From the NCBI RefSeq assembly GCF_002995495.1, contig NZ_PVZV01000012.1, forward strand, positions 62,001-126,000: DNA of 64,000 bases, given 5' to 3'. Origin of the DNA: Actinocorallia populi. GTDB lineage: Bacteria > Actinomycetota > Actinomycetes > Streptosporangiales > Streptosporangiaceae. Below are positions 1-64,000 of this stretch, in pieces. The notes under the pieces were generated by a model. That model did no database searches, was not told where the DNA came from, and was given only the letters and a program-made list of their open reading frames with translations. Position numbers and translations under genes: made by a program. Each line of letters opens with the position of its first letter. Positions within the stretch are counted from its first letter, which is position 1.

Positions 1-213
1 ACCGGCGACATCATGACGATGATCGGGCTGATCGACGACCGGATGATGCGGACCCTGGCGGTCGTCGGGACACCGGCCGAGTGCGCGGCCGAGATCAGGA
101 GCCGGTTCGGCGACGTCGCCGAGCGGATCTGCGCCTACTTCCCCGGGTCGACACACCCGCCGGAGACGATCGCCGCTCTCGCGGCGGAACTCAGGACGAC
201 GGGATCCGGATGA
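1..213 (+). CDS. LLM-class F420/flavin-dependent oxidoreductase, C-terminal end
   Basis: The reading frame is open at the first base of the window and stops at 211-213, so only the last 70 residues are present. They show the usual end of luciferase-like (LLM) oxidoreductases: a helix followed by the turn LAVVGTPAECAAEIRSRF, then a short strand-helix tail ending AALAAELR. In this family the barrel binds F420 or FMN and carries out hydride-transfer redox reactions in the cytoplasm. The active-site half lies outside the window, so the substrate cannot be judged. The tail overlaps the end of the convergent TetR gene by 23 nt. Confidence 0.75.
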   Translation, partial: TGDIMTMIGLIDDRMMRTLAVVGTPAECAAEIRSRFGDVAERICAYFPGSTHPPETIAALAAELRTTGSG

Positions 214-889
214 GCGCGAGCCCGCACTCGGTCTTCGAGCGCGGGCTCCGCACGGCGGTGGACGGTCTGGTCCTGCTCCCCGGCCGTAAGGGGCGGGGCG
301 TCTCGCGGTTCGCGGGCCGCACGCCGTAGAGGAGGATGCGGACCGTCCTGTCGATCCAGTCCGGGGTGAGGCCGTCGGGTCCTCTGGTCAGGATGGCGGC
401 CAGGGCGGAGCCGATGACCATCTCCAGCATCACGAGCGCGTCGACCTCGGCGTCGAGCTCCCCGCTTTCGACGGCCGCGGCGAGGTTGTCGTCGAGCCCG
501 CGCCACCCCTGGGCGGAGAACCGTTCGAGGAGGCGCCGGTGGATGACCGGATCGGTCGCGGCCTCGGCGATCAGGCCGGGTACGGAGATGCGGGCCAGGG
601 GCGTGGTCAGGAGCTCCGCGGTCCGTCGCACCAGCTCGCGCAGGTCTTCGGCGAAGGAGCCCGTCTGGGGCGCGCCGACGGTGACGCTGTCGCGGAAGGT
701 CGCCTCGTGGACGAGGTGGGCCTTGCTGGGCCAGCGCCGGTAGACCGCGGGCCGGGACGTGCCGGCGCGGTCGGCGATGGCGGCCACGGTCACCTCGGCG
801 TAGCCGACCTCTTTCAGCAGCTCGGCGGCTGCGGTCAGGACGGCGTCGTCGATGCGGGCGTTACGAGGTCTTCCAAGGGGGTTGTTCAT
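191..889 (-). CDS. TetR/AcrR family transcriptional regulator
   Basis: A 232-residue repressor with an N-terminal helix-turn-helix (about residues 10-55, including VAAIADRAGTSRPAVYRRW) and a helical C-terminal ligand and dimer domain. The ATG at 889 was chosen because MNNPLGRPRNARIDD is a typical TetR opening; the same frame stays open far upstream only as an antisense shadow of the divergent gene. It is transcribed away from the PEP-synthase-like gene at 917 with a 27-bp gap, so it probably represses itself and that gene. The Arg- and Ser-rich last 35 residues look like poorly conserved tail. The effector is unknown. Confidence 0.85.
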   Translation of the reverse strand: MNNPLGRPRNARIDDAVLTAAAELLKEVGYAEVTVAAIADRAGTSRPAVYRRWPSKAHLVHEATFRDSVTVGAPQTGSFAEDLRELVRRTAELLTTPLARISVPGLIAEAATDPVIHRRLLERFSAQGWRGLDDNLAAAVESGELDAEVDALVMLEMVIGSALAAILTRGPDGLTPDWIDRTVRILLYGVRPANRETPRPLRPGSRTRPSTAVRSPRSKTECGLALIRIPSS

Positions 890-916
890 TTCCGAGCACA
901 GTGTAACGTAGCTGCC

Positions 917-3325
917 GTGAAGCAGCCTCGGAGCGAGCTCGTCGAGTTGTCGGACGTCATCGATGCGAGGTATGGCGGCAAGGCCCTGGGCCTCGCGAAG
1001 CTCGCCGCCGCCGGTTTCCCGGTGCCCGCCGCGTTCGTCATCGCGAACGCCGACGCCATGGAACTCCCCGCCGAACTCGAAGACCGCTACACCCGGATGT
1101 CCGTCTCGCAGAAGGCGGTCGCGGTGCGTTCCTCGGCCGCGGGCGAGGACGGCGCCGTGAGTTCCTTCGCCGGCCAGTACGAGTCGGTCTTGGGGGTGAC
1201 CGAATACGACCACCTCCTCGCCGCGATCCGGCATTGTGCGGCCTCCGCGTCCTCCGACCGCGCGACCGCCTACCGGTCGGACGCCGGGATCTCCGGCGCC
1301 ATGCATCTCGTGGTCCAGGAGATGGTCGACGCGCGCGCCGCAGGCGTCGTGTTCACCGCGGACCCGGCGAGCGGCCGGCGCGACCTCTGCGTGGTCGACG
1401 CGGTTCCCGGCCTCGGCGAGTCGCTGGTCGACGGCTCCGCGAGCTCGGACCACTACGAGGTCGACCCCACCGGACGGATCACGAACCGCCAGACCACGGA
1501 GAGTCCGGCGCTCACCGACGACGAGGTCACGGCCGTCGCGGCCGGAGCCCGGCGCGCGGAGGCGCTGTGGGGAACGCCCCTGGACCTCGAATGGGCGATC
1601 GACCAGGCCGGTGGGATCCGCTGGCTCCAGGCGCGGCCGATCACCACCCTGCCCGGGGACCTGAACGAGATGGACAGCGCTGTCGCGGGCGAGGACCACG
1701 TCTACACCCGGTGCAACATCGGCGAGATGATGCCCGGCGCCTTCTGCCCGCTCACGGCGTCCGTCAGTGGGCAGGCGATCGAGTACGCGATGCAGATGGT
1801 CCAGGTCGCCGGCGGGTTCCAGGACTCCTACCGCGCGGACCGCTGGCTGCAGCTCGGCTACTTCTCCGGCCACCTGTTCCTCAACATGACCGAGGGCACG
1901 GCCCTGAGCGCGGGGATCCTGGGCAACTCGCTCGAGCAGTACTCGTTGTCGATCGCGGGCAGGATCGTCCCCGAGCTGGTGCCCAAGCCGCCGAAGCCGT
2001 TCGCCCGCCGCCTGGTCAACACCGTCCGGCTGACCACGTTCGCGCTCTCGGCGGGCCGGGCGATCCGGCGCCTGGACCGCGACCTGGCCCGCTTCACCGC
2101 GCCGTCCGCGACGGAGCCGTCGGCCCTGCTCGCCGAGCTCGACGCGGCGATCACGCTCTACAACGAGGCCACGCTCACCCACGTCCGGTCCTCTTCGCGC
2201 TCCGCCGTCGCCGCGAACATGCTCGAGCAGACGGTCACGCGCGAAGCGGTCCGCGCGGGCCGCAGCGAGGACGAAGGCCGCTCTCAGGCCGCCGCGCTGA
2301 TGGCCGGTGCCACCAACGTCGAGAGCGCCGTCATGCTGGAGCACCTGGACGACGTCGTAGGACGGCTGGCCGCTGACAAGGCGGAAGCCGAGGCGTTCCT
2401 CGATCCGGACCCCGCCGAGGCCGTGACCCGGCTGGTCGCGGGCGGCGGTCCGACCAGCCGTACGTTCAACGAGTTCCTGCGGCGCCACGGCCACCGGGGC
2501 TACCGGGAGCTGTGCGTGCGCGACCCGTCCTGGGCGGACGATCCCGAAGGCCTCGGCACGATCATGCAGGCCATGCTCCGTGCCCGCCTTCTCGCCGGAG
2601 GCGCCACCCGACCTGCCCACGCGGCGCCGCAGGAGGACGTCTCCCCGGTGGCGCGGGTGATGGCCCGCCTGGCGCGGGCGGGGGCACGCGGACGTGAGGC
2701 GACGAAGTCCCGGATGGTCCTGGTCGCCCACCGGCTCAGCCACGGCTACCGCCTGCTGGGGGAGCGGCTGGCCGCGACGGGACGGCTGCCCGACGCCGAC
2801 CTGGTGTTCTTCTTCGACCGGTCGGAACTGCCGGAGCTCGTGGGCGCCGACGACGTCGGGGACCTGGTCGACCGCGCCCGGGCGCGCCGAGCGGCGCTCG
2901 CGTTCCAGGCCCGGCTCGAGTTCCCCGACGTCTCCGTCGGCAAGCCCGTCCCGATCCGGCCGCGTCCTGCCCAGGAGACCGAGGACGGCGTGATCGTCGG
3001 ACGTCCCGCGTGCGGCGGCGTCGTCGAGGGAACCGTCCGCGTCGCGACCACGATCGCGCAGGCCCGGGAACTGCGACCCGGAGAGGTCCTGGTCGCGCCC
3101 GTGACGGACGTCGGCTGGACGCCGTACTTCACCCTGATCGCCGCGCTCGTCACCGACATCGGCAGCTCGGTCTCCCACGGCGCCGTCGTCGCCCGCGAGT
3201 ACGGCCTGCCCTGCGTGGTCAACACCCAGGGCGCCACCCGCGTGCTCCGCACCGGAGACCGGGTCCGGGTCGACGGCGACCGCGGCACCGTGACCCTGCT
3301 GGACCATTCCCCCACCCCCGCGTAA
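917..3325 (+). CDS. PEP/pyruvate-binding phosphotransferase, PEP synthase / rifampin phosphotransferase-like
   Basis: This 802-residue protein has the three-part layout of PEP synthase and rifampin phosphotransferase. The N-terminal ATP-binding domain (about 1-270) carries GGKALGLAKLAAAGFPVPAA, RSSAAGEDGAVSSFAGQYES and a later WLQARPIT. A variable middle domain spans about 290-690. The C-terminal phospho-histidine domain (about 700-802) carries SVSHGAVVAREYGLPCVV, whose His is the phosphate carrier in the family. The GTG at 917 is chosen because it directly precedes the first conserved segment. The middle domain decides the substrate and I do not recognise it, so rifampin phosphotransferase activity is only a possibility. 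The next gene starts 20 nt downstream, so they are probably co-transcribed. Confidence 0.8.
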   Translation: MKQPRSELVELSDVIDARYGGKALGLAKLAAAGFPVPAAFVIANADAMELPAELEDRYTRMSVSQKAVAVRSSAAGEDGAVSSFAGQYESVLGVTEYDHLLAAIRHCAASASSDRATAYRSDAGISGAMHLVVQEMVDARAAGVVFTADPASGRRDLCVVDAVPGLGESLVDGSASSDHYEVDPTGRITNRQTTESPALTDDEVTAVAAGARRAEALWGTPLDLEWAIDQAGGIRWLQARPITTLPGDLNEMDSAVAGEDHVYTRCNIGEMMPGAFCPLTASVSGQAIEYAMQMVQVAGGFQDSYRADRWLQLGYFSGHLFLNMTEGTALSAGILGNSLEQYSLSIAGRIVPELVPKPPKPFARRLVNTVRLTTFALSAGRAIRRLDRDLARFTAPSATEPSALLAELDAAITLYNEATLTHVRSSSRSAVAANMLEQTVTREAVRAGRSEDEGRSQAAALMAGATNVESAVMLEHLDDVVGRLAADKAEAEAFLDPDPAEAVTRLVAGGGPTSRTFNEFLRRHGHRGYRELCVRDPSWADDPEGLGTIMQAMLRARLLAGGATRPAHAAPQEDVSPVARVMARLARAGARGREATKSRMVLVAHRLSHGYRLLGERLAATGRLPDADLVFFFDRSELPELVGADDVGDLVDRARARRAALAFQARLEFPDVSVGKPVPIRPRPAQETEDGVIVGRPACGGVVEGTVRVATTIAQARELRPGEVLVAPVTDVGWTPYFTLIAALVTDIGSSVSHGAVVAREYGLPCVVNTQGATRVLRTGDRVRVDGDRGTVTLLDHSPTPA

Positions 3326-3345
3326 AGCGACCCGGAGGTCTCACC

Positions 3346-4479
3346 GTGCCCGAGGTACCTGGCGTCTTCCCGCTCGACGAGTACCCGATCCACCAGATCC
3401 CCGCTCCCATCGAATGGGTCGGCAGCAGCGACCGGAACTTCTACGACCGGTCCTACTGGAACGCCCACGACCGCACCGGCGACATCATGCTGATCACCGG
3501 GATCGGCTACTACCCGAACCTCGGCACCAAGGACGCGTTCCTGCTCGTCCGGCGCGGTGACGAGCAGACGGCGCTGCACTTCGGCGACAGGCTCGACGGC
3601 GACCGGCTCAACCAGCACTGCGGCAACTACCGGATCGAGGTCATCGAGCCGCTCAAGACGTCACGGCTGATCGTCGAGGAGACCGAGGGCATCTCGCTCG
3701 ACATCACCTGGCGCGGCCTCTTCCCCGCGATCCCCGAGCAGCGCCACATCATGCGCACCGGCGGCCATCGCGCGACGCTCGACGCCCAGCGCTTCGCCCA
3801 GGTCGGCTCCTGGGAGGGCAGCCTGACCATCGACGGCCAGGAGTACGACATCACCCCGGACATCTGGCGCGGCACCCGCGACCGCTCCTGGGGCATCCGG
3901 CCGGTCGGCGAGAGCGAGCCCGCGGGCGCTCCCGGGCAGCCGCCGTTCGAGGGAATGTGGTGGCTCTACGTCCCCATCGCCTTCGACGACTTCGCGATGA
4001 TCGTCATCATCCAGGAGGAGCCCGACGGGCACCGCATCCTCAACGACTGCCACCGCGTCTGGCCGGACGGGCGAACCGAGCAGCTCGGCTGGCCGCTCAT
4101 CACCACGAACTACCGGCCCGGCACCCGCACGCCCCTGACGGGCACCATGAGCTTTCGCACCCCCGACGGAACCGACGTCCTCGTCGAACTCGCATCGCTC
4201 CTTCCCCTGGCCATCCACGTCGGCGGCGGATACGGCGGCGACTCCGACTGGGCGCACGGCCAGTGGAGGGGCGAAGGATGGAGCGAACGCGTCACCTACG
4301 ACATGACCGACCCGCAGATCATCGGACGCGTCCCCTTCGGCCTGACCGACAGCGTCGGCCGAGCGGTCTGGCGCGAAGGGGACAAGCCGCCGCTCGAAGG
4401 CTGGGGCCTGTACGAACACGGCGTCATCGGCGTCCACCGGCCCTCCGGATTCCACGACTGGCTCACCAACGCCCCGTGA
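3346..4479 (+). CDS. Conserved hypothetical protein, possible lipocalin-like (CrtC/AttH-type) fold
   Basis: A 377-residue soluble protein with no signal peptide or membrane segment. The GTG start at 3346 is set by GGAGGT at 3334-3339. The sequence alternates short beta-rich segments with many Trp, Tyr and Gly (YYPNLGTKDAFLLVRR, WRGTRDRSWGIRP, MWWLYVPIAFDDF). This resembles the paired beta-barrels of hydroxyneurosporene-hydratase/AttH-like proteins, but the resemblance is by general feel and not by a catalytic motif. It follows the PEP-synthase-like gene closely, and the pair plus an LLM oxidoreductase suggests catabolism of a hydrophobic compound. Function unknown. Confidence 0.6.
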   Translation: MPEVPGVFPLDEYPIHQIPAPIEWVGSSDRNFYDRSYWNAHDRTGDIMLITGIGYYPNLGTKDAFLLVRRGDEQTALHFGDRLDGDRLNQHCGNYRIEVIEPLKTSRLIVEETEGISLDITWRGLFPAIPEQRHIMRTGGHRATLDAQRFAQVGSWEGSLTIDGQEYDITPDIWRGTRDRSWGIRPVGESEPAGAPGQPPFEGMWWLYVPIAFDDFAMIVIIQEEPDGHRILNDCHRVWPDGRTEQLGWPLITTNYRPGTRTPLTGTMSFRTPDGTDVLVELASLLPLAIHVGGGYGGDSDWAHGQWRGEGWSERVTYDMTDPQIIGRVPFGLTDSVGRAVWREGDKPPLEGWGLYEHGVIGVHRPSGFHDWLTNAP

Positions 4480-4611
4480 ACCGGCGCCGGGTCGCGGACT
4501 CCACCCGCGTGATGACCCGGACGGAAGCGGGAGGGTGTGCGGGCACCGCGCGTGCTGTGCGGTGCCCGTCAGGCGGTTCGCGGGTCGGGGGAGGCTCGGG
4601 CTGTTTCGGGA

Positions 4612-6018
4612 TCAGGAGCGGCCGGGGGTCAGCGCGGCCGCGGCCGCCGCGGCGACGGCCGCTGCGGCAGCGGCCAGGAGGAAGCCGTCGGTGAATCCGG
4701 TCAGGGTGCGGCCGGCGATGGCGGCGGCGGCGACGCTCGAGATGACGGCGGCGCCGAGGGAGGCGCCGAGTTCGTGGAAGGTGCTGACGATCCCGGAGGC
4801 GATGCCGGATTCGTGCGGGGCGACCCGGCCCAGCGCCGTGGCCGAGGCGACCACGAACAGCGCTCCGGCCCCCGCTCCCGCGACCGCCATCCCGGCCACG
4901 ACCGTCACCGGGCCGAGCGACAGCACCGGCACGGCCATCCCGACCGCTGCGACGAGCAGGCCGGCCACGGCCATGCGGCGTGCTCCGGCGGCGCCCAGGG
5001 CCCGGCCGGTGAGGTCGGCTCCGGCCATCGTCGCCAGGGCGACGGGCAGGAACAGCAGGCCGGTGTGCAGGGCGCCGTAGCCGCGGGCGTGCTGGAAGTA
5101 GAAGGTGCCGAGGAAGAACGCCGCGATGCTCAAGGCGGTGGCCATCAGGATGAGGAACGCACCCGCGGCCACGGGGCGGCGGACCAGCATCGCCACGTCC
5201 ATCAGCGGCGAGCGCGCCTTCTTCTGCCAGAGCGCGAACACCGCGTAGCCGGCGGCGGCCGCCAGCAGGAGCAGGCCGGTGGCGGCGGCGAGCCAGCCGT
5301 GGTCTCCGGCGCGGATCAGCGCGAAGATCAGTGTGCCGGAGGAGGCGGTGACCAGCAGCGCGCCGAGCACGTCCAGCCGGGGACGCGGACCGGCCGCGCC
5401 GGTGCGCGGCAGCATCCTCGCCAGCGCCACCGCGATCACCAGCCCGATGGGCACGTTGACGTAGAAGACCCACGGCCAGCCCGGACCCGCGGTGATCAGC
5501 CCGCCCAGCAGGACGCCCAGAGCCGCGCCGCCGCCGCCGAGCGCCGACCACACTCCCAGTGCCCGGTTGCGCTCCTCGCCGTCGAACAGGCCCACCACCA
5601 GCGACAGGGCCGCCGGGGACAGCAGCGCCGCGCCCACGCCCTGGGCGACGCGCCCGCCCAGCAGCATCTCGGCGGAGCCGGCCGCTCCGGTCGCCAGTGA
5701 GCCCGCGACGAAGACCGCCAGTCCCGCGACCACCACCGGCTTGGCCCCGACCAGGTCGGCGATCCTCCCGCCCAGCAGCATCAGGCCGCCGAAGGCCAGG
5801 GTGTAGGCGGTGACCGTCCAGGCCACGGCCTGGCGGCCCAGCCCCAGGTCGACCTCGATGTGCGGCAGCGCGATGGCCACGACGGTGACGTCGAGGATCA
5901 GCATCAGCTGGGCCACCCCGAGGAAGCCCAGGAGACGCCACCGCAGCGGATGCGCCGCGTCCTGCGGCGCGGCGGAGGCCTGATCTCCACGTGCGGGCGG
6001 ATCGGACTGTCGGGTCAT
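4612..6018 (-). CDS. MFS multidrug exporter, DHA2 (EmrB/QacA) family
   Basis: A 468-residue integral membrane protein with about 14 hydrophobic segments. It contains the DHA2 signature LDVTVVAIALPHIEVDLG in the first helix, GRIADLVGAKPVVVAG (motif A) and WPWVFYVNVPIGL in the middle. These transporters export lipophilic drugs using the proton gradient. The ATG at 6018 is preceded by GGGAGG with good spacing. The last residues are an unusual run of Ala-rich helix. It is divergent from the TetR gene at 6112, and two operator copies lie between them, so efflux is probably derepressed when that regulator binds the drug. Confidence 0.9.
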   Translation of the reverse strand: MTRQSDPPARGDQASAAPQDAAHPLRWRLLGFLGVAQLMLILDVTVVAIALPHIEVDLGLGRQAVAWTVTAYTLAFGGLMLLGGRIADLVGAKPVVVAGLAVFVAGSLATGAAGSAEMLLGGRVAQGVGAALLSPAALSLVVGLFDGEERNRALGVWSALGGGGAALGVLLGGLITAGPGWPWVFYVNVPIGLVIAVALARMLPRTGAAGPRPRLDVLGALLVTASSGTLIFALIRAGDHGWLAAATGLLLLAAAAGYAVFALWQKKARSPLMDVAMLVRRPVAAGAFLILMATALSIAAFFLGTFYFQHARGYGALHTGLLFLPVALATMAGADLTGRALGAAGARRMAVAGLLVAAVGMAVPVLSLGPVTVVAGMAVAGAGAGALFVVASATALGRVAPHESGIASGIVSTFHELGASLGAAVISSVAAAAIAGRTLTGFTDGFLLAAAAAAVAAAAAAALTPGRS

Positions 6019-6034
6019 GGCGAACGCCTCCCTT

Positions 6035-6100
6035 AACTCGTACTCATGCATACGACTTTGCGGTTGCGGGGAGAGTAACACGTACTTCCTCATACGAGTT
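6035..6100. promoter_or_regulatory. Two tandem 24-bp TetR operators between MFS and TetR genes
   Basis: Positions 6035-6058 read AACTCGTA-N8-TACGACTT and 6077-6100 read AACACGTA-N8-TACGAGTT. Both are imperfect inverted repeats with the same 8-nt centre length, and they start exactly 42 bp apart (four helical turns). The second copy abuts a TAGGGT -10-like box at 6100-6105, six bases before the TetR ATG. Binding by the TetR protein encoded at 6112 is inference from position and symmetry. Confidence 0.75.
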
Positions 6101-6111
6101 AGGGTGTGGGC

Positions 6112-6714
6112 ATGCCGACCGCCGACCGTCCCCGCCGCCGCGCAGACGCCGAACGCAGCATCGCCCGCATCGTCACCGCGGCACGCGCATGCCTGAGCAG
6201 TGACCCGAACGCCGGTCTCGACGACATCGCCAAGGCCGCCGGGGTGGGCCGGATGACGCTCTACGGCCATTTCGGCAACCGCGCCGCCCTGGTCGAGGCC
6301 GCCCTGGCCGACGCACTGCGCGCCGGGGAGGAGGCGCTGGCGGCCGTCGACCTCACCGGAGACGCGCGACAGGCCCTGATGCGTCTGCTGCACTCCAGCT
6401 GGTCGCTGGTGGCGGAGTCGGCGGTGCTGCTGGCCGCGGCCCGGGAGGCGCTTCCCGCCGAGCGCATCCTCGAACTGCACGCCGCCCCCGCCCAGCGGGT
6501 CGAGGACCTCATCCGCCGCGGCCAGGACCAGGGCGTCTTCCGCACCGACCTGCCGATGGCATGGCTGGTCAGCGTCGTGCACTACGTCCTGAAAGGCGCC
6601 GCGGAGGAGAACCGCGCCCAACGCCTGGGAACCGAGGATGCCGCCGGCATCGTCACCGCGACGGCACTGTCCATCCTCGCCCCTCCGCCTCCGGATCCCC
6701 AACGGCCGCGGTGA
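6112..6714 (+). CDS. TetR/AcrR family transcriptional regulator
   Basis: A 200-residue regulator with an N-terminal HTH (about residues 20-62; IAKAAGVGRMTLYGHFGNRAAL) and a helical ligand domain. I place the start at ATG 6112 rather than the in-frame GTG at 6106. There is no ribosome-binding site, and a TAGGGT box ends six bases before 6112, as in a leaderless transcript. It is divergent from the DHA2 exporter and sits beside two matching operators, so it is most likely the local repressor of that pump and of itself. The inducer is not visible in the sequence. Confidence 0.88.
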   Translation: MPTADRPRRRADAERSIARIVTAARACLSSDPNAGLDDIAKAAGVGRMTLYGHFGNRAALVEAALADALRAGEEALAAVDLTGDARQALMRLLHSSWSLVAESAVLLAAAREALPAERILELHAAPAQRVEDLIRRGQDQGVFRTDLPMAWLVSVVHYVLKGAAEENRAQRLGTEDAAGIVTATALSILAPPPPDPQRPR

Positions 6715-6848
6715 CGCTCACGCCGTAGCGGCTGCCGATGCACGCGATAAGGGCTCCTTGCCGGTACGCGACCGCACATCATGACAGCGGCCGCGCTACT
6801 ACGACAGCCGGCCCGCTACGGCTCGCTGCCCGGCCTGCGCCGGTGAGG

Positions 6849-7403
6849 TCAGCAGCCGCACGGGCCGTTGCACGGCCCCATGCCCACCACCCTTCCGCCG
6901 GCATCGCGCAGGGTCGGGCAGCATGCCTCGACCAGGGCGCGCAAGGCGGCGCGGCCGCGCTGCACGCGCGACTTCATGCCCGAGACCGACATCCCGCTGT
7001 GCTGGGCGGCGGTGTTCTGGGCGAGGCCGCCCATGTCGACGGTGCGCAGGGCTTCACGCTGGCCTTCGGGAAGGCGTTCCAGCATTCCCGCGGTGCAGCG
7101 GGCCGCCCGCTCCACCTCCGGGCTCGTCCCGCCGGAGGACGGCGCCTGCGGCGACTGGGCCTCGGGAAGGTCGGCGACGGTGGTCTCGCGGCGGCGCGAG
7201 GTACGGCGGTAGTGGTCGGCCAGCACGCTGCGGGCGACGGTGAACAGCCAGGCGGCCCCCGCTTCGGCGGGCGGGGTGCGCACCGCGCGCAGGAACACCT
7301 CCTGCAGCAGGTCCTCGGCGTCCTGCGGGCAGGCGGTGCGGCGGGCCAGGAAGCGGCGCAGGTCGGCGGCGTGAGCGCGCCAGAGCAGTTCGGCAGGAGT
7401 CAT
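6849..7403 (-). CDS. sigZ: ECF-type sigma factor, SigZ-like, with Cys-rich C-terminal tail
   Basis: A 184-residue sigma factor. Region 2 (about 10-75) includes DAEDLLQEVFLRAVR and AWLFTVARSVLADHYRR. Region 4 (about 105-160) includes LPEGQREALRTVDMGGLAQNTAAQHSGMSVSGMKSRVQRGRAAL. SigZ-type factors usually sit in arsenic clusters. The notable part is the end: after region 4 come two Cys (EACCPT) and the last residues GPCNGPCGC, giving five cysteines in the final 25 residues. There is no anti-sigma gene beside it. I infer that the Cys tail may sense As(III) or Sb(III). It is divergent from the Cys-rich peptide gene at 7474. Confidence 0.85.
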   Translation of the reverse strand: MTPAELLWRAHAADLRRFLARRTACPQDAEDLLQEVFLRAVRTPPAEAGAAWLFTVARSVLADHYRRTSRRRETTVADLPEAQSPQAPSSGGTSPEVERAARCTAGMLERLPEGQREALRTVDMGGLAQNTAAQHSGMSVSGMKSRVQRGRAALRALVEACCPTLRDAGGRVVGMGPCNGPCGC

Positions 7404-7473
7404 GGTGCGTCCTTTTCCGTGGTGGTGCGTCTGTGGGAATGCCAGTTCACCCGCGACCTCCAAGGAGGAACTC

Positions 7474-7647
7474 ATGACCACTCCCGTTTCCGAACCCCGG
7501 CCGGCCGCCGCTCAGGCCGCAACCACCTGCTGTGAGCCCGGCGAGCTCGCGACCTGCTGCCAGGACTCGGCCAAGTCCGACTGCTGCGGCGCCGCTTCGG
7601 CCTCCGAGGCCGTGCAGGCCGCTCCGTCGTCCTGCGGCTGCCGGTAG
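7474..7647 (+). CDS. Small Cys-rich protein with three CC pairs
   Basis: A 57-residue protein whose ATG follows AAGGAGG with ideal spacing, so it is very probably translated. It has eight cysteines: CC at 19-20, 28-29 and 37-38, plus C-G-C near the end (SSCGCR). There is no membrane segment and no signal peptide. Vicinal cysteine pairs are classic ligands for As(III) and soft metals, and the flanking genes (SigZ-like factor, ArsO-like flavoprotein, ArsN1) support a role in trapping or delivering arsenical. The gene is followed by its own terminator hairpin. Function is inferred, not known to me. Confidence 0.75.
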   Translation: MTTPVSEPRPAAAQAATTCCEPGELATCCQDSAKSDCCGAASASEAVQAAPSSCGCR

Positions 7648-7654
7648 CAGCATC

Positions 7655-7687
7655 CGGGGGTGTGGGCGCGTGGTGCTCACACCCCCG
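7655..7687 (+). terminator. Hairpin terminator after the Cys-rich peptide
   Basis: CGGGGGTGTG at 7655-7664 pairs perfectly with CACACCCCCG at 7678-7687, with a 13-nt loop. It starts seven bases after the stop codon of the 57-residue protein, and no U-tract follows, as is common in actinomycetes. Confidence 0.7.
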
Positions 7688-7751
7688 CGAGCTGCTGGAC
7701 CGGCGGTGCGCAGCAGACGAGAACCGCTTCTTGTTTAGACACACCTCTAAT

Positions 7752-7770
7752 TTGACATACATCGATTCAA
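7752..7770 (+). promoter_or_regulatory. Promoter/operator region of the arsenic-type operon
   Basis: TTGACATACATCGATTCAA contains a consensus -35 (TTGACA) and an imperfect dyad (TTGA...TCAA around ATCGAT) in an unusually A+T-rich island between the terminator at 7687 and the small gene at 7819. ATCGAT-centred dyads are typical of ArsR-family sites. No ArsR gene is in the window, so the regulator would act from elsewhere. I see no good -10 box at the expected place. Confidence 0.4.
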
Positions 7771-7818
7771 AGGTTCAAGCTGGATCTGATTCGACAAGTT
7801 TCTAATCAGGAGCGTGGG

Positions 7819-7968
7819 ATGAGAACGCTGATCAACCGCCTGTTCCGGCGCCGGGTCGCCGCCGAGTACTGCGAGTCCTGTGCGAACGTGTGCGACAGCG
7901 CCTGCCGCGCCGCCGCCGTGCGCGAACGCGCCCGCAGCGTGCCCCTCACGTTCGGCCCCCGCTTCTGA
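7819..7968 (+). CDS. Small Cys-rich protein (49 residues)
   Basis: This 49-codon frame runs from ATG 7819 to TGA 7966-7968. The start is preceded by AGGAGCG at 7808-7814. The first half is basic (MRTLINRLFRRR). The second carries the cluster EYCESCANVCDSACR, that is C-x2-C-x3-C-x3-C, and it ends LTFGPRF. It resembles a compact metal-binding or zinc-ribbon-like knuckle. It is the first gene of the ArsO/MFS/ArsN1 run, 36 nt before ArsO. A metalloid-binding role is inferred from cysteine content and position only. Confidence 0.65.
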   Translation: MRTLINRLFRRRVAAEYCESCANVCDSACRAAAVRERARSVPLTFGPRF

Positions 7969-8004
7969 GACCCGTTCACCCTTCGCGCCTCCAAGGAGAT
8001 CATG

Positions 8005-9447
8005 ATGAGCGACACCACGCAGACCGGATGCTGCGGCCCCGCCGCCACCCGCCCGCACACCGCGGCCGCCCCGCGGACCACCGTTCCCGCCGGGAGCACC
8101 GAGCCGCCCATCGCGGTGATCGGCGCCGGTCCCGTCGGGCTGGCCGCCGCCGCCCAGCTGGCCGAACGCGGCCTGGACTTCACGGTCCTGGAAGCCGGAG
8201 ACCAGGTAGGGGCTTCGGTCCGGCAGTGGGGGCACGTCGGGTTGTTCAGCCCGTGGCGCTACAACACCGACGCCGCCGCCCGCCGCCTGCTGGAGGCCGC
8301 CGGATGGCAGGCCCCCGACCCCGAGACGCTGCCGACCGGCTCCCAACTCGTCGACGACTACCTCACCCCGCTGGCGGCCCTCCCGCAGATCGCGCCGCGC
8401 CTGCGCACCGGAGCGCGCGTCGAGGCGATCAGCCGTGCGGGCTACGACCGGCTGCGCAGCGTGGGACGCGAAGACGCCCCGTTCGTCCTGCGCGTGCGCA
8501 CCGCCGACGGATCCGTCGAGCAGATACGGGCCCGCGCGGTCATCGACGCCTCCGGTACCTGGCGGACCCCCAACGTCCTGGGCGCGAACGGCCTGCCCGC
8601 TCTCGGTGAGGCCGAGGCCGCCGCCTGGATCGGCCACGCCCTGCCCGACGTGCTGGGCGCCGACCGCCACGTCTTCGCCGGCAGGCACACCCTGGTCGCC
8701 GGAGCCGGGCACTCGGCCGCGACCACCCTCATCGCCCTGGCCGAACTCGCCCAGACCGCACCGGGCACGGCCATCACCTGGGCGATCCGCGGAGCCGACG
8801 CCTCCCGCACCTACGGCGGAGGCGACGCCGACCAGCTCCCTGCCCGCGGCCGCCTCGGCACCCTGCTGCACCACCTGGTCACCACCGGGAAGATCACCCT
8901 GCTCACCGGTTTCTTCACCGACGAACTGCGCCCCCTGGCCGACGGGCCGGAGCACGGCGGCATCCGGGTGATCAGCCGTGCGCCCGACGGCGTCGAGCAG
9001 AGCGTGACGGCGGACCGGATCGTCGCCGCGACCGGCTACCGGCCCGACCACTCCCTGACCGGCGAGCTGCGCCTGAAGCTGGACGCCCTCATGGGCACCA
9101 CCCCCGAGCTCGCCCCGCTCATCGACCCCAACCTCCATTCCTGCGGCACCGTCCCGCCCCACGGCGTCGACGAGCTCACCCACCCCGAGAGCGGCTACCA
9201 CGCCATCGGGGTGAAGTCCTACGGCCGCGCCCCGACCTTCCTGCTGGCCACCGGCTACGAGCAGGCCCGCTCCGTCACCGCCGCCCTGGCCGGCGACTGG
9301 GAGGCCGCCCGCGACATGCGGCTGGAGCTGCCCGAGACCGGCGTGTGCTCCTCGGCCAACGCCGTCGGCCTGGGCACCGGCATCAGCGGCGGGCTGCTGT
9401 CCCTGCCCCTGGTCACCTCCGGCGCCTCCGGCAGCTGCTGTGGCTGA
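8005..9447 (+). CDS. arsO: ArsO-like FAD-dependent NAD(P)-binding oxidoreductase
   Basis: A 480-residue flavoprotein with an N-terminal FAD Rossmann motif (VIGAGPVGLAAAAQLAERGL, about residues 36-55). A second dinucleotide fold lies near 230 (HTLVAGAGHSAATTLIALAE), and the ATG-like strand VAATGYRPD is the family's third motif. Such enzymes occur in actinobacterial ars clusters as ArsO, where they are thought to act on organoarsenicals or sulfide/thiol chemistry; the exact reaction is unsettled. I use ATG 8005 because AAGGAG at 7993-7998 is six bases away; ATG 8002 is possible. Both ends carry vicinal cysteines (TGCCGPA and GSCCG). It overlaps the MFS gene by 8 nt. Confidence 0.8.
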   Translation: MSDTTQTGCCGPAATRPHTAAAPRTTVPAGSTEPPIAVIGAGPVGLAAAAQLAERGLDFTVLEAGDQVGASVRQWGHVGLFSPWRYNTDAAARRLLEAAGWQAPDPETLPTGSQLVDDYLTPLAALPQIAPRLRTGARVEAISRAGYDRLRSVGREDAPFVLRVRTADGSVEQIRARAVIDASGTWRTPNVLGANGLPALGEAEAAAWIGHALPDVLGADRHVFAGRHTLVAGAGHSAATTLIALAELAQTAPGTAITWAIRGADASRTYGGGDADQLPARGRLGTLLHHLVTTGKITLLTGFFTDELRPLADGPEHGGIRVISRAPDGVEQSVTADRIVAATGYRPDHSLTGELRLKLDALMGTTPELAPLIDPNLHSCGTVPPHGVDELTHPESGYHAIGVKSYGRAPTFLLATGYEQARSVTAALAGDWEAARDMRLELPETGVCSSANAVGLGTGISGGLLSLPLVTSGASGSCCG

Positions 9448-10717
9448 GGCCCACGTCCCGGCCGTCACCGGCCGGGACCGGCCTTTCCGGGGCTGGCGGA
9501 TCGTGGGCGCGCTGGCCGTCACCCAGACCGTCGGCTACGGCGTGCTGTTCTACTCCTTCGCCGTCGTCCTGGGCCCCATGAGCCAGGACCTCGGCCTGCC
9601 GGCCACGACGGCGTCCGGATCGCTGACCGTCGCGCTCCTGGTGTGCGCCGCGGTCTCGGTACCCGTCGGGCGGTGGCTGGACCGCCATGGCGGACGCGCG
9701 CTCCTGATCAGCGGATCCGTCGCCGGGACCGTCCTGGTCGCCGCCTGGTCCCAGGTCGACAACGCCCTCCAGCTCTACCTCGTGCTCGCCGGGATCGGCC
9801 TGGTCTCGGCGATGGTGCTGTACGAGGCCGCGTTCGCCGTCGTCATCCCCTGGTTCCACGCCGGACGCACCACCGCGCTGCTGGCCATCACCATCGTGGC
9901 CGGGTTCGCCAGCACCATCTTCATGCCGCTCACCGGCCTGCTCACCCAGCGATACGACTGGCGCACCGCCCTGCTCGCCCTCGCCGTCATCCACGGGGCC
10001 ATCACCATCCCCCTGCACCTGCTCATCCGCCGGCCCTCCGACCTCGGCCAGCACCCCGACGGCGCCGACCGGCCCCCGCCCGCGGCAGACGGCCCCCTGG
10101 CCGACCGGGCGAGCGTCCTGCGCGCGGCTGCGCGCGATCCCTTCTCCTGGACACTCGGCCTGTCCCTGGTCGCCCACTCCCTCACCCTGACCATGCTCGG
10201 CGTCCACCTCGTGGCCTACCTCGTCGACCTCGGCCACACCGGCGCGTTCGCCGCCACCGCCACGGGCCTGCTCGGCGTCCTGTCGGTCACCGGACGGCTC
10301 CTGACCACCGCCGCCGCCAGGCGTTTCACCCTCACCGCCATCACCGCCGCCATCTTCACCCTCCAAGCCGCGGCCACCCTCGCCCTGCCCCTCCTGGGCG
10401 GCACCGCCTGGGGCGCGGTCGGCTGCGTGCTGGGCATCGGACTGGGCTTCGGCATCGTCAACATCGTCAAACCCGCCCTCCTGGCCGCCCAGTACGGCAC
10501 CGCCGCCTTCGCCACCCTGTCCGGCGCCATGATCGTCCCCATGACCCTCGCCAAGGCCCTCGGCCCCCTCGCCGCGGCCGCCCTGCTGGCCGCCACCGGC
10601 TCCTACACCCAGGTCATGATCACCGCGGCCGTCCTCCTCACGGTCAGCGCCGCGGCCGCCCTGGCCGCAGGCCGCCACCACCGCCCGCAACCCTCCTCTA
10701 TCCTTGAGAAGCGATGA
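9440..10717 (+). CDS. MFS permease of the arsenic-type cluster
   Basis: A 425-residue protein with 12 predicted membrane helices. It has a motif-A-like loop PVGRWLDRHGGRALL between helices 2 and 3 and a cytoplasmic loop near residues 195-220. It overlaps the ArsO-like gene upstream by 8 nt and the ArsN1 gene downstream by ATGA, so translation is probably coupled. By context it should move an arsenical or its modified product, but it is not ArsB, Acr3 or a certain ArsJ, and no GAPDH-like partner is present. Substrate unknown. Confidence 0.82.
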   Translation: MAEAHVPAVTGRDRPFRGWRIVGALAVTQTVGYGVLFYSFAVVLGPMSQDLGLPATTASGSLTVALLVCAAVSVPVGRWLDRHGGRALLISGSVAGTVLVAAWSQVDNALQLYLVLAGIGLVSAMVLYEAAFAVVIPWFHAGRTTALLAITIVAGFASTIFMPLTGLLTQRYDWRTALLALAVIHGAITIPLHLLIRRPSDLGQHPDGADRPPPAADGPLADRASVLRAAARDPFSWTLGLSLVAHSLTLTMLGVHLVAYLVDLGHTGAFAATATGLLGVLSVTGRLLTTAAARRFTLTAITAAIFTLQAAATLALPLLGGTAWGAVGCVLGIGLGFGIVNIVKPALLAAQYGTAAFATLSGAMIVPMTLAKALGPLAAAALLAATGSYTQVMITAAVLLTVSAAAALAAGRHHRPQPSSILEKR

Positions 10718-11223
10718 GCAGCTTCGCCTTCACTCTCCGCCCCATGGATCCACGGGACGCCGACCAGGTCCTGGCCGTCTACCAGGCCGGACTGGACACC
10801 GGGCAGGCCAGTTTCGAAACCGAGGCCCCCGCCTGGGAGGACTTCGACGCCGGTCGGCTTCCCGCCCACCGCCACGTCGCCGCCGCACCCGACGGGAAGG
10901 TCCTCGGCTGGATCGCCGTCAGCGCCGTCTCCACCCGGCCGGTCTACGCCGGCGTCGTCGAGCACTCCCTCTACATCCACCCCGACGCCCGCGGCCACGG
11001 CATCGGCACCGCCCTGCTGCAGGCCCTCATCGCCTCCACCGAGGCCGCCGGGATCTGGACCATCCAATCCGGCGTCTTCCCCGACAACACCGCCAGCCTC
11101 GCCCTCCACCACAAGGCCGGCTTCCGCACCGTCGGCACCCGCGAACGCATCGCCAGGCACCACGGCCGCTGGCGCGACGTCATCCTCCTGGAACGCCGCA
11201 GCGACCACCCGCACACAGTCTGA
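10714..11223 (+). CDS. arsN1: ArsN1-like GNAT acetyltransferase (arsinothricin/phosphinothricin type)
   Basis: A 169-residue GNAT enzyme of the Pat/Bar/ArsN branch. Diagnostic segments are VYAGVVEHSLYIHPDARGHG (acetyl-CoA pyrophosphate loop RGHGIG), IWTIQSGVFPDNTASLALHH and GFRTVGTRERIARHHGRWRD. This family N-acetylates the amino group of phosphinothricin or the trivalent/pentavalent arsenical analogue arsinothricin, blocking glutamine synthetase inhibition. The ATGA overlap with the MFS gene places it last in the operon. The neighbouring metalloid genes favour arsinothricin over phosphinothricin, but sequence alone does not separate the two. Confidence 0.85.
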   Translation: MSSFAFTLRPMDPRDADQVLAVYQAGLDTGQASFETEAPAWEDFDAGRLPAHRHVAAAPDGKVLGWIAVSAVSTRPVYAGVVEHSLYIHPDARGHGIGTALLQALIASTEAAGIWTIQSGVFPDNTASLALHHKAGFRTVGTRERIARHHGRWRDVILLERRSDHPHTV

Positions 11224-11290
11224 ACACCCGCCGACGAGTTTCCCTGGCACGGCCTACGGTGAGCGGGGTCGGCCTGCATCCCGCAGCTTC

Positions 11291-11428
11291 GTGATCAACG
11301 AGCTCACCACTCGCGCGAAGGCAGGGGAGGAGGCCGCCCTCGCCGTCGTCAACCGTTGCGACAAACGGGCCGACCGCCACCAAGCCGGCGTGCTGCTGGT
11401 CGGCCTCATCCTCCGGAACCGAAAATGA
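11291..11428 (+). CDS. Possible small ORF or remnant (45 residues)
   Basis: A GTG frame of 45 codons encoding VINELTTRAKAGEEAALAVV and a hydrophobic tail (GVLLVGLILRNRK). The composition is protein-like (amphipathic helix, then short hydrophobic segment), but there is no ribosome-binding site. It ends at the base adjoining the convergent SnoaL stop. It could be a fragment of a larger decayed gene. I do not recognise it. Confidence 0.25.
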   Translation: MINELTTRAKAGEEAALAVVNRCDKRADRHQAGVLLVGLILRNRK

Positions 11429-11872
11429 TCAGACGGAACCCAGGCCGTTGAGCGCTGCGAGCATCGGCTGGAGGTCCCAGTAGGCCTTCAGCGAGCTGAT
11501 CAGGCCGGCTTCGTTCACCCGGTAGGTGAAAACACCGTCGTAGCGCACCTCGATCCCGGTGTTCAGGCGTGTGGTGACCGAGGCGACGACGGCCGCCTCG
11601 TCGCCCGCCGGATGCATGGCGCCGATCTCGAATGCCACCTTGTGGGGGGCGACTGCCACGTCCCAGAACAGCGCCAGCGCCGGACGGCCGTGCAGCCCCT
11701 TGCCCTCCGGGTCCAGCGGGGAGCCGCCGACCGGGTCGTGGACCACCGCGTCGGGCGCGAAACAGGCCAGCCACTGCGCGCGGTCGCCCGCCCCGACCGC
11801 GTTCATCGCCGCGGCCGCCGCGGTGAGGGCGGGTGACGGCATCGTGCCGGGCGCGTCTGGGACGGTGTCCAT
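11429..11872 (-). CDS. SnoaL-like / nuclear transport factor 2-fold protein
   Basis: A 147-residue single-domain protein with the NTF2/SnoaL pattern: an N-terminal helix (TAAAAAMNAVGAGDRAQWLACF), the loop PDAVVHDPVGGSP, LHGRPALALFWD, and a C-terminal strand set ending VFTYRVNEAGLISSLKAYWD. Such folds serve as polyketide cyclases, isomerases or hydrolases of small lipophilic compounds. A strong GGAGGA precedes the ATG. It is controlled from a symmetric promoter shared with the divergent TetR gene at 11933. The specific reaction is not evident. Confidence 0.82.
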   Translation of the reverse strand: MDTVPDAPGTMPSPALTAAAAAMNAVGAGDRAQWLACFAPDAVVHDPVGGSPLDPEGKGLHGRPALALFWDVAVAPHKVAFEIGAMHPAGDEAAVVASVTTRLNTGIEVRYDGVFTYRVNEAGLISSLKAYWDLQPMLAALNGLGSV

Positions 11873-11897
11873 GGGGTCCTCCTACCGGGCATACGAG

Positions 11898-11940
11898 CTT
11901 GACACGTGTCAAGCTAGGACTAGGCTTGTCACGTGTCAAG
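11898..11940. promoter_or_regulatory. Face-to-face promoters with two palindromic operators (SnoaL/TetR)
   Basis: 11898-11913 is the perfect palindrome CTTGACACGTGTCAAG; 11925-11940 is CTTGTCACGTGTCAAG with one mismatch per arm. Rightward promoter: TTGACA 11899-11904, 16 bp, TAGGCT 11921-11926, then GTG at 11933 six bases later. Leftward promoter on the minus strand: TTGACA 11939-11934, 17 bp, TAGCTT 11916-11911. Each -35 box lies inside one operator, so a repressor dimer on either site would block one promoter directly. Confidence 0.85.
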
Positions 11941-12502
11941 TTCACGGATCGGGATCCTGCAGAGCGCGCGCCGACTGATCGCCGAGCGGGGCGCCGCGAT
12001 CACCATGGCCGAGGTGGCCAAGGCGGCGGGCGTCTCACGCCAGGCCGTCTACCTCCACTTCAGCTCCCGGGCGAGCCTGTTCATGGCGGTCGTCCGGTAC
12101 ATGGACGAAGAGGACGGCATCCAGGCGCGCTGCCAGGAGGCCCTGCGCGCGGCGGATCCGGTCGAGGCCCTGCGCGCCTTCACCCTCACCTGGCTCCGGT
12201 ACGCGGCCGGGATCCGACCCGTGGCCATGGCCCTGTCGTCATCACGGCACGAGGACCCGGATGCCTCGGCCGCATGGAACGACCGCATGGCCGAACTGCG
12301 CGCCGGTTTCCTGGCCGCGGTGTCCGCCGTCGCCTCCGCAGGCCGTCTGCGCCCCGGCCTGAACGTCTCCGCAGCATCCGAGATCGCCTGGGCGATGACC
12401 TCCGTACCGGTCTGGGAGCAGCTCACCGTCGACTGCGGCAGACCACCCGCCGAAGCCGAACAGCACCTCAGCGACGCCGTGATCAACGCATTGACGGTAT
12501 GA
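11933..12502 (+). CDS. TetR family transcriptional regulator
   Basis: A 189-residue repressor with N-terminal HTH (residues 5-50; ITMAEVAKAAGVSRQAVYLHF) and a C-terminal helical domain rich in Ala and Trp. The GTG start lies six bases after a TAGGCT -10 box and within the second operator palindrome, so the mRNA is probably leaderless and autorepressed. It is divergent from the SnoaL-like gene, which I take as its main target. The ligand is unknown. Confidence 0.88.
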   Translation: MSSSRIGILQSARRLIAERGAAITMAEVAKAAGVSRQAVYLHFSSRASLFMAVVRYMDEEDGIQARCQEALRAADPVEALRAFTLTWLRYAAGIRPVAMALSSSRHEDPDASAAWNDRMAELRAGFLAAVSAVASAGRLRPGLNVSAASEIAWAMTSVPVWEQLTVDCGRPPAEAEQHLSDAVINALTV

Positions 12503-12715
12503 CGGCCCGTCCGGGACCGGCAGAGGAATCAGCGGACCGATCTCGGCGTCGGTGCGATGACGGCTGCCTCCCCGTCCCCCGCAGAGTCCCCTGTTCCGCC
12601 AGGGCCCAACCGCTCCGGGACGCCCTGCCACGGAGCACCCGTTCACCACCTGCCGACGATCCCGTCACGGCCCCCACGCCCATCGGCCTTCGCCGGCAAC
12701 GGCTCCACTATGGCT

Positions 12716-12764
12716 TCCAGGCAGCGAAGCCCTTGTCGCCCTTGGCCTGGTTGACGTTGCCGGT
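12716..12764 (-). pseudogene. HNH endonuclease (DUF1524-like) remnant, downstream fragment
   Basis: Read on the minus strand, this stretch encodes GNVNQAKGDKGFAAWKP and a stop. That matches the NR-x-KGDK-DP-x-W-P segment of secreted-type HNH/DUF1524 nucleases. Its N-terminal continuation, ending in RPQLWSVT, lies at 13651-13706. The two parts join in frame if the 886 bp between them are removed, so the gene was split by insertion. The nuclease active-site region is missing from both fragments. Confidence 0.55.
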
Positions 12765-12870
12765 TTACCGAACGCTATTGATCGAAGAGGTTTGTGGGCT
12801 GGGCTATGACGTCGAGGACGCGTGTGTGACGTGGCCTGGAATGTCGGTGCTCTCTGGAAGTATGCGGTGG

Positions 12871-13497
12871 ATGAGTGTTGCAACGCGTGACGACTATGCG
12901 TGGATCCGGCATAGCTCACTCGGTCTTGCCGAGGGGTATTACCTGACCTTGGCTGAGGGGATCTCGCCGCAGGAGTTCCTGGCTCGGATCGGGTCCGAGC
13001 TGCAGGACCGGGCTGACGGTATTCAAGGCCTCCGGGACTGGGAAGAGGCATTTTTCGATTCCGGCAGATACTACGATGAGCTACTGGTCGGCGTCGCTGC
13101 TGTTGAGGGCATGGGCGGGGCCTGGGCGATGGGCTTGGCGACCGATAGCTGCATCGGTGTTTTCGACGAGCTGATGGTGCCGCTGTCGGCCGGCTGCAGG
13201 GTGATCACCCATGGCCGCAACGTCAACGCCGTGGACCTCTTCCGCTGGTATGAAGACGGAGAGCTGCGAACTCATTTTGAACCGCTGTTCCCCACCGACC
13301 GCGTGGGAAGCGATCCCGATGCGTTGGTCGAAGAGATGCGCGGAGCGGGATTCAACCTCAGCGATCAGCCTGGCCATGAGGGTCATACGGCTGCAGCGTT
13401 TGCTCTGGCCGAGCGGCTCACCGGGGTTCGGATCACCGAGGCGCTGTTGCGCACGTCGACCTATTGGCCGGGTTGTGTGGAGATCCCTGACCCCTGA
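12871..13497 (+). CDS. DUF6461-like hypothetical protein
   Basis: A 208-residue soluble protein. The N-terminus DYAWIRHSSLGLAEGYYLTL followed by GISPQEFLARIG matches the recurrent opening of actinobacterial DUF6461 proteins, and the middle contains GGAWAMGLATDSCIGV and GRNVNAVDLFRWYEDGEL. No catalytic motif is apparent. In-frame ATGs exist at 12841, 12861 and 12871; I chose 12871 because the conserved part begins just after it. Third-position GC is clearly lower than in neighbouring genes. It occupies an insertion in a broken HNH nuclease gene and ends just before two strong hairpins. Function unknown. Confidence 0.65.
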   Translation: MSVATRDDYAWIRHSSLGLAEGYYLTLAEGISPQEFLARIGSELQDRADGIQGLRDWEEAFFDSGRYYDELLVGVAAVEGMGGAWAMGLATDSCIGVFDELMVPLSAGCRVITHGRNVNAVDLFRWYEDGELRTHFEPLFPTDRVGSDPDALVEEMRGAGFNLSDQPGHEGHTAAAFALAERLTGVRITEALLRTSTYWPGCVEIPDP

Positions 13498-13521
13498 TTC
13501 CCATTTGTGTCCGTCAGGGGC

Positions 13522-13578
13522 AGAGCCTTAGCGCAAGGCTCTCGGCTTCGAGGTTCCCCCGCAGCGCGGGGGAACCTC
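13522..13578 (+). terminator. Double hairpin terminator after the DUF6461-like gene
   Basis: The first hairpin is AGAGCCTT-AGCGC-AAGGCTCT at 13522-13542. The second has an 11-bp perfect stem (GAGGTTCCCCC at 13550-13560 with GGGGGAACCTC at 13568-13578) and a 7-nt loop. Both lie within the inserted segment, so the cargo gene brings its own transcription stop. Confidence 0.75.
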
Positions 13579-13650
13579 ATATGGTGAAAGGTCGTTCGCA
13601 GCCCGTTTCAAAGACGTGGCATACGCTCAGGGGTGGTAGGAAAAGTTGGT

Positions 13651-13706
13651 CACCGACCACAGCTGCGGGCGGGCCAGGTCGTTGGCGAAATCCATGGACA
13701 ACTCGC
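13651..13706 (-). pseudogene. HNH endonuclease (DUF1524-like) remnant, upstream fragment
   Basis: Minus-strand reading gives RELSMDFANDLARPQLWSVT, the conserved R-x-FANDL-x-RPxL-x-AV block of HNH/DUF1524 proteins. The frame then runs into inserted sequence (NFSYHP and stop). Sequence further upstream on this strand (13710-13850) no longer resembles a nuclease. See the matching second fragment at 12716-12764 and a separate relic at 29280-29493. Confidence 0.55.
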
Positions 13707-13840
13707 GGCCCCGAAGCGCGGCCGCTACAGGGCCTCGCGCATCCGCTCATGTTCGAGTCCGGATGGTCCCACGGACTTCCTGGCGTCTTCGAAGAGGTCA
13801 CCGAGGGCCTCTCCATCACTCTCTGTGAGAGAGTGGCTTC

Positions 13841-14239
13841 ATGCCCTTGAGCGCGTATCAACTCAGGACTTCGATCGCCGTGTCCGACATACAGAAGGCG
13901 ATCGCCTTCTACGAAGGCAAACTGGGCCTACCGGTGCTGGAGTCCGGTCCCAGCGCCCACATCGCCGACGGTAGCCGCGTCTATGGTTCCGGCGGCGGAC
14001 CGGCACTGAACGTGTACCAGTCGGCCACCGCCGGGAAGACCCAGGCGACATTGGCGACGTGGTACGTCGACGACATCGACCGGATCGTTGACGAGCTCAC
14101 CTCGTCCGGCGTCGAGTTCACCCGCTACGACCAGTTCGAACACGATGCCAAGGGGATCACTGCTCGCGCCGGCGGTGGACGTATCGCGTGGTTCCAGGAC
14201 CCGGACGGTAACACCTTCGCCCTCGAGGCCGACGTCTGA
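13841..14239 (+). CDS. VOC family (glyoxalase/bleomycin-resistance fold) protein
   Basis: A 132-residue single VOC domain. SIAVSDIQKAIAFYEGKLGL is the typical first beta-alpha unit, WYVDDIDRIVDELTSSGVEF the second half, and AWFQDPDGNTFALE supplies the last strand with the conserved D-PDGN turn and metal-ligand Glu. VOC proteins bind a divalent metal and act as lyases, dioxygenases or antibiotic-binding proteins. ATG 13841 follows GAGAGAG. It stands alone between remnants, and no substrate can be named. Confidence 0.8.
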   Translation: MPLSAYQLRTSIAVSDIQKAIAFYEGKLGLPVLESGPSAHIADGSRVYGSGGGPALNVYQSATAGKTQATLATWYVDDIDRIVDELTSSGVEFTRYDQFEHDAKGITARAGGGRIAWFQDPDGNTFALEADV

Positions 14240-14441
14240 TCCCTGTCGTGGACGCGGTGCCGCTCATGGCAGGTGCTGCAGAGCTCCGCGACCGCTGCCT
14301 CGCTGCGATCCCGAGGACCGCTACCACCGGTCGGGGAGCCTGCGAGGAGATGGCCTCGATGAGAGACGGCGACGGCGCGTACGCACCATGTGACGTCGGT
14401 TGACCCATCTCACCGTAGGTGGCCGTGCTACGGGGAAACCT

Positions 14442-14618
14442 CACAACGGGCTCGTCGAGCGGCGCGCGTACGCCGAAGCGCCACCCCGCGTGGAATACGG
14501 CTTGACCGAGCTCGGACGCACCCTTGAGGAGTTCATCGCAAGGCTGACCGAATGGGCGAGAGCCAACGGCGAGGCGATCGTCTCCTTCCATGAGGCGGCC
14601 GAGGCGAGAGATGCCTAG
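14442..14618 (+). pseudogene. HxlR-family regulator remnant (C-terminal half)
   Basis: The frame encodes HNGLVERRAYAEAPPRVEYG, then LTELGRTLEEFIARLTEWA. This is the wing and C-terminal helix of HxlR-type winged-helix regulators (usual length about 110-130). The recognition helix and N-terminus are gone, and upstream sequence in the same frame is unrelated. The stop codon lies in a long inverted repeat at 14615. It probably once regulated the adjacent oxidoreductase operon. Confidence 0.55.
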
Positions 14619-14664
14619 CACTGCAACGACAGGCAATGATCGCAACCTGTCGTTGCAGTGCTAG
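14615..14664. repeat. Perfect 19-bp inverted repeat with 12-nt loop
   Basis: CTAGCACTGCAACGACAGG at 14615-14633 is exactly complementary to 14646-14664, separated by CAATGATCGCAA. A 19-bp perfect stem lacking G+C bias is unlike the local terminators. It may be a pair of abutting IS ends or a MITE-like relic, or act as a terminator. It lies in a 186-bp stretch without genes. Confidence 0.6.
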
Positions 14665-14804
14665 AGCGGTGGTTGCTTCTCTTATCTTGACGGGATCACG
14701 GATGCGATAGCCGCCGCCCTTCTCCGGCCACCGGCCCCACTTTCGCCGGTCGTTGTATCCGGCCACCCATGTCCGGTGTCCGGCCCTGCTCGCGACCGGC
14801 TTGC

Positions 14805-15746
14805 TCAGTGGGAGACGGCGATGAGCTTGCCGCCTCTGGGGAAGTGGTCGACTTCGAGCTCTGTGAGTGCCGGGATCGCTTCTGACAGGGGAATCGTGCG
14901 GGCTATCGGCACCTGGAGCGTCCTTTGTCCGGCTGCCTTTGCGACCGCTTCGAGGTCGGCGGTGACGGCCTGGGCGATCATCACCCGGTACGGGCCCGGC
15001 ATCGCGCTCCGGGCGAACTTCGCCGGGTCGGGGTTGATATCGATGATGTGGCCCTTGCGTTTCACGAGGGTTCCCGCCGCTTCCGCCGAGAGCGTGCCCG
15101 CGGTGTCGAGGACGAGGTCGAATCGTCCTGCCAGGCGCTCGGGGTCGAAAGGGAAATCCACGATCGGGTCGATTCCCCATGTGCGGGCCTCCTCGATGTC
15201 GGTGGGACGGCAACTACCGCCGACCGACGCTCCCCGTGACAGTGCGAATTGGGTCGCGGCACGCCCGACACCGCCGAGACAGCCGTGGATGAAGACGGTC
15301 TGGCCCGGTTGCACGTTGCTTTCGCCGACTATCGCCTGGAAGGCGGTGATGCCGACGGTGGGGATCGCGGCGGCCTCCTCGAACGAGAGGGACGAGGGCT
15401 TCTTCACCACCCCTTTCTCCTCGGTGACGACCGCCTCGGCGAAGGACCCGGCCCCTTGGGGACTCGTGCCGCCCAGCACCTCGTCCCCGACTCGCAGCCG
15501 GGTGACCTCCGCTCCGACCGCTTCGACCACGCCCGCGAAGTCCGTGCCGAATCCGCGAGGAAACGTTCGGCCGGTCACCGCCTGCAGCATTCCGTCGCGG
15601 ACCTTCCAGTCCATCGGGTTGGCCGAGGCGGCATGGACACGGACGAGCACCTCGCGCATCTCCGGCCGACGCGGCTCGAAGTCTTCCAGCCGCAACACTT
15701 CGGGCCCCCCGTACCGGTGGTATTGGATGCGCTGCATCGTCGTCAC
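14805..15746 (-). CDS. NADP-dependent zinc-independent alcohol dehydrogenase / quinone oxidoreductase (MDR family)
   Basis: A 313-residue medium-chain reductase. The GroES-like N-domain (about 1-120) has HAASANPMDWKVRDG and GTDFAGVVEAVGAEV; the Rossmann domain shows VFIHGCLGGVGRAATQFA near 150-168. It lacks the structural zinc Cys cluster, as in quinone oxidoreductases, which reduce quinones or enones with NADPH. The GTG at 15746 overlaps the upstream SDR stop (GTGA) and implies coupling; the ATG at 15737 (MQRIQYHRYGGPEVL) is an alternative start. It is second in the operon driven from the promoter near 16680. Confidence 0.85.
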   Translation of the reverse strand: MTTMQRIQYHRYGGPEVLRLEDFEPRRPEMREVLVRVHAASANPMDWKVRDGMLQAVTGRTFPRGFGTDFAGVVEAVGAEVTRLRVGDEVLGGTSPQGAGSFAEAVVTEEKGVVKKPSSLSFEEAAAIPTVGITAFQAIVGESNVQPGQTVFIHGCLGGVGRAATQFALSRGASVGGSCRPTDIEEARTWGIDPIVDFPFDPERLAGRFDLVLDTAGTLSAEAAGTLVKRKGHIIDINPDPAKFARSAMPGPYRVMIAQAVTADLEAVAKAAGQRTLQVPIARTIPLSEAIPALTELEVDHFPRGGKLIAVSH

Positions 15747-16672
15747 ACCCCTGAGACGCCGGTTGCCGGATCAGGGCTCACCGACCCGGGAGCGAGCGGG
15801 AAGCGGGTTTCGGTGAGGCGCTCGGAGATCTCCCAGAGCCGCGTGGCCGTGTCGGGGTTCATCGCTTCGGCGGACGGCTGACCCACCGCGGCAGGCCCGC
15901 GGACTCCGCCGAAGCGGCTTGGGCCGGCGAAGGCGCCGCCGGGGACGTCGCCGACCGCCGCCAGCAGGGTGGGAAGCGCGCCGCCGTCGGGGCCGTGGGC
16001 GAGCAGGGGCGTGCTGATCGCTGCCAGGGCGTCGATGATCCGGTTGCCGCTCGTGATCCGGAAGCCGGTGGACGCCCAGCCGGGATGGGCGGAGGTGGCG
16101 ATCACCGGCGAGCCGGCAGCGGTCAGGCGGCGCTGCAGCTCAGCGGTGAACAGCAGGTTCGCCAGCTTGGACTGCCCATAGGCGCCGAACGCCTTGTACG
16201 CCCGCTTTTCCCACTGCAGGTCGTCGAAGTCGATTCGCGCAGAGCGGTGCGTGGTCGATGAGACGGTCACGACCCGGCTCGTGACCCGGTCCAGCAGCAG
16301 GTTCGTCAGCGCGAAGTGCCCGAGGTGGTTGACCCCGAACTGGATCTCGAAGCCGTCTGCGGTGTGCTGCAGCGAGTCGGTCATCGTGCCGGCGTTGTTG
16401 ATGAGGACGTCCACCGCTCCGTTCATGGCGGCGGCGAAGTCCCGGATCGAAGCCAGTGAAGCGAGGTCCAGCGGCCGGACCTCGACCTCGCCGTTCATCG
16501 CCGCTGCCGCCGCGCGGCCCTTCTCCTGATCCCTGGCGGCGAGGACGACCCGCGCCCCCTTGGCGGCCAGCGCGGCTGCCGCGGCGCGGCCGATCCCGCT
16601 GTTGGCGCCGGTGATGACGATGGTGCGGCCGGTCTGATCCGGTATCTGCGAAGGCGAGGCGAGTGTGAGCAT
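15743..16672 (-). CDS. Short-chain dehydrogenase/reductase (retinol dehydrogenase/WWOX-like)
   Basis: A 309-residue classical SDR. It has the NAD(P) motif VITGANSGIGRAAAAALAAK near residue 20, DVLINNAGTM near 88 (NNAG), the Ser of VVTVSS near 137, and the YxxxK of AYGQSKLANLL near 165. The long C-terminus resembles oxidoreductases of the retinol dehydrogenase-like group. The ATG at 16672 lies six bases after a TACATT -10 box, so the transcript is probably leaderless. It is divergent from the TetR gene at 16744 with a shared operator. Substrate unknown. Confidence 0.87.
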   Translation of the reverse strand: MLTLASPSQIPDQTGRTIVITGANSGIGRAAAAALAAKGARVVLAARDQEKGRAAAAAMNGEVEVRPLDLASLASIRDFAAAMNGAVDVLINNAGTMTDSLQHTADGFEIQFGVNHLGHFALTNLLLDRVTSRVVTVSSTTHRSARIDFDDLQWEKRAYKAFGAYGQSKLANLLFTAELQRRLTAAGSPVIATSAHPGWASTGFRITSGNRIIDALAAISTPLLAHGPDGGALPTLLAAVGDVPGGAFAGPSRFGGVRGPAAVGQPSAEAMNPDTATRLWEISERLTETRFPLAPGSVSPDPATGVSGV

Positions 16673-16678
16673 GGCGCC

Positions 16679-16717
16679 AATGTATCCAGTGGAAACAAAC
16701 TAGTCAATGGATACATT
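16679..16717. promoter_or_regulatory. Shared operator and divergent leaderless promoters (SDR/TetR)
   Basis: AATGTATCCA at 16679-16688 and TGGATACATT at 16708-16717 form a perfect 10-bp inverted repeat with a 19-nt centre. Minus-strand promoter: TTGACT 16707-16702, 17 bp, TACATT 16684-16679, then ATG at 16672. Plus strand: TAGACT 16732-16737, then ATG at 16744. The left arm contains the SDR -10 box, so repressor binding would exclude RNA polymerase. Confidence 0.8.
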
Positions 16718-16743
16718 GCTGCCGGCGTTGGTAGACTGCGCGC

Positions 16744-17325
16744 ATGTCGCCTGACCGCCCCTACCATCACGGCAACCTGCGTCAGGCCGTGCTGGACGAA
16801 GCCGCGACGGTGGTTCGCGACAGGGGCGCCTCCGAGCTGTCATTGCGCGAGCTGGCCGCCACCATCGGTGTCACTCACGCCGCGCCGCGCCGGTACTTCC
16901 CGGGCCGTCAGGACCTTCTCGACGCCGTGGCCGTCGAGGGCTTCGCCCGGCTCGGCGCCCGGTTGCGGGAAGCCGTCGAGGCGTCGCCCGACTACCGGAA
17001 GCAGATCCGCTCGGTCGCCCGTGCCTACCTCGAGTTCACGATCTCCGAGGCGAACCTGGTCGAGCTGATGTTCGCCCACAAACGCGGTGCGGGCGGGCGT
17101 GCCGTGGGCGAGAGCGCCGTGGCGGCGTTCACGCCGATGCTGCAGATGTTCCGCCGAGGCCAGGCCGAGGGAATGCTCGCGCACGACGACCCCGAGCGGA
17201 TCGGGCTGATCTTCCTCGCCACGCTCCAGGGCCTCGCCGGTCTCGTCAACTGCGGCGTCGTCCCGGCCGGGCGACTCGATGCCCTGCTCGATGACGCCGT
17301 TGCGCGGTTCCCGCACGGACCGTGA
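16744..17325 (+). CDS. TetR family transcriptional regulator
   Basis: A 193-residue regulator opening with SPDRPYHHGNLRQAVLDEA, the typical N-terminus of the HGNLR subgroup. The HTH lies around residues 30-55 (LAATIGVTHAAPRRYFPGRQ), and the C-terminal domain matches the WHG-type fold (LVELMFAHKRG). The start ATG is six bases downstream of TAGACT with no ribosome-binding site. It faces the SDR/quinone-reductase operon across a perfect inverted repeat and is very probably its repressor, responding to a reactive carbonyl or quinone-like compound (inference). Confidence 0.88.
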   Translation: MSPDRPYHHGNLRQAVLDEAATVVRDRGASELSLRELAATIGVTHAAPRRYFPGRQDLLDAVAVEGFARLGARLREAVEASPDYRKQIRSVARAYLEFTISEANLVELMFAHKRGAGGRAVGESAVAAFTPMLQMFRRGQAEGMLAHDDPERIGLIFLATLQGLAGLVNCGVVPAGRLDALLDDAVARFPHGP

Positions 17326-17482
17326 TCCATCGCGACGAGCCGGCGCCGCCATGGCGGCCCGCAAGTCCGCTGCACTGATTTCCGAAGAAGGCTTCCCCGG
17401 CTGACGAATGCATCTCCTGCTCCCGGTACGGCGCTCGTCGCCGGGAGGTCGTCAGGTTCTCGGGGAGCCGCCTGGCCGAGGG

Positions 17483-18991
17483 TCAGTGCAGTGAGCAGTC
17501 CAGGATGCGTCCGTCGCTCGTGCCTACGAGCAGCTGCGCGGGGGCGGTGACGGTGAGGGCCGTGGGAACGGCGATCACCGCGCCGACGGTCAGGGGCGCG
17601 CGGTGGCGGACCGAGCCGTCGCGCAGGTCGAGGACGACGATCTCCCCGTCGTCGTAGCCGATGTAGACGCGGTCGGCGTCCGCGTCCATCGCGGTGGCGG
17701 GGCGGTCGGTGCGAAAGGCCCACAGGGGTGTCCCGGTCTGCGCCGACCGGCGGACCACGAACGAGCCGCCCGGCTGGAGACCGTGCCCGTGGTGGACGGT
17801 GCCGGTGTGCACCAGGTCGCCTTCGCGCGTCTCCACGCCGGGACCGCCGAAGTGTATTTCGCCTGGCGTCCAGGAGTGGGGGAAGAGCCGGCGCACGGCG
17901 GTGGCCGCAGGCTCGGCGGGCCGCCGTGCGCCGGGCTCGGGCATGGGCGCGGCCTCGATCCACGGTTCCTCGCCGCCGGCGGGCGGGACGGCGCTCATCC
18001 GCGCCGGATGGTCGAAGGTGCGGAAGTACACGCGGCTGCCGTTGCGGATCGGCAAGGCGGACCTGGGGCGGTGCCCGCCGCTGGGCGCCAGGGCGGGACG
18101 GCCGTTCGCGCAGCGTACGAGCGAGACGGGGACGGACGGCACGACCTGGTCGAGGAGGGAGCCGTCGGTGAGGGAGAACCCGGCCACCGCCTTGGACCCT
18201 TCCCAGTCGCTGGAGACCAGTGAGACCCAGGCCGTCTCCCGGTCCTCCTCGACGACGATCTCGCGCCCCCCGCCCTCGGTACCGGGCGCCGACCACTCCC
18301 GCTCGCCGGAGGCGCGCCACGACTCCAACGCCACCCCGTCCAGCGCCGCGAGGATCCGGCCATCGTGCAACCGCTCGACCGCGCGCACGGTGCGTCGCGG
18401 CTCCCACAGGGAGCTCGCTTGCGTGAGCACGGCACGGGCGGCCGCGGTGCCGTCGGAGCGCGGCGCGGGTACCCGCGGGCCCTCCAACTCCGCCCAGAGG
18501 GACGACGCGTCCACAGTGGACCAGTCCGGCCGACGGACGACGGCGACGTGCCCCTCCTCGTGCGCCGCCTCGTCCTCCCAGTCGTCCAGCGGCGCCGTCA
18601 GCACCCGCAACGCGTGCTCGTCGAGCCACTCCAGCCCCAGGACCATGCGGCCCAGACCCTCATCGATGAGGGAGACCACGCGACCGCTCTCCCAGGAGAG
18701 GAGCAGCAGCTCGCCCTCGAAGAAGTAGCCGCCGTCGTAGCGGCCGGTGCCGACCGCGAGCAGCGGAAGGACCGGGTGGAAGGCCATCGCGCGGACCGGG
18801 TGGCGCGCGCGCAGCAGGGCCCGGCAGACCAGGTCCCCGGTGCTGTAGACGCCGACCGGGAACGGCCGGCGCCAGGTGGGGGTCCCGGCGACGCCCAGCA
18901 GGCCGCGGTGCTCGTCGGCGACGGCGAGCGCCGGCTGCTCGATCTCGGCGAAGGGCCGGTCGCCGATGATCCTGTCGATCCGCAGGGGCAT
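17483..18991 (-). CDS. Beta-propeller (WD40/PQQ-like) repeat protein
   Basis: A 502-residue protein without signal peptide or membrane helix. Repeated blade-like strands are visible: RAMAFHPVLPLLAVGTG, RMVLGLEWLDEHALRVL, GRILAALDGVALESW, DRVYIGYDDGEIVVLDL and QLLVGTSDGRILDCS. The spacing fits a seven- or eight-bladed propeller of the WD40/PQQ type used for protein binding. No catalytic motif is visible. It begins 38 nt after the response regulator stop on the same strand, so it is probably the third gene of the two-component operon and may be a signalling scaffold or target. Unrecognised family. Confidence 0.7.
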   Translation of the reverse strand: MPLRIDRIIGDRPFAEIEQPALAVADEHRGLLGVAGTPTWRRPFPVGVYSTGDLVCRALLRARHPVRAMAFHPVLPLLAVGTGRYDGGYFFEGELLLLSWESGRVVSLIDEGLGRMVLGLEWLDEHALRVLTAPLDDWEDEAAHEEGHVAVVRRPDWSTVDASSLWAELEGPRVPAPRSDGTAAARAVLTQASSLWEPRRTVRAVERLHDGRILAALDGVALESWRASGEREWSAPGTEGGGREIVVEEDRETAWVSLVSSDWEGSKAVAGFSLTDGSLLDQVVPSVPVSLVRCANGRPALAPSGGHRPRSALPIRNGSRVYFRTFDHPARMSAVPPAGGEEPWIEAAPMPEPGARRPAEPAATAVRRLFPHSWTPGEIHFGGPGVETREGDLVHTGTVHHGHGLQPGGSFVVRRSAQTGTPLWAFRTDRPATAMDADADRVYIGYDDGEIVVLDLRDGSVRHRAPLTVGAVIAVPTALTVTAPAQLLVGTSDGRILDCSLH

Positions 18992-19028
18992 GTGGAGGAT
19001 CTCCTCGGTCGGGGGCGCGACCCGGAGG

Positions 19029-19700
19029 TCAGCGGTCGGTCTGGTGGGGACGGGGCCGGTCGGGTTCGACGCCGTGGAGGATCAGGCCGAGTTCGTAGGC
19101 CAGGACGGCGGCGTGGGTGCGGTCGCGGGCGCCGAGTTTGTCCAGGACGTTGGTCACGTGTGTCTTGATCGTCTCCCGGGACACGTGCAGGGCCGCGGCG
19201 ATCTCCGGGTTGGCCTGTCCGAGCGTGATGTGCCGCAGCACCTCGAGTTCGCGGGGCGTGAGCGCGACCGGGCGGCGCGGGCGGGCGCTGCCGTGGTGCG
19301 GGGAGGCGATGCGGCGCAGCGCGTCGGGGAAGAGCACCGCGCGGCGGGAGTGCACCAGCCGGACGGCTTCCACCAGCTCGCCGGCCGGGGCGCGTTTGAG
19401 CACGTACCCGGCGGCTCCGGCGCGCAGAGCGGCCCACACCAGCTGGTCGTTCTCGAAGGTGGTGACGACGACGACGCGGGTGGACGGGGAGCGGCGGGTC
19501 AGTTCGACGGTCGCGGCGAGGCCGTCCATGCGGGGCATGCGGACGTCCATCAGCACGACGTCGGCGCCCGCTCCGGCCTCGACGGCCTCCCTGCCGTCGG
19601 CGGCCTGGCCGACGACCGCGAGGTCGTCGTGGAGGGAGAGCATGGCGCCCCATCCCTCGCGGATCAGCGGCTCGTCGTCGGCCAGGACGACGCGGATCAC
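19029..19700 (-). CDS. NarL/FixJ-family response regulator
   Basis: A 223-residue regulator. The receiver domain (1-120) has acidic pocket DDE at 8-10, phospho-acceptor Asp in DVVLMDVRMPRMDG near 53, Thr in VVVVTTFEN and Lys in GYVLKRAPAGEL. A LuxR-type HTH (about 155-210) follows: LTPRELEVLRHITLGQANPE and HVSRETIKTHVTNVLDKLGA. The GTG start at 19700 overlaps the kinase stop (GTGA). It should be phosphorylated by the adjacent kinase and bind DNA as a dimer, perhaps at the CCCCCA-CC-TGGGGG site at 20817. Confidence 0.92.
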   Translation of the reverse strand: MIRVVLADDEPLIREGWGAMLSLHDDLAVVGQAADGREAVEAGAGADVVLMDVRMPRMDGLAATVELTRRSPSTRVVVVTTFENDQLVWAALRAGAAGYVLKRAPAGELVEAVRLVHSRRAVLFPDALRRIASPHHGSARPRRPVALTPRELEVLRHITLGQANPEIAAALHVSRETIKTHVTNVLDKLGARDRTHAAVLAYELGLILHGVEPDRPRPHQTDR

Positions 19701-20779
19701 AGCGGCAGCCTCGCTTCGACGCGCCAGGTCGTCCCGGCCTGCCGGGCGGTGCACGTTCCGCCGGCGAGGCGGGCTCGCATGCGCATGCCCGTCAGGCCTC
19801 GCCGGTGTCCTGCCGGCGGGGCGGGGGAGCCGGTGGTGGCGTTCTCGACGGTCAGCACCAGCTCGCCGGAGGCGTCCGTGCCGACGTCGAGCGTGACGGG
19901 GCCGGACCCGTGGCGCAGGGCGTTGGTGAGCGCCTCGCGGGCGATGGCGTAGGCGGTGCGGGAGGTGGCCGAGGGGACGCGGTCGAGAGGGCCGGCGTTC
20001 ACGCGGACGTCGAGCCCGCGGGTGAGGGTGTGGAGCGAGTCGAGCGTGGGCGTGCGTGCCGCCTCGCCGTCGTCGAGGACGCCGAGCAGCACGTCGAGGT
20101 CCTCCTGGGCGGCGCGGGCGGTGTCGAGCAGGTGGTCCAGCGAGCGCGTGGCGTGCTCGGGACGGAGGGCGGGGTGCTGGAGCGCGGCCTGCGCGGCCAT
20201 GCCCTGCACCAGGACGACGCTGAGCGCGTGCCCGACCGCGTCGTGCAGTTCCAGTGCGAGGGTCTGGCGGCGGCCGAGCTCCTCCAGCATGCGGGACGGT
20301 TCGGCGCGGAGCAGGCGGCGCGCCGCCCACCGCTGCCCGAACCCGGCCGCGACCATGGCGGCCGCCAGCACGAGCGCGGCGGCCAGCGGTTCGGCCTGGA
20401 CGGCGGGGCTGTCGCGCCACAGCGCCGGGTCGCCCAGCCGGACCAGCCCCGGTGACAGCAGGAGCACGCCCGCAGCCAGCGTGGCGCCGCCGTACAGGTG
20501 CAGGCTCGTCAGCGCCACCAGGTAGACCCGGTCGGCCCGGTCGGAGACCTGAACGTCGAGCAGTTCGGCCAGCGCGGCGGTCTCGATGCGCCGAACCAGC
20601 GGCGCCAGGGCGAGCAGCACCGAGGCGGGCAGGCACGCCGCCCACAGCACCAGGACGCGCGTCGGCGTCGGCTCGCTCAGGACGGCCAGGCCGAGCACCA
20701 CGGCGGCCGGGGTCAGCAGTGCCGCGCCCAGCACCTGGTAGAGGACCGCCCGTACGGCACGTCCGACATGTCGGCTCAC
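19697..20779 (-). CDS. Sensor histidine kinase, HisKA_3 type (NarL-partner)
   Basis: A 360-residue membrane kinase. Four hydrophobic segments fill residues 10-165. The HisKA_3 dimerisation helix follows with phospho-acceptor His in LALELHDAVGHALSVVLV near 195, and then the HATPase domain (REALTNALRHG N-box near 290, and a C-terminal GLTGMRMRA). GTG 20779 begins the conserved part. It lies seven bases after a TAGCAT box on the minus strand and has no Shine-Dalgarno sequence, suggesting leaderless translation. It lacks a large extracellular domain, so the signal is probably sensed in or near the membrane. Confidence 0.9.
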   Translation of the reverse strand: MSRHVGRAVRAVLYQVLGAALLTPAAVVLGLAVLSEPTPTRVLVLWAACLPASVLLALAPLVRRIETAALAELLDVQVSDRADRVYLVALTSLHLYGGATLAAGVLLLSPGLVRLGDPALWRDSPAVQAEPLAAALVLAAAMVAAGFGQRWAARRLLRAEPSRMLEELGRRQTLALELHDAVGHALSVVLVQGMAAQAALQHPALRPEHATRSLDHLLDTARAAQEDLDVLLGVLDDGEAARTPTLDSLHTLTRGLDVRVNAGPLDRVPSATSRTAYAIAREALTNALRHGSGPVTLDVGTDASGELVLTVENATTGSPAPPAGHRRGLTGMRMRARLAGGTCTARQAGTTWRVEARLPL

Positions 20780-20816
20780 GTCGGCGATGCTAGCCCGGAA
20801 CGCCGGGCCGTCCCTT

Positions 20817-20830
20817 CCCCCACCTGGGGG
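20817..20830. promoter_or_regulatory. CCCCCA-CC-TGGGGG dyad between kinase and divergent membrane protein
   Basis: A perfect 6-bp inverted repeat with a 2-nt centre, extended by partial symmetry on both sides (TTC/GAG). It lies 38 nt before the kinase start and 37 nt before the divergent start at 20867, where a LuxR-type response regulator dimer could control both. Assignment to the local regulator is inference. Confidence 0.5.
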
Positions 20831-20866
20831 AGGTTCGCCCGCGTCCGGGCTGTGAGTCTCACGACC

Positions 20867-22078
20867 ATGAACAGAGCAACCGCCACCACGACCGTGCACC
20901 ACCACCGGCGCCGTACCGGCGACCGGACGGATCCCCCGAGGTTCGGCCGGTGGATCCGGGATCGGGGGGAAGCGAGCATGTGCCGTCTGACGGCATCGAC
21001 GATCTCCGTGGCGACGCTGGCGGTGGCCGCCCTGTGGTGGTTCGTCCCCGACAGCTACCCGTACGGCGCGGCCGCCGAGGTCACGGTGGGTGTCAACCAC
21101 TGGATCGAGCGCGGGCCGGGCGCGGGGTTGATGGTGGCCTCCGGCGTGCTGGGGGTGCTGGCGGCGCTCGGCGTCCGGTCGTGGGTCGCCGGCGTGATCG
21201 CCTTGGCCGAGAGCGCCTTCTTCCTGCTGGTGATGTCCGACGCGTCCGTGCTGTCGTCCCTCGGGTACGCGCTGATCCCCGCCGTCCTGCTGGGGGTCGC
21301 CGGGTCGGTCGCGGTGGGGTGCGTACGGCGGCGGCCCGTCGCGTACGTGCTGGCGGTCCTGCTTCCGGCCGGATTGATCGCGTCGCTGACCATGACCGAC
21401 GCGGTCTCCCGCTACCTGGTCAATGTGGCCTCCGGGTTCGGCGTGTACGGCGGGCGGATCGCCTGGTCGTGGGCGATGGCGATCGCCGCGGTCGGGTGGG
21501 CGTGGCTCGCGTACGGATCGTTCGCGCGTGAACGCAGGAGGACGGTCCCGCGGTGGGGGAGGGCCGTCACGATCGCGGCCGCCCTCTGTCCCGTGCCGTA
21601 CGCGCTGGTGCGGCTGACGTGGGTGACGCCGTGGCCGCTCGGCGGCTTCGACCCGCGGACCGGCCACATCACGCTGTTCGCCGCGGACGGCGGCGACGCG
21701 GCCACCCGGATCCAGGGATTCCTGATCGGCCTGAGCGCGGTCCTGGCCGTCGTGCTGACGCTCGGCCTGATCAGCCGCTGGGGCGAGGTCGCGCCGCGAT
21801 GGGTGCCCTGGCTGGGCGGGCGGCCCGTCCCGGTGATGCTGGCCGTCGGGCCGGGCGCGTTCGGCGCGGTGGCATTGTGCGTCTCGGCTCCCGGTGTCCT
21901 GGCCGGAGCCGTCCAGATGGGCTCGTGGGTGGACGGCGCCCTGTTCGTCCTGATGTTCCCGTGCCCGGTGTGGGGTCCGTTGCTGGGAGCCGCGGTGTAC
22001 GCCTACCGGGCACGCCGCAGAGCCGTTGAGGAATCGAGGAGCGCCGAGGCCGCCGTCGCAGGCGGCGAGGTTCTTTGA
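20867..22078 (+). CDS. Polytopic membrane protein of unknown function
   Basis: A 403-residue protein with a polar, His/Arg-rich N-terminus (residues 1-38, including TTTVHHHRRRTGDRT) and about ten hydrophobic helices. No transporter or enzyme motif is evident. Loops are short except one near residues 255-285 (GGFDPRTGHITLFAADGGDA). ATG 20867 is the first start after the divergent regulatory dyad; the in-frame ATG at about 20978 is an alternative start nearer the first helix. It is divergent from the kinase/regulator operon and may be its target or its sensor partner. Confidence 0.65.
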   Translation: MNRATATTTVHHHRRRTGDRTDPPRFGRWIRDRGEASMCRLTASTISVATLAVAALWWFVPDSYPYGAAAEVTVGVNHWIERGPGAGLMVASGVLGVLAALGVRSWVAGVIALAESAFFLLVMSDASVLSSLGYALIPAVLLGVAGSVAVGCVRRRPVAYVLAVLLPAGLIASLTMTDAVSRYLVNVASGFGVYGGRIAWSWAMAIAAVGWAWLAYGSFARERRRTVPRWGRAVTIAAALCPVPYALVRLTWVTPWPLGGFDPRTGHITLFAADGGDAATRIQGFLIGLSAVLAVVLTLGLISRWGEVAPRWVPWLGGRPVPVMLAVGPGAFGAVALCVSAPGVLAGAVQMGSWVDGALFVLMFPCPVWGPLLGAAVYAYRARRRAVEESRSAEAAVAGGEVL

Positions 22079-22138
22079 AGGGGCGCCGCCGTGCCGGTGC
22101 CGTTCGCTGGCCACCTCCATTGCCCGGCGCGACGTCTC

Positions 22139-23104
22139 CTACCGGAGCCGGCCGCCCCTGTTGTCCTCGAACAGATCTCGGATGCGGTGCAGCAGCGCCT
22201 CCCGTACCGGGTCCGGTGACAGGACCCGCAGCGTGGTTCCGAGCCCGAGGAGGTAGTCGGCGAGTTGGTCGGCGTCGTTGCCGCCGATGTCGACGATGGT
22301 GGCATCGGGGCCGTCCGGGCGGTGGGTGCCGATCGTCGGCGGGACCAGCCGCAGCGCCTGGTCCATGGGGTGCGGGAGCCGGACCGTCACGTAGAGCGGG
22401 TACACGACGCCCGCGATGCTCCGGGAAACCAGGAGTGCCGGGTCGGGCGGGTCGCGGAGTTCGACCGTGTGCCCGGTCGGCTCCACGCGGGCCACCCGGT
22501 CGGCCCGGAACGTCCGCCACTGGTCCCGGGCCACGTCCCGGGCGACGAAGTACCAGCGGAGACCTGTGAACACCAGGCGGTAGGGGTCGACGTCCCGGAC
22601 GGTGGCCTTGCCCGCATGGTCCCGGTAGGCCAGGCGGATGCGCTCGGCACGGCGGCAGACGGAGGCCAGTTCCAGCAGCATGCCGGGCATGATCTGACGG
22701 CCCTCGGGCCTGGGGGTGTGCACGAAGACGGCGTCCATCTCGCCCAGCCGGTCGGCGATCCGAGGCGGTAGGACCGCCCGTAGTTTCAACAGCGCCGACA
22801 ACGCGGCCTGGTCGCCGCCCAGGACGCCGCTGAGCGCGGCCTCACGCAGCGCGACGGCCACGGCGAACACCTCTTCGTCGTCGAGGATCAGCGGCGGCAC
22901 CCGGGTGCCGCCGCCAAGGCGGTAGCCGCCCCACGGGCCGGGGTCGGACTCGACGCCGTAGCCGAGCTCCCGCAGCCGGGCGATGTCCCGCCGGACCGTG
23001 CGGTCGGTGACCGCCATCCGTTCGGCCAGCTCGCGACAGGTCCACGTCGGCCGTGCGGACAACAACGAGACCAGTCGCAGCAGGCGGGCGGAGGTGCTGA
23101 TCAC
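22139..23104 (-). CDS. WYL-domain transcriptional regulator (HTH_11/DeoR-like N-terminus)
   Basis: A 321-residue regulator. An N-terminal winged helix (residues 1-60; CRELAERMAVTDRTVRRDIA, then LRELGYGVESDPGPWGGYRL) is followed by a WYL domain (about 140-215; IRLAYRDHAGKATVRDVDPY, LVFTGLRWYFVARD) and a WCX-like C-terminal domain. WYL proteins often sense nucleic acid or small ligands. The GTG at 23104 is the first start ahead of the HTH. The divergent VOC gene and a long inverted repeat between them indicate that it controls that gene and itself. Confidence 0.88.
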   Translation of the reverse strand: MISTSARLLRLVSLLSARPTWTCRELAERMAVTDRTVRRDIARLRELGYGVESDPGPWGGYRLGGGTRVPPLILDDEEVFAVAVALREAALSGVLGGDQAALSALLKLRAVLPPRIADRLGEMDAVFVHTPRPEGRQIMPGMLLELASVCRRAERIRLAYRDHAGKATVRDVDPYRLVFTGLRWYFVARDVARDQWRTFRADRVARVEPTGHTVELRDPPDPALLVSRSIAGVVYPLYVTVRLPHPMDQALRLVPPTIGTHRPDGPDATIVDIGGNDADQLADYLLGLGTTLRVLSPDPVREALLHRIRDLFEDNRGGRLR

Positions 23105-23119
23105 ATCCCGAAGTGTCCC

Positions 23120-23157
23120 CTATGACCAGGACCGGAACTGTCCTGGTCCCGTCATAG
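23120..23157. promoter_or_regulatory. WYL-regulator operator: nested inverted repeats
   Basis: ACCAGGAC at 23125-23132 and GTCCTGGT at 23140-23147 form a perfect 8-bp inverted repeat with a 7-nt centre, nested within CTATGAC (23120-23126) and GTCATAG (23151-23157). It fills most of the 63 bp between the two divergent starts. Confidence 0.7.
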
Positions 23158-23167
23158 CGTCTCGCCC

Positions 23168-23554
23168 ATGAAGACCGAATCCCCATCCGCACCCGCCATC
23201 CGCCTGCTGTCCGTCGACTTCGACTGCCCGGACCCCGCCGAACTGGCCCGCTTCTACGGCGACGCTCTCGAGCTTCCCGTCGTCTACTCCAGTGAGGACT
23301 TCGTCCTGCTGGGCCGGGAGGGCGAGCCTGGGCTGGGCTTCATCCGGGTGGCCGACTACCGGCCTCCGACCTGGCCGGACCCCTCCCAGGGCAAGCAGGC
23401 ACACATCGAACTGGGCGTCGAGGACCTGGAAGCCGCCCAGGCACGGATGCTGGCGCTGGGCGCCGTGGAGCCCCCGGTCCAACCGCACCCCGATCAGCGG
23501 AGGGTCCTGCTGGACCCCGCAGGTCACCCGTTCTGCATCTCCACGCAGGGCTGA
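23168..23554 (+). CDS. VOC family protein (glyoxalase-like)
   Basis: A 128-residue single VOC domain of the Glyoxalase_6-like type. RLLSVDFDCPDPAELARFYG and DALELPVVYSSEDFVLLG form the first module; QAHIELGVEDLEAAQARMLA and LLDPAGHPFCIS form the second. These small proteins bind antibiotics or catalyse metal-dependent steps. ATG 23168 starts 11 bases after the operator arm. Divergent from a WYL regulator, it is the only gene in its unit. Substrate unknown. Confidence 0.82.
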   Translation: MKTESPSAPAIRLLSVDFDCPDPAELARFYGDALELPVVYSSEDFVLLGREGEPGLGFIRVADYRPPTWPDPSQGKQAHIELGVEDLEAAQARMLALGAVEPPVQPHPDQRRVLLDPAGHPFCISTQG

Positions 23555-23709
23555 ACCACCGGCCGACCGATGCCCGCGACCGCGCCCCTGCGGGGTGACG
23601 AACCCGGCGTCACCTTTCCAGGTCCGGCCCACCTGGCCCAAGCCGTCTTGGACGCCACTGCCGCACTGCGCCTCTCGACGGCCTGGACCGCGGCCGCGTG
23701 CTCCGGCCT

Positions 23710-24726
23710 TCAGACGAGACCGGGTCTCGCTTCGATCCAGGCGCGCAGCTGTTCGGCGAGGGCGGGGTCGTGGAGGTCGGGCAGATGGCGGGCGGCCGCG
23801 TTGATCAGGTTCTTGGCCTGGCGTGAGGCACGCATCGCCGGGAGGTCGCGGGCATGCGGGGGGCAGGGAACCTGTGCCTGGTCCAGGGTGATCGGGAGGG
23901 CGTCGAGGCAGTCGCGCACGATCTGGTCCGCGGTCGGCAGCACGTCGGTGAGATCTGCGGCGGAGCCAGGGAAGCCGAAGGTGGCGACCCGGATGGCCGT
24001 CTCGCCGGCCTCGAAGACGCCGTCCTCGTGAGACCGACGAACGGCCCACAGGTAGAGGCGGGCGGCGGGGACACGTTGATCGGCGTTGCGGTGGACCATG
24101 TGCTCGATATCGAGGAACAGGCACAACCACCAGTTGGCCGCGTCGCGGGCGTTCGGCCGGTGGCGGTCGATCCAGGCCAGGCGCTGCTGATCGGAGGCCT
24201 GCAGCAGATGCCTGACGCGCTGCCGGCCGACGGGGGCGTCCGTGAACATGCGTGCGACGGCTTCGGCGCGCAAGGGAGCGACGATGCGGTCGACCTCGCC
24301 GTCGGCGGCGAGGATGTGGACGGTGGAGTCCGGCTGCCAGTACTCCCGGTATCCCTCGTTCCTGCTCGGAAGCTCGACCAGGTCGACGCCCAGGTCCGCC
24401 AACGCGGCCTGCAGATCGGCGAAGCGGAGCGAGGCCTGCAGGGAGCCGTAACTCTCCCTGATCGGACCGGCCGCGATGCCGGCTCCGGCTGAGCTCAGCC
24501 GGTGCAGCTGCACGGTGAAATGGGTGCCCCGCCATTCCGGCCTGCCAGGGCCGCGCTCCCAGAAGAAGTCGACCAGACCGTGATCTCGCCACATCTGGTT
24601 CCTGCCCCGGTTCTCCGCGGGGGTGGCGCCGAGGATCCGGGTGACGTCTTCGGGGCTGCCGGTGTGGTCGGCGCCGAGGACCGAGCCCCGGACGACGACG
24701 TCGATCGCGAACTCCAGCGTGCTCAC
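23710..24726 (-). CDS. Conserved hypothetical protein, partner of the upstream gene
   Basis: A 338-residue soluble protein with no motif I recognise. The N-terminus STLEFAIDVVVRGSVLGADH is followed by Trp- and Arg-rich segments (FFWERGPGRPEWRGTHFTVQ) and a mostly helical second half (DAANWWLCLFLDIEHMV). The GTG start at 24726 overlaps the stop of the previous gene (GTGA), so the two are co-translated; the longer frame back to 24789 only reads over that gene. It could be an effector or immunity-type partner, but nothing in the sequence proves it. Confidence 0.6.
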   Translation of the reverse strand: MSTLEFAIDVVVRGSVLGADHTGSPEDVTRILGATPAENRGRNQMWRDHGLVDFFWERGPGRPEWRGTHFTVQLHRLSSAGAGIAAGPIRESYGSLQASLRFADLQAALADLGVDLVELPSRNEGYREYWQPDSTVHILAADGEVDRIVAPLRAEAVARMFTDAPVGRQRVRHLLQASDQQRLAWIDRHRPNARDAANWWLCLFLDIEHMVHRNADQRVPAARLYLWAVRRSHEDGVFEAGETAIRVATFGFPGSAADLTDVLPTADQIVRDCLDALPITLDQAQVPCPPHARDLPAMRASRQAKNLINAAARHLPDLHDPALAEQLRAWIEARPGLV

Positions 24727-25154
24727 GCCTGCGGCCCGCCTTCCGCGATCGCGAAGCCCGACATCTCGTCCCATGCGACCGCCGACCACAGCTCGGCCAG
24801 CGCCGCCCAGAACCGGTGGACCAGCGCCCAGTCGGGGTCGCCGCCACTGAGCGTGATCGTCGCCAGGAGATCACTACCCCAGATCCCGCGTTCACCGTCC
24901 GGGTCGGCCTGCAAGACCGACTCGGCGATGGTGGCGACACCGACGCGGATCTCAAGGCCCAGCCGTCCGGGCACCTCTTGTCCGCTGTGCGCTTTCGTCG
25001 CGAGCCGGTACGCCGCCACCTCCTGGGCGAGCGGCCCGAGCCGTTCGCCCGGCAAGGGACCGCCGGTGCTGAGCACCTCGTCGAGGAGGCGTTCCAGCGC
25101 CGCCTGACCGGTCTGCTCTCCCGCCCTGCAGAAGAAGCCGAGCTGATAGGTCAC
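24723..25154 (-). CDS. Small hypothetical protein
   Basis: A 143-residue acidic protein (MTYQLGFFCRAGEQTGQAAL) with a Trp-rich C-terminus (DWALVHRFWAALAELWSAVA). There is no signal peptide and no known motif. It lies immediately upstream of, and overlaps by four bases, the 338-residue hypothetical gene, suggesting the two proteins act together. Immunity proteins of contact-dependent systems often look like this, but no toxin gene lies nearby, so this is only a suggestion. Confidence 0.55.
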   Translation of the reverse strand: MTYQLGFFCRAGEQTGQAALERLLDEVLSTGGPLPGERLGPLAQEVAAYRLATKAHSGQEVPGRLGLEIRVGVATIAESVLQADPDGERGIWGSDLLATITLSGGDPDWALVHRFWAALAELWSAVAWDEMSGFAIAEGGPQA

Positions 25155-25212
25155 CCGAACGCCCCCGATCCCTCATCACCGACCGGACCCTCACGTATGT
25201 GATCAAGGTCCC

Positions 25213-25650
25213 TCATCCGGCACATCGTGTCCACGGCCCAGAAACCGGATCGTACGCCGCTGTCGGCTGGAGGTCTGTGCGGCTGAACACCGGGCATTCG
25301 AGGAGTTCGGTGAGGGCCTTGCGCTGCCTGCCGGTCAGCGGGTTGAAGAACACCACGGCCACGGCGTCGGCCGAGGCGCGTTCCTGCGCGATCTCGCGGA
25401 TCTTCCCTGTGCTCATGAGCGTCCTGGACGAGTAGGGCCGGCTCATGTTGCCTTTGCCTCCGGGCGCGCTTCCTTTCTTGCCGCCGGAGATCCCCCGGCG
25501 CTGAACGAAACACCCGGCGACCCGTCCGCCCAGGGCTGCGACCTGTGCTGCCAGGACGCCCATGCACTCGAGATGATCCTTCTGCCTGGCGGAGAACAGA
25601 CCCGCGATCAGGACCTCACGACCTTCGATGGTCTCCCGAAGGCCGGGCAT
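25213..25650 (-). CDS. Stand-alone HflX N-terminal-like domain protein
   Basis: A 145-residue protein beginning MPGLRETIEGREVLIAGLFS. The segments CMGVLAAQVAALGGRVAGCF, SRPYSSRTLMSTGKIREIAQ and VVFFNPLTGRQRKALTELLE match the nucleotide-interacting N-domain of HflX-type ribosome-splitting GTPases. The GTPase domain (G1-G4) is absent: the frame stops cleanly after CPVFSRTDLQPTAA. Similar short proteins recur in actinobacteria, so it may be a real single-domain protein and not a truncation. I use ATG 25650; an upstream start at 25707 is possible. Function unknown. Confidence 0.6.
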   Translation of the reverse strand: MPGLRETIEGREVLIAGLFSARQKDHLECMGVLAAQVAALGGRVAGCFVQRRGISGGKKGSAPGGKGNMSRPYSSRTLMSTGKIREIAQERASADAVAVVFFNPLTGRQRKALTELLECPVFSRTDLQPTAAYDPVSGPWTRCAG

Positions 25651-25797
25651 GGGCGGCGGATTCCGTACGGCCCTTCGCTGCGGCGCACGCTGCCGCCCAG
25701 TACGCATTCCGTCACTCTAAACGCCGATATTCGAGGGTGCCGAGGAGTTCACACCGGGAGACCGGGACGGCGCCGACACTGCCGCCGTCCCGCTTCC

Positions 25798-25950
25798 TCA
25801 TCGCCCGCACGAGGGATCTGTCTGCCTGATCCAGTTCTGCAGGCAGGAACGGATGTCGAGTTCTTTGGCCAGGTTGCCGGTCGGTTCATCGTCCGGTCGG
25901 GCCAGCACGACGGCACGCTCGCGGAATTCAGGCGGGCGATCAGCAGGCAT
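25798..25950 (-). pseudogene. IS3-family transposase OrfA fragment
   Basis: Fifty codons on the minus strand read MPADRPPEFRERAVVLARPD and AKELDIRSCLQNWIRQTD. This is the N-terminal HTH of IS3/IS1533-type OrfA (PxEFRexAV-x-Lar...Wirq). It stops after 50 residues, with no OrfB and no terminal repeats nearby, so it is a dead relic. Its presence fits the decay seen elsewhere in the window. Confidence 0.6.
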
Positions 25951-26110
25951 GGACCTCTTTCTTCTCGGCCGACGGGCGATCGATCCAGGTCGAATGTCCC
26001 CTGATCAAGGGGAAGTTCACAGCATGCTGGGGGCGCAGGGTGGTCCACCCGAGGTCTTGCGCGAGCAACGAACAGGTTGCTGACGTTGATGCGTCTGGCG
26101 TGGGAACGGC

Positions 26111-27001
26111 TCAGGAGGCGGCCTGAGGTTCCGTCTCCGTTCGGTTGGTCTTGTCGATGCGGGTGATGGAGAACCCGAAGGCGGTGGCGAGCAGGTACAT
26201 GACGATGCTGTACACCGCGGCGGGGATGGCGACCGTCGTGCTGTCCAGGACGCTCAGGGCGATGGTCAGCGCCACGGTCGTGTTGTGGATGCCGACTTCC
26301 ATGGAGGTCGCGATCGCCTGCTCTCGCTGGAGCCGGAACAGGCGTGCTCCGGTGTAGCCGAGGGTGAGGCTGGCCAGGCAGAACAGGGTGACCAGGAGTC
26401 CGACCTCGCGGGCGTAGTCCACGAAGTTCTCTCGTTCGCCGAGGATGGCGCCCAGGGAGACCGCGACCAGCACCACGATCGAGAAGATCCGGACCGGCCG
26501 GTCGGCGCGCGCGGCGAAGGCGTCCGACCGGCTGCGTACCAGCATGCCGATGGCGACCGGCACGAGGACGATGGCGATGACCTGGATGACTTTGCCGAAC
26601 TGGAGGCCGAGTGTGCCATCGGCGTCGAAGTAGTCGATCGCCAGGTTGGTGATCAGCGGGATGCTGACCGCGGCGAGCACGGAGTTGATCGCGGTGAGTG
26701 TGACGTTCAGTGCGACGTCGCCGCGGAACAGGTGGCTGTAGAGGTTGGCCGTCGTGCCGCCCGGTGAAGCGGCCAGGAGCATCACGCCGACGGCGATCAA
26801 CGGGTCGACGTCGAAGGCCTGGACGAGGCCGAAGGCCACCAGCGGCAGCACGAGCACCTGCAGGGTGAGGGCGACGATGACCGCTTTGGGGCTGCGGGCG
26901 ACGCGGCGGAAGTCGCCGGGGGTCAGGGAGAGTCCGAGCCCGAACATGATGATGGCCAGTGCCACCGGGAGTCCGACGGCGATCAGTGCCGAGTCGTTCA
27001 C
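26111..27001 (-). CDS. Bile acid:sodium symporter (BASS/SBF) family transporter
   Basis: A 296-residue membrane protein with about nine or ten helices. Typical BASS segments are IIMFGLGLSLTPGDFRRVAR in the first third, LLAASPGGTTANLYSHLFRG (the substrate and sodium site region) and EVGIHNTTVALTIALSVLDS (second inverted repeat). The family moves bile acids, pantoate, keto acids and other organic anions with sodium. The GTG start at 27001 follows AAGGA. It is a single gene with no regulator beside it. Substrate unknown. Confidence 0.88.
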   Translation of the reverse strand: MNDSALIAVGLPVALAIIMFGLGLSLTPGDFRRVARSPKAVIVALTLQVLVLPLVAFGLVQAFDVDPLIAVGVMLLAASPGGTTANLYSHLFRGDVALNVTLTAINSVLAAVSIPLITNLAIDYFDADGTLGLQFGKVIQVIAIVLVPVAIGMLVRSRSDAFAARADRPVRIFSIVVLVAVSLGAILGERENFVDYAREVGLLVTLFCLASLTLGYTGARLFRLQREQAIATSMEVGIHNTTVALTIALSVLDSTTVAIPAAVYSIVMYLLATAFGFSITRIDKTNRTETEPQAAS

Positions 27002-27471
27002 GGTATTCCTTCACGGTGAGTGCTTCCGGCGACGGAAGGTCTTTCGACGGGGGGCGTCGTCATCGGTGTCGCGCTTTCGGCTGCGCACCACGTGGTCGTC
27101 GTCGGTCGCGGCCGTCGGCTTCGTATCGGTCGGCCACCGGCCGGGGGTGGGAGCGGGGTGGAGGTTTTCGGGGACGGGTCAGTTGTATCCGTCGTTCCCG
27201 GTGGTGAACAAGGTTTTCGCGGTGGTGTAGTCGGCTTTGTCCATCGCGGTGCGGTGCGCTTTCTCCACGGGTGACGGCCGGGCGGCATGGTCGGGGGAGC
27301 GCCGAGTCCTGTTCCCGGGCGGAGTTCAGCGGACGGCACGGAGACATCCCCCGGACCACCCCACGACTGGACGTTCTGCCCGAAGCCCTGGCCAAGGCGG
27401 CCAGAGCACCGATCATCGCCGGAACGGGCGGATCTCTTCGTCAGGCTGATCGTGGGGTGCGATACCGCCCG
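27002..27471. other. 470-bp region without a convincing gene
   Basis: No gene-like frame with a ribosome-binding site is visible. A minus-strand tail at about 27179-27274 reads EKAHRTAMDKADYTTAKTLF, TTGNDGYN and stop. It looks protein-like, so it may be the decayed end of a gene I cannot name. There is no strong hairpin or repeat. Confidence 0.4.
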
Positions 27472-27930
27472 TCACAGATGCCAGGTCCACTCCAGGGCGG
27501 AACCTTTCGGGGTGTTCCGCCAGCGGGCCTCGGCAGCGTCGATGGCGGCGCTCGCGGTGAGGATGTCCTCGGGAGAAAGCGGGCTTGGGCCGGTGCCGGT
27601 GAGGGGGAGCCCCCGCCAGAGGCGGTAGACGTAGTTGACCTTGAGTTCGCCTGCCATGACGCGATCGCCGCGGCGGCGCAGCACCTTGGCGCCCGAGTTG
27701 CGATGGCGGCGTGGTTCGAGGGGTTCGAAGCCGTCGAAGGTGGCGCCCGCGGCGACGGCGCCCCAGAATCCGTCGGTGATGCGCAGCGACTTCTCGACGG
27801 CGGCGTGTACGAGGTCGTGGGGCAGACCACCGCGGACGGGAGCCGCTGGCAGGCGCACATCGGGACCTTTGCGGCCGGTCACGACGATTTCGCACAAGTC
27901 GACGTCCGGCCGAACAAAGCGGATCCGCAT
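27472..27930 (-). CDS. Conserved actinobacterial hypothetical protein
   Basis: A 152-residue protein starting MRIRFVRPDVDLCEIVVTGR. The middle LPHDLVHAAVEKSLRITDGF followed by WGAVAAGATFDGF is a recurrent pattern of a small actinobacterial family without known function. The C-terminus is a charged helix containing AIDAAEARWRNTPKGSALEW. There is no signal peptide or membrane segment. It stands alone between two long gene-poor stretches, so context gives no clue. Confidence 0.65.
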   Translation of the reverse strand: MRIRFVRPDVDLCEIVVTGRKGPDVRLPAAPVRGGLPHDLVHAAVEKSLRITDGFWGAVAAGATFDGFEPLEPRRHRNSGAKVLRRRGDRVMAGELKVNYVYRLWRGLPLTGTGPSPLSPEDILTASAAIDAAEARWRNTPKGSALEWTWHL

Positions 27931-28333
27931 GCGTGCACCTTAAACAGGGGGAAAGAGGCACGCCAGCGAATTTCCGCGGAGAGGTCGCGTTCTTGCGCAC
28001 TCGGTCGGCGGACCGGTCGATCCGCAGCTCAGTCCGGGTGGCGGCCCGAATCCGCCGTGTTCCGGCAGGTCCTCCCACCAGGAGACCCTGGCCCGGCTCG
28101 CCGCCCGGCGGCGGCAGGCTCCCTTCCAAAACGCGTTCACCCTGGCGTGAGCGTCCCGCTGCACCCTCTTGACGGCGGACATCGTCCAGAGCAATCCCTC
28201 CGACCGCGCGATGCCTGCTCATCGACGGTCATGGGCAGACGGACCGCCGCCATCGGACCGTCATACCGTCAGGCTGGGGCTTTGCTCTTCCCGCGCATCC
28301 GGCGTGCCCCGGCACGGGACCTGATCGGGGAGG
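27931..28333. other. 403-bp region without a convincing gene
   Basis: Reading frames here are short antisense or Arg-rich frames typical of non-coding high-GC DNA. I see no promoter pair, strong stem or mobile-element end. Confidence 0.4.
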
Positions 28334-29125
28334 TCACGCGTCGTCCGGCAGGGGTTCGCCGGTCTCCAGCAGCGTCTTGAGGCTCGCTATCACGTTCGGC
28401 CAGCCGTGGCTGACCATTTCGGCCAGGCTCGATCCGGGCTCGAAGCCGTCGTGTACGACGGTGAGTTTCACGACCTGCGCGGTCTCCTCGATCGTGAAGG
28501 TGACCTTCGAGCGGGCTTCGCCGGACAGCCGGGTGAGCAGTTCCTCGTCCCAGCCGAAGCGCTTGGCGAGCTCCGGGGTGATGGCGTGCCAGGTGTAGGA
28601 GAGCCGGCTGTAGGGCTCGGCCTCCAGCACGACCTGCTGCGGGTCGTCGATCAGCACGCCGTGGTTGTCCCAGGTCATCGGGGAGCCGGGGGACCAGTCC
28701 GTGGTGAACTCCGTGGCCCAGTAGCGGCGGGTGAAGGCGGGGTCGGTCAGTGCCTGCCAGAGCTTCTGGGGGGTGGTGCGGATGTAGGTGGTGTAGACGA
28801 AGGTCGGTGCGTCCATGGGGGGCTCCTCCAGGGCGAGTTTCAGGTCTGCCAGGGCTTGGACCCTGGCCCGGTCGTAGCGGCTGATCCAGCGGTGGGCGAT
28901 CTCGTGCACGGGTGCGGCGTTGAGGTAGTGCAGCTTCTCCCGGCCCCGCCGCACGGTGGCGACGAGCCCGGCCTCCTCCAGCACCGCGAGGTGCTTGCTG
29001 ACGGACTGCCTGGCCATGTCGAGTCCGGCGCACAGCTCGCGCAGCGTCTGCCCGTTGCGGGCGTTGAGCGAGTCGAGCAGCGCGCGCCGGCTCGGATCGG
29101 CCAGCGCCTTGAACACCTCGTCCAT
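28334..29125 (-). CDS. ArsR-type HTH fused to SRPBCC (AHSA1) domain
   Basis: A 263-residue fusion. Residues 1-85 are an ArsR-like winged helix (MDEVFKALADPSRRALLDSL, LDMARQSVSKHLAVLEEAGL). Residues about 110-255 form an Aha1/CalC-like SRPBCC pocket (YIRTTPQKLWQALTDPAFTR, then SRLSYTWHAI and GWPNVIASLKTLLETG). No metal-binding Cys motif is seen, so ligand sensing is probably through the hydrophobic SRPBCC pocket. ATG 29125 has AAGG five bases upstream; GTG 29137 is possible. A 41-bp perfect palindrome overlapping the promoter indicates autoregulation. Confidence 0.85.
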   Translation of the reverse strand: MDEVFKALADPSRRALLDSLNARNGQTLRELCAGLDMARQSVSKHLAVLEEAGLVATVRRGREKLHYLNAAPVHEIAHRWISRYDRARVQALADLKLALEEPPMDAPTFVYTTYIRTTPQKLWQALTDPAFTRRYWATEFTTDWSPGSPMTWDNHGVLIDDPQQVVLEAEPYSRLSYTWHAITPELAKRFGWDEELLTRLSGEARSKVTFTIEETAQVVKLTVVHDGFEPGSSLAEMVSHGWPNVIASLKTLLETGEPLPDDA

Positions 29126-29161
29126 GTCCGCCTTCACATCCGGGCTGCCGTCTGTAGATGC

Positions 29162-29209
29162 GCAGCCTTTTGGCTGCCTAATTTAGGCAGCCAAAAGGCT
29201 GCATGTCAA
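29162..29209 (-). promoter_or_regulatory. 41-bp perfect palindromic operator over the ArsR-SRPBCC promoter
   Basis: Bases 29162-29181 are exactly complementary to 29183-29202 around a single T at 29182. Each arm contains its own dyad, GCAGCC-TTTT-GGCTGC. On the minus strand TTGACA (29209-29204), 18 bp, TAAATT (29185-29180) form a strong promoter whose -10 box is the palindrome centre. Repressor binding would mask the promoter completely. Confidence 0.85.
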
Positions 29210-29279
29210 GGGATGTGATCACGGGAGCCATCCGTCCGGACATCAGCGCCAGGCGCCGTCGATCTCGAAGGCACCCGCA

Positions 29280-29493
29280 CGATGACCAGTGGACGTTGAG
29301 CTTGTCCAGGGTCGCCGGACGGTCGGCTGTCGAGGAGGGCTTGGGCGTGGCGGGTGCGCAGTAGCCGGTCGGCGACGGCTTCCAGGCCGCAGGGTCCTCG
29401 CCGTCCTTGGCCTGGTCGACGTTGTGGGCCGTCGCCCGCAGCCGCGGACGGGGCAGGTCGTTGGCGAAGGACCGCCGCTGCCGCGCGGTCAGT
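29280..29493 (-). pseudogene. HNH endonuclease (DUF1524-like) remnant
   Basis: The minus strand reads LTARQRRSFANDLPRPRLRA and then NVDQAKDGEDPAAWKP, TGYC and a degenerate C-terminal helix (ATLDKLNVHWSS). This is the C-terminal third of an HNH/DUF1524 nuclease. The HNH core is missing, and several normally fixed residues are changed. The 5' edge is covered by the end of the ABC ATPase gene. A second, independently broken copy is at 12716/13651. Confidence 0.55.
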
Positions 29494-30229
29494 GACCGGT
29501 CGGCTGGAAGAAGCCGCGCACATACGGGTCATCGAGGGCGGCCAGGTCGGCGAGGCCGCCCGTGGCGACGACCTTTCCGCCGCGCATGAGCACGACGTGG
29601 TCGGCGATCTCGGCGGAGGTGAGCATCGGCACGTCGTGGGTGATCACCAGGACCGCGGCTCCGGCGTCGGCGTACCGGCGGAGGGCGGTCCACACGCCGT
29701 AGGCGGTCCAGGTGTCAAGGGAGGCCGTCGGTTCGTCCGCGATGAGGACGCGGGGTTCGGGCAGGAGCGAGGCGGCGAGCGCGGCGCGCTGGATCTGGCC
29801 GCCCGAATGCTGATCCGGATGGAGACCGGCCAACTCGGCCGGGTACCGGGCGGCCGTGCAGGCGCGGTCGAAGCTCCATCGCCCGTACCGGTCTTCCAGG
29901 GCGCGCAACTGCGCGCCCACGGTGTCCTCGGCGCGGAAGGCCGTGACACCGGCCTGGGGCAGCAGCCCGACGGTTCCGCCGCGAAGGCGTCGCCACTCGC
30001 GTCGCCCACGCACGGGCTCGCCGTCGATGCGCACCTCTCCCATGCTGTGGGCGGAGTCGGGGAGCGAACCGGTGAGCGCTGCGGCGGCCATGGACTTGCC
30101 GCATCCGGACTCGCCGAGCAGAGCGGTGATCTTCCCGTCCGGTACGACGAGATCGACCGCGTCCAGAACCGTTTCGTTCCAGCGGTCCGTGTCGATGTGG
30201 ACGGTCAGTTCACACAGCTCGGCAGACAT
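29489..30229 (-). CDS. Orphan ABC transporter ATP-binding protein (NikD/DppD-like)
   Basis: A 246-residue ATPase with Walker A GESGCGKS (about 38-45), Q-loop LLPQAG, signature HSGGQIQRAALAASLL, Walker B RVLIADEPTASLD and switch His in VLVITHDVPM. Best fit is the peptide/nickel (Opp/Dpp/Nik) subfamily. No permease, substrate-binding protein or second ATPase is adjacent, so it is an orphan. ATG 30229 (MSAELCELTVHID) is the likely start, although no good ribosome-binding site precedes it; earlier in-frame starts run to 30376. Whether it is still functional is uncertain. Confidence 0.75.
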   Translation of the reverse strand: MSAELCELTVHIDTDRWNETVLDAVDLVVPDGKITALLGESGCGKSMAAAALTGSLPDSAHSMGEVRIDGEPVRGRREWRRLRGGTVGLLPQAGVTAFRAEDTVGAQLRALEDRYGRWSFDRACTAARYPAELAGLHPDQHSGGQIQRAALAASLLPEPRVLIADEPTASLDTWTAYGVWTALRRYADAGAAVLVITHDVPMLTSAEIADHVVLMRGGKVVATGGLADLAALDDPYVRGFFQPTGH

Positions 30230-30491
30230 CAGGAGGCCCGTTCTGGAGGGAGCGTGAAACGGCCGGGCCTGCGGATGCGGCTCTGGCCGCCGAATTCTTT
30301 CATCCTGGCCGCTTTGCAGGCACCGCATAACGACGAACAGGAACGCGGATGCTACGGACACGCCTGCGGGATTCACCGGCCGACGGAAGCCGCGCGGTGT
30401 CCTACCGTCACCGAACCGTCCGCCTCCTGGTTCCTGGACGCCGGCTGGAACGCCTCAGATGGGGGCCTGTGCAGGGATGCCTCCAGAACAA

Positions 30492-30529
30492 GCCGGCCTC
30501 GCCCTTCTGAGACGAAGGACGAGGCCGGC
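30492..30529 (-). terminator. Hairpin terminator of the MarR/SMR operon
   Basis: GCCGGCCTCGCCCTTC at 30492-30507 pairs with 30514-30529 (15 of 16 bp) around a 6-nt loop. It lies 25 bp downstream of the last SMR stop codon. Confidence 0.75.
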
Positions 30530-30553
30530 GGACCGGATCGGGGGCCACTCGGG

Positions 30554-30958
30554 TCAGTTCGCCGGCCGGGTCCGGGAGATCTTGGGGCTGTCGGCGAGCT
30601 TGAGCCAGACGACCCCGCCGATGATCACCGCCAGCCAGAAGCCCTTGGCGGGGGTCAGGGTCTCGTCGAAGAAGACCGGGCCGAGCAGGGCGGCGCCGAC
30701 GGCTCCGATCCCGGCCCAGACGGCGTAGCCGATGCTGACGTCGATCCGCTTCAGCGCGACGCTGAGGAAGAACAGGGTGAACAGGAAGAAGACGATGGCG
30801 ACGGCCGACCAGGCGGGGTCGGTGAACCCCTGGCTGCCGTTGACGCTGAGGGCGTAGCCGACCTCGAATCCTCCTGCGGCCAGCAGCGCCAGCCACGGCC
30901 CCGCCTTCTTCGTCTGCGCCGGCCGGGTGGTCGCCGTGGTGGTGGTCGTCGCGGTCAT
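30554..30958 (-). CDS. Small multidrug resistance (SMR) transporter subunit
   Basis: A 134-residue protein with a 20-residue Thr-rich leader, then four membrane helices. The essential Glu of SMR helix 1 is present in AGGFEVGYALSVNGSQGF, and the loop YAVWAGIGAVGAALLGPVFF matches helix 3. SMR proteins exchange protons for quaternary ammonium compounds or guanidinium as dimers. It lies 35 bp behind another SMR gene, so a heterodimeric pair (as in EbrAB or YkkCD) is likely. ATG 30958 follows GGACG. Confidence 0.87.
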   Translation of the reverse strand: MTATTTTTATTRPAQTKKAGPWLALLAAGGFEVGYALSVNGSQGFTDPAWSAVAIVFFLFTLFFLSVALKRIDVSIGYAVWAGIGAVGAALLGPVFFDETLTPAKGFWLAVIIGGVVWLKLADSPKISRTRPAN

Positions 30959-30993
30959 GGTGGTGCGTCCTTTCAGGGGGAGGAGCGAGGAGG

Positions 30994-31311
30994 TCAGGCG
31001 CCGGCGAGGTTGAGGCCGACGACTCCGGCGATGACGATGGCGATGCCGAGGAACTTCTGCCAGGTCAGGCGCTGGGCGAGGAAGAGCGCTCCGACGACGG
31101 CGATCCCGACGCCGGCGAGCGAGGTCCACAGGGCGTAGCCGACGCCGACGTCGAAGGTGAGCAGGGCGAGGCTGAGGAAGAAGGTGGCGATCGCCCCGCT
31201 GACCAGGGTGCCGATCGTCCACCAGAGACGGGTGAAGCCCTGCGCCTTGCCCGCGGCGATGCCGACGGTGACCTCGAAGACGACGGCGACGGCCAGGTAG
31301 AACCAGCTCAT
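30994..31311 (-). CDS. Small multidrug resistance (SMR) transporter subunit
   Basis: A 105-residue, four-helix SMR protein (the standard length) with the catalytic Glu at residue 13 (AVVFEVTVGIAAGKAQGF) and helix 3/4 sequence GYALWTSLAGVGIAVVGALF. The start ATG 31311 follows GAGAGGAT. First of two SMR genes and preceded by a MarR regulator on the same strand, it should form the paired exporter. A palindrome TACATGCATGTA sits 26 bp upstream of its start, shared in sequence with the MarR promoter. Confidence 0.9.
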   Translation of the reverse strand: MSWFYLAVAVVFEVTVGIAAGKAQGFTRLWWTIGTLVSGAIATFFLSLALLTFDVGVGYALWTSLAGVGIAVVGALFLAQRLTWQKFLGIAIVIAGVVGLNLAGA

Positions 31312-31328
31312 GATGAATCCTCTCTATA

Positions 31329-31348
31329 GATGTCTGTACATGCATGTA
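31329..31348 (-). promoter_or_regulatory. MarR-type operator before the SMR pair
   Basis: AGATGTCTG at 31328-31336 followed by the perfect palindrome TACATGCATGTA at 31337-31348. The minus-strand -10-like TATAGA lies next to it at 31329-31324. The same AGATGTCTG plus TGCATG arrangement recurs at the MarR start (31851-31872), so both are probably bound by the same MarR dimer. Confidence 0.65.
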
Positions 31349-31387
31349 TTTGGGCGAGGCGCGGCGCCCATCGCGGCGCGATGGACG

Positions 31388-31867
31388 TCAGGGGGCGACG
31401 ATGGAGCCGATCTCGTTCAGTGCGCGACCGAGCTGACGGGCGTCGAACTGGGGGAAGTGCGCGGACGCCTTGCCCAGGAGTTCCCGCACCCGCGCCTCGT
31501 AGGGTTCGCGCGCCTCGCCGAGCAGGGCTTCCCCCGCCTCGGTGATGACCGCGTAGACGCCGCGGCCGTCGTCCGGGCACACGTCCCGGTACGCGAGGCC
31601 CTTCGCCTCCAGGCGGCTCACCAGGCGCGTCGCCGAGCTCTGGTTCAGTCCGACCCGCTGCGCGAGGTCGTTCACCCGCAGTTCCTTGTCCGGCGCCTGG
31701 CTCACGAAGACCAGGGCGCGGAACTCCGTCAACCCGACCCGGTGGGCATCGGCCAGCCACTTGTCGAGACCGGAGTCCACCGCGGAGGCGAAGGCCGCGA
31801 CCTTCGACCACGCGGCGCCGGCGCCGTCACCGAGCGAGGCTCCCGAACCAGATGTCTGCATGTGCAT
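31388..31867 (-). CDS. MarR family transcriptional regulator
   Basis: A 159-residue MarR protein with the winged HTH at about 55-125: LRVNDLAQRVGLNQSSATRL, VSRLEAKGL, and the wing YRDVCPDDGRGVYAVITEAG. The Cys beside the wing (DVCPDDGR) could be redox-sensitive but is not conserved proof. ATG 31867 lies six bases after a TAATTT -10 box and inside an operator dyad, so it is probably leaderless and autorepressed. It controls the two downstream SMR genes (inference from shared operator sequence). Confidence 0.9.
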   Translation of the reverse strand: MHMQTSGSGASLGDGAGAAWSKVAAFASAVDSGLDKWLADAHRVGLTEFRALVFVSQAPDKELRVNDLAQRVGLNQSSATRLVSRLEAKGLAYRDVCPDDGRGVYAVITEAGEALLGEAREPYEARVRELLGKASAHFPQFDARQLGRALNEIGSIVAP

Positions 31868-31904
31868 GCAGATAAATTACCACCACGGGGAGCCCGCCTG
31901 TCAA
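31855..31904 (-). promoter_or_regulatory. MarR promoter with operator over the start codon
   Basis: Minus strand: TTGACA at 31904-31899, 16 bp, TAATTT at 31879-31874, then ATG at 31867. TCTGCATG-TG-CATGCAGA at 31855-31872 is a perfect 8-bp inverted repeat that covers the transcription/translation start. Confidence 0.8.
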
Positions 31905-32062
31905 GTCGGCCGCACGGAACCACGACGCTCCTCGGCCAGGTAGGCCATGGGCGGCGTCGCCGGAAGCGCTCGGCCTGCGTCGCCCATGACACGACGACCT
32001 CAGCGGCGACCCGCGCCGGTGCCGAACGCCCCGAAGGAACCGCAGCCCGCCTCCTCCCGGAG

Positions 32063-32716
32063 TCAGCTGAGGTCCGCCCAGATGCCGAAGAAGATGGGCG
32101 CGGCGCCGAGGAAGGCGAGGAGCGCGGCGTAACGGGCGATTCGGAAGAGGGGAGGGGCCGCGGAGTGCTCCGCGACGTCAAGGGCGGTGGCGGAGAAGGC
32201 GGCGCGGCCTTCGCGGTCCGGCGCGACGGTGCCCCGGACCGTCACATAGGTTCCGGCCCGCAGCACGTGTTCACGGCGCAGCAGGGTGCGGCCGGGCCGT
32301 GCGGGATGGGGCTCGCGACGCTCCTCCGCAGGCTCCGCGCCCGCCACCCAGGACACCGAGCCGGGCAGGCCGACCGTGCCGCTGCGGTCCTCGACGAGGA
32401 ACGGGACGCCGGACGCCTCCAGCTCCCCGCGCGAGACCGTGCCGTTGCCCCGCTCCTCCTTGCCGGTTTCGTGTTCGATGACCGTCTCCACCGCCCACCA
32501 GACGCACTCCGTCCCGCTCAGCGGCGACACGAGCAGGCCCTCCGGCCCCGCCGCCGCCCGCCCGGTGATCCGCAGACGTCCCGGCGCGGAGACCGCGTCA
32601 CGGCATTCCGACTCTTTCCATGGCCGGGCATTCAGCAGAATCCGCACCAGATACCCGGCGACGGCGAACAGGGGCAGCGAGACCAGCCCGAAGAGCATCA
32701 CAGTGACGAACGGCAT
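32063..32716 (-). CDS. GIDE-domain (E3 ubiquitin ligase MULAN-like) membrane protein
   Basis: A 217-residue protein with one N-terminal membrane helix (residues 2-25) and one C-terminal pair of short helices. The soluble middle has the GIDE pattern: GRLRITGRAA, LVSPLSGTECVWW, then VEDRSGTVGLPG and HVLRAGTYVTVRGTV. Such bacterial proteins share the domain of eukaryotic MUL1 but have no RING; their role is unknown. ATG 32716 follows GGGAGGG; the next ATG upstream (32746) has no such site. Isolated gene. Confidence 0.7.
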   Translation of the reverse strand: MPFVTVMLFGLVSLPLFAVAGYLVRILLNARPWKESECRDAVSAPGRLRITGRAAAGPEGLLVSPLSGTECVWWAVETVIEHETGKEERGNGTVSRGELEASGVPFLVEDRSGTVGLPGSVSWVAGAEPAEERREPHPARPGRTLLRREHVLRAGTYVTVRGTVAPDREGRAAFSATALDVAEHSAAPPLFRIARYAALLAFLGAAPIFFGIWADLS

Positions 32717-33170
32717 CGGGTTCCCTCCCGTGGTGACCCGGTCCATGGTCCACTCCCTCCCGTCCCCGCCGGACGGGATCCGCGTCCCGTCCCACCCGGG
32801 CGATCCTGAGCTGTGACCCGGACAGGAGGACGTCGGCCGCGTCGGCGAACTCACACGAGCCAGTGCCCGCAGCCCCCGACCGCCCACCGGTCCCGGCGAA
32901 CCCAGCGCACCACTCCGGGGCCGAGGAACCTGCGGACAGCCGTCGACGCTTGCCCGCATGGTGGCGAAGTCGCCTCGGTTCTCCGGTCGCGGGCACGTCT
33001 ACGCGCACTCGCCTCCGTCACGGGAGGTGTACGCCGACAACGTTCACGCAGCAGCCATGCCGTCAGGCTCACGGCACGGCGCTCCTTCACTGATGTTCCA
33101 AGACGGTCGATCGGCGAATGAGCCGGCCGACGCGGGTCGCTGTGTATCGGCTGCCCTTGGCGGGGTCCTG
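32717..33170. other. 454-bp region without a convincing gene
   Basis: Only Arg/Pro-rich shadow frames are present on both strands. I find no long inverted repeat, promoter pair or mobile-element fragment that I can support. Confidence 0.4.
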
Positions 33171-33950
33171 TCAAGGGGCGTGGGGGAAGGTGCGGGCGGT
33201 GGCGGTGATGGCGAGCCTGTCGTTGTTGCCGGTGTCGTGGATCCGGGCGGTGGCGAGTCCGTGGTGGAGGGAGGCCGTGGCGAGGGCGGGGCCGGTGCGG
33301 ATGGCGTGGAGGTAGCGCAGTGCGAGTGAGGACAGGGTCTGGCCGGGCGCGTGCGCGAGGACGGCCTCTTCCGCGACGAGGGCGGTGAGGCCGCCGCTCA
33401 TGGTGCCGGCGGCGTTGAGTCCCTCGTCGGATCGCGGCAGGACGGCGGTGCCGGGTTCACGGCGACGGCAGCCGGCCCGCTCGGCGAAGGGGACGGACAG
33501 GAGGCGTTCTGGTGCCGGGCTCGGGGGAGCGGTGAGGTCGGGCATCACGACGGAGGGGTCGGGGGCGGACATGAACGCTCCGGTGGCGGTGGCGACGGGG
33601 CGTCCGTCGCCGGTGGTGAAGTCGATGCCGGCGATGTAGACCGACCGGCCGGCCTTGATGGTGCGGCCGGTGCCGTGGACGGTTCCGGTGCCGGGCGCCG
33701 GCCGGTAGAGGTGGACGTCGAGGTCGAGGGTGACCGGGACGCGGGGGGTCATGACCTCGACGGCGAGGCGTCCGGCGAGGTGGTCGGCCCACGCCGCGAG
33801 GATCGAGGTGCGCAGCCGGCCGGTCCCCGGGACGTGCATGTGGGGTGTGATCCGGCCGTCGCCGTGGATCCGCCCGGCTGCGAGGCGTACGGAGAATCCC
33901 AGCTCCTGCAGGATGTTGTGGCGGTTCCCGCCGGTGACCGAGTCGATCAT
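33171..33950 (-). CDS. Double-hotdog acyl-CoA thioesterase-like protein
   Basis: A 259-residue protein built of two hotdog-like halves. The first contains RITPHMHVPGTGRLRTSILA, AWADHLAGRLAVEVMTPRVP and a DFTTGDGRPVATATGAFM strand. The second contains GLTALVAEEAVLAHAPGQTL and SLHHGLATARIHDTGNNDRL. PaaI/4HBT proteins hydrolyse acyl-CoA or aryl-CoA thioesters. ATG 33950 is chosen because GAGAAGGA lies just upstream; the frame is open to 33998. A 12-bp inverted repeat 51 bp upstream may bind a regulator. Substrate unknown. Confidence 0.72.
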   Translation of the reverse strand: MIDSVTGGNRHNILQELGFSVRLAAGRIHGDGRITPHMHVPGTGRLRTSILAAWADHLAGRLAVEVMTPRVPVTLDLDVHLYRPAPGTGTVHGTGRTIKAGRSVYIAGIDFTTGDGRPVATATGAFMSAPDPSVVMPDLTAPPSPAPERLLSVPFAERAGCRRREPGTAVLPRSDEGLNAAGTMSGGLTALVAEEAVLAHAPGQTLSSLALRYLHAIRTGPALATASLHHGLATARIHDTGNNDRLAITATARTFPHAP

Positions 33951-34000
33951 GGTGCCGTCCTTCTCGCGTCCTCCGGGGCGCCCGCTACGGCGGCCCACCA

Positions 34001-34037
34001 GAGATCCTTATTATCCTCTATCGAGAATAGGGATCTC
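34001..34037. promoter_or_regulatory. Inverted repeat upstream of the thioesterase gene
   Basis: GAGATCCTTATT at 34001-34012 and AATAGGGATCTC at 34026-34037 match at 11 of 12 positions with a 13-nt A+T-rich centre. It lies between the thioesterase (starting 33950, leftward) and HelR (starting 34358, rightward). No regulator gene adjoins, so the binding protein is unknown. The rest of 33951-34357 shows only an A+T-rich stretch. Confidence 0.55.
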
Positions 34038-34357
34038 GTCAGATGGTCCAGGCGGCGGCCTCGCCCCTCGGGCTCCTCCGTGGCACAGGACGGGTGTGGG
34101 TTGCGAGAAATGGCCCGAGAAATAGGGAAAAGGATTACCTGATTGCTGGAGCCCGCCGGCGGTCTGATCGAATTCGGCGGTCCCTGGATATGGTGGCACG
34201 GACTTGCCGGTGATACCGGGGGAGCGGGTTCGAGAACGCGTAACAGGCGGTCTGGACCCATGTGACCGACTGTCCCGCACGGCGGATTCGAAAATTCCGC
34301 AGCGTCGTGACGTTACACTCTTCGTGGTCGCCGTAAAATGCATAGAATAGAGTGCGA

Positions 34358-36502
34358 ATGTCTTCACGCAACGTCACCGCGCCACTGAATGAAGACCCTG
34401 CCGCGCACGCGGCGTCCCTGGCCGAGGAGCAGCTCGTCCTCGATGAGGCCTTCACCCGCCGCGACGGGATACTCCGGTACCTCGACGCCGAGCTCGCGAT
34501 CCCGGTGGACGACGCGGCGGGGGAGGCCCGGATGCGGATGCTGATCAGCCGCCGCGAGGAGCTGCGGCGCGCGGACCAGGGCCTGATCTTCGGCCGGCTC
34601 GACGCGCTCGACCGGACGGTCCTGCATCTGGGGCGCGTCGGCATACCCGGCCCCGGAGAGGACAGCGACCCCCTGGTGATCGACTGGCGCGCACCGGCCG
34701 CACGGGCCTTCTACACCGCGACGCCGGTCGACCCCCAGGGCCAGCGTCGACGTCGCCACATACGCGTCGACGGGCGCGAGGTGATCGGTGTCGACGACGA
34801 GCCGCTCGACGGGTCGAGGGCGAGTGAGCTGGTCGGCGAAGGCGCCCTGCTCGCCGCCCTCGGAGAGCGGCGCACCGGCAGGATGAGCACCGCGGCGGCC
34901 ACCCTGCAGCGCGAGCAGGACGATGTGGTCCGCGCCGACTCCCGAGGCCCGCTGGTCGTGCAGGGCGGACCGGGCACCGGCAAGACCGTGGTGGCACTCC
35001 ACCGGGTGGCGTACCTGCTCTTCACCTATCCGCAGCTCGCCGCGCAGGGCGTATTGGTGCTCGGGCCGTCGCTGCGCTTCCTGGATTACATCACCCAGGT
35101 GCTGCCGGCGCTCGGGGAGACCGCCATCGTGTCGGCGACCTGCGACACCCTCGTACCGGGAATCGGCGTGGAGCGCATCGAATCGCGCGAGATCGCGGAG
35201 GTCAAAGGCCGGGCGCTCTGGCAGCAAACGCTCTCCCGGTACTGTGCAGCGCTTATCCCGCAGCCCGCCGACCTCGAGCTGGTATGGGAAGGCGAACGGT
35301 ACACGATTGGTGAACGGCGGATTTCCAGGGCCCTCGCCTCGGCGACCTCGGGGCACACCTATCATGCGGCGCGCACCATCTTCAGCGAACAGATCCACGA
35401 TCTGCTGACCAATGCGATAGCCGAACGCCACGAAGAACTGCTGGCGCAGATGGAGGAGGGCTTCGAGGACATCCTCGGCAAACTCGATGCCGGTCTCGCC
35501 GCCTCAGACAACCGCGCCGTGGACAACGGCACGACCGGCACCGACGTCGACGGGGAGCTCACGGAGGAGGACCTGGAGCTGCTGCGCGACAGGATCGCCG
35601 CCGACTCCGGCGTGGCCGCGACGCTGCAGAGGTGGTGGCCGACCCGCGACACGAAGACGGAACTGCGCCGGCTGCTCGGTGACGAAGCGCTGCTGCGCCG
35701 GTGGGCGCCGGAGCTCACCGACGCCGAAAGGAGGATGGTCGTCGGCGAGCCGCAGACGTGGGCGAGCAGCGACATACCCCTGTTCGACGCCCTGGACGAC
35801 CTGCTGGGCGATACGCGGCCGAACGGCGAGCAGGGCGAGTTCCTGACCGCTCGTGCCGCGGCACGCAGAGACTGGGTCTACGGACACGTCGTCATAGACG
35901 AAGCGCAGGAGCTCTCGGAGATGCAATGGCAAATGGTGATGCGCCGCTGCCCTTCCCGATCGATCACCGCCGTCGGCGACATCGACCAGGCCGAGGCACC
36001 GCACCGGCACACCACCTGGGAGGAAGCGGTCAGCGCGGCCTTCGGCACGAGATGGACGGAGGCCCGGTTGACCATCTGCTACCGCACCCCGCTCGAGGTC
36101 ATGGCCCTCACCGGGCCGGTACTCCAGAACGCGGGCAGCCGGAACGAACCGCCTCGCGCCGTCCGGGCCTCCGGCATCGAGCCCTGGGAGCGCGCCGTGG
36201 AGGAGGGCGACCTCGCGGCCGAGGCGGCACGTGTCGCCAAGGAGCTGTCGGACCGGTGGGCGGGAGGGACGGTCGGCGTCGTCGCGCCCCTCGAGCGTGT
36301 GCCGGCTCTGCGCACGGCGCTGCCCGACCTGCCGGTCCTGTCCGCGACCGAGGCCAAGGGCCTGGAATGGGACGCCACCCTGCTCATCGACGCTCCCGGC
36401 ATCATCGCCGAACCGCGGGGCTGGAACGGGCTCTATGTCGCGCTCACCCGATGCACCCAGGAGCTGGGGCGGCTGCTCGTGACACCGCAGGCGCCTCACT
36501 GA
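34358..36502 (+). CDS. helR: HelR/HelD-like RNA polymerase-associated ATPase (UvrD-like helicase fold)
   Basis: A 714-residue protein. An N-terminal coiled coil (about 10-75; HAASLAEEQLVLDEAFTRRD) is followed by GLIFGRLDALDRTVLHLGRV, a superfamily 1 core with Walker A QGGPGTGKTVVALHRVAYLL near 205, Walker B VVIDEAQELSEMQWQMVMRR near 512, and late motifs TICYRTPLEV and GLYVALTRCTQELGRLL. HelD-like proteins enter RNA polymerase and clear stalled complexes; the actinobacterial HelR branch displaces rifamycins and gives tolerance. ATG 34358 lies nine bases after TAGAAT. Single gene; rifampicin-responsive control is possible but no element can be proven here. Confidence 0.85.
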   Translation: MSSRNVTAPLNEDPAAHAASLAEEQLVLDEAFTRRDGILRYLDAELAIPVDDAAGEARMRMLISRREELRRADQGLIFGRLDALDRTVLHLGRVGIPGPGEDSDPLVIDWRAPAARAFYTATPVDPQGQRRRRHIRVDGREVIGVDDEPLDGSRASELVGEGALLAALGERRTGRMSTAAATLQREQDDVVRADSRGPLVVQGGPGTGKTVVALHRVAYLLFTYPQLAAQGVLVLGPSLRFLDYITQVLPALGETAIVSATCDTLVPGIGVERIESREIAEVKGRALWQQTLSRYCAALIPQPADLELVWEGERYTIGERRISRALASATSGHTYHAARTIFSEQIHDLLTNAIAERHEELLAQMEEGFEDILGKLDAGLAASDNRAVDNGTTGTDVDGELTEEDLELLRDRIAADSGVAATLQRWWPTRDTKTELRRLLGDEALLRRWAPELTDAERRMVVGEPQTWASSDIPLFDALDDLLGDTRPNGEQGEFLTARAAARRDWVYGHVVIDEAQELSEMQWQMVMRRCPSRSITAVGDIDQAEAPHRHTTWEEAVSAAFGTRWTEARLTICYRTPLEVMALTGPVLQNAGSRNEPPRAVRASGIEPWERAVEEGDLAAEAARVAKELSDRWAGGTVGVVAPLERVPALRTALPDLPVLSATEAKGLEWDATLLIDAPGIIAEPRGWNGLYVALTRCTQELGRLLVTPQAPH

Positions 36503-36638
36503 GGTGGTCTCGGTGAGTGCGTGGTCGGGCCGGGAAAGGGGATGCCTCAAAGATTCCGGACATCGTCCGACGGCCTGATCGCGCCGCGGGAGACCCGGCC
36601 TTCGATACCCGGGTACGAGGGCTGGACAAACGTATGGC

Positions 36639-36650
36639 ATACATGTGTAT
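36639..36650. promoter_or_regulatory. Putative TetR operator (ATACA-TG-TGTAT)
   Basis: A perfect 5-bp inverted repeat with 2-nt centre, in an A+T-rich stretch 35 bp before the TetR start at 36685. Flanking ACAAACG (36627-36633) and the partner-like CGCTTGT (36662-36668) give a wider, looser symmetry. Probably the self-operator. Confidence 0.45.
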
Positions 36651-36684
36651 TGTTGGTTGAACGCTTGTATTGGAGGCAGTCGTG

Positions 36685-37350
36685 GTGAGTGGTCGGGGGG
36701 CGGCCGAGGATCTGACCGCGCGGGCCCGGATCAGGGACGCGGCGTTGCTGGAGTTCGCCAGGCACGGTGTCAGAGGGGCGACGATCCGGGGGATCGCCGG
36801 GTCCGCCGGGGTGTCGGTGGGATTGGTGCAGCACCACTTCGGGACGAAGGAGGAGCTGCGGGCGGCATGTGACGCCTACGTGCTGGAGACCATCCGCGCG
36901 ACCAAGCAGCGGGCGTTCGACGAGGGGATGGGCGATCCGGGGTTCCTGGCGATGGCGGTGGAGGTCGCGCTGCCCATCCAGCGGTACATGGCGCGGGCGC
37001 TGGTGGACGGATCGCCGGCCGCCGCCCAGCTGTTCGACGACGCGGTGGCCTTCAGCGAGGAGATGCTCGGACGCGACGTCCCGGGGATGAACGCGCCGAA
37101 CACCTCCGACCTGCACGCCTACGCGGCGGTGATGACGGGGATGACCTTCGGGCTGATGGTGCTGCACGAGCACATGTCGCGGGCCCTGGGTGCCGACACC
37201 CTCGGCAGGGAGGGGTACCGGCGGCTGGCGCTGGCGATGCTGGACATCAACGACGACAGGCTGCTGAGCCCGGAGATCATCGACCACGCCCGTGCGGCAC
37301 TGCGGCAACTGCCGGCCACCGGCACCGAACGGAGCCGCGATGCCGACTAG
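36685..37350 (+). CDS. TetR family transcriptional regulator of the ABC exporter
   Basis: A 221-residue TetR protein with HTH at about 15-60 (RIRDAALLEFARHGVRGATI, then RGIAGSAGVSVGLVQHHFGT) and a helical ligand domain. GTG 36685 is eight bases from TGGAGG (36671-36676); GTG 36682 and TTG 36670 are in frame. It precedes an ABC-2 transporter operon on the same strand by 285 bp and is the likely repressor of it. It ends in a polar tail (ATGTERSRDAD). Confidence 0.88.
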   Translation: MSGRGAAEDLTARARIRDAALLEFARHGVRGATIRGIAGSAGVSVGLVQHHFGTKEELRAACDAYVLETIRATKQRAFDEGMGDPGFLAMAVEVALPIQRYMARALVDGSPAAAQLFDDAVAFSEEMLGRDVPGMNAPNTSDLHAYAAVMTGMTFGLMVLHEHMSRALGADTLGREGYRRLALAMLDINDDRLLSPEIIDHARAALRQLPATGTERSRDAD

Positions 37351-37634
37351 CCTCCACTTCCGACCCGCGGGCGGCCCCGCACGTGTGAGATGCTCCGCGG
37401 TCCCCCGGGGCTCCGCCCGAAAGAGCGTCCGGGCACCCGGCAGGCTCTCGACCTCGGTCGCCGCCGCCCGCAAGGCCGACTCCGATCCGCCTCGAGGGCG
37501 TGCGGGCCACCCGCCGCCGCCCTCTGTTCTTCACGCACGGTTCCTCACCCCGTCCGGCCGGTTCACGCACTAGGCACCGGAGGGGCCGGTGGCCGTGCGC
37601 CCACCACCCCCTTCAGCCTTCAAGAGGTGCTGAC

Positions 37635-38540
37635 ATGAACACACCGGTGACGACCCCGATCTCGGTGTCCGGCCTGACCAAGTCCTTCGGCCGCACCCGG
37701 GCCCTGGACGGCCTGGACCTGACCGTCCAAGCGGGCGAGGTGCACGGCTTCCTCGGCCCGAACGGCGCCGGAAAGTCCACCACGATCCGCGTCCTGCTCG
37801 GCATGCTGCGCGCCGACGGCGGCACCGCCGAGCTGCTCGGCGGCGACCCCTGGCGGGACGCGACCGACCTGCACAGGCGCCTGGCCTACGTCCCCGGCGA
37901 CGTCACCCTGTGGCCCGAGCTGACCGGAGGCGAGGTCATCGACCTGATCGGCCGGATGCGGGGCGGCATCGACCCGCGCCGCAAGGCCGAGCTGCTCGAG
38001 CGCTTCGAACTCGACCCGCGCAAGAAGAGCCGCACCTACTCCAAGGGCAACCGGCAGAAGGTGGGGCTGGTCACCGCGCTGGCCTCCGACGCCGAGCTGC
38101 TCATCCTGGACGAGCCGACCTCCGGCCTGGACCCCCTGATGGAAGAGGTCTTCCAGGACTGCGTCCGCCGGGCACGGCGCGACGGGCGCACCGTCCTGCT
38201 GTCCAGCCACATCCTCAGCGAGGTCGAGGCCCTGTGCGACCGGGTGACCATCATCCGCGGCGGCCGCACGGTGGAGAGCGGCACCCTGGACGAGCTGCGC
38301 CACCTCACCCGCACCTCGGTCGACGCGGTGCTGGACGCCCTGCCGGACGGGCTGGCCGCGCTGCCGGGCGTCCACGACCTGCGGGTGGAGGGGAACCGGG
38401 TGCGTTGCGAGGTCGACACCGCCCGCCTGGGCGAGGTGCTGGCAGGCCTGTCCGCGGCCGGGGTGCGCACCCTGACCAGCAGGCCGCCCACGCTGGACGA
38501 GCTGTTCCTGCGCCACTACCAGCCGGAGGCGACGCGATGA
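37635..38540 (+). CDS. ABC transporter ATP-binding protein (drug exporter, CcmA/DrrA type)
   Basis: A 301-residue ATPase with Walker [17 protein letters not shown] near 45, Q-loop YVPGD, signature [18 protein letters not shown] near 143 (noncanonical SKGNRQK in place of LSGGQ), Walker [14 protein letters not shown] and switch [11 protein letters not shown]. The C-terminal 80 residues resemble the DrrA-type regulatory tail. ATG 37635 follows GAGGTG. It overlaps the permease by ATGA. Members of this branch export polyketide antibiotics. Confidence 0.9.
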
Positions 38541-40132
38541 GCGCGCTCACCGGAACCCGAGGCCTGGTCAGGCTGGCCCTGCGCCGCGACCGCGTGCGGC
38601 TGCCGCTGTGGGTGCTGTGGCTCGGGCTGATCCCGCCGAGCTTCGTCTCGGCCACCGAACGGCTCTACCCGACCGCCGCCGAGCAGCTGCAGTACGCCCG
38701 CACCACCGGGAACAGCCCCACCTTCCTCGCCCTGTACGGCCCGATGCACGACCCGGGGCTGGGAGGCATCGTGGTGCAGCGCGCCGGATTGTTGTCCGTG
38801 GTCATCGCGCTGATCAGCGCCCTCACCGTGATCCGGCACACCCGTACCGAGGAGGAGGCCGGGCGGCGTGAGCTGCTCGGCGCCACCGGGACGGGCAGGG
38901 CCGCCCCTCTGGCCGCGGCTCTGCTCGTGGCGATGTCCGCCTGCCTGGTCAGCGGCGTGCTGGTGGCCGCGGGCATGATCGGCCAGGGGATGCCCGCGGC
39001 GGGATCGGTCGCGTTCGGCCTGCAACTGGTCATCGGCGGATGGGCCTTCGCCGCGGTCGCGGGCCTGGCCGCCCAGCTCACCGTCGGCTCCGCGGCGGCG
39101 CGCGGGCTGAGCCTCACCGTGCTCGGCGCCGCCTTCCTGATCAGGATGGCCGCCGACGCCGTCGACGGCCTGTCGTGGCTGGGCTGGGCGTCCCCGCTGG
39201 CCTGGGCGCAGCGGCTGCGTCCCTACGCGGGGGAGCGCTGGTGGCCGCTCGCACTGGCCGTCGCCGCCGTCGTGGCGCTGACCTGGGCCGCCGGACGCCT
39301 GGCCGCACGCCGCGACCTGGGTGCGGGGATGCTGCCCGAGCGGCTCGGCCCCGCCGACGCCGCACCCCGGCTGGCCGGGCCGTTCTCGCTGGCCTGGCGG
39401 CTGCACCGCCGCACGCTGTACGGCTGGCTCGCCGGATTCACCGCGCTGGGCGCCGTCTACGGCGGCCTCGCCGGCGGTGTGCAGGACATGATCGGGGACA
39501 ACCCCGGCCTGCGGGAGGTCTTCACCCGCCTGGGCGGCGCGAGCGGGCTCCTGGACGCCTACTTCGCCTCGGTGATGGGGATCATGGGCCTCATCGCCGC
39601 CGCCTACGCCGTCTCAGCCGCCCTGCGGCTGCGCTCGGAAGAGGCCGCCCTGCACATCGAGCCGCTGCTGGCCACGCCCGCGGGCCGCCTGCGCTGGGCG
39701 GCGAGCCACCTGACGGTGGCCGCGGCGGGCTCGGCGGCCCTGCTGGCCGCCGGAGGCCTGGCGACCGCTCTGGTACACGGACTCGCCACCGACCGGCTCC
39801 GCGCGGACCTGCCGAAGGTGCTGGGAGCCGCGATGGCCCAGCTGCCGGCCGTCTGGCTCATCGCCGCGATCTGCGTGGCACTGTTCGGCCTGCTGCCGCA
39901 GCTCACCACCTTGTCCTGGTCGGCGGTGGCCGCGGCGGGGCTCGTCATGGCGTTCGGCGCCGGGCTCGACCTGAGCCAACCGGTCCGCAACCTCTCCCCG
40001 TTCACCCACGTCCCCCAGATCGGCTCCGCGGACTTCACCCCGGCACCGCTGATCGCCCTGCTGGTCACAGCCGCCGCGCTGGCGGCTCTCGGCCTGGCCG
40101 GCTTCCGGCGCCGAGACCTGGCGCTGGGCTGA
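38537..40132 (+). CDS. ABC-2 exporter permease (tetronasin/antibiotic type, TnrB3-like)
   Basis: A 531-residue membrane protein with two repeated halves of about six helices each (roughly 1-270 and 290-531). Both halves begin with similar pre-helix segments ([19 protein letters not shown] and [20 protein letters not shown]), showing internal duplication. Loops include [20 protein letters not shown] and the matching [20 protein letters not shown]. This two-in-one permease works with the upstream ATPase to export a hydrophobic antibiotic. The ATGA overlap implies coupled translation; a strong terminator follows. Confidence 0.88.
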
Positions 40133-40153
40133 GAAACCGCAGCCCGTGGAGGA

Positions 40154-40200
40154 GCGGCCGGGCTCATCGGCACCGCACAGGAGCCGATGAGCCCGGCCGC
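40154..40200. terminator. Bidirectional terminator between convergent operons
   Basis: The 18 bases at 40154-40171 (GCGGCCGGGCTCATCGGC) pair perfectly with 40183-40200 across an 11-nt loop. It lies between the ABC permease stop (40132) and the convergent antiporter stop (40267) and would serve both. Confidence 0.88.
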
Positions 40201-40266
40201 AGACGAACACCGCGCGGATCCGGCCGACCGGGCACGGCGATGTTCAGGAGGCGCCGGGCACCGGCA

Positions 40267-41499
40267 TCACCGGTGGTCCTTGCCGGTGGTGTCCGGACGG
40301 GTGAGCTGGCCGCGGACCTTGCCGTACCAGACGGGGGTCTCGTGTTCGTCGTCGAACCAGCGGGCCACCACGATGTCGGTGGAGGAGTGCGCCAGGATCG
40401 ACAGGGCGATGGTGACGGCGACGAGCGCGAAGATCGGCTGGGCTTCGACGATGCCGGACTCCAGGACGAGCAGGCCGTAGACGACGGAGGCGAAGCCCTT
40501 GGGGCCGAACCACATGACGGCGGCCTGCTCCCGGCCGGAGAGCCCCGAACGCAGGAACGACACCCAGATCGCCACGGGCCTGGCCACCACGAGGGCGACG
40601 ATCGCGAACATCCAGCCGGTCCAGCCGATCGAGCCGAGCAGCTGCGGGGTGATGAGGGCGCCGAAGAGCAGGAGCGCGGCGAGCTTGAACAGCTCGGCGA
40701 CCAGTTCGCCGAAGTGCTCGAACGACTCGCGCTGGCGCTCGCCGAAGGTGGCGACCGTGATGCCGGCGGCGAACGCGGCGAGGAACAGGTTGCCGTGGGT
40801 GGCCTTGCCCAAGGCCAGGACCAGCAGGCCGATCGCCATGGCGTTGAGCGGCTCGTAGGCGGTGGAGGCGGCGAAGAAGCGGGCGCGCTCCAGCATGATC
40901 GCCGCCCATGGGACGGCGACGCCGATGACGATGCCCAGCAGCAGTTCCGTGCCGAGCTCACCCAGGTGCAGGTCGGAGCTGCCGGCCGCGACCGCCAGGA
41001 ACACCACGACGAACGGCAGCGCGAGCCCGTCGTTGACGCCGGACTCGACGTTCAGCAGCTGCCGCAGCCGGGGCGGGACCTTGTCGTTGCCGACGAGGGC
41101 GGCGGCGAACACCGGGTCGGTCGGAGCCAGGACCGCGCCGATCAGCAGGGACTCGGCCCATCCCAGACCCACCAGCCAGTGGGCCGCGGCCGCGGTGATG
41201 AGCAGCGTCAGCGGCAGTCCCCAGCCCAGCGCCCGGCCGGGCAGCCGCCACGCGGTGCGCACGTCGTTCCAGCCGACCCGCATCCCGTCGCTGAACAGCA
41301 CCGCGAACAACGCCAGTTCGGCCAGGGTCGAGACGACCTCGTCCCCGGGTGCGACCGGCACCCAGCCGAGGACACCGTCCCCGAGCAGGAATCCGGCGGC
41401 CAGGAACACCACGGCCGTGGACAGGACCGTGCGATGGGCCAGGCCCGACAGGAGCACGGCGAGGAGGAGGACGGCGGAGAACGCCAGCAGCAGCGCCAT
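40267..41499 (-). CDS. Cation:proton antiporter (CPA1/NhaP-like)
   Basis: A 410-residue membrane protein with 11-12 helices. The ion-binding region reads LIGAVLAPTDPVFAAALVGN, and NVESGVNDGLALPFVVVFLA carries the conserved ESGxNDG with the CPA1-type acidic pair. The C-terminal LEWFGPKG-like loop appears as VMWFGPKGFASVVYGLLVLE. It exchanges Na+ or K+ for H+ to control pH and salt. ATG 41499 follows AAAGGTG. It is downstream of the channel gene at 41620 on the same strand (120-bp gap), so both may serve ion homeostasis. Confidence 0.9.
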   Translation of the reverse strand: MALLLAFSAVLLLAVLLSGLAHRTVLSTAVVFLAAGFLLGDGVLGWVPVAPGDEVVSTLAELALFAVLFSDGMRVGWNDVRTAWRLPGRALGWGLPLTLLITAAAAHWLVGLGWAESLLIGAVLAPTDPVFAAALVGNDKVPPRLRQLLNVESGVNDGLALPFVVVFLAVAAGSSDLHLGELGTELLLGIVIGVAVPWAAIMLERARFFAASTAYEPLNAMAIGLLVLALGKATHGNLFLAAFAAGITVATFGERQRESFEHFGELVAELFKLAALLLFGALITPQLLGSIGWTGWMFAIVALVVARPVAIWVSFLRSGLSGREQAAVMWFGPKGFASVVYGLLVLESGIVEAQPIFALVAVTIALSILAHSSTDIVVARWFDDEHETPVWYGKVRGQLTRPDTTGKDHR

Positions 41500-41619
41500 C
41501 GGGCACCTTTCGGGATCGCCTGAATCGGACCTTGCCGACCAGACTTCCCGGCGCACCAGCGCGCATCCTAGCGGTCCGTCCCTTCTCCCGGCCACCGCGC
41601 CGCCGGAGCGGCGGCGGGG

Positions 41620-43491
41620 TCAGCGGCCGGCCAGCACGATGACCAGGTCGTCCTCGGTCAGGGTGAGGGGAGCGCGGCGGTCGGGGTTGAGGACGATGCC
41701 GTAGCCGGGAGGTTCGTGGAAGCGGGAGCGGCGGCGGTAGCCCAGGGCGGTCTCGCCGCGGCGGCGGGCGGCTTCCAGGAGCGTGGCGAAGGTCGCGGGG
41801 GCGCCCGGACGGAGGTAGCCGGTGGCGGGCTTGAGGTAGATCTCGGGTCCCTCGGGGTGCAGGAGGGCGGTGAAGACCTGATGGAGGCGCGGGCTTTCGC
41901 TGAGCTGGGTCATGACCTGGGTGATCAGCTTGTCGCTGACGATGAGGTCCTCGGCCTGGGTGATCTGGGCGATCTCGCGGTTGGCGTCGTCGCGCAGCTC
42001 CACGATGACGGAGAACGGCCGGTCGCCGTAGGGGGCCAGATCGCGCAGGTGCAGCAGGGTGACGAGGGTGCGCGCGTCCGCGCGCTGGGGGTCGTGGCTC
42101 TCGTCGGCCAGCACGATGACGCTGTGGTGGGAGCGGACGTCCAGGGCCTCCAGGTCGGTGCGCGCGGTGTCGTCGCAGCGGGTGAAGGAGACGGTCGTGT
42201 TGGCCAGGCGGGGCAGCCGCTCGCGCGGGTCGTCGTCTCGCAGCGCCGCGACGAGCAGCTGCGAGCCCGGCCGCGCGCAGCCGTCCAGCCTCTCGATGAT
42301 CTTGGGTGCGCGCGGGTTCCAGCCGAGGATGAGGGTGGATCCGGGCTCGGGGAGGGTGACGGGCAGGCCGCTGATCGCCTCTTCGGCGATGTGCGGCCGC
42401 CGGTCGGCCAGGCCGATGAGCTCGTCGTCCTCGGCCAGCATGATCAGCTCGTCGTCGTGACCGACGACCGTGCGGGAGGCGGGGTTGAGCGTGAGGGAAC
42501 CGTCGGGGTGCCAGAGCCCGACCGGTACTCCCCGCTCGAAGGCGTGCAGGGCGTCGGCGAAGGTGCTCCCGGCCAGAGAGGGCTCCGGATGCAGATAGAG
42601 CTCATGGCCCTGGAAGTCCAGGAGCTCGGCGCAGACCGCGGAGAGGCCGCACTGGCGGTGCGACTGCACGATCAGCCGCACGGCGATGTCGTCGGCGTCG
42701 ACGATCCGGGCGTGCTCCCCGCCGGCCAGCAGCGCGGCGGGCATGTTCGCCGCGGTGCGGACGGGCGCCACGATCGGCGGCCGCGTCTCTCGCCAGGGCT
42801 GGGCGTTCAGCGACAGCAGCACCTTGATGACGTCGATGTCGGGCTCGTCCGTCTGCGGTGCCAGCACGATGACGGAGCGGGCCGTGGCGGGGCTGACCAG
42901 GGCGAGGTCGGCCACCTTCAGCGGGTTGCCCCGGCGGCACACGATCCGGATCCTGCCGGTTCTGCCGATCTTGATGCGGATGGCCTCGTCCATGTCGCCC
43001 TTGTCCAGGTCGGCCAGGATGGCGATGCAGGAGCGCCGCCCGCTGTGGTCGGCCTCGATCAGCTCCTCCAGCACGGTGAAGACCTGGTCCGACCAGCCCA
43101 GCAGCACGGTGTGGCCGTGTTCGACGATCCGGGAGCGGCCTTTGCGCAACCGCGTGAGCCTGTTGTTCAGGCCGGTGGTCAGCACGCTGATCAGCGAGCT
43201 GACGATGAAGATCCCGCCGACGGTCGAGGCCAGCATCAGCGCCAGGTAGGAAGCGGTCCCCTCGTCGTCGCCCATGACGCCCGGGTCCAGGGTGCGCAGC
43301 AGGCTGCGCCACACCACTCCGCTCCAGCTGCCCTGCTCCGCCGCGTCACGGGGGGCGATGAGCACCGCCAGCGACGCGACGGCCAGGACCAGCAGCGCGG
43401 ACGCCAGCCCCAGCCAGCCGATCAGCGCCGGAGTGCCCCGCGCCATCGTGTTGTCGAACCAGTACCGCGCCCGCGCACGCCACCAGGCCAT
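41620..43491 (-). CDS. CASTOR/POLLUX/SYM8-like ion channel with RCK/TrkA-N domains
   Basis: A 623-residue protein. Two or three N-terminal helices (about 20-110) flank a pore-like region (LLRTLDPGVMGDDEGTASYL). A large cytoplasmic part with two Rossmann/RCK-like domains follows: VEHGHTVLLGWSDQVFTVLE near 120 and LPEPGSTLILGWNPRAPKII near 390, each with a GW- nucleotide loop. This layout is that of bacterial homologues of plant CASTOR/POLLUX channels. ATG 43491 follows GGAGG. Ion and gating ligand are unknown. Confidence 0.88.
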   Translation of the reverse strand: MAWWRARARYWFDNTMARGTPALIGWLGLASALLVLAVASLAVLIAPRDAAEQGSWSGVVWRSLLRTLDPGVMGDDEGTASYLALMLASTVGGIFIVSSLISVLTTGLNNRLTRLRKGRSRIVEHGHTVLLGWSDQVFTVLEELIEADHSGRRSCIAILADLDKGDMDEAIRIKIGRTGRIRIVCRRGNPLKVADLALVSPATARSVIVLAPQTDEPDIDVIKVLLSLNAQPWRETRPPIVAPVRTAANMPAALLAGGEHARIVDADDIAVRLIVQSHRQCGLSAVCAELLDFQGHELYLHPEPSLAGSTFADALHAFERGVPVGLWHPDGSLTLNPASRTVVGHDDELIMLAEDDELIGLADRRPHIAEEAISGLPVTLPEPGSTLILGWNPRAPKIIERLDGCARPGSQLLVAALRDDDPRERLPRLANTTVSFTRCDDTARTDLEALDVRSHHSVIVLADESHDPQRADARTLVTLLHLRDLAPYGDRPFSVIVELRDDANREIAQITQAEDLIVSDKLITQVMTQLSESPRLHQVFTALLHPEGPEIYLKPATGYLRPGAPATFATLLEAARRRGETALGYRRRSRFHEPPGYGIVLNPDRRAPLTLTEDDLVIVLAGR

Positions 43492-43758
43492 CTCCACCTC
43501 CTCGGAAGATCCGACCCTTGCGGAGAATCCGCCGCAGAACAGTATCTTCCCCCTCAGGTTCCGATCGTGGAGGACGGCCATGGCGCTCATAGCGGCGGAG
43601 CCCGCGGCAGGCGTCGGCGTTCCGATCCGGGGTCCTACCGGCGCCGCGTCGAAGCCCTCCCGCCGGAGACACGGTCGCCGCCGCTCGCGGCGGCGACCGA
43701 AACCGGAGGCGGCCCGGTACCGCTGTGGCGGCCGACCGGCCGGCGATCGGTCAACGCC

Positions 43759-44676
43759 TCAGCCGGATCGGACTGATCTCGGTGTCCGGGTACCAGGTGC
43801 GGGGCGCATGAAGGCGATGAGTTCGGCGGCCGCCCGGCGCAGCGGGTTCCTGCGCAGCCAGACCAGCTGGACGGACATGGGGACGCCGTTGTCGAGGTTG
43901 TCGAACTCCAGGATGCGGATGGTTCCGGCGGCCACGCGGGTGCGGACGGCGCCGAGCGGGAGGTTCGCCCAGCCCGCGCCGCGCTCGACCAGCCCGAGCG
44001 CCGTCTCCACGGTGTCCACGTGCCAGCGGGCGTCCGACACCAGCAGCCGCTGCTCGGTGATCTCGTCCCCGGGACCGGCCACCACGATCTGGCGGCTCGC
44101 GGCCAGATCCTCCAGCCGCCGCAGGCCGGGCGGGAGCCCGTAGGTGTCGGCGGTGGCCGAGGCGACCGCCACCCACACCTCCTGGGCCACCGTGGCCAGC
44201 GCCTCCTCGCGGTCCAGCCGCTCAGAGCAGGTCAGAAGGGCCAGGTCGGCGCGCCCGTCGTGGAGCATGGCCCGCACCTCGTCGTGCGGCGCCCGCACGA
44301 GGTTCACCCGCAGCAGAGGGTGCCGGCCGCCCGTCTCGGCCACGGCGTCCAGCAGGCGGCGGTCGTCGGTCCCGGCGGCGACGGCGACCGTGAGCGCGCT
44401 CTCCAGATCCTCACCCAGCTCCTGGGCGTGGACCTGGAGCAGCTGCAGCCTGCTGGCGACCGAGCGGGCGTGCGGCACGAGCGCCAGCGCACGGGGCGTG
44501 GGCACCGCCTCGCGCCGTGACCGGTCGAACAGCCGGTAGCCGAGTTCGGCCTCGATGCCCGCGATCCCCATGCTCACCGCCGACGGGACCCGGCGCAGCG
44601 CGCGGGCCGCTCCGGAGAAGGAGCCGTGGTCGACCACGGCGAGGAAGAGCTCGATGCCGTCGCTGGACAGAGCCAT
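43759..44676 (-). CDS. LysR family transcriptional regulator (PACE-pump regulator)
   Basis: A 305-residue LysR protein. The N-terminal HTH (1-62) reads GIELFLAVVDHGSFSGAARA and LRRVPSAVSMGIAGIEAELG. The effector domain spans 90-295 (VAVAAGTDDRRLLDAVAET). ATG 44676 follows AGGAAA. It is divergent from a PACE efflux gene, the arrangement of AceR/AceI-type pairs, so it is probably the activator that responds to a cationic compound. The A+T-rich gap holds a TTTC-CT-GAAA dyad (44685-44694) as a candidate site. Confidence 0.88.
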   Translation of the reverse strand: MALSSDGIELFLAVVDHGSFSGAARALRRVPSAVSMGIAGIEAELGYRLFDRSRREAVPTPRALALVPHARSVASRLQLLQVHAQELGEDLESALTVAVAAGTDDRRLLDAVAETGGRHPLLRVNLVRAPHDEVRAMLHDGRADLALLTCSERLDREEALATVAQEVWVAVASATADTYGLPPGLRRLEDLAASRQIVVAGPGDEITEQRLLVSDARWHVDTVETALGLVERGAGWANLPLGAVRTRVAAGTIRILEFDNLDNGVPMSVQLVWLRRNPLRRAAAELIAFMRPAPGTRTPRSVRSG

Positions 44677-44764
44677 CTATCAATTTTCCTGAAAGAATCC
44701 GACTTTTACCATCAGTGCAGCTGAATATAGCTTCTCCCCGTCACCGAGGGAAGGGGAGAACGAG

Positions 44765-45238
44765 GTGCAGGGCGTCAAACGCAAACTGGTCTACGTCGGC
44801 GGGTACGAAGGGCTCGGATGGGTCGTGGGAACCGCGGTGATGACCCTCCTGACGGGCACACCCCCCACCACCACGGGCCCGCTGACCCTCACGATCACGC
44901 TCATCGCCACCGTGTGGAATTTCGTCTTCACCACCCTGTTCGAGGCATGGGAGCGGCGCCGCCGCGACCGCACGCGCACCGTGTTCCGGCGCGTCCTGCA
45001 CGCGGTCGGATTCCAGGCGACCCTGGTCTGCATCCTGATCCCGCTCATCGCCTGGTGGCTGGAGATCACCCTGCTCCAGGCGTTCCTGCTCGACCTGGTG
45101 TTCATCGTCTACGTGCCGTTCTACACCTTCGCCTACAACTGGGCCTTCGACCGGATCTTCGGCCTGCCCGCCTCCGCGGTGAACACCCCGGAGGACGGCA
45201 CGCCGGTCTCCGGGCCGGAACCGGAACGCTCACGGTGA
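44765..45238 (+). CDS. PACE-family efflux transporter (AceI-like)
   Basis: A 157-residue protein with two bacterial transmembrane-pair (BTP) units, four helices. The essential Glu of AceI is at the same position, residue 15 (VYVGGYEGLGWVVGTAV). The first unit ends LIATVWNFVFTTLFEAWERR and the second LDLVFIVYVPFYTFAYNWAF. In the second unit the usual Glu is Gln (HAVGFQATL). PACE pumps export chlorhexidine, acriflavine and polyamines with protons. GTG 44765 follows AAGGGGAG. It is regulated by the divergent LysR gene (inference). Confidence 0.88.
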   Translation: MQGVKRKLVYVGGYEGLGWVVGTAVMTLLTGTPPTTTGPLTLTITLIATVWNFVFTTLFEAWERRRRDRTRTVFRRVLHAVGFQATLVCILIPLIAWWLEITLLQAFLLDLVFIVYVPFYTFAYNWAFDRIFGLPASAVNTPEDGTPVSGPEPERSR

Positions 45239-45356
45239 GCACACCGGAAGGCGTCCGGAGCCGGACGGGCTTCGGCTCGTCGCACCGCGTCGCGGCCACG
45301 GATCGGGGCGGTAGGCGGGAGTTCCTCCTGCGGTGCGGCTGAGCCGCGCCGCCGTC

Positions 45357-45393
45357 GGCACGGTTCGCAGGGGCGGTCTCTGCGAACCGTGCC
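45357..45393 (+). terminator. Hairpin terminator after the PACE gene
   Basis: GGCACGGTTCGCA at 45357-45369 pairs perfectly with TGCGAACCGTGCC at 45381-45393, with an 11-nt loop. Confidence 0.8.
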
Positions 45394-45436
45394 CGCCTCG
45401 CTCGAAAGCCGGAGTGCTTTCGGATAGCTTGAGCAC

Positions 45437-45475
45437 ATGCAGCTGTTTCTGACGCCTCCGCCGCCCGCCGTCTAG
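45437..45475 (+). CDS. Polyproline leader peptide (uORF) of the EamA gene
   Basis: Thirteen codons encode MQLFLTPPPPAV and stop TAG. The ATG lies six bases after a TAGCTT -10 box (45425-45430), so the transcript probably begins at this codon and the peptide is the first thing translated. Four consecutive prolines stall ribosomes when EF-P is limiting. The last codons and the stop are part of a stem at 45461-45483. This is the layout of an attenuator leader; the exact signal is unknown. Confidence 0.6.
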   Translation: MQLFLTPPPPAV

Positions 45476-45520
45476 GCGGGCGGTCGTACACGGTCATTCC
45501 GGAGTCGCCGGGATGACCGT
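45461..45520 (+). promoter_or_regulatory. Attenuator-like hairpins after the leader peptide
   Basis: Hairpin 1: CCGCCCGCC (45461-45469), loop GTCTA, GGCGGGCGG (45475-45483), containing the Pro codons and the stop. Hairpin 2: ACGGTCATTCC (45490-45500) with GGGATGACCGT (45510-45520), 10 of 11 pairs. A ribosome stalled on the Pro codons would melt hairpin 1 and change the fold before the EamA start at 45573. Confidence 0.6.
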
Positions 45521-45572
45521 GCGGTTCGCCCACGGAAGACATCGTGTCGGCGACCATTCGAGGAGACCTCAG

Positions 45573-46580
45573 TTGCAGTCCTCTTCCGCCTTGCCCGTCG
45601 GGCAGGGCGTTCTCTACGTCGCGATCGCGGCCACGGCGTGGGGCACCGGCGGTGCCGTGGCCGCCGAACTGTACGACGTCGGCGGGATCGGCCCCGTCTC
45701 CGTTTCCTTCTGGCGGTTCCTGACCGGCCTCGGGCTGCTCCTGGCAGCCCATTCGGTCCGGCGACGCCGGCGAACGGCGACAGCGGTCTCGCTTCGCGCC
45801 GCCTGCGCGGCGAACCCGTGTCGAGTACTCGTCACAGGTGCCGGGCTGGCCGTGTACCAGACGGCCTACTTCGTCTCCGTGCAGCAGGCCGGGCTGACCG
45901 TGGCCACGGTGGTGACCCTGGGCTCGGGTCCGGTGCTGGTCACCGTCGGAGCGCGACTCGCGCTGGGCGAGCGGACCGGGGCGGCCGGAGCCGCCGCGGT
46001 GGCGAGCGGTGTCGTCGGCCTGGCGCTGCTCGTGGGAGGAGCGGACGGGAGCATCGGCCCGGCCCCTCTTCCGGGCATCGGATACGCGTTGCTCTCCGCC
46101 GTCGGCTATGCGGGCGTGACGCTGTTGGGCCGTTCTTCCGGTCGAAGCGGGGCCGGTGGCGCGTTCGAGTCCACGGTCACCGGCTTCGCGGTGGGAACGG
46201 TGTGCCTTCTGCCGATGGCCCTGATGGAGGGCCTGCTGCCCGACCTGGAGCGGGCGGCCTGGACCGCGGGCCTGATCCTCTATCTCGGAGCGGTGCCGAC
46301 CGCGCTGGCGTACACGCTGTTCTTCGCCGGCCTCGGAGCGGTACGGGCGACCACGGCTTCCGTGGTCGCCCTGGTCGAGCCGCTCACCGCAGCGGCCATC
46401 GGCGTCCTGGTCTTCGACGAGCGGCTCAACGCGAGCGTCCTCATCGGCACGGTCCTGCTGCTGCTCGCCGTGATCTTCCTGGCGGCCGGTGAAAGGGCAG
46501 GACCGGCGGCCTCCCCGCGGCCGCCGGCCGCCGACCATGGTCGGCCCGAGGCCCGTCCGGCCGCGCCGGCCAAGGACTGA
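45573..46580 (+). CDS. EamA/RhaT-type drug/metabolite transporter (DMT superfamily)
   Basis: A 335-residue protein with ten helices in two EamA repeats. The first holds AIAATAWGTGGAVAAELYDV and SFWRFLTGLGLLLAA, the second GIGYALLSAVGYAGVTLLGR and ASVVALVEPLTAAAIGVLVF. Such proteins export amino acids or other metabolites. I choose TTG 45573 because AGGAGA (45561-45566) is six bases upstream; the ATG-free frame back to 45513 has no such site. A Pro/Ala-rich tail follows helix 10. Expression is probably controlled by the upstream polyproline leader. Confidence 0.85.
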   Translation: MQSSSALPVGQGVLYVAIAATAWGTGGAVAAELYDVGGIGPVSVSFWRFLTGLGLLLAAHSVRRRRRTATAVSLRAACAANPCRVLVTGAGLAVYQTAYFVSVQQAGLTVATVVTLGSGPVLVTVGARLALGERTGAAGAAAVASGVVGLALLVGGADGSIGPAPLPGIGYALLSAVGYAGVTLLGRSSGRSGAGGAFESTVTGFAVGTVCLLPMALMEGLLPDLERAAWTAGLILYLGAVPTALAYTLFFAGLGAVRATTASVVALVEPLTAAAIGVLVFDERLNASVLIGTVLLLLAVIFLAAGERAGPAASPRPPAADHGRPEARPAAPAKD

Positions 46581-46725
46581 CCTGACGCGCTCTCCACGGC
46601 GGGCGGCGGGCCGACGAGCCGCCGCCCGCCATGACCCCGTGCCCGTCCATGCGTCGACGAGGACCTGTGCCGCCGTCTCGCGCAGGGACCGAATGCCGGG
46701 CTCGCCCTTTCGCCGTTGCGTTCGT

Positions 46726-46926
46726 GGCATCATGCCGGGCCACGGATCACCAAGGGCGGTTTCGCCGGGCCGCGCTCGCCTTGGGCGTCCCGGACGACGA
46801 GATCGGTCGGTTCGTCGAGCACCTGCGGTCGTCGATCCGGTTGGGCGGGGGCTCCGGCGGTGTCCCGGTCGGTCGGTTCGGCGGGCCGCCCCGGCTGCCG
46901 CTCACCGCGATGGCTCGGCCCCGCTC
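46726..46926 (+). pseudogene. YwqG/DUF1963-like N-terminal fragment
   Basis: The frame reads FRRAALALGVPDDEIGRFVE, HLRSSIRLGGG and VPVGRFGGPPRLPL. The last motif is the characteristic S-x-GGLPxLP segment of DUF1963 proteins. After it the frame continues with unrelated Arg/Ser-rich residues. There is no start with a ribosome-binding site, so this is a relic. The rest of 46581-46947 shows nothing else. Confidence 0.45.
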
Positions 46927-46947
46927 GGCGGGAACGGGAACGTCCGG

Positions 46948-47532
46948 TCACGGAGCGGAGAAACATCGTTTGCGCTCGCGGCCGTGCTCTCCGGTGATGG
47001 TGCGGCTGAAGACGGCCAGGGTCAGCCGGGGGTGGAGGTCGTGGGGAAGGGCGGCGTGCTCGCGCCAGCCGAGGCGTCTGTAGAGGGCGGCTGCGGGGGC
47101 TTCGGGGTGGGTGATGAGCCAGGCGCTCGGCCATCCCGAGGTGGCGGCGGTGAGCAGGCGCCGTCCGTGTCCTCGGTGCTGGGCGTCGGGGTGGACGAAC
47201 AGTTGGACGACTTCGAAGGCGCCGCGGGTGAGGGCGACGGCCCCATCGGGACCGAGGGCGCGCTGAAGGGCGTCGTAGATGCGGTCGCCTGACAGGTCGA
47301 GTGGGCTGGGCCAGCCGTAGCAGATGCCGACCAGGTCGCCGGCGGGGCCGTGGACGGCGTGGGCGACGAACCCGGGGCGGGCGGTGGCGGCATGGAGTTT
47401 GGCGGGGTAACCGGCGATCTGCTCAGGTGTTTCGTACCAGGGCGGCCCGCTGTAGCAGGCCCGGCGGAGGGCGGTGATGTCGTCGGTCAGGTCGCGGACG
47501 GCGGTGGCGTCCAGCCGATGCGGAGCGGGCAC
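46948..47532 (-). CDS. GNAT family N-acetyltransferase
   Basis: A 194-residue GNAT protein. The acetyl-CoA loop is in LFVHPDAQHRGHGRRLLTAA (RGHGRR, consensus Q/R-x-x-G-x-G/A), with a preceding strand VALTRGAFEVVQLFV and the last strand-helix PAAALYRRLGWREHAALPHD. The acceptor is unknown. GTG 47532 (VPAPHRLDATAVRDL) is chosen as the nearest start to the domain, and a Shine-Dalgarno-like GGAG is close by. The frame is open further upstream. It follows the ECF sigma gene by 139 bp on the same strand. Confidence 0.75.
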   Translation of the reverse strand: MPAPHRLDATAVRDLTDDITALRRACYSGPPWYETPEQIAGYPAKLHAATARPGFVAHAVHGPAGDLVGICYGWPSPLDLSGDRIYDALQRALGPDGAVALTRGAFEVVQLFVHPDAQHRGHGRRLLTAATSGWPSAWLITHPEAPAAALYRRLGWREHAALPHDLHPRLTLAVFSRTITGEHGRERKRCFSAP

Positions 47533-47671
47533 GCGCTTCTCCAAGCCAAGAGTCCGGCAGCGAGTACGTGGCCGTGGGCCACTGTTGCAAGTTAATCGCA
47601 ACAACGCCGGGTGGTGGCAGGCCTTCGACGATCGATCACGGGTCGGGAACCCCCTCCGGAGCGGCACCCGG

Positions 47672-48907
47672 TCAGAGGGAGGTGAGGCGGTCGCGCAGGG
47701 CGAGGAGGTGGCGGCGAGGGGCCGGATGGGTGGTCAGGGCGATGGCCTGGGTGAAGGCGGCGCGGGCGGCGGCGCGGTCGCCGGTCCGGGCCAGGAGGTG
47801 GGCGCGGGTGGCCCAGGCGGGCTGGAAGCGCTGGGCGGCGGGGCCGGTGAGGGTGTCGAGCAGGGCCAGGCCGGCGGCGGGGCCGTCGGTGCGGGCGAGG
47901 ACCGCGGCGAGCGAGACCGTGGCGCCGAGGGTGGGCGCGGCGGACAGCAGGGCCTGGTGCAGGGCGCGCAGGGCGGGCCAGTCGGTGCAACCGGTGACGC
48001 GCCGGGCGCAGTGCACGGACTGGATGGCGGCCTCCAGCTGGAACCGCCCGGGTCGGCCCAGGCGGTACGCGGAGCGCAGCAGGCGTTCGCCTTCCTCGAT
48101 CAGCCCGCCGTCCCAGTCGGCCGTGTCCTGCTCGTCGGGGGCCAGGAACCCGCCGTCGGGGCCGGTCCGTGCGGTGCTGCGCGCGGCCGACAGGCAGACC
48201 AGGGCCGCCAGGCCCAGCGCCTCGGGCTCGTCGGGGAGCAGACCGGCCAGGATCCGGGCCAGGTGCAGCGCCTCACCGGCCAGGTGACCGCGCTCGGCGG
48301 GCCCGGCGATGCCCTGCCAGTCGATCGTGTACGCGCCGTAGACGGCTTCCAGCACCCCGGCCAGCCGGCCGGGCATGGCGTCCCGGTCGGGAAGCGCGAA
48401 CGGGACACCGGCGTCGCGGACACGCCGTTTGGCGCGGACCAGACGTTGCCGCATGGTGGTCGCCGGCACGGCGAAGGCCTCGGCGATGTCCTGTGCGGGA
48501 ACGCCGAGCACGGTCTGCAGCATCAGCGGGGTCCGGACCGTGGCCTCGACGGCCGGGTGTGCGCACACGAACAGCAGCGCCAGCCGGTGGTCGGGGATGG
48601 ATTCCGGATCGGTGTCGTCGCCGACGGCCAGGTGCGCGGCCTCCTCGAGCGGGACGCCGGTGCGGTGGGCGGCCGAACGGTACCGGTCGCGCCGGCGGTT
48701 GCGGGCCACGGTCAGCAGCCACGCCTCCGGGTTGTCCGGCGCCCCGGCGTCCGGCCACCGCCGCAGTGCCTGCTCGAACGCCTCCGCCAGGGCGTCCTCG
48801 GCCGCGGCGATGTCGCCGTCCTGTGCCGCCAGCAGGGCCAGCAGCCTGCCGTAGGAGGTACGGGCGGCGGACTCCGCCCGTACCCACGCGGTGGCTAGCT
48901 CGACCAC
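47672..48907 (-). CDS. ECF sigma factor with long C-terminal extension (ECF42 type)
   Basis: A 411-residue sigma factor. Regions 2 and 4 fill residues 1-185 (EDALAEAFEQALRRWPDAGA, PEAWLLTVARNRRRDRYRSA, VPAQDIAEAFAVPATTMRQR). A 220-residue helical extension follows, resembling a TPR array (ALLDTLTGPAAQRFQPAWAT, HLLARTGDRAAARAAFTQAI). ECF42 sigmas have this extension and are encoded with DGPF/YCII proteins, as here. The GTG at 48907 overlaps the YCII gene by 13 nt. No anti-sigma gene is present; the extension itself is thought to control activity. Confidence 0.88.
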   Translation of the reverse strand: MVELATAWVRAESAARTSYGRLLALLAAQDGDIAAAEDALAEAFEQALRRWPDAGAPDNPEAWLLTVARNRRRDRYRSAAHRTGVPLEEAAHLAVGDDTDPESIPDHRLALLFVCAHPAVEATVRTPLMLQTVLGVPAQDIAEAFAVPATTMRQRLVRAKRRVRDAGVPFALPDRDAMPGRLAGVLEAVYGAYTIDWQGIAGPAERGHLAGEALHLARILAGLLPDEPEALGLAALVCLSAARSTARTGPDGGFLAPDEQDTADWDGGLIEEGERLLRSAYRLGRPGRFQLEAAIQSVHCARRVTGCTDWPALRALHQALLSAAPTLGATVSLAAVLARTDGPAAGLALLDTLTGPAAQRFQPAWATRAHLLARTGDRAAARAAFTQAIALTTHPAPRRHLLALRDRLTSL

Positions 48908-49269
48908 TGCCCGTCCAGGACCGCGGTGGCCGTCGGACGCACCTCGACGGTGCCGTACTGCGCGCCGGGGCAGCGTTCGGCCCAGGCCAGCGCGGCGTCG
49001 GGCCCGTCGACGTCGATGACGAAGACGCCGGCGAGGGCCTCCTTGGTGTCGGCGAACGGCCCGTCCTGCACCTGCAGGGCTCCCGTGCGCAGGGTGACGG
49101 TCCTGGTCGCGGTGCTCGGATGCAGGACGTCCGCGGACAGCAGCACTCCCGCGGTCTCCAGGTCCCGGGCGTACGCCTGGTAGGCGTGCTGGAACGCGGC
49201 GATCTCCTCTGCAGGGATCTCACCCTCCGCCGGCTCCGGGCTGTGCAACAGCAGGCAGTAACGCATCAT
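48895..49269 (-). CDS. YCII/DGPF-domain protein
   Basis: A 124-residue ferredoxin-like-fold protein: MMRYCLLLHSPEPAEGEIPA, a helix EEIAAFQHAYQAYARDLETA, the diagnostic VQDGPFADTKEALAGVFVID (DGPF with TKE), and a final strand YGTVEVRP. These proteins are the usual partners and targets of ECF42 sigma factors, whose gene overlaps its 3' end by 13 nt. The biochemical role of the family is unknown. Confidence 0.9.
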   Translation of the reverse strand: MMRYCLLLHSPEPAEGEIPAEEIAAFQHAYQAYARDLETAGVLLSADVLHPSTATRTVTLRTGALQVQDGPFADTKEALAGVFVIDVDGPDAALAWAERCPGAQYGTVEVRPTATAVLDGQWSS

Positions 49270-49568
49270 GGTCCTTCCTCACGGGGCGGAGGCGCGGATC
49301 GCGGCCTCCATGGTGATGACGAATCACCGACGCGGAGAAAGACATCCTCCCCGAATCCACATCAGGAATCTGGCCCCGGGAGAGAGGAAAGGACCCGCGA
49401 TCTCACCGAGAGAACGGGATCCCACGCGGTATCGCCCCCTGCGCGTCCTGCACCCGGCCGTGGCGCTATTGCTGACCGCCCCGACCGTCCTCCGCGAGGT
49501 CAGGCAGGCGGCTCCCGTCCCGCGGTCCCGGCGGCGGTGCACGGTCTTCGGAGTCGCGGGTGGCCTGC

Positions 49569-49595
49569 TGTCACAAATCCGGGGGTTGTCCGGTC
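49569..49595 (+). promoter_or_regulatory. ECF41-like promoter copy 1 (before SDR)
   Basis: TGTCACA at 49569-49575, 16 bp, GGTC at 49592-49595, preceded by TTGTCC. It lies 57 bp before the SDR ATG at 49653. It has the same -35, spacing and -10-like bases as copies at 58254, 63264 and 63848. TGTCACA is the -35 described for ECF41 sigmas, while the usual -10 is CGTC. The rest of 49270-49652 is empty. Confidence 0.65.
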
Positions 49596-49652
49596 TTGAC
49601 TGGAGGCTGAGGCACCGAGGAGTGGCGGGGCCCGCGGAAGTCCTGGGAAAGG

Positions 49653-50396
49653 ATGAAGATGAGCGGCATTCTGAAGGGGAAGGTCGTCCTGGTCACGGGG
49701 GCGTCGTCGGGGATCGGTGAGGCCACCGCGCTGGCGCTCGCGGCGGAGGGGGCCCGGGTCGTCGCCGGGGCGAGGCGGGTCGGACGGCTGAAGGATCTGG
49801 TGGACCGGGCGGCCGGTGAGGTGGCGGCGGTCGAGCTGGACGTGACGGATCAGGCGTCGGTGCGGGCGGCGGTGGCGGGGGCCGTGGAGCGGTTCGGCGG
49901 GCTGGACGTGCTGGTGAACAACGCCGGGGTGATGCTCAGCGGGCCGATCTCGGGAGCGGACACCACGGAGTGGACGCGGATGGTCGAGACGAACCTGCTG
50001 GGGTCGATGTACGCCGTCCATGCGGCGCTGCCGCACCTGCTGGAACGGAAGGGCTGCGTCGTGCAGGTGTCCTCGACCTCGGGACGGGTGGCTTCGGCGA
50101 ACAGCGGGGTCTACGCGGCGACGAAGTTCGGTGTCACCGCGTTCTCCGAGGCGTTGCGGCAGGAGGTGACGGCCCAGGGGGTGCGGGTCGTGGTCGTCGA
50201 GCCCGGCTTCGTCGCCACCGAGCTGGTGGGGCACATCACCGACCCCGCGATGCAGGCCGCCGCCCAGAGCATCGCCGCGTCCATGCGGACCCTGCGGCCC
50301 GAAGACATCGCCAACGCCGTCGTGTACGCCGTCACCCAGCCCGAACACGTCGCGGTCAACGAGATCCTCATCCGCCCGACCGACCAGACCCTGTAA
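49653..50396 (+). CDS. Short-chain dehydrogenase/reductase (SDR)
   Basis: A 247-residue classical SDR: VVLVTGASSGIGEATALALA (residues 10-30), DVLVNNAGVMLSG near 85, catalytic Ser in VVQVSSTSGRV and YxxxK in GVYAATKFGVTAFSEALRQE. The C-terminus ends with NEILIRPTDQTL, typical of broad-range NAD(P)-dependent oxidoreductases. ATG 49653 follows GGGAAAGG; ATG 49659 is also possible. An ECF41-like promoter lies upstream. The tannase-like gene follows after 59 bp and may share its transcript. Confidence 0.9.
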   Translation: MKMSGILKGKVVLVTGASSGIGEATALALAAEGARVVAGARRVGRLKDLVDRAAGEVAAVELDVTDQASVRAAVAGAVERFGGLDVLVNNAGVMLSGPISGADTTEWTRMVETNLLGSMYAVHAALPHLLERKGCVVQVSSTSGRVASANSGVYAATKFGVTAFSEALRQEVTAQGVRVVVVEPGFVATELVGHITDPAMQAAAQSIAASMRTLRPEDIANAVVYAVTQPEHVAVNEILIRPTDQTL

Positions 50397-50455
50397 GGCG
50401 GCGGAACCCGCCCTGCCGCCCCAGGCAGGAAGATACGAATCCCCCCGGAGAACAT

Positions 50456-52099
50456 ATGAAAAGACATATCTCGGTGACCGCCTTCACCGCGCTGACCGCG
50501 GCGGGCCTCGGCATGCTCCAAGGGTTTCCTCCGGCCGCCGCAGCCCTGGGCCCGGACCGGACGGTCGTGGCCCATGCCGCGAAAAGGTGCGCGTCACTTG
50601 CGGAGTTCCGCATGGCCGCCGCGGACATCGGCCTGCCCACCCGCGGCGGCCGGATCGACTCCGCGACGCTCAACCGCGCCGATCCGGCGAGCGGGCGGCC
50701 CGAGTTCTGCCTGGTCCGTGGAAAGGTACACAGCTTCGACACCAAGGCACCCGACATCAACTTCCAGATCAATCTTCCGACCTCATGGAACAGGAAGTCG
50801 GTGCAGTTCGGCGGTGCCGGTTTCAACGGCACCGTCATCACCGGGCTCGGCGTCGCTCCCGGATTCGGCAACACGGATCCCGCGCAGGGACAGCCGCCGA
50901 TCGACCGCGGCTACGCGACGTTCGGAAGTGACGGAGGCACATCCGTGGGTGCCGGAGCCGTAGGCTCGTTCGCTTCGAACGAGGAGGCGCTCGCCAATTG
51001 GTCCGGGCAGAGCGTCAAGCGAACCCGTGACGCCGCCATCACCGTCTTGAAGAGGTACTACGGCGGACGACCCGACGAGCAGTACCACGTGGGAGCCTCC
51101 AAGGGAGGACACGAGGGACTCGTCGCCGCCCAGCGTTACGGCGACGACTACGACGGGATCATCGCCTACTACCCGGCCATCGCGAACCAGGCGATGGTGC
51201 TCGGATATCACCGCATGTGGCAGCAGGCCTATGGCAGTCCCGGCGGTTACCTGAACCCCGCCGAACAGCGGCTGGTCAGTGACGCGGTCCACAGCACGTG
51301 CGACGGCCTCGACGGCGCCGCCGACGGAGTGATCTCCCATGTCCGGGGCTGCGACGGCGCCTTCTCCGTCGATGCGCTACGCTGCCCCGACGTGATCGAC
51401 GGCTCGGACGCCTGCCTCTCCCCGGCCCAGATACAGACCCTCCGGACGGCGGCCTCCCGCTTCACATTCGCCTTCCCGATGGCCAACGGAGTCACCGGCA
51501 TCGGACCCTTCCCTGTGCTGCGAGGCGCGGAGCTCGCCCCGCTGCTGCTCGATGGCGCGGGAAAGGCCGAAGCCGCCGTCTACTACAACCTGATCGACCC
51601 GGAGATCCGCTACTTCATAGAGCAGAACGCCGACGGGTCCACGGCGAACTTCGACTATCTGAAGTACAGGAAGCGCATCAGGGAGCTGTCACGGCTCATC
51701 GACACCACGGATCCCGACATGGACCGCTTCGTACGCCGCGGCGGCAAGCTCATCATCCTCCAGGGCACCACCGACATGCTCGTCCCGGAGACGCTGACCG
51801 ACGCCTACTACGAGCGGATGGCCGACCGCTACGGGCCGTCGATCCGCCGCTCCGTGCGCTACTACGTGCAGCCCGGCTTCGGCCACGGGACCGGGCGCTT
51901 CGACCCGGCGTGGGACTCCCTCACCGCCCTGGACGCCTGGACGACCCGGAACACACCGCCGGCCGACCCGGTCGCCACCGACGCCAACCCCGCCACGCAC
52001 GGCCGCACCCTCCCGCTGTGCGAATACCCGCTGTGGCCGAAGTACAAGGGCCGCGGCGACATCGACCAAGCCGGGAACTTCACCTGCGCCGACCGCTGA
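50456..52099 (+). CDS. Secreted tannase/feruloyl esterase family protein
   Basis: A 547-residue exported esterase. The signal peptide (residues 1-29: positive MKRH, hydrophobic core, cut after PAAAA) is followed by an alpha/beta hydrolase with nucleophile Ser in YHVGASKGGHEGLVAAQRYG near 222, Asp in LIILQGTTDMLVPETL and His in QPGFGHGTGRFD. Cys residues typical of the family are present (CASLAEF, STCDGLDG, VRGCDGAF, LPLCEYPL, FTCAD). It should cleave phenolic esters from plant polymers outside the cell. ATG 50456 follows CGGAG. A terminator stem follows. Confidence 0.88.
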   Translation: MKRHISVTAFTALTAAGLGMLQGFPPAAAALGPDRTVVAHAAKRCASLAEFRMAAADIGLPTRGGRIDSATLNRADPASGRPEFCLVRGKVHSFDTKAPDINFQINLPTSWNRKSVQFGGAGFNGTVITGLGVAPGFGNTDPAQGQPPIDRGYATFGSDGGTSVGAGAVGSFASNEEALANWSGQSVKRTRDAAITVLKRYYGGRPDEQYHVGASKGGHEGLVAAQRYGDDYDGIIAYYPAIANQAMVLGYHRMWQQAYGSPGGYLNPAEQRLVSDAVHSTCDGLDGAADGVISHVRGCDGAFSVDALRCPDVIDGSDACLSPAQIQTLRTAASRFTFAFPMANGVTGIGPFPVLRGAELAPLLLDGAGKAEAAVYYNLIDPEIRYFIEQNADGSTANFDYLKYRKRIRELSRLIDTTDPDMDRFVRRGGKLIILQGTTDMLVPETLTDAYYERMADRYGPSIRRSVRYYVQPGFGHGTGRFDPAWDSLTALDAWTTRNTPPADPVATDANPATHGRTLPLCEYPLWPKYKGRGDIDQAGNFTCADR

Positions 52100-52115
52100 C
52101 AGCGGTCTCCTGCGA

Positions 52116-52144
52116 CCGGGCGGCCGCACCTCGCGGCCGCCCGG
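52116..52144 (+). terminator. Hairpin terminator after the tannase gene
   Basis: CCGGGCGGCCGC (52116-52127) and GCGGCCGCCCGG (52133-52144) form a perfect 12-bp stem with a 5-nt loop, 17 bp after the stop codon. Confidence 0.8.
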
Positions 52145-52291
52145 ATCCCCGGCGTGCTGATCGCGACCGGCTCCTCCACGCGTCGATCATGGTGAGCGGG
52201 GCGTCCCGTCCGCGCGGAGACGCGAGGCGCTCGAAGGCGCCGTCAGAGCCGCCTGGATACGGCCGGCGCCCGTCAGGATCCCCGGGGGCGG

Positions 52292-55066
52292 TCAGGACAC
52301 GGCCTCTGCCTTGCCCGACGCCGCCTGGTCGAGTTCGGAGAGCGAGGCCATCAGGTCGGAGCGCCTTTTGACGCCGAGCTTCATGAAGACCTTCCGCAGG
52401 TGGTACTCGACGGTGCGCGCGCTGATGAACAACCGCCCGCCGATCTCCCGGTTGGTGAGTCCCTCACGCGCGAGGCGCGCCACATTGAGCTCCTGGGCGG
52501 TGAGCTGCGCCGCAGACCCTTGGGCGCGCACCTGCGGGGTCTCGCCGAGCGCGCTCAACGCGCGTCCGGCGCGTCCGGCGAAGCCGTTCAAACCGATGCC
52601 CGACAACACCTCGTACGCGGTCCGGAGCTGCTCGCGCGCATCGGCGCGCCGGCCTGCGCGGCTCAGCTGCTCCCCGTACAGCAAACGGCACCGCCCCACC
52701 ATGATCCAGATCCGCTCGCGCTCGAAGCGCTCGATCGCGTCCTGGAACAGGGCGCGGGCCTCGTCGCCTTCACGTAGTTGCGCCTCCGCCATCGCCAGCA
52801 CGGCCTGCGCCCAGTTGGTCCCCACCGGCCGCGTGACGTCCGCCAGCTGCTCGAAGGCCTGCACGGCGAGATCGCGCTCGCCGGTGTGGGTCGCCGCTTC
52901 CACGAGCTCGAGCAGCGTGCGCATCGCGTGGCTCAGCTCGTGGGTGTAGGGCAGCTCACGGCGGCCGGAGGCCACCGCCTCGGCGAAGCGGCCCACGCCG
53001 TTGTAGAGGATGGCCTCACCGAAGTTGACCGCGCTCAGCCCGTACCCTTCGCCCCGCGCCTGCGCGTCGGCTCGGATCTGCTCCGCCCAGCGCTCTGCTT
53101 CGTCGGCCTGCCCTCGGTAGGCGGCGAGGAAGAGCCGTCCGTACTGCGGTAGCGGGTGGCCGGTGACGTCCTTGATGGCGTCGATCTCGTCGCAGGAGGC
53201 TTCCGCCGCGTCCAGCTCGCCGTCGACCGTCTGCGCCACCATCAGCAGGCTCAGGGCGATCGGCAGTACCGTCACGACGCCTTCGGCACGGGCGAGCTCG
53301 ACCTGCCGGTCGGCGAGGGCGCGGAGCCCGCGGGCGTCCCAGAGGTCCTGCGCCGCGCGTGAGGCGAACCACATCCAGTGCAGTTCGAGGGAGTCCGGGG
53401 CCTGCTCGAGGAACGCGCGCTGCGCCCGGCGCAGCGTATCGAGGGCGGCCTTCTGGCCTTTGGCGGCGAGCAACGCCTGACCTCGCAGGATCAGGTCCCG
53501 CGCGCGGCCGGACTCCTCGCCTTCGGTCGCCTCCAGGATCGCGTTCGAGACCGCGGTCACCTGTTCGGCGTCACCGAGCCGACCGCCGTAGAGCGCGGCT
53601 GCCAGCGCCTCGATGTAGGTGTCGCGAGCGAGCACCGGGTCGAACTCCTGGAGTCCGCGCGCCGCGGTGAGGAGGAGCCCTGCCCCGGTACCGTCGCGCC
53701 GCAGCGCGTATTCGGCGCGGGCTCGCAGCCGGGCGACGAGCGCCTCCTGCAGCGGGGTGAGGGGATGGCCGCGGGTGGTGTCGAGCAGGCGCAGGGCCGA
53801 CGCGGGCGCGCCCGCGTCGTGCTTGGCCTCGGCGGCTGCGATCAGCCGCTGCGCGCGCAGGGCCGACGTGGGCGTCAGGTCGGCGGCCCGTTCGAGGAAC
53901 GCGCCCGCGGCGGCCGCGCCGCCACGGGTGCGCGCCCGCACCGCGGACCGTTCCAGGTCGGCGGCGACGCCCTCGTCCGGGCGCAGCGTCGCGTTGGCTC
54001 GGTGCCACGCCCGGCGATCGGGATCGAAGTCGGCGCTGGTGGCGTCGGCCAGCGCGGCGTGCACGCTCCGCAGGTCCTCCGGCGAGGCGGCCTGGTAGAC
54101 CGCCGATCGCACGAGCGGATGCCGGAAGCTGACGCGTGTGTCGACGACGAGCGCGTCGGCGTCCTCGGCGGCGTCGATGTCCGCCGAGTCCAGGCCCAGC
54201 GCCTCACTCGCGCGCCACAGCAGGCCGGGATCCCCGGTCGGGTCCGCGGCCGCCAGCAGCAGAAGAAGGCGCGCCGACCCGGGCAGGGACTCGAGCTGCA
54301 CGACCAGGCTCTGCTCGATGCGGTTCTCCAGCGGCATCGCGCCGGTGAGCGCGAACCCGCCGGCGATCTCGACCGGGCTCAGCGCCCGGGGCAGCTCCCG
54401 CAGCGCGAGCGGGTTGCCGCGCGCCTCCACGATCAGCTGGTCGTGCACCCGCCGGTCGAGGCCGCCGGGGGCCGCGAGGCGCAGGAGTTCGCGCGCGTCC
54501 TCGTGGCCCACCCCTTCGACGGCCATCCGCGGAAGCCCGGCGAACCTCTCGTCGACGGTGCGCATGGCGAGCACGATGACGACCCCTTCGGCGTCGAGAC
54601 GCCTGGCGACGAACGCCACCGCACGTGCCGACGCCTCGTCGAGCCACTGCGCGTCATCGACGACGCACAGCAGCGCTCCACCGCCCGCGACCTCGGTGAG
54701 CAGCCCGAGCAGGGCCAGTCCCACGAGGAACGGGCTGGGCGCGGATGCCTCACGCAGGCCGAACGCCGCCTCGATCGCCTCGCGCTGCGGGGCGGGCAGG
54801 CTCCCGGCCGAGCCCATCAGGTGCCCGCACAGCTGCTGGAGACCGGCGTAGGCCAGCTCCATCTCCGACTCCGAGGCGACGATCCGCTCGATCCGGACGT
54901 CGGTCGCGGCGCGCGCCGCCATGTGGTCCAAGAGCGCGGTCTTGCCGACGCCGGCCTCGCCGGAGACGACGAGCGCACCGCTGTGGCCGGCCCTCGCGCG
55001 GTCCACCAGCGCGTTCAGCTCCGCCAGCTCGCGATGCCGTCCCCGCAGCGGTGCGGTCTCTGCCAC
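52292..55066 (-). CDS. LAL-type LuxR family transcriptional regulator (AAA ATPase + HTH)
   Basis: A 924-residue regulator. An N-terminal STAND ATPase follows the linker LRGRHRELAELNALVDRARA: Walker A VVSGEAGVGKTALLDHMAAR near 35 and Walker B LLCVVDDAQWLDEASARA near 130. Helical TPR-like repeats fill the middle (about 350-840). A C-terminal LuxR HTH follows (LTAQELNVARLAREGLTNRE and ISARTVEYHLRKVFMKLGVK). LAL proteins activate catabolic or antibiotic genes on ligand binding. GTG 55066 follows GAAGGTGG; the frame extends to 55174 without a good site. It might control the tannase (inference only). Confidence 0.9.
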   Translation of the reverse strand: MAETAPLRGRHRELAELNALVDRARAGHSGALVVSGEAGVGKTALLDHMAARAATDVRIERIVASESEMELAYAGLQQLCGHLMGSAGSLPAPQREAIEAAFGLREASAPSPFLVGLALLGLLTEVAGGGALLCVVDDAQWLDEASARAVAFVARRLDAEGVVIVLAMRTVDERFAGLPRMAVEGVGHEDARELLRLAAPGGLDRRVHDQLIVEARGNPLALRELPRALSPVEIAGGFALTGAMPLENRIEQSLVVQLESLPGSARLLLLLAAADPTGDPGLLWRASEALGLDSADIDAAEDADALVVDTRVSFRHPLVRSAVYQAASPEDLRSVHAALADATSADFDPDRRAWHRANATLRPDEGVAADLERSAVRARTRGGAAAAGAFLERAADLTPTSALRAQRLIAAAEAKHDAGAPASALRLLDTTRGHPLTPLQEALVARLRARAEYALRRDGTGAGLLLTAARGLQEFDPVLARDTYIEALAAALYGGRLGDAEQVTAVSNAILEATEGEESGRARDLILRGQALLAAKGQKAALDTLRRAQRAFLEQAPDSLELHWMWFASRAAQDLWDARGLRALADRQVELARAEGVVTVLPIALSLLMVAQTVDGELDAAEASCDEIDAIKDVTGHPLPQYGRLFLAAYRGQADEAERWAEQIRADAQARGEGYGLSAVNFGEAILYNGVGRFAEAVASGRRELPYTHELSHAMRTLLELVEAATHTGERDLAVQAFEQLADVTRPVGTNWAQAVLAMAEAQLREGDEARALFQDAIERFERERIWIMVGRCRLLYGEQLSRAGRRADAREQLRTAYEVLSGIGLNGFAGRAGRALSALGETPQVRAQGSAAQLTAQELNVARLAREGLTNREIGGRLFISARTVEYHLRKVFMKLGVKRRSDLMASLSELDQAASGKAEAVS

Positions 55067-55295
55067 GATGCCACCTTCGCTGGAAGTGCCGACGCGTAGT
55101 GACTCTCCATGTGCGCAGGATCCTATAGGGGACGTCGGCGATGCGGGAGACGCCCCTTGAGGATCATGAAGCACGGTCAGGCACCGGGGGATCCCCAGGC
55201 GGGCGGACCAGGGTCATGCCGGATGCGAACGGCGCCCGTTCCCGGGGATGGTGGTCGCCGGGCGGTCCTCAGGGGGACCGCCTCTCAGGACTGCG

Positions 55296-56162
55296 ATGAC
55301 GAACGGATCCGGCATGGAGCAGACATCCGAAAGGGAACACGGCGCCGAAGGCGCCATGACCATCGTGCTGACCGGCGCGACGGCCGGCATCGGCAGGGCT
55401 ACCGCGTCAGCGCTCGCCGGCAGGGCGGCCCACCTCATCCTGCACGGGCTGGAGCGGGAGGACGAGGTCACCGGCCTCCTGCGCGCCGTGAGCGCGGAGA
55501 TGCGCCCCGGAACCCGGCTCGACTACTTCTCCGCCGACTACGGGAACCCCGTCGACGTGGCGCGGCTGGTCCGGCGGGTGCACGACGTGACCGACCGGAT
55601 CGACCTGCTCGTCAACAACGCCGGACGCCCCGGGGCGCCCACCCGTACCGTGAACGAGGCCGGCACCGAGATGACCCTCCGGGCCAACTACCTGGCCCCC
55701 GTCCAGCTGACGGCCGGTCTCATCGACCTGATGGGCGACCGCTCGCACGGGCGGATCGTCAACGTCGCCTCGGCCACGCATCTCACGGCGACACTGCACA
55801 CGGACGATCTCTGCCTGGTGCGGCACCGGTACTCGGCGCCGGCGGCGTACGCGCATTCCAAACTCGCGCTCGTCACCTACTCCCGGTGGCTGTCGAGCCA
55901 CCGGCCCAGGCGCGGCCTCGACGTCGTCAGCATGCATCCCGGAGTGATCTCGACACCGCTCCTGCACGCCATGTACCGGGCCGCCGGGGACCGGCCCGAG
56001 CACGCGGCGGCCAATATCCGCCATGTCGCCTCGCTGCGCGGCGACAACGGCGCCTACTACGACGAGCGGACCCCGGCGGCGGCCAACCCGCAGGCATGCG
56101 ACCAGCCCACGCAGGAACGCCTGCACGACGTCACCGACCTCGCCCTCTGGGGCGGTCTTTGA
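55296..56162 (+). CDS. Short-chain dehydrogenase/reductase (retinol dehydrogenase-like)
   Basis: A 288-residue SDR: IVLTGATAGIGRATASALAG near residue 25, DLLVNNAGRPGAPTRTVNEA near 108, catalytic Ser in IVNVASATHLTATLHTDDLC, and YxxxK in YAHSKLALVTYSRW (AYAHSK). The C-terminus gives VVSMHPGVISTPLLHAMYRA. I choose ATG 55296, five bases after AGGA; in-frame ATGs at 55314 and 55356 are alternatives. It is divergent from the LAL regulator (gap 229 bp) and may be its target. Substrate unknown. Confidence 0.85.
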   Translation: MTNGSGMEQTSEREHGAEGAMTIVLTGATAGIGRATASALAGRAAHLILHGLEREDEVTGLLRAVSAEMRPGTRLDYFSADYGNPVDVARLVRRVHDVTDRIDLLVNNAGRPGAPTRTVNEAGTEMTLRANYLAPVQLTAGLIDLMGDRSHGRIVNVASATHLTATLHTDDLCLVRHRYSAPAAYAHSKLALVTYSRWLSSHRPRRGLDVVSMHPGVISTPLLHAMYRAAGDRPEHAAANIRHVASLRGDNGAYYDERTPAAANPQACDQPTQERLHDVTDLALWGGL

Positions 56163-56410
56163 TCCCGCACCAGGGACATCACGGATACGGATGCGGGACG
56201 GTTCCCGGGCTGCATGAGCCCGTATCCGGTCTCCGAGCACCTTCCATGTGAACCGAAGACGAAAGGGGACCGAAGGACGATGGAGGATCTGGACCACGGG
56301 TGGCACCTTCGCGAGGTCATGGCGATGCGCGGCATGTTCAGCACTACGGAGCTGCGTCCTCTCCAATGCCGATCACCAGGACCGGGGCGGAGATCCGCCG
56401 CTCGGACCGC

Positions 56411-56875
56411 TCATCTTCCTTCGCCGACGGGGTTTCGTTCCCGCGGGGGAGGGCCCGGCGGCCGCGGTGCGCGCAGGCGCGCCCGCTCGGCCAGTTCGGC
56501 CTCCTCGACGAGTGTGAGCATCGGCTCGCCGGGGGCGCACAGCATGGTGACCAGGAAGCGGAGGGGCACGTCGGCGCGGGCGTTGCCGTCCTGGTAGTGG
56601 ATGACGTCACCGCCGGGCTCCCAGAACGCCTCCCCGGCGCGGACCGTCCGCTCCGGCTCTCCCTCCAGCTCGAGGCGCATCTCGCCCTCCAGCACGTAGC
56701 CGAAGGCCGGGCCGGGGTGGCGGTGCGGGGGCGTGCCCGGATCGCCGGGCGGGTACTCGATGACGACGGTCATCACCTGGACGCCGTCGGGGACGGCCGG
56801 CGGCCGCGCCTCCTGGAGCACGGTGAGCGCCGTCTTCCAGGCGTCCGACTGCGGCCGGTCGTTCGTGCCGGTCAT
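56411..56875 (-). CDS. Cupin domain protein
   Basis: A 154-residue cupin. Motif 1 is PPGDPGTPPHRHPGPAFGYV followed by LEGEMRLELEG (two His and Glu-type ligands), and motif 2 is AGEAFWEPGGDVIHYQDGNA. It matches the small single-cupin group of unknown enzymes and sensors. ATG 56875 follows AAGGA. It lies 76 bp behind the alpha/beta hydrolase gene on the same strand. The Arg/Pro-rich last 20 residues are probably disordered. Confidence 0.85.
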   Translation of the reverse strand: MTGTNDRPQSDAWKTALTVLQEARPPAVPDGVQVMTVVIEYPPGDPGTPPHRHPGPAFGYVLEGEMRLELEGEPERTVRAGEAFWEPGGDVIHYQDGNARADVPLRFLVTMLCAPGEPMLTLVEEAELAERARLRAPRPPGPPPRERNPVGEGR

Positions 56876-56951
56876 GGTCGTCCTTTCGTCGGTGTCGTCG
56901 AAGGCGGTCGCGGATCAGCGGGCGGCCTTCTCGATGAGGGCGGTGAGAAGG

Positions 56952-57782
56952 TCACCGGAGGAAGTCGAGGAGCGCGGCGTTGACCTCCTCCGCATGGGTC
57001 CAGTGGATGGCGTGGGGACCGCCTTCGATGACCTCGTAGCGCAGGTCGTGCAGGTGCTCCTTCAGCCGGTCTCCCGTGACGGCGATGGGCATGATGCGGT
57101 CGTTGTCGCCCTGGACGGCGAGGACGGGGACGTCGAACTTCGCGAGGTCGTCCCGGAAGTCGGCGGTCCAGCTGGCGACGCTGTTGTGCGTGGCGATCGG
57201 GCCGGCCGCGGTGGCGACCGCGAACGACGCACGCAGCGCGTCGAAACCGATCCGGGTCCCGCCCAGGATGTCGGCGTTGTGGGAGTCCTCGAGGAAGGTC
57301 TTCAGGTAGGCGAACCGGTCGGCGCGGATCTCCCGCCGGATGGCGTCGAAGACGGACCAGTCGATGCCCTCGGGGTTGTCGTCGTCCCAGCCGAGGCAGG
57401 GCGGGATGGGGGCGATCAGCACGACCTTGGCCACCCGTGCCGAGCTGTAGGAGCCCACGTAGCGGACCGCCTCACCGGTGCCCATGCAGGTCCCGACGAG
57501 GACGGTCTCCCGCAGGTCCAGCTTCTCCATGAGAGCGCTGAGGTCGGCGGTGAACGTGTCGTAGTGGTATCCGATCGACGGCCGGTCGGACCTGCCGAAC
57601 CCGCGCCGGTCGTAGGTGATGACGCGGTATCCCGCCCCCAGCAGCGCCGCCGCCTGCTTCTCCCAGGACGCCCCGTTCAGCGCGAAACCGTGGATGAGCA
57701 CCACGGGCGTTCCCGTTCCGTGGTCCTCGTAGTAAATGCGGATCGCCTTTCCGTTCTCTTCGCCGACTTTCAGGTACGACAT
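56952..57782 (-). CDS. Alpha/beta hydrolase of the cofactor-free haloperoxidase/esterase group, Cys nucleophile
   Basis: A 276-residue alpha/beta hydrolase: oxyanion segment VVLIHGFALNGASWEKQAAA, RRGFGRSDRPSIGYHYDTFT, nucleophile elbow VLVGTCMGTGEAVRYVGSYS, acid ALAVQGDNDRIMPI and His EGGPHAIHWTHAEEVN. The usual GxSMG elbow here reads G-T-C-M-G, so Cys replaces the catalytic Ser. ATG 57782 follows GGAGG. The closest family is non-haem chloroperoxidase-like esterases. With Cys the activity may be changed (thioesterase-like or dienelactone-hydrolase-like). Confidence 0.88.
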   Translation of the reverse strand: MSYLKVGEENGKAIRIYYEDHGTGTPVVLIHGFALNGASWEKQAAALLGAGYRVITYDRRGFGRSDRPSIGYHYDTFTADLSALMEKLDLRETVLVGTCMGTGEAVRYVGSYSSARVAKVVLIAPIPPCLGWDDDNPEGIDWSVFDAIRREIRADRFAYLKTFLEDSHNADILGGTRIGFDALRASFAVATAAGPIATHNSVASWTADFRDDLAKFDVPVLAVQGDNDRIMPIAVTGDRLKEHLHDLRYEVIEGGPHAIHWTHAEEVNAALLDFLR

Positions 57783-58027
57783 GCCGCCTCCTCGGGGTCA
57801 GGCGTTTCACCCGGAACCACCGGGCCTCTTTCTTCACCATCCCGCATCGGCCCGGACAGGACATGACACGAATGAATGAGGTTTGCAGAAAGGAAGGGAA
57901 GGCCGGTCTTTCGCCTTATCGGTCAAGGGATTTGCGCAAGGTTCGGCGGGCATGCGAAATCCGGTCCATCCCCGAGGAACGGTCCCGGCCTTCATTTCCC
58001 GTCGTCAGCCGGTGCTCTCGTTCTGCT

Positions 58028-58180
58028 TCAGGTATGCGCGGTGGCGGCGTTCGTGAGGCCGCTCTCGCCGAAGAGGATGATGATGGACAGGCCATAGCGC
58101 TCGGCGATGTGGTGCGGATGCCAGGTGGTGGGCGCCCGCCAGGGCGCCGCGAGCGCCCTCCTGTCGGTCCGTTCCGCTGA
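58028..58180 (-). pseudogene. LtrA-like membrane protein fragment
   Basis: Minus-strand reading contains WHPHHIAERYGLSIIILFGE and SGLTNAATAHT with a stop. This is the FHPxHFAERYGLFTIIVLGE block of low-temperature-requirement A proteins, which normally lies mid-protein in about 380 residues. Everything else of the gene is missing. It lies in the 549-bp gap 57783-58331, which otherwise holds only an ECF41-like promoter. Confidence 0.5.
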
Positions 58181-58253
58181 CGAGACAGGGCGGCTCCTCC
58201 GCTTGTGACAGCAGGCGCCGGAATCAAAGACTTTGAAGACCTTTCGCCGGATC

Positions 58254-58280
58254 TGTCACAGGAGAAAGGGGTGCCCGGTC
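58254..58280 (+). promoter_or_regulatory. ECF41-like promoter copy 2 (before ferritin/CDGSH operon)
   Basis: TGTCACA at 58254-58260, 16 bp, GGTC at 58277-58280. It lies 51 bp before the first ATG (58332) of the operon. Same geometry as the copies at 49569, 63264 and 63848. Confidence 0.7.
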
Positions 58281-58331
58281 TTAGCTGGCGACCGGGCGGC
58301 GACCAGGCCCCGGCGAACAGGAGGGCTCCTC

Positions 58332-58661
58332 ATGAAGATCGTGCTTGTCGGAGGAACCGGCCTGATCGGCTCGAAGCTCGTGACGAGGCCGGGCGAGCAC
58401 GGCCACGTGGCGGTGCCGGCCGCACCGGACACCGGCGTCGACACGCTCACCGGCGAGGGGCTGGCCGGGTCCGGGAGCGTGAAGGAGCCCGCCGACCTGC
58501 CGGCCTCGGAATGGTTGTTCGACCCGGCTGAGGAGCAGGAGTACGAGGTGGGCCTTCGCGGCCTCCTCGGGGCGGTCCGGGAACTGAACGGCGACGCCCG
58601 GCACGACCGTCGGGCGCCCGAGAGCCACCGCATTCCGAACGTAGGAACGGGAGACCAGTGA
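58332..58661 (+). pseudogene. Truncated SDR/NmrA-like NAD-binding protein
   Basis: A 109-residue frame with a good AGGAGGG before ATG 58332. Residues 1-45 are a clear NmrA/SDR nucleotide fold (MKIVLVGGTGLIGSKLVTRP, then NTGV-like DTGVDTLTGEGLAG). The rest of the 250-residue fold is missing: the sequence jumps to an unrelated acidic stretch (EEQEYEVGLRGLLGAVREL) and stops. It overlaps the next gene by GTGA. It is still probably transcribed and translated, so it may act now as a leader or coupling gene. SDR/epimerase genes are typical ECF41 targets. Confidence 0.6.
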
Positions 58662-60418
58662 ATCAGCCGGTACAGCAGCGGCGTCATGCCGCTTCCGCCG
58701 CGGCGGCGGGGATCACCACGCTCGACGACCTGCGCGAGCACCTGCAGTGGGCGATCGAGCTGGAGCACGCGACCCTGCCGCCGTACCTGTGCGCGCTCTA
58801 CTCGCTGGACCGGGAGCGCAACGCCGAGGCCGCCGAGCTGGTGGCGAGCGTCTTCGTCGAGGAGATGCTCCACCTGGCCCTGGCCGCGAACCTGCTGAAC
58901 GCCGTCGGCGGCCGGCCGTGCCTGGACACGCCGCGGATGCTGCCGCCGCATCCGCGGCGGCTGCCGCACGGCGACCCGTCCCTGGAGCTGTCACTGCTCC
59001 CGTTCGGCCCGGAGGCGCTCGACCTGTTCCTCCGGCTCGAGCGGCCGGCCCCGGCGGGCGCTCCGCCGGAGGGCGACCGCTACGAGACGATCGGGCAGTT
59101 CTACGCCGCCATCGAGGCGGGGCTGCGCGACCTGTGCGACCGGCTCGGCGAGCGGGCGGTCTTCAGCGGCGACCCGGCCCGCCAGGTCCGCGACGGCCAC
59201 TTCCGGCACACCGGCGGCCGGCTGGTCGAGGTGCGCGATCTGGCCTCCGCGCTGACCGCGCTGGCCGAGATCGTCGAGCAGGGCGAGGGCCTGGCCGGAG
59301 GCGAGGTCTGGGACGGCGACCAGGACGTCCACGACCCCGAGCGGGAGGAGGTCGCGCACTACTACCGCTTCCAGGAGCTGCGGTCCGGCCGGCGCTACCG
59401 GCGCGGTGACACCCCGCAGTCGGGCCCGACCGGCGACCCGATCAGCGTGGACTTCTCCGGCGTCCACCCGATGCGGCATGACCCGCGGCTCTCCGACCAC
59501 GAGCCGAGCCACCCGATCCGCGTGGCCCAGGACGAGTTCAACCACACCTACTGCGCGGTGCTGCACCTGCTGGATCGGGCGTTCAACGGCAGCCCGAGGC
59601 TGCTCGCGGTCGCCACCGGCACCATGTACGGGCTGAAGGCCCAGGCGCAGGCCCTGATGGAGATGCCCGACGGGGAGGGCGTGACGGCCGGTCCCACCTT
59701 CGACTACGTCGCGCCGGAGCTGCGCCGGTGGAGCGTCGGCGACCGGAGGCGGATCGTGGTGCTCGCCGACGGGCCCTACCTGGTGTACGGCGGGCTCCCG
59801 CTCCGGCGCAAGCTCAAGATCGTCAGCCCGGAGAACGACGACTCGCTGACCTGGAGGACCGGCGAGGACCTGGAGACCGAGGACACCTACGCGCTGTGCC
59901 GCTGCGGCCGGTCGGGCAGCAAGCCGTTCTGCGACGGCACGCATGCCGTCGTCGGATTCGACGGTGCCGAGGCCGCCGATCTCCGGCCCTACAAGGAGAT
60001 GCAGCACGTCCACGACGGGGTCGGCATCTCCGCCCAGCGGGTCGGCGAGCTGTGCATGCACGCCGCCTTCTGCATCGGCAGCACCAGGCCGATCGCCAAG
60101 ATGCTCGACGACACCGACGACCCCGACATGCGCTCCACCATCATGGGCCGCATCGACCACTGCCCCTCCGGGTCCTACAGCTACGCCCTGGAGCGCGGCG
60201 GCGAGACCGTCGAGGCCGACCTGCCCCAGGCCGTCTCGGTCCTCGAGGAGGAGCACGGCCTGGCCAGCGCGCTGTGGGTCACCGGCGGAGTGCCGGTCCT
60301 GCACGCCGACGGCCGGCTTCTGGAGACCCGCAACAGGGTGACGTTGTGCCGCTGCGGCCGTTCCGGCCGCAAACCGCTGTGCGACGGAACCCACCGAGAG
60401 ACCGGCTTCCGCGAGTGA
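58658..60418 (+). CDS. Ferritin-like domain protein fused to two CDGSH iron-sulfur domains
   Basis: A 586-residue fusion. The N-terminal ferritin-like domain (about 20-310) contains HLQWAIELEHATLPPYLCAL, VFVEEMLHLALAANLLNAVG and later DEFNHTYCAVLHLLDRAFNG, with Glu and His at di-iron positions. Two CDGSH domains follow: CRCGRSGSKPFCDGTH near 415-430 and CRCGRSGRKPLCDGTH near 563-578, each able to bind a 2Fe-2S cluster through 3 Cys and 1 His. The GTG start overlaps the previous gene (GTGA). An ECF41-like promoter controls the unit, which suggests a redox or stress function. Confidence 0.85.
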   Translation: MNQPVQQRRHAASAAAAGITTLDDLREHLQWAIELEHATLPPYLCALYSLDRERNAEAAELVASVFVEEMLHLALAANLLNAVGGRPCLDTPRMLPPHPRRLPHGDPSLELSLLPFGPEALDLFLRLERPAPAGAPPEGDRYETIGQFYAAIEAGLRDLCDRLGERAVFSGDPARQVRDGHFRHTGGRLVEVRDLASALTALAEIVEQGEGLAGGEVWDGDQDVHDPEREEVAHYYRFQELRSGRRYRRGDTPQSGPTGDPISVDFSGVHPMRHDPRLSDHEPSHPIRVAQDEFNHTYCAVLHLLDRAFNGSPRLLAVATGTMYGLKAQAQALMEMPDGEGVTAGPTFDYVAPELRRWSVGDRRRIVVLADGPYLVYGGLPLRRKLKIVSPENDDSLTWRTGEDLETEDTYALCRCGRSGSKPFCDGTHAVVGFDGAEAADLRPYKEMQHVHDGVGISAQRVGELCMHAAFCIGSTRPIAKMLDDTDDPDMRSTIMGRIDHCPSGSYSYALERGGETVEADLPQAVSVLEEEHGLASALWVTGGVPVLHADGRLLETRNRVTLCRCGRSGRKPLCDGTHRETGFRE

Positions 60419-60491
60419 TCGCGGGGCCGCACGAGCGGCCGGACCAACGGGGGACGGCCGCCGAGAGGCACGAAGAGAAGGAGAACCGCTC

Positions 60492-61457
60492 ATGAACAGG
60501 CATGTGCTCGAACCCGCGGCGCAGGAACTCGCCGACGCCACGTCCAAGCCTCCGTTTCTGTACCAGCTCGGCCCCGAGGGCGCCCGCAAGGTCCTGGACG
60601 ACCTTCAGGCGGCCCCGGTCCCGCTGCCGGAGGTGACCGAGAAGTGGCTCACGGTGCCGGCCGAGGTGGGCGACGTGCGGGTGCGGATCGTCAAGCCCGC
60701 CGGGGCGGCCGAGGAGATCCTGCCGGTCGTGCTGTACGTGCACGGCGGCGGGTGGGTGATCGGCAACGCCGCCACCCACGACCGGCTGGTCCGCGAGCTG
60801 GCCGTCGGCGCGCACGCCGCCGTCGCGTTCGTGGAGTACGACCGCTCGCCCGAGGCCAGGTACCCGGTCGCGATCGAGCAGGCGTACGCCGCCGCCCGGT
60901 TCCTGACGGCCAACGGCGCGAAGGGCAACCTGGACGTCTCCCGGATGGCGGTCGCCGGTGACTCGGTCGGCGGCAACATGACCGCGGCCCTGACGATCAT
61001 GGCCAAGCGGCGCGGCGACGTGACGTTCGTCCACCAGTCGCTGTACTACCCGGTCACCGACGCGGCCCAGGACACCGACAGCTACCGCGAGTTCGCCGAC
61101 GGCCCCTACCTGACCGCCAAGGCCATGGCCTGGTTCTGGGACGCCTACACCACCGACCCCGCCCAGCGCGCCGAGATCACCGCCTCGCCGCTGCGCGCGA
61201 CCCTCGAGGACCTGGCCGGCCTGCCGCCCGCGCTCGTCATCGTCGACGAGAACGACGTGCTCCGCGACGAGGGCGAGGCCTACGCCCGCCGCCTCACCGA
61301 GGCGGGCGTCCCCACCACCAGCGTCCGCTACAACGGCACCCTCCACGACTTCATGATGCTCAACCCCCTGTGCGGCACCCGGGCGGTCCGGGCCGCCACC
61401 GCGCAGGCGATCGCCGCCCTCAAGCACGCCTTCGACACCGGGAAGGACAACTCGTGA
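60492..61457 (+). CDS. Alpha/beta hydrolase (hormone-sensitive lipase family)
   Basis: A 321-residue esterase: oxyanion motif VVLYVHGGGWVIGNAATHDR, nucleophile elbow MAVAGDSVGGNMTAALTIMA (GDSVGG), acid VIVDENDVLRDEGEAYARRL and His TLHDFMMLNPL. This family hydrolyses short-chain esters. ATG 60492 follows AAGGAG. It lies 73 bp behind the CDGSH gene and overlaps the next hydrolase by GTGA, so it is probably part of the same operon. Confidence 0.9.
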   Translation: MNRHVLEPAAQELADATSKPPFLYQLGPEGARKVLDDLQAAPVPLPEVTEKWLTVPAEVGDVRVRIVKPAGAAEEILPVVLYVHGGGWVIGNAATHDRLVRELAVGAHAAVAFVEYDRSPEARYPVAIEQAYAAARFLTANGAKGNLDVSRMAVAGDSVGGNMTAALTIMAKRRGDVTFVHQSLYYPVTDAAQDTDSYREFADGPYLTAKAMAWFWDAYTTDPAQRAEITASPLRATLEDLAGLPPALVIVDENDVLRDEGEAYARRLTEAGVPTTSVRYNGTLHDFMMLNPLCGTRAVRAATAQAIAALKHAFDTGKDNS

Positions 61458-62170
61458 GCACCACTGAGCAGCCCGTCGCCGTCCTCGTCCACGGCGCCTT
61501 CGCCGAATCGGCCAGCTGGAACCGCGTCATCTCGCGACTGAACGACCGCGGCCTCCGGGCCCTCGCCGTGGCCAACCCGCTGCGCGGCCTGGAGAACGAC
61601 GCCGCCTACCTGCGCGACGTGATCAGCGGTCTGGGCCGTCCGGTCGTCCTCGTCGGCCATTCCTACGCCGGTCTGGTGATCAGCCAGGCGGCGGCGGGCA
61701 ACGAGGCGGTCCGCTCCCTGGTCTACGTCGCGGCCTTCGCTCCCGAGCTCGGCGAGAGCGCGCTGCTGCTGTCCGGCAAGTTCCCGGGCAGCACCCTGGA
61801 GGAGGCGCTGGTCGCCTATCCGCTCTCCGCGGGCGGCAACGAGTTCCGGATCGCCGAGGACAGGTTCCACCACCAGTTCTGCGCGGACCTGGAAGCCGAC
61901 GAGGCCGCCCTGATGGCGGCGACCCAGCGCCCGGTGACCGCGGAGGCGCTGACCGACGGTGCGGGCGAGCCGGGATGGCGCACCATCCCGTCCTGGTTCG
62001 TCTTCGGTGATCGGGACCGCAACATCCCGGCCGAGGTGCTGCGGTTCATGGCCGAGCGCGCCTCCTCGCGCGGGACCCGCGAGATCGCGGGCGCCTCGCA
62101 CGCGATCGCGGCGTCCCGGCCGGACGCCGTGGCCGCCGCCGTCCTGGAGGCCGCGGGGAAGGCCGTCTGA
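61454..62170 (+). CDS. Alpha/beta hydrolase (EstC/hydroxynitrile lyase-like)
   Basis: A 238-residue alpha/beta hydrolase: VAVLVHGAFAESASWNRVIS, nucleophile VVLVGHSYAGLVISQAAAGN (GHSYAG), acid WFVFGDRDRNIPAEVLRFMA and His AGASHAIAASRPDAVAAAVL. Typical of small esterases that act on aliphatic or aromatic esters. GTG 61454 overlaps the upstream stop (GTGA). It ends the operon; a 16-bp stem follows at 62220. Confidence 0.9.
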   Translation: MSTTEQPVAVLVHGAFAESASWNRVISRLNDRGLRALAVANPLRGLENDAAYLRDVISGLGRPVVLVGHSYAGLVISQAAAGNEAVRSLVYVAAFAPELGESALLLSGKFPGSTLEEALVAYPLSAGGNEFRIAEDRFHHQFCADLEADEAALMAATQRPVTAEALTDGAGEPGWRTIPSWFVFGDRDRNIPAEVLRFMAERASSRGTREIAGASHAIAASRPDAVAAAVLEAAGKAV

Positions 62171-62219
62171 CAGGTGACGGCCACGTCGCGCGGTGTTCGG
62201 GGGATCGCGCGACGGCTCC

Positions 62220-62254
62220 GATGACCCGGTGGGCGTCGCGCCCACCGGGTCATC
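62220..62254 (+). terminator. Hairpin terminator of the ferritin/CDGSH operon
   Basis: The 16 bases at 62220-62235 (GATGACCCGGTGGGCG) pair perfectly with 62239-62254, with a 3-nt loop TCG, 50 bp after the last stop codon. Confidence 0.85.
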
Positions 62255-62331
62255 GGCGGATCGTCCCGGTGAAGGCGGCTGGACGACCGCGAACAGGTTG
62301 GCGGAATGACATCAACAGAGCGAAGGCTTGG

Positions 62332-63252
62332 ATGAACATGCATCTAGACGGCCAAGAACCGGAGAACTCCCTAGAACAGGCCGCTTCCACCTTCATCGAG
62401 GTGCGTCCGCGCCTCTTCGGCATCGCCTACCGGATGCTCGGCAGCGCGGTGGAGGCCGAAGACGTGGTCCAGGAGACCTGGTTGCGCTGGCAGAACACCG
62501 AACGTTCGGTCGTCGTCAACCCGGCGGCCTTCCTGTCCTTGATCACCACGCGGCTGTCCATCAACTCCGCGCAGTCCGCCCGGTCCCGCCGCGAGACCTA
62601 CGTCGGTCCCTGGCTCCCCGAACCCGTCGACACCAGCGCCGACCCCGCCCTCGGCGCCGAACGGGGTGAAGCGCTCGAATTCGCCCTGCTGCTGCTGCTC
62701 GAGAAGCTCACTCCCGCCCAGCGGGCCGCCTACGTCCTCCGCGAGGCCTTCGACTACCCCTACGAGCAGATCGCCGAGGTCCTCCAGCTCGGCCAGGCCA
62801 ACGTCCGCCAGCTGGTGAGCCGCGCCCGCAGGCACCTGAACGACGAGCGGCGCGAGTCCATCGACGCGGCCGAGCACCGGCACCTCCTCTCGGCCTTCCT
62901 CGACGCCGCGCAGGCGGGCAACGTCGCGGCCCTCGAGGACCTCTTCGCCGCGGACGTGGTCAGCTCCTCCGACGGCAACGGCATCCGCGGAGCCGCGAGA
63001 TTCCCTCTGACCGGCGCCAACCGCGTGGCGCGCTTCGTCGCGGCGTACGGCTCGAGGCACATATCGCCGGCCGACGTCGCCTGGGTCGACGTGAACGGGC
63101 GGCCCGGCGTGATCCTTCCACGCCCCTCGGGTTTCACGCTCCTCACCCTCGAGGCCTCGCCGGAGGGCATCCACCACCTCATGTGGATCGTCAGCCCCGC
63201 CAAGCTCGACGCGTTCGAGTGGTCGCGTTCCCGGAACCTCGCGAAAATCTGA
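62332..63252 (+). CDS. ECF41-type sigma factor with SnoaL-like C-terminal domain (SigJ-like)
   Basis: A 306-residue ECF41 sigma factor. Region 2 (about 18-85) has RPRLFGIAYRMLGSAVEAED and VVQETWLRWQ. Region 4 (about 120-170) has LTPAQRAAYVLREAFDYPYE and QIAEVLQLGQANVRQLVSRA. A SnoaL-like domain (185-300) begins HRHLLSAFLDAAQAGNVAAL and ends EGIHHLMWIVSPAKLDAFEW. The linker WLPEPVDT is typical. ECF41 sigmas lack anti-sigmas; the C-terminal domain regulates them. ATG 62332 follows GAAGG. Four ECF41-like promoters in the window are its likely targets. Confidence 0.9.
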   Translation: MNMHLDGQEPENSLEQAASTFIEVRPRLFGIAYRMLGSAVEAEDVVQETWLRWQNTERSVVVNPAAFLSLITTRLSINSAQSARSRRETYVGPWLPEPVDTSADPALGAERGEALEFALLLLLEKLTPAQRAAYVLREAFDYPYEQIAEVLQLGQANVRQLVSRARRHLNDERRESIDAAEHRHLLSAFLDAAQAGNVAALEDLFAADVVSSSDGNGIRGAARFPLTGANRVARFVAAYGSRHISPADVAWVDVNGRPGVILPRPSGFTLLTLEASPEGIHHLMWIVSPAKLDAFEWSRSRNLAKI

Positions 63253-63263
63253 TGGCGGGGGGC

Positions 63264-63290
63264 TGTCACAGATCACCCTGCTGTCCGGTC
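63264..63290 (+). promoter_or_regulatory. ECF41-like promoter copy 3 (before truncated sigma gene)
   Basis: TGTCACA at 63264-63270, 16 bp, GGTC at 63287-63290, with CTGTCC just before the last box. It lies 65 bp before the ATG at 63356 and just after the intact sigma gene stop. Confidence 0.7.
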
Positions 63291-63355
63291 AATGCTGTCC
63301 GAGGCCAGGCGATGGCCTGAAGAACGCGGTGACCGGCGGAACAGGAGCGATCACC

Positions 63356-63838
63356 ATGGCGGACGCCGGACCGGCGGACCCTGCGGACGGGACGGGGGAT
63401 CCCGGCGAGGCGGCAAGGGCCTTCGCCGAGATCCGGCCGCGCCTGTTCGGTATCGCCTACCGCATGCCGGGCAGCGTCACCGAAGCCGAAGACCTGCTCC
63501 AGGACGTGTGGCTGCGCTGGCAGGCGTACGACCGCGGATCCGTGGCCGCCTCGGCCGCCTTCCTGACGACGGCGACCACGCGGCTCGCGATCAACCTCCT
63601 GCAGTCCGCACGGGTCCGCCGGGAGGCCTACGTCGGCCAATGGCTGCCGGAACCCGTCACCACCGGTGCCGACCCGTACCTCGGCGCCGAACGCGGCGAG
63701 GCCCTCGGTCTCGCGGTCCTGCTCCTCCCGGAGCGGCTCTCGCCCACGGGCGGGCGCATCGACCAGGTCATGGGGATGATGGACCCTGACAAGATCGCCG
63801 CGGTGTCCGCGCCGTGTGCCCCGCGTCCTCTTCGGTGA
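63356..63838 (+). pseudogene. Internally deleted ECF41 sigma factor
   Basis: A 160-residue frame with AGGAG before ATG 63356. Region 2 is complete (RPRLFGIAYRMPGSVTEAED, LLQDVWLRWQ) and so is the linker AYVGQWLPEPVTTGADP, but after LPERLSPT the sequence jumps to GGRIDQVMGMMDPDKIAAVS, the normal end of the SnoaL-like domain. Region 4 and most of the extension are lost in frame (about 140 residues). It cannot recognise a -35 element alone; it might still bind core RNA polymerase. An ECF41-like promoter lies on each side. Confidence 0.7.
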
Positions 63839-63847
63839 TACTGCGGA

Positions 63848-63874
63848 GGTCACAGAAGGGTGACCTGTCCGGTC
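63848..63874 (+). promoter_or_regulatory. ECF41-like promoter copy 4 (end of window)
   Basis: GGTCACA at 63848-63854, 16 bp, GGTC at 63871-63874, with the same CTGTCC before the last box as copy 3. It drives whatever begins near 63906 or beyond the window. Confidence 0.6.
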
Positions 63875-63905
63875 AAAGTGACGAACCAAACGAAGTGAGG
63901 ACAAC

Positions 63906-64000
63906 GTGCGGACGATCTCGACAGCCTGCGGCCACGCCGAACGCCGGAGACGGATGAGGGGCGGTCCCGCCCGCCCGGCCTCCCCGCCGCGCGGTCGGGA
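63906..64000 (+). other. Possible start of a further gene, cut by the window end
   Basis: A GTG at 63906 opens a frame to the last base (VRTISTACGHAERRRRMRGG). The residues are Arg/Pro-rich and may be non-coding. A weak GAGG precedes it. The promoter at 63848 implies that some target gene starts here or just downstream. Confidence 0.2.

Follow-up and report, generated by a model that had tools for sequence, protein, structure and literature searches.

Metal-Sensing Sigma Factors and the Arsenic Response

Accounts of the bacterial arsenic response usually center on ArsR and the lifting of its repression. Direct metal sensing by ECF sigma factors that work without an anti-sigma factor is described for CorE and CorE2 of Myxococcus xanthus, which belong to ECF238, the former ECF44 (PMC8999054). 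The same source defines the CorE-like ECF238/ECF44 sigmas by a C-terminal Cys-rich domain and a CXC motif in the sigma2-sigma4 linker, and states that ECF287 and ECF288 carry Cys-rich extensions (PMC8999054). In Rhodococcus aetherivorans BCP1 a DUF2703-arsO operon is reported to be induced by arsenate (PMC6514093). For SigZ, the literature found names no ligand, partner or promoter and draws no link to arsenic; subscription papers lie largely outside its coverage, so that the absence of such a link is unproven. A locus of Actinocorallia populi places a SigZ-like ECF sigma factor beside a small Cys-rich protein, p57, and we put at roughly one in two the probability that the pair forms a two-gene regulatory cassette sensing a trivalent arsenical in the manner proposed below.

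Organization of the Locus

The stretch of DNA analyzed, here called the window, comprises 64,000 nucleotides. The sigma factor (184 residues; 6849-7403, minus strand) is encoded divergently from the genes for p57, p49, a flavoprotein, an MFS protein and a GNAT protein and lies outside their operon. The promoter-like motif TGCGTCC-N15-CGTCT (7406-7432, plus strand), a predicted sigma target, stands 41 nt upstream of the start codon of p57 (57 residues; 7474-7647, plus strand), a putative thiol or metalloid carrier and partner of the sigma, with the arrangement CC-x7-CC-x4-K-x2-CCG...CGCR. The exact DNA pattern of p57, built from this protein together with related ones, matches the window at a single site and matches none of 100 shuffled versions; with the Cys arrangement also kept in relatives, this exceeds chance. 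Between p57 and p49 lies a strong GC-rich hairpin, terminator-like except that it has no T run (7648-7697, plus strand), followed by the region upstream of the p49 operon (7747-7773, plus strand), which resembles the region upstream of p45 in relatives and contains TTGACA (7752-7757) and a box that we take to be ArsR-operator-like. A scan of 7300-8100 for sigma-70 promoters and T-run terminators found none, and an Rfam search of the window gave no match. The p49 gene (49 residues; 7819-7968, plus strand) is followed on the same strand by genes for an ArsO-like FAD/NAD(P)H oxidoreductase in which CC occurs close to each terminus (8002-9447), an ArsK-like MFS transporter (9440-10717) and an ArsN1-like GNAT acetyltransferase (10714-11223). 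These last three score below the cut-offs of the families that match them best, namely the ArsO flavin monooxygenase model NF040505 (49.2 bits, cut-off 425), the ArsK model NF033733 (150.2 bits, cut-off 400) and the ArsN1 family A model NF040503 (126.2 bits, cut-off 170).

Every item that a sequence-only reading had described at this locus lies where it was placed, including the GPCNGPCGC end of the sigma, the four cysteines of p49, the N-terminal TGCCGPA and C-terminal GSCCG of the flavoprotein, and an ArsN1-type gene closing the series. Its account of p57 holds for the three CC pairs but not for a CGC end, the terminus being CGCR, one residue longer. The reading had also declared ArsR, ArsB/Acr3, ArsC and ArsM absent from the window; tblastn with references from annotated ars clusters indeed found no Acr3, ArsB, ArsC or ArsM there, but one protein with an ArsR fold (HTH_5) is encoded far from the locus, at 28334-29137. 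It had further overlooked the MFS gene; the best NCBIfam match of this protein is the arsenite exporter ArsK, and the window thus contains an efflux candidate. A separate arsR-acr3-arsC group is found on another contig of the same genome. A plain substitution of the sigma for ArsR was rejected because relatives carry both and the genome itself has this arsR-acr3 pair elsewhere.

Conserved Cysteines of the Sigma Factor

The cysteines conserved in the sigma are C103, in the sigma2-sigma4 linker or at the start of region 4, C161-C162, just past region 4, and the tail residues C182 and C184. SigZ is the best family for the protein, which scores below the cut-offs of both TIGR02959 (122.8 bits, cut-off 168.65) and PRK09637 (122.2 bits, cut-off 212), with the next family at 66.7 bits, a gap that sets it apart from ordinary ECFs; it is therefore SigZ-like and is not filed as SigZ. 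One relative (L093) exceeds the TIGR02959 cut-off at 202.7 bits. Searching the phylum with TIGR02959 gave matches in 126 of 198 genomes at 1e-20, the matches listed scoring 170, 148 and 122 bits and then 94 or less, with only three above 95 bits. The sigma may already be placed in ECF287 or ECF288. A PDB fold search with a model of the sigma returned ordinary ECF sigmas, the best being SigL and SigH of M. tuberculosis.

In an alignment of 63 SigZ-like sigmas, a subset of 71 sequences from which near-duplicates were removed, C162 is invariant (63/63), the linker C103 is kept in 60, C161 in 57 and the C182 column in 53, and 58 sequences have at least two cysteines after C162. Among other ECF sigmas from the fetched loci, a linker Cys occurs in 1/29 and the CC pair in 0/29; this comparison covers 70 of 71 SigZ-like and 29 of 30 control sequences, one of each set having been dropped for lack of an anchor. 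As aligned, these cysteines are a family signature of SigZ-like sigmas. A lack of Cys-tail conservation in homologous clusters had been named beforehand as refuting the earlier reading, and the tails are conserved; the strongest conservation, however, falls on C103 and C161/C162 and not on the final residues that the reading had emphasized. The last residues were dropped as the key site after these counts. Both linker and tail cysteines are missing from the sigmas of loci L276 and L277, and tail cysteines from those of Priestia and of G118, a genome in which the motif precedes a flavoprotein-ArsK pair. The positions of the cysteines resemble those of the metal-sensing CorE, a likeness with which the earlier idea of the sigma as sensor agrees.

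The Promoter-Like Motif

The consensus TGC(A/G)TCC-N15-CGTCT, which precedes p57, was defined on 12 relatives as training loci. With at most one mismatch it occurs, among the matches listed, at 36 of 38 sigma-linked loci outside this sample (28 exact; 0.08 expected) and at 0 of 27 controls. Four of the 42 out-of-sample loci, situated at fragment ends, were left out of this count, and one of the four has the motif. The motif also precedes ArsI (above the ArsI cut-off in L057, by similarity in L062 and L086) and ArsP_1 permeases (a perfect match in L276, one base off in Ideonella and K. quasipneumoniae). Even with one mismatch allowed, there is no copy on the K. pneumoniae, E. coli and Leclercia plasmids of the arsH-sigma-arsD type or on the Hymenobacter and Arenibacter plasmids. 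A strict search across the family, partly circular as the motif was defined on loci of that same family, gave 10 matches in 9 of 297 genomes against 4 for the reversed control; eight of the nine are among the 14 genomes with the sigma, the match in G616 is 13 kb away from the sigma, and that in G397 comes from a genome lacking the sigma. When the spacer is loosened, the genome that contains the window yields 11 matches and the reversed control 6, and hence only the copy at the locus is trusted. The motif is predicted to be the promoter of this sigma.

The p49 operon has no sigma motif and carries a different upstream sequence (TTGACA and the box) common to relatives; p49, which the sequence-only reading had joined to the sigma in one system, is thus probably not part of the sigma regulon. 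Homologues of p49 have 45-48 residues and two cysteines (VCDxxCxA); in 6 of the 14 loci from relatives they are encoded directly ahead of the flavoprotein. Matches of p49 to known families are weak and below cut-off: SCIFF at 18.1 bits (cut-off 27, Pfam) and 19.8 (50, NCBIfam), and DUF2703 at 17.1 (23.6). The flavoprotein/ArsK/ArsN1 operon of the window likewise lacks the motif and is probably under its own promoter and ArsR-controlled. As a whole, the earlier interpretation is partly supported.

The p57 Module

No family match to p57 was found in Pfam or NCBIfam. A scan with the p57 pattern gave at least 118 stretches, so that the module counts are a sample; 22 of these failed a strict module test, two of the failures (L104, L178) looking real. 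The Cys arrangement of p57 is kept in its relatives. By the strict test, and among the matches listed, a SigZ-like sigma lies next to 35 of 45 stand-alone modules and 18 of 19 DUF2703-p57 fusions but next to none of 32 modules fused to ArsM or a flavoprotein, these 32 being the bulk of the 43 modules without a nearby sigma. Under a second filter, and again among the matches listed, a sigma lies within 700 bases of 35/41, 18/19 and 0/26 modules, respectively. The 10 of 45 stand-alone modules listed without a sigma at this distance comprise two located at the edge of their fragment (L078, L169), four stretches of low complexity (L087, L102, L151, L164), two that by eye resemble ArsM starts (L112, L128), one with the sigma 2.6 kb away (L126) and one true exception (L131). 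The sigma is found at 14 loci in 13 further family genomes, and at 12 of these loci p57 lies beside it; one of the others is cut by a contig end and one has a different CC-rich protein of 63 residues about 2 kb away. Gene order is tandem in most, convergent in Rhodococcus and divergent in the window, and adjacency therefore survives rearrangement. Copies that stand alone are short, and for at least one of them (L070) the gene table, itself incomplete, lists no gene. On these occurrences p57 is a portable module. Its CC spacing and its fusions suggest an arsenic-binding metallochaperone or metallothionein, and the earlier idea of p57 as a carrier agrees with the presence of the same module on ArsM and on the flavoprotein.

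The tight adjacency and the shared motif would also be expected of a sigma/anti-sigma pair. Under such an arrangement p57 or DUF2703-p57 would be a soluble anti-sigma factor that keeps the sigma bound by way of thiols or zinc and releases it once an arsenical occupies the CC pairs, p57 being the sensor and the sigma cysteines its contact points. We regard this as unlikely: a binding module better explains copies on ArsM and flavoproteins that have no sigma near them, no p57-like frame was seen in plasmid regions L072-L077 or beside the sigma of L276, L277 and G118, and the sigma cysteines are themselves conserved.

Proposed Mechanism

The cassette reading with the sigma itself as sensor starts from cysteine conservation, adjacency, motif and fusions, which are features of the sequences themselves; from these we infer the ligand, the activation of the sigma and the hand-over by p57. 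The sigma would be a CorE-like one-component sensor whose thiols at C103 and C161-C162, aided by the tail cysteines, bind a trivalent arsenical, either As(III) or a methyl- or organo-arsenite. Binding would activate the sigma, as copper or cadmium activates CorE and CorE2, and the active sigma would read TGC(A/G)TCC-N15-CGTCT and turn on p57. In relatives it would switch on p57 and its own gene, or an ArsP-type permease, ArsI or a flavoprotein-ArsK operon. The CC pairs of p57 would then bind and buffer the arsenical and strip it from the sigma, providing negative feedback, and p57 may pass the arsenical on to the CC-tailed flavoprotein and the pump. Counting against this mechanism are the majority of out-of-sample sigma-p57 fragments, in which no core ars gene is recognized, the SigZ-like sigmas and plasmids that have no motif, and the sigmas missing linker or tail cysteines.

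Distribution and Arsenic Context

A sigma-similarity search covering 392 genomes of the phylum found eight sigmas, distributed over 7 genomes, with the motif (at most one mismatch) near seven of them. Their neighbors are DUF2703-p57 (three), p57 (one), a short Cys-rich frame (one), an ArsP-type permease (two) and flavoprotein-ArsK (one). Four are new (L273, L276, L277, L280) and the rest are already, or probably, in the profile (L274 resembles L163). Relatives of the sigma (matching at 1e-8) occur on 1,429 plasmid records, with Klebsiella accounting for 1,048; 15 plasmid regions were chosen from the matches for variety, not at random, and in all six enterobacterial regions examined the sigma relative lies beside ars genes. 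Four pattern matches on viral contigs included no relative of the sigma. In many unrelated bacteria the sigma adjoins the small Cys-rich protein and a matching motif, often with arsenic genes nearby, which suggests that the switch may turn arsenic defenses on. On Priestia and Vibrio plasmids the SigZ-like sigmas have no ars neighbor within 4 kb and no motif, and the same holds for a more distant sigma in Manganitrophus. Chromate and copper genes lie near the Manganitrophus sigma, and a TerC-like gene was recognized by eye in L152.

Such neighbors are compatible with a cassette that responds to thiol stress or to soft metals of any kind (Cd, Hg, Zn, Cu, selenium/tellurium or disulfide stress), for which p57 would be a metallothionein-like target and the arsenic genes one regulon among several. 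Among the matches listed, 33 of 42 out-of-sample sigma-p57 fragments of at most 8 kb, from outside the family, likewise have no recognized core ars gene; the other nine do, as do 0 of 16 spurious fragments. This explanation, too, appears improbable in light of ars genes in all 11 family fragments, the fusion of the module to ArsM and ArsO-type flavoproteins, and the motif before ArsI, ArsP_1 and flavoprotein-ArsK. It is very doubtful that the sigma cysteines are structural or vestigial, with control exerted only through transcription of the sigma (for example by ArsR) and the tails a composition effect of ars clusters: ArsR genes do lie close to the sigma in several relatives and Cys tails are common in ars proteins, but the cysteines hardly vary even among distant SigZ-like sigmas, including ones located outside ars clusters, and L063 lacks the remainder of the shared upstream region yet keeps the motif.

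The arsenical-sensing cassette may have a wider reach, which we propose tentatively and at somewhat less than even odds. SigZ-like ECF sigmas would make up a cross-phylum class of one-component sensors for trivalent arsenicals, which may be methylated. Each sigma would have its own promoter of the consensus given above and its own thiol buffer (the p57-type module alone or on DUF2703), giving a cassette placeable in any genome, and in ArsM and ArsO-type flavoproteins the same module would serve as the tail on which arsenicals dock. If so, bacteria would have, in a thiol-site sigma with a fixed promoter and a thiol-rich partner, a second means of sensing arsenic, SigZ-like sigmas would gain a ligand, a regulon and a promoter, and the p57 module would offer a short handle for finding the arsenical-binding parts of enzymes.

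Comparison With Known Systems

ArsR-flavoprotein-ArsK operons on Rhizobium and Rhodococcus plasmids contain the same flavoprotein and MFS pair as the window, and a Cellulosimicrobium plasmid brings ArsR, flavoprotein and GNAT together; ArsR adjoins the pair in the Rhizobium and Rhodococcus operons, whereas the sigma adjoins it in the window and in G118. The metallochaperone ArsD is like p57 in being small, in having CC pairs and in its place in ars operons, and an ArsD-type gene directly follows the sigma in the K. pneumoniae, E. coli and Leclercia plasmids; p57 is half its size, with different Cys spacing. The BCP1 operon likewise has a DUF2703 protein beside ArsO, but the word sigma is absent from the main text of the source (PMC6514093), while here DUF2703 with a p57 tail neighbors SigZ-like sigmas. 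CorE and CorE2, like the window sigma, are described as ECF sigmas that have cysteines in the sigma2-sigma4 linker and at the C-terminus (PMC8999054). The window sigma lies outside the CorE-like ECF238/ECF44 definition, with one linker Cys (C103) in place of CXC and, in place of a Cys-rich C-terminal domain, a CC after region 4 and a short CC...C-x-C tail, and it differs further in its arsenic neighbors, its p57 partner and its best match to SigZ models.

Genes of the Cluster

Thiols of the sigma factor, its partner p57 and a promoter-like motif are all conserved in sequence, and the partner module also occurs fused to ArsM and to the flavoprotein. The sequence-only reading had described an arsenic-type cluster, and each gene that it listed is present: a 184-residue SigZ-like ECF sigma factor (6849-7403, - strand), the 57-residue CC-rich protein p57 (7474-7647, +), the 49-residue four-Cys protein p49 (7819-7968, +), a flavoprotein (8002-9447, +) and a GNAT acetyltransferase (10714-11223, +). 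Left unmentioned was an MFS transporter between the last two (9440-10717, +). The best NCBIfam families for the sigma factor, flavoprotein, transporter and acetyltransferase are SigZ, ArsO, ArsK and ArsN1a, respectively, each below its curated cut-off. All five plus-strand genes are divergent from the sigma gene. No NCBIfam family matches p57, and p49 has weak matches to SCIFF, DUF2703 and one other model. Just past the sigma gene (4612-6714) lie genes for a TetR-type regulator and for a DHA2-like MFS exporter that scores under its model cut-off, and an ArsR-fold (HTH_5) protein of ~267 residues is encoded at a distance from the cluster (28334-29137, -). An arsR-acr3-arsC group is present in the A. 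populi genome on a contig other than that of the window.

The p57 Module

At 1e-20 the sigma factor was detected in 14 of 297 Streptosporangiaceae genomes, A. populi included. Around the 14 sigma loci of the 13 other genomes (fetched stretches of 12 kb, one of 6.3 kb), a p57 homologue adjoins the sigma gene in 12, with one of the remaining two truncated at a contig end, and the flavoprotein lies within the stretch in 13. The p57 protein is a module. Scanning species genomes for the pattern CC-x7-CC-x4-K-x2-CCG returned at least 118 stretches, 96 of which, a few of low complexity, passed a strict module test; among the matches listed, 45 stand alone, 19 terminate a DUF2703 protein, 27 are carried on ArsM and 5 on a flavoprotein. 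A SigZ-like sigma gene lies within 700 bases of 35/45 stand-alone and 18/19 DUF2703 modules, but of 0/27 on ArsM and 0/5 on flavoproteins, among the matches listed; the module is therefore sigma-associated when alone or on DUF2703, and not when on enzymes. Sigma-linked modules among these matches include Actinobacteria, Chloroflexi, Cyanobacteria, Acidobacteria, Nitrospirae, and Proteobacteria.

ArsM proteins bear the module at either terminus (loci L089, L091, L095, L097, L103, L108, L111, L122, and others) and come, among the matches listed, mostly from Solirubrobacterales. Flavoproteins with a C-terminal module (L082, L098, L110, L116, L171) have an ArsK-like gene close by, and include Chloroflexi and one cyanobacterium.

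A Promoter-like Motif

Alignment of the p57 upstream regions of 12 relatives yielded the motif TGC(A/G)TCC, 15 bases, CGTCT, whose sole copy in the window (7406-7432) is 41 bases upstream of p57. Among 38 sigma-linked loci outside the defining set, 28 have it exactly and 36 with at most one mismatch, where dinucleotide shuffles predict 0.08; the 27 ArsM- or flavoprotein-fused modules, serving as controls, have none. ArsP_1 permeases too are preceded by the motif, which is exact in L276 and has one mismatch in Ideonella and Klebsiella quasipneumoniae; further one-mismatch copies lie upstream of genes with a permease annotation in Enterobacter and Citrobacter. Exact copies precede a TolC/RND-type operon in Sulfuricella, an FmdE gene in Citrobacter, and ArsI at three loci, of which L057 and L086 probably belong to one genome. 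With up to one mismatch allowed, it was not found in the Priestia, Vibrio, Manganitrophus, Hymenobacter, Arenibacter, K. pneumoniae, E. coli, or Leclercia regions.

A second copy, pointing away from the sigma gene, occurs in loci from Rhodococcus, Nocardia, and one relative (L071 5816, -; L083 4847; L085 5664; L096 7597; L182 5897). It is followed by a conserved Cys-free peptide of ~30 residues, MLTTHLLSGLT(D/S)EEVDLIVAEELHLLDAAA or a near variant; L168 has the motif and lacks the peptide.

A profile built from 52 sigma factors, run on 392 Actinomycetota genomes, found eight in seven genomes, a check that is only partly independent because the profile itself includes the window, G065 and G118 sigma factors as well as L163, with which L274 is probably identical; the other four (L273, L276, L277, L280) are new. 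The fetched stretches of seven of the eight contain the motif with at most one mismatch, and that of the eighth, L277, ends inside the upstream gene. All eight have a thiol-rich or arsenic-type neighbour: three have a DUF2703-p57 protein, the window has p57, genome G065 has a 42-residue frame ending in SCCDPDSPCCGEEAYCSGDCC, L276 (by Pfam) and L277 (by similarity) have an ArsP-type permease, and genome G118 has a flavoprotein-ArsK pair, which is preceded by the motif, a one-mismatch copy lying upstream of the sigma gene. In L273 and L280 the DUF2703-p57 protein has CCD as its last residues, out of reach of the module pattern.

In locus L233 a 42-residue open frame ending in SCCDPDSPCCGEEAYCSGDCC (5171-5299, +) lies between a one-mismatch motif and a SigZ gene scoring above the family cut-off; no ars gene was found on this 11.5-kb stretch. 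In L276 an ArsM-like start, recognized by eye (2-232, -), is divergent from a stretch (376-2040, +) with the motif, the ArsP_1 permease, and the SigZ-like sigma gene.

The Flavoprotein Operon

The flavoprotein and pump form an operon part of a known kind. The flavoprotein family occurs in 22 of 396 Actinomycetota genomes at 1e-60 and on 126 plasmid records at 1e-20, accompanied by ArsR and ArsK-type pumps on Rhizobium and Rhodococcus plasmids and by ArsR and a GNAT protein on a Cellulosimicrobium plasmid. The motif is missing from the p49-flavoprotein-pump operon of the window. ArsR probably controls this operon; this control is the weakest point of the account, since its basis is resemblance only.

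Cysteines of the Sigma Factor

The Cys tail to which the sequence-only reading drew attention proved to be conserved in relatives, most tails in the family reading CC...GPCPCG or similar. In an alignment of 63 SigZ-like sigma factors, W52, D63, K144, R146, and C162 are invariant, C103 is found in 60 and C161 in 57, and 58 have at least two Cys after C162; other ECF sigma factors from the fetched loci, taken as a control, have a linker Cys in 1/29 and CC in 0/29. C103 lies in the helix opening region 4, C161 ends the last helix of that region and C162 directly follows it. Tail Cys vary more than these three, with none in Priestia or G118, and the L276 and L277 sigma factors have neither tail nor linker Cys.

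SigZ-like sigma factors are located in plasmid ars clusters of other phyla too. Of 15 plasmid regions hand-picked from the matches, 10 show ars genes (L071-L077, L229, L231, L232) and five show none (L070, L226, L227, L228, L230); for some SigZ-like sigma factors, arsenic context is absent within 4 kb on either side. At 1e-8 the sigma factor matches 1,429 plasmid records, 1,048 from Klebsiella, with Salmonella, Citrobacter, Enterobacter, and E. coli also represented. In all six enterobacterial regions examined it adjoins ars genes, and in three it sits between arsH and an arsD-type gene.

Proposed Mechanism and Comparison with Known Systems

The motif would be a promoter read by the SigZ-like sigma factor. 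Binding of a trivalent arsenical to the sigma thiols would activate the protein, and the active sigma factor would induce p57, which may buffer the arsenical and hand it on. Trivalent organoarsenicals are exported by ArsP and ArsK (PMC12607644), and methylarsenite is a substrate of ArsI (PMC6514093); an organic trivalent arsenical is therefore as good a candidate ligand as arsenite. Outside the family, a core ars gene was recognized in 9 of 42 sigma-p57 fragments (up to 8 kb each), against 0/16 spurious fragments, and not in the other 33; the ligand range may be broader than arsenic.

Among the papers listed in literature searches, none links SigZ to arsenic, and none was seen to describe the motif as a promoter or the p57 module. 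Metal-sensing sigma factors with Cys extensions are already known: the metal sensor CorE depends on linker Cys and on C-terminal Cys alike (PMC8999054), and the window sigma factor resembles it in having both. Cys-rich extensions are reported in the same paper for ECF287 and ECF288, to one of which the window sigma factor may belong.
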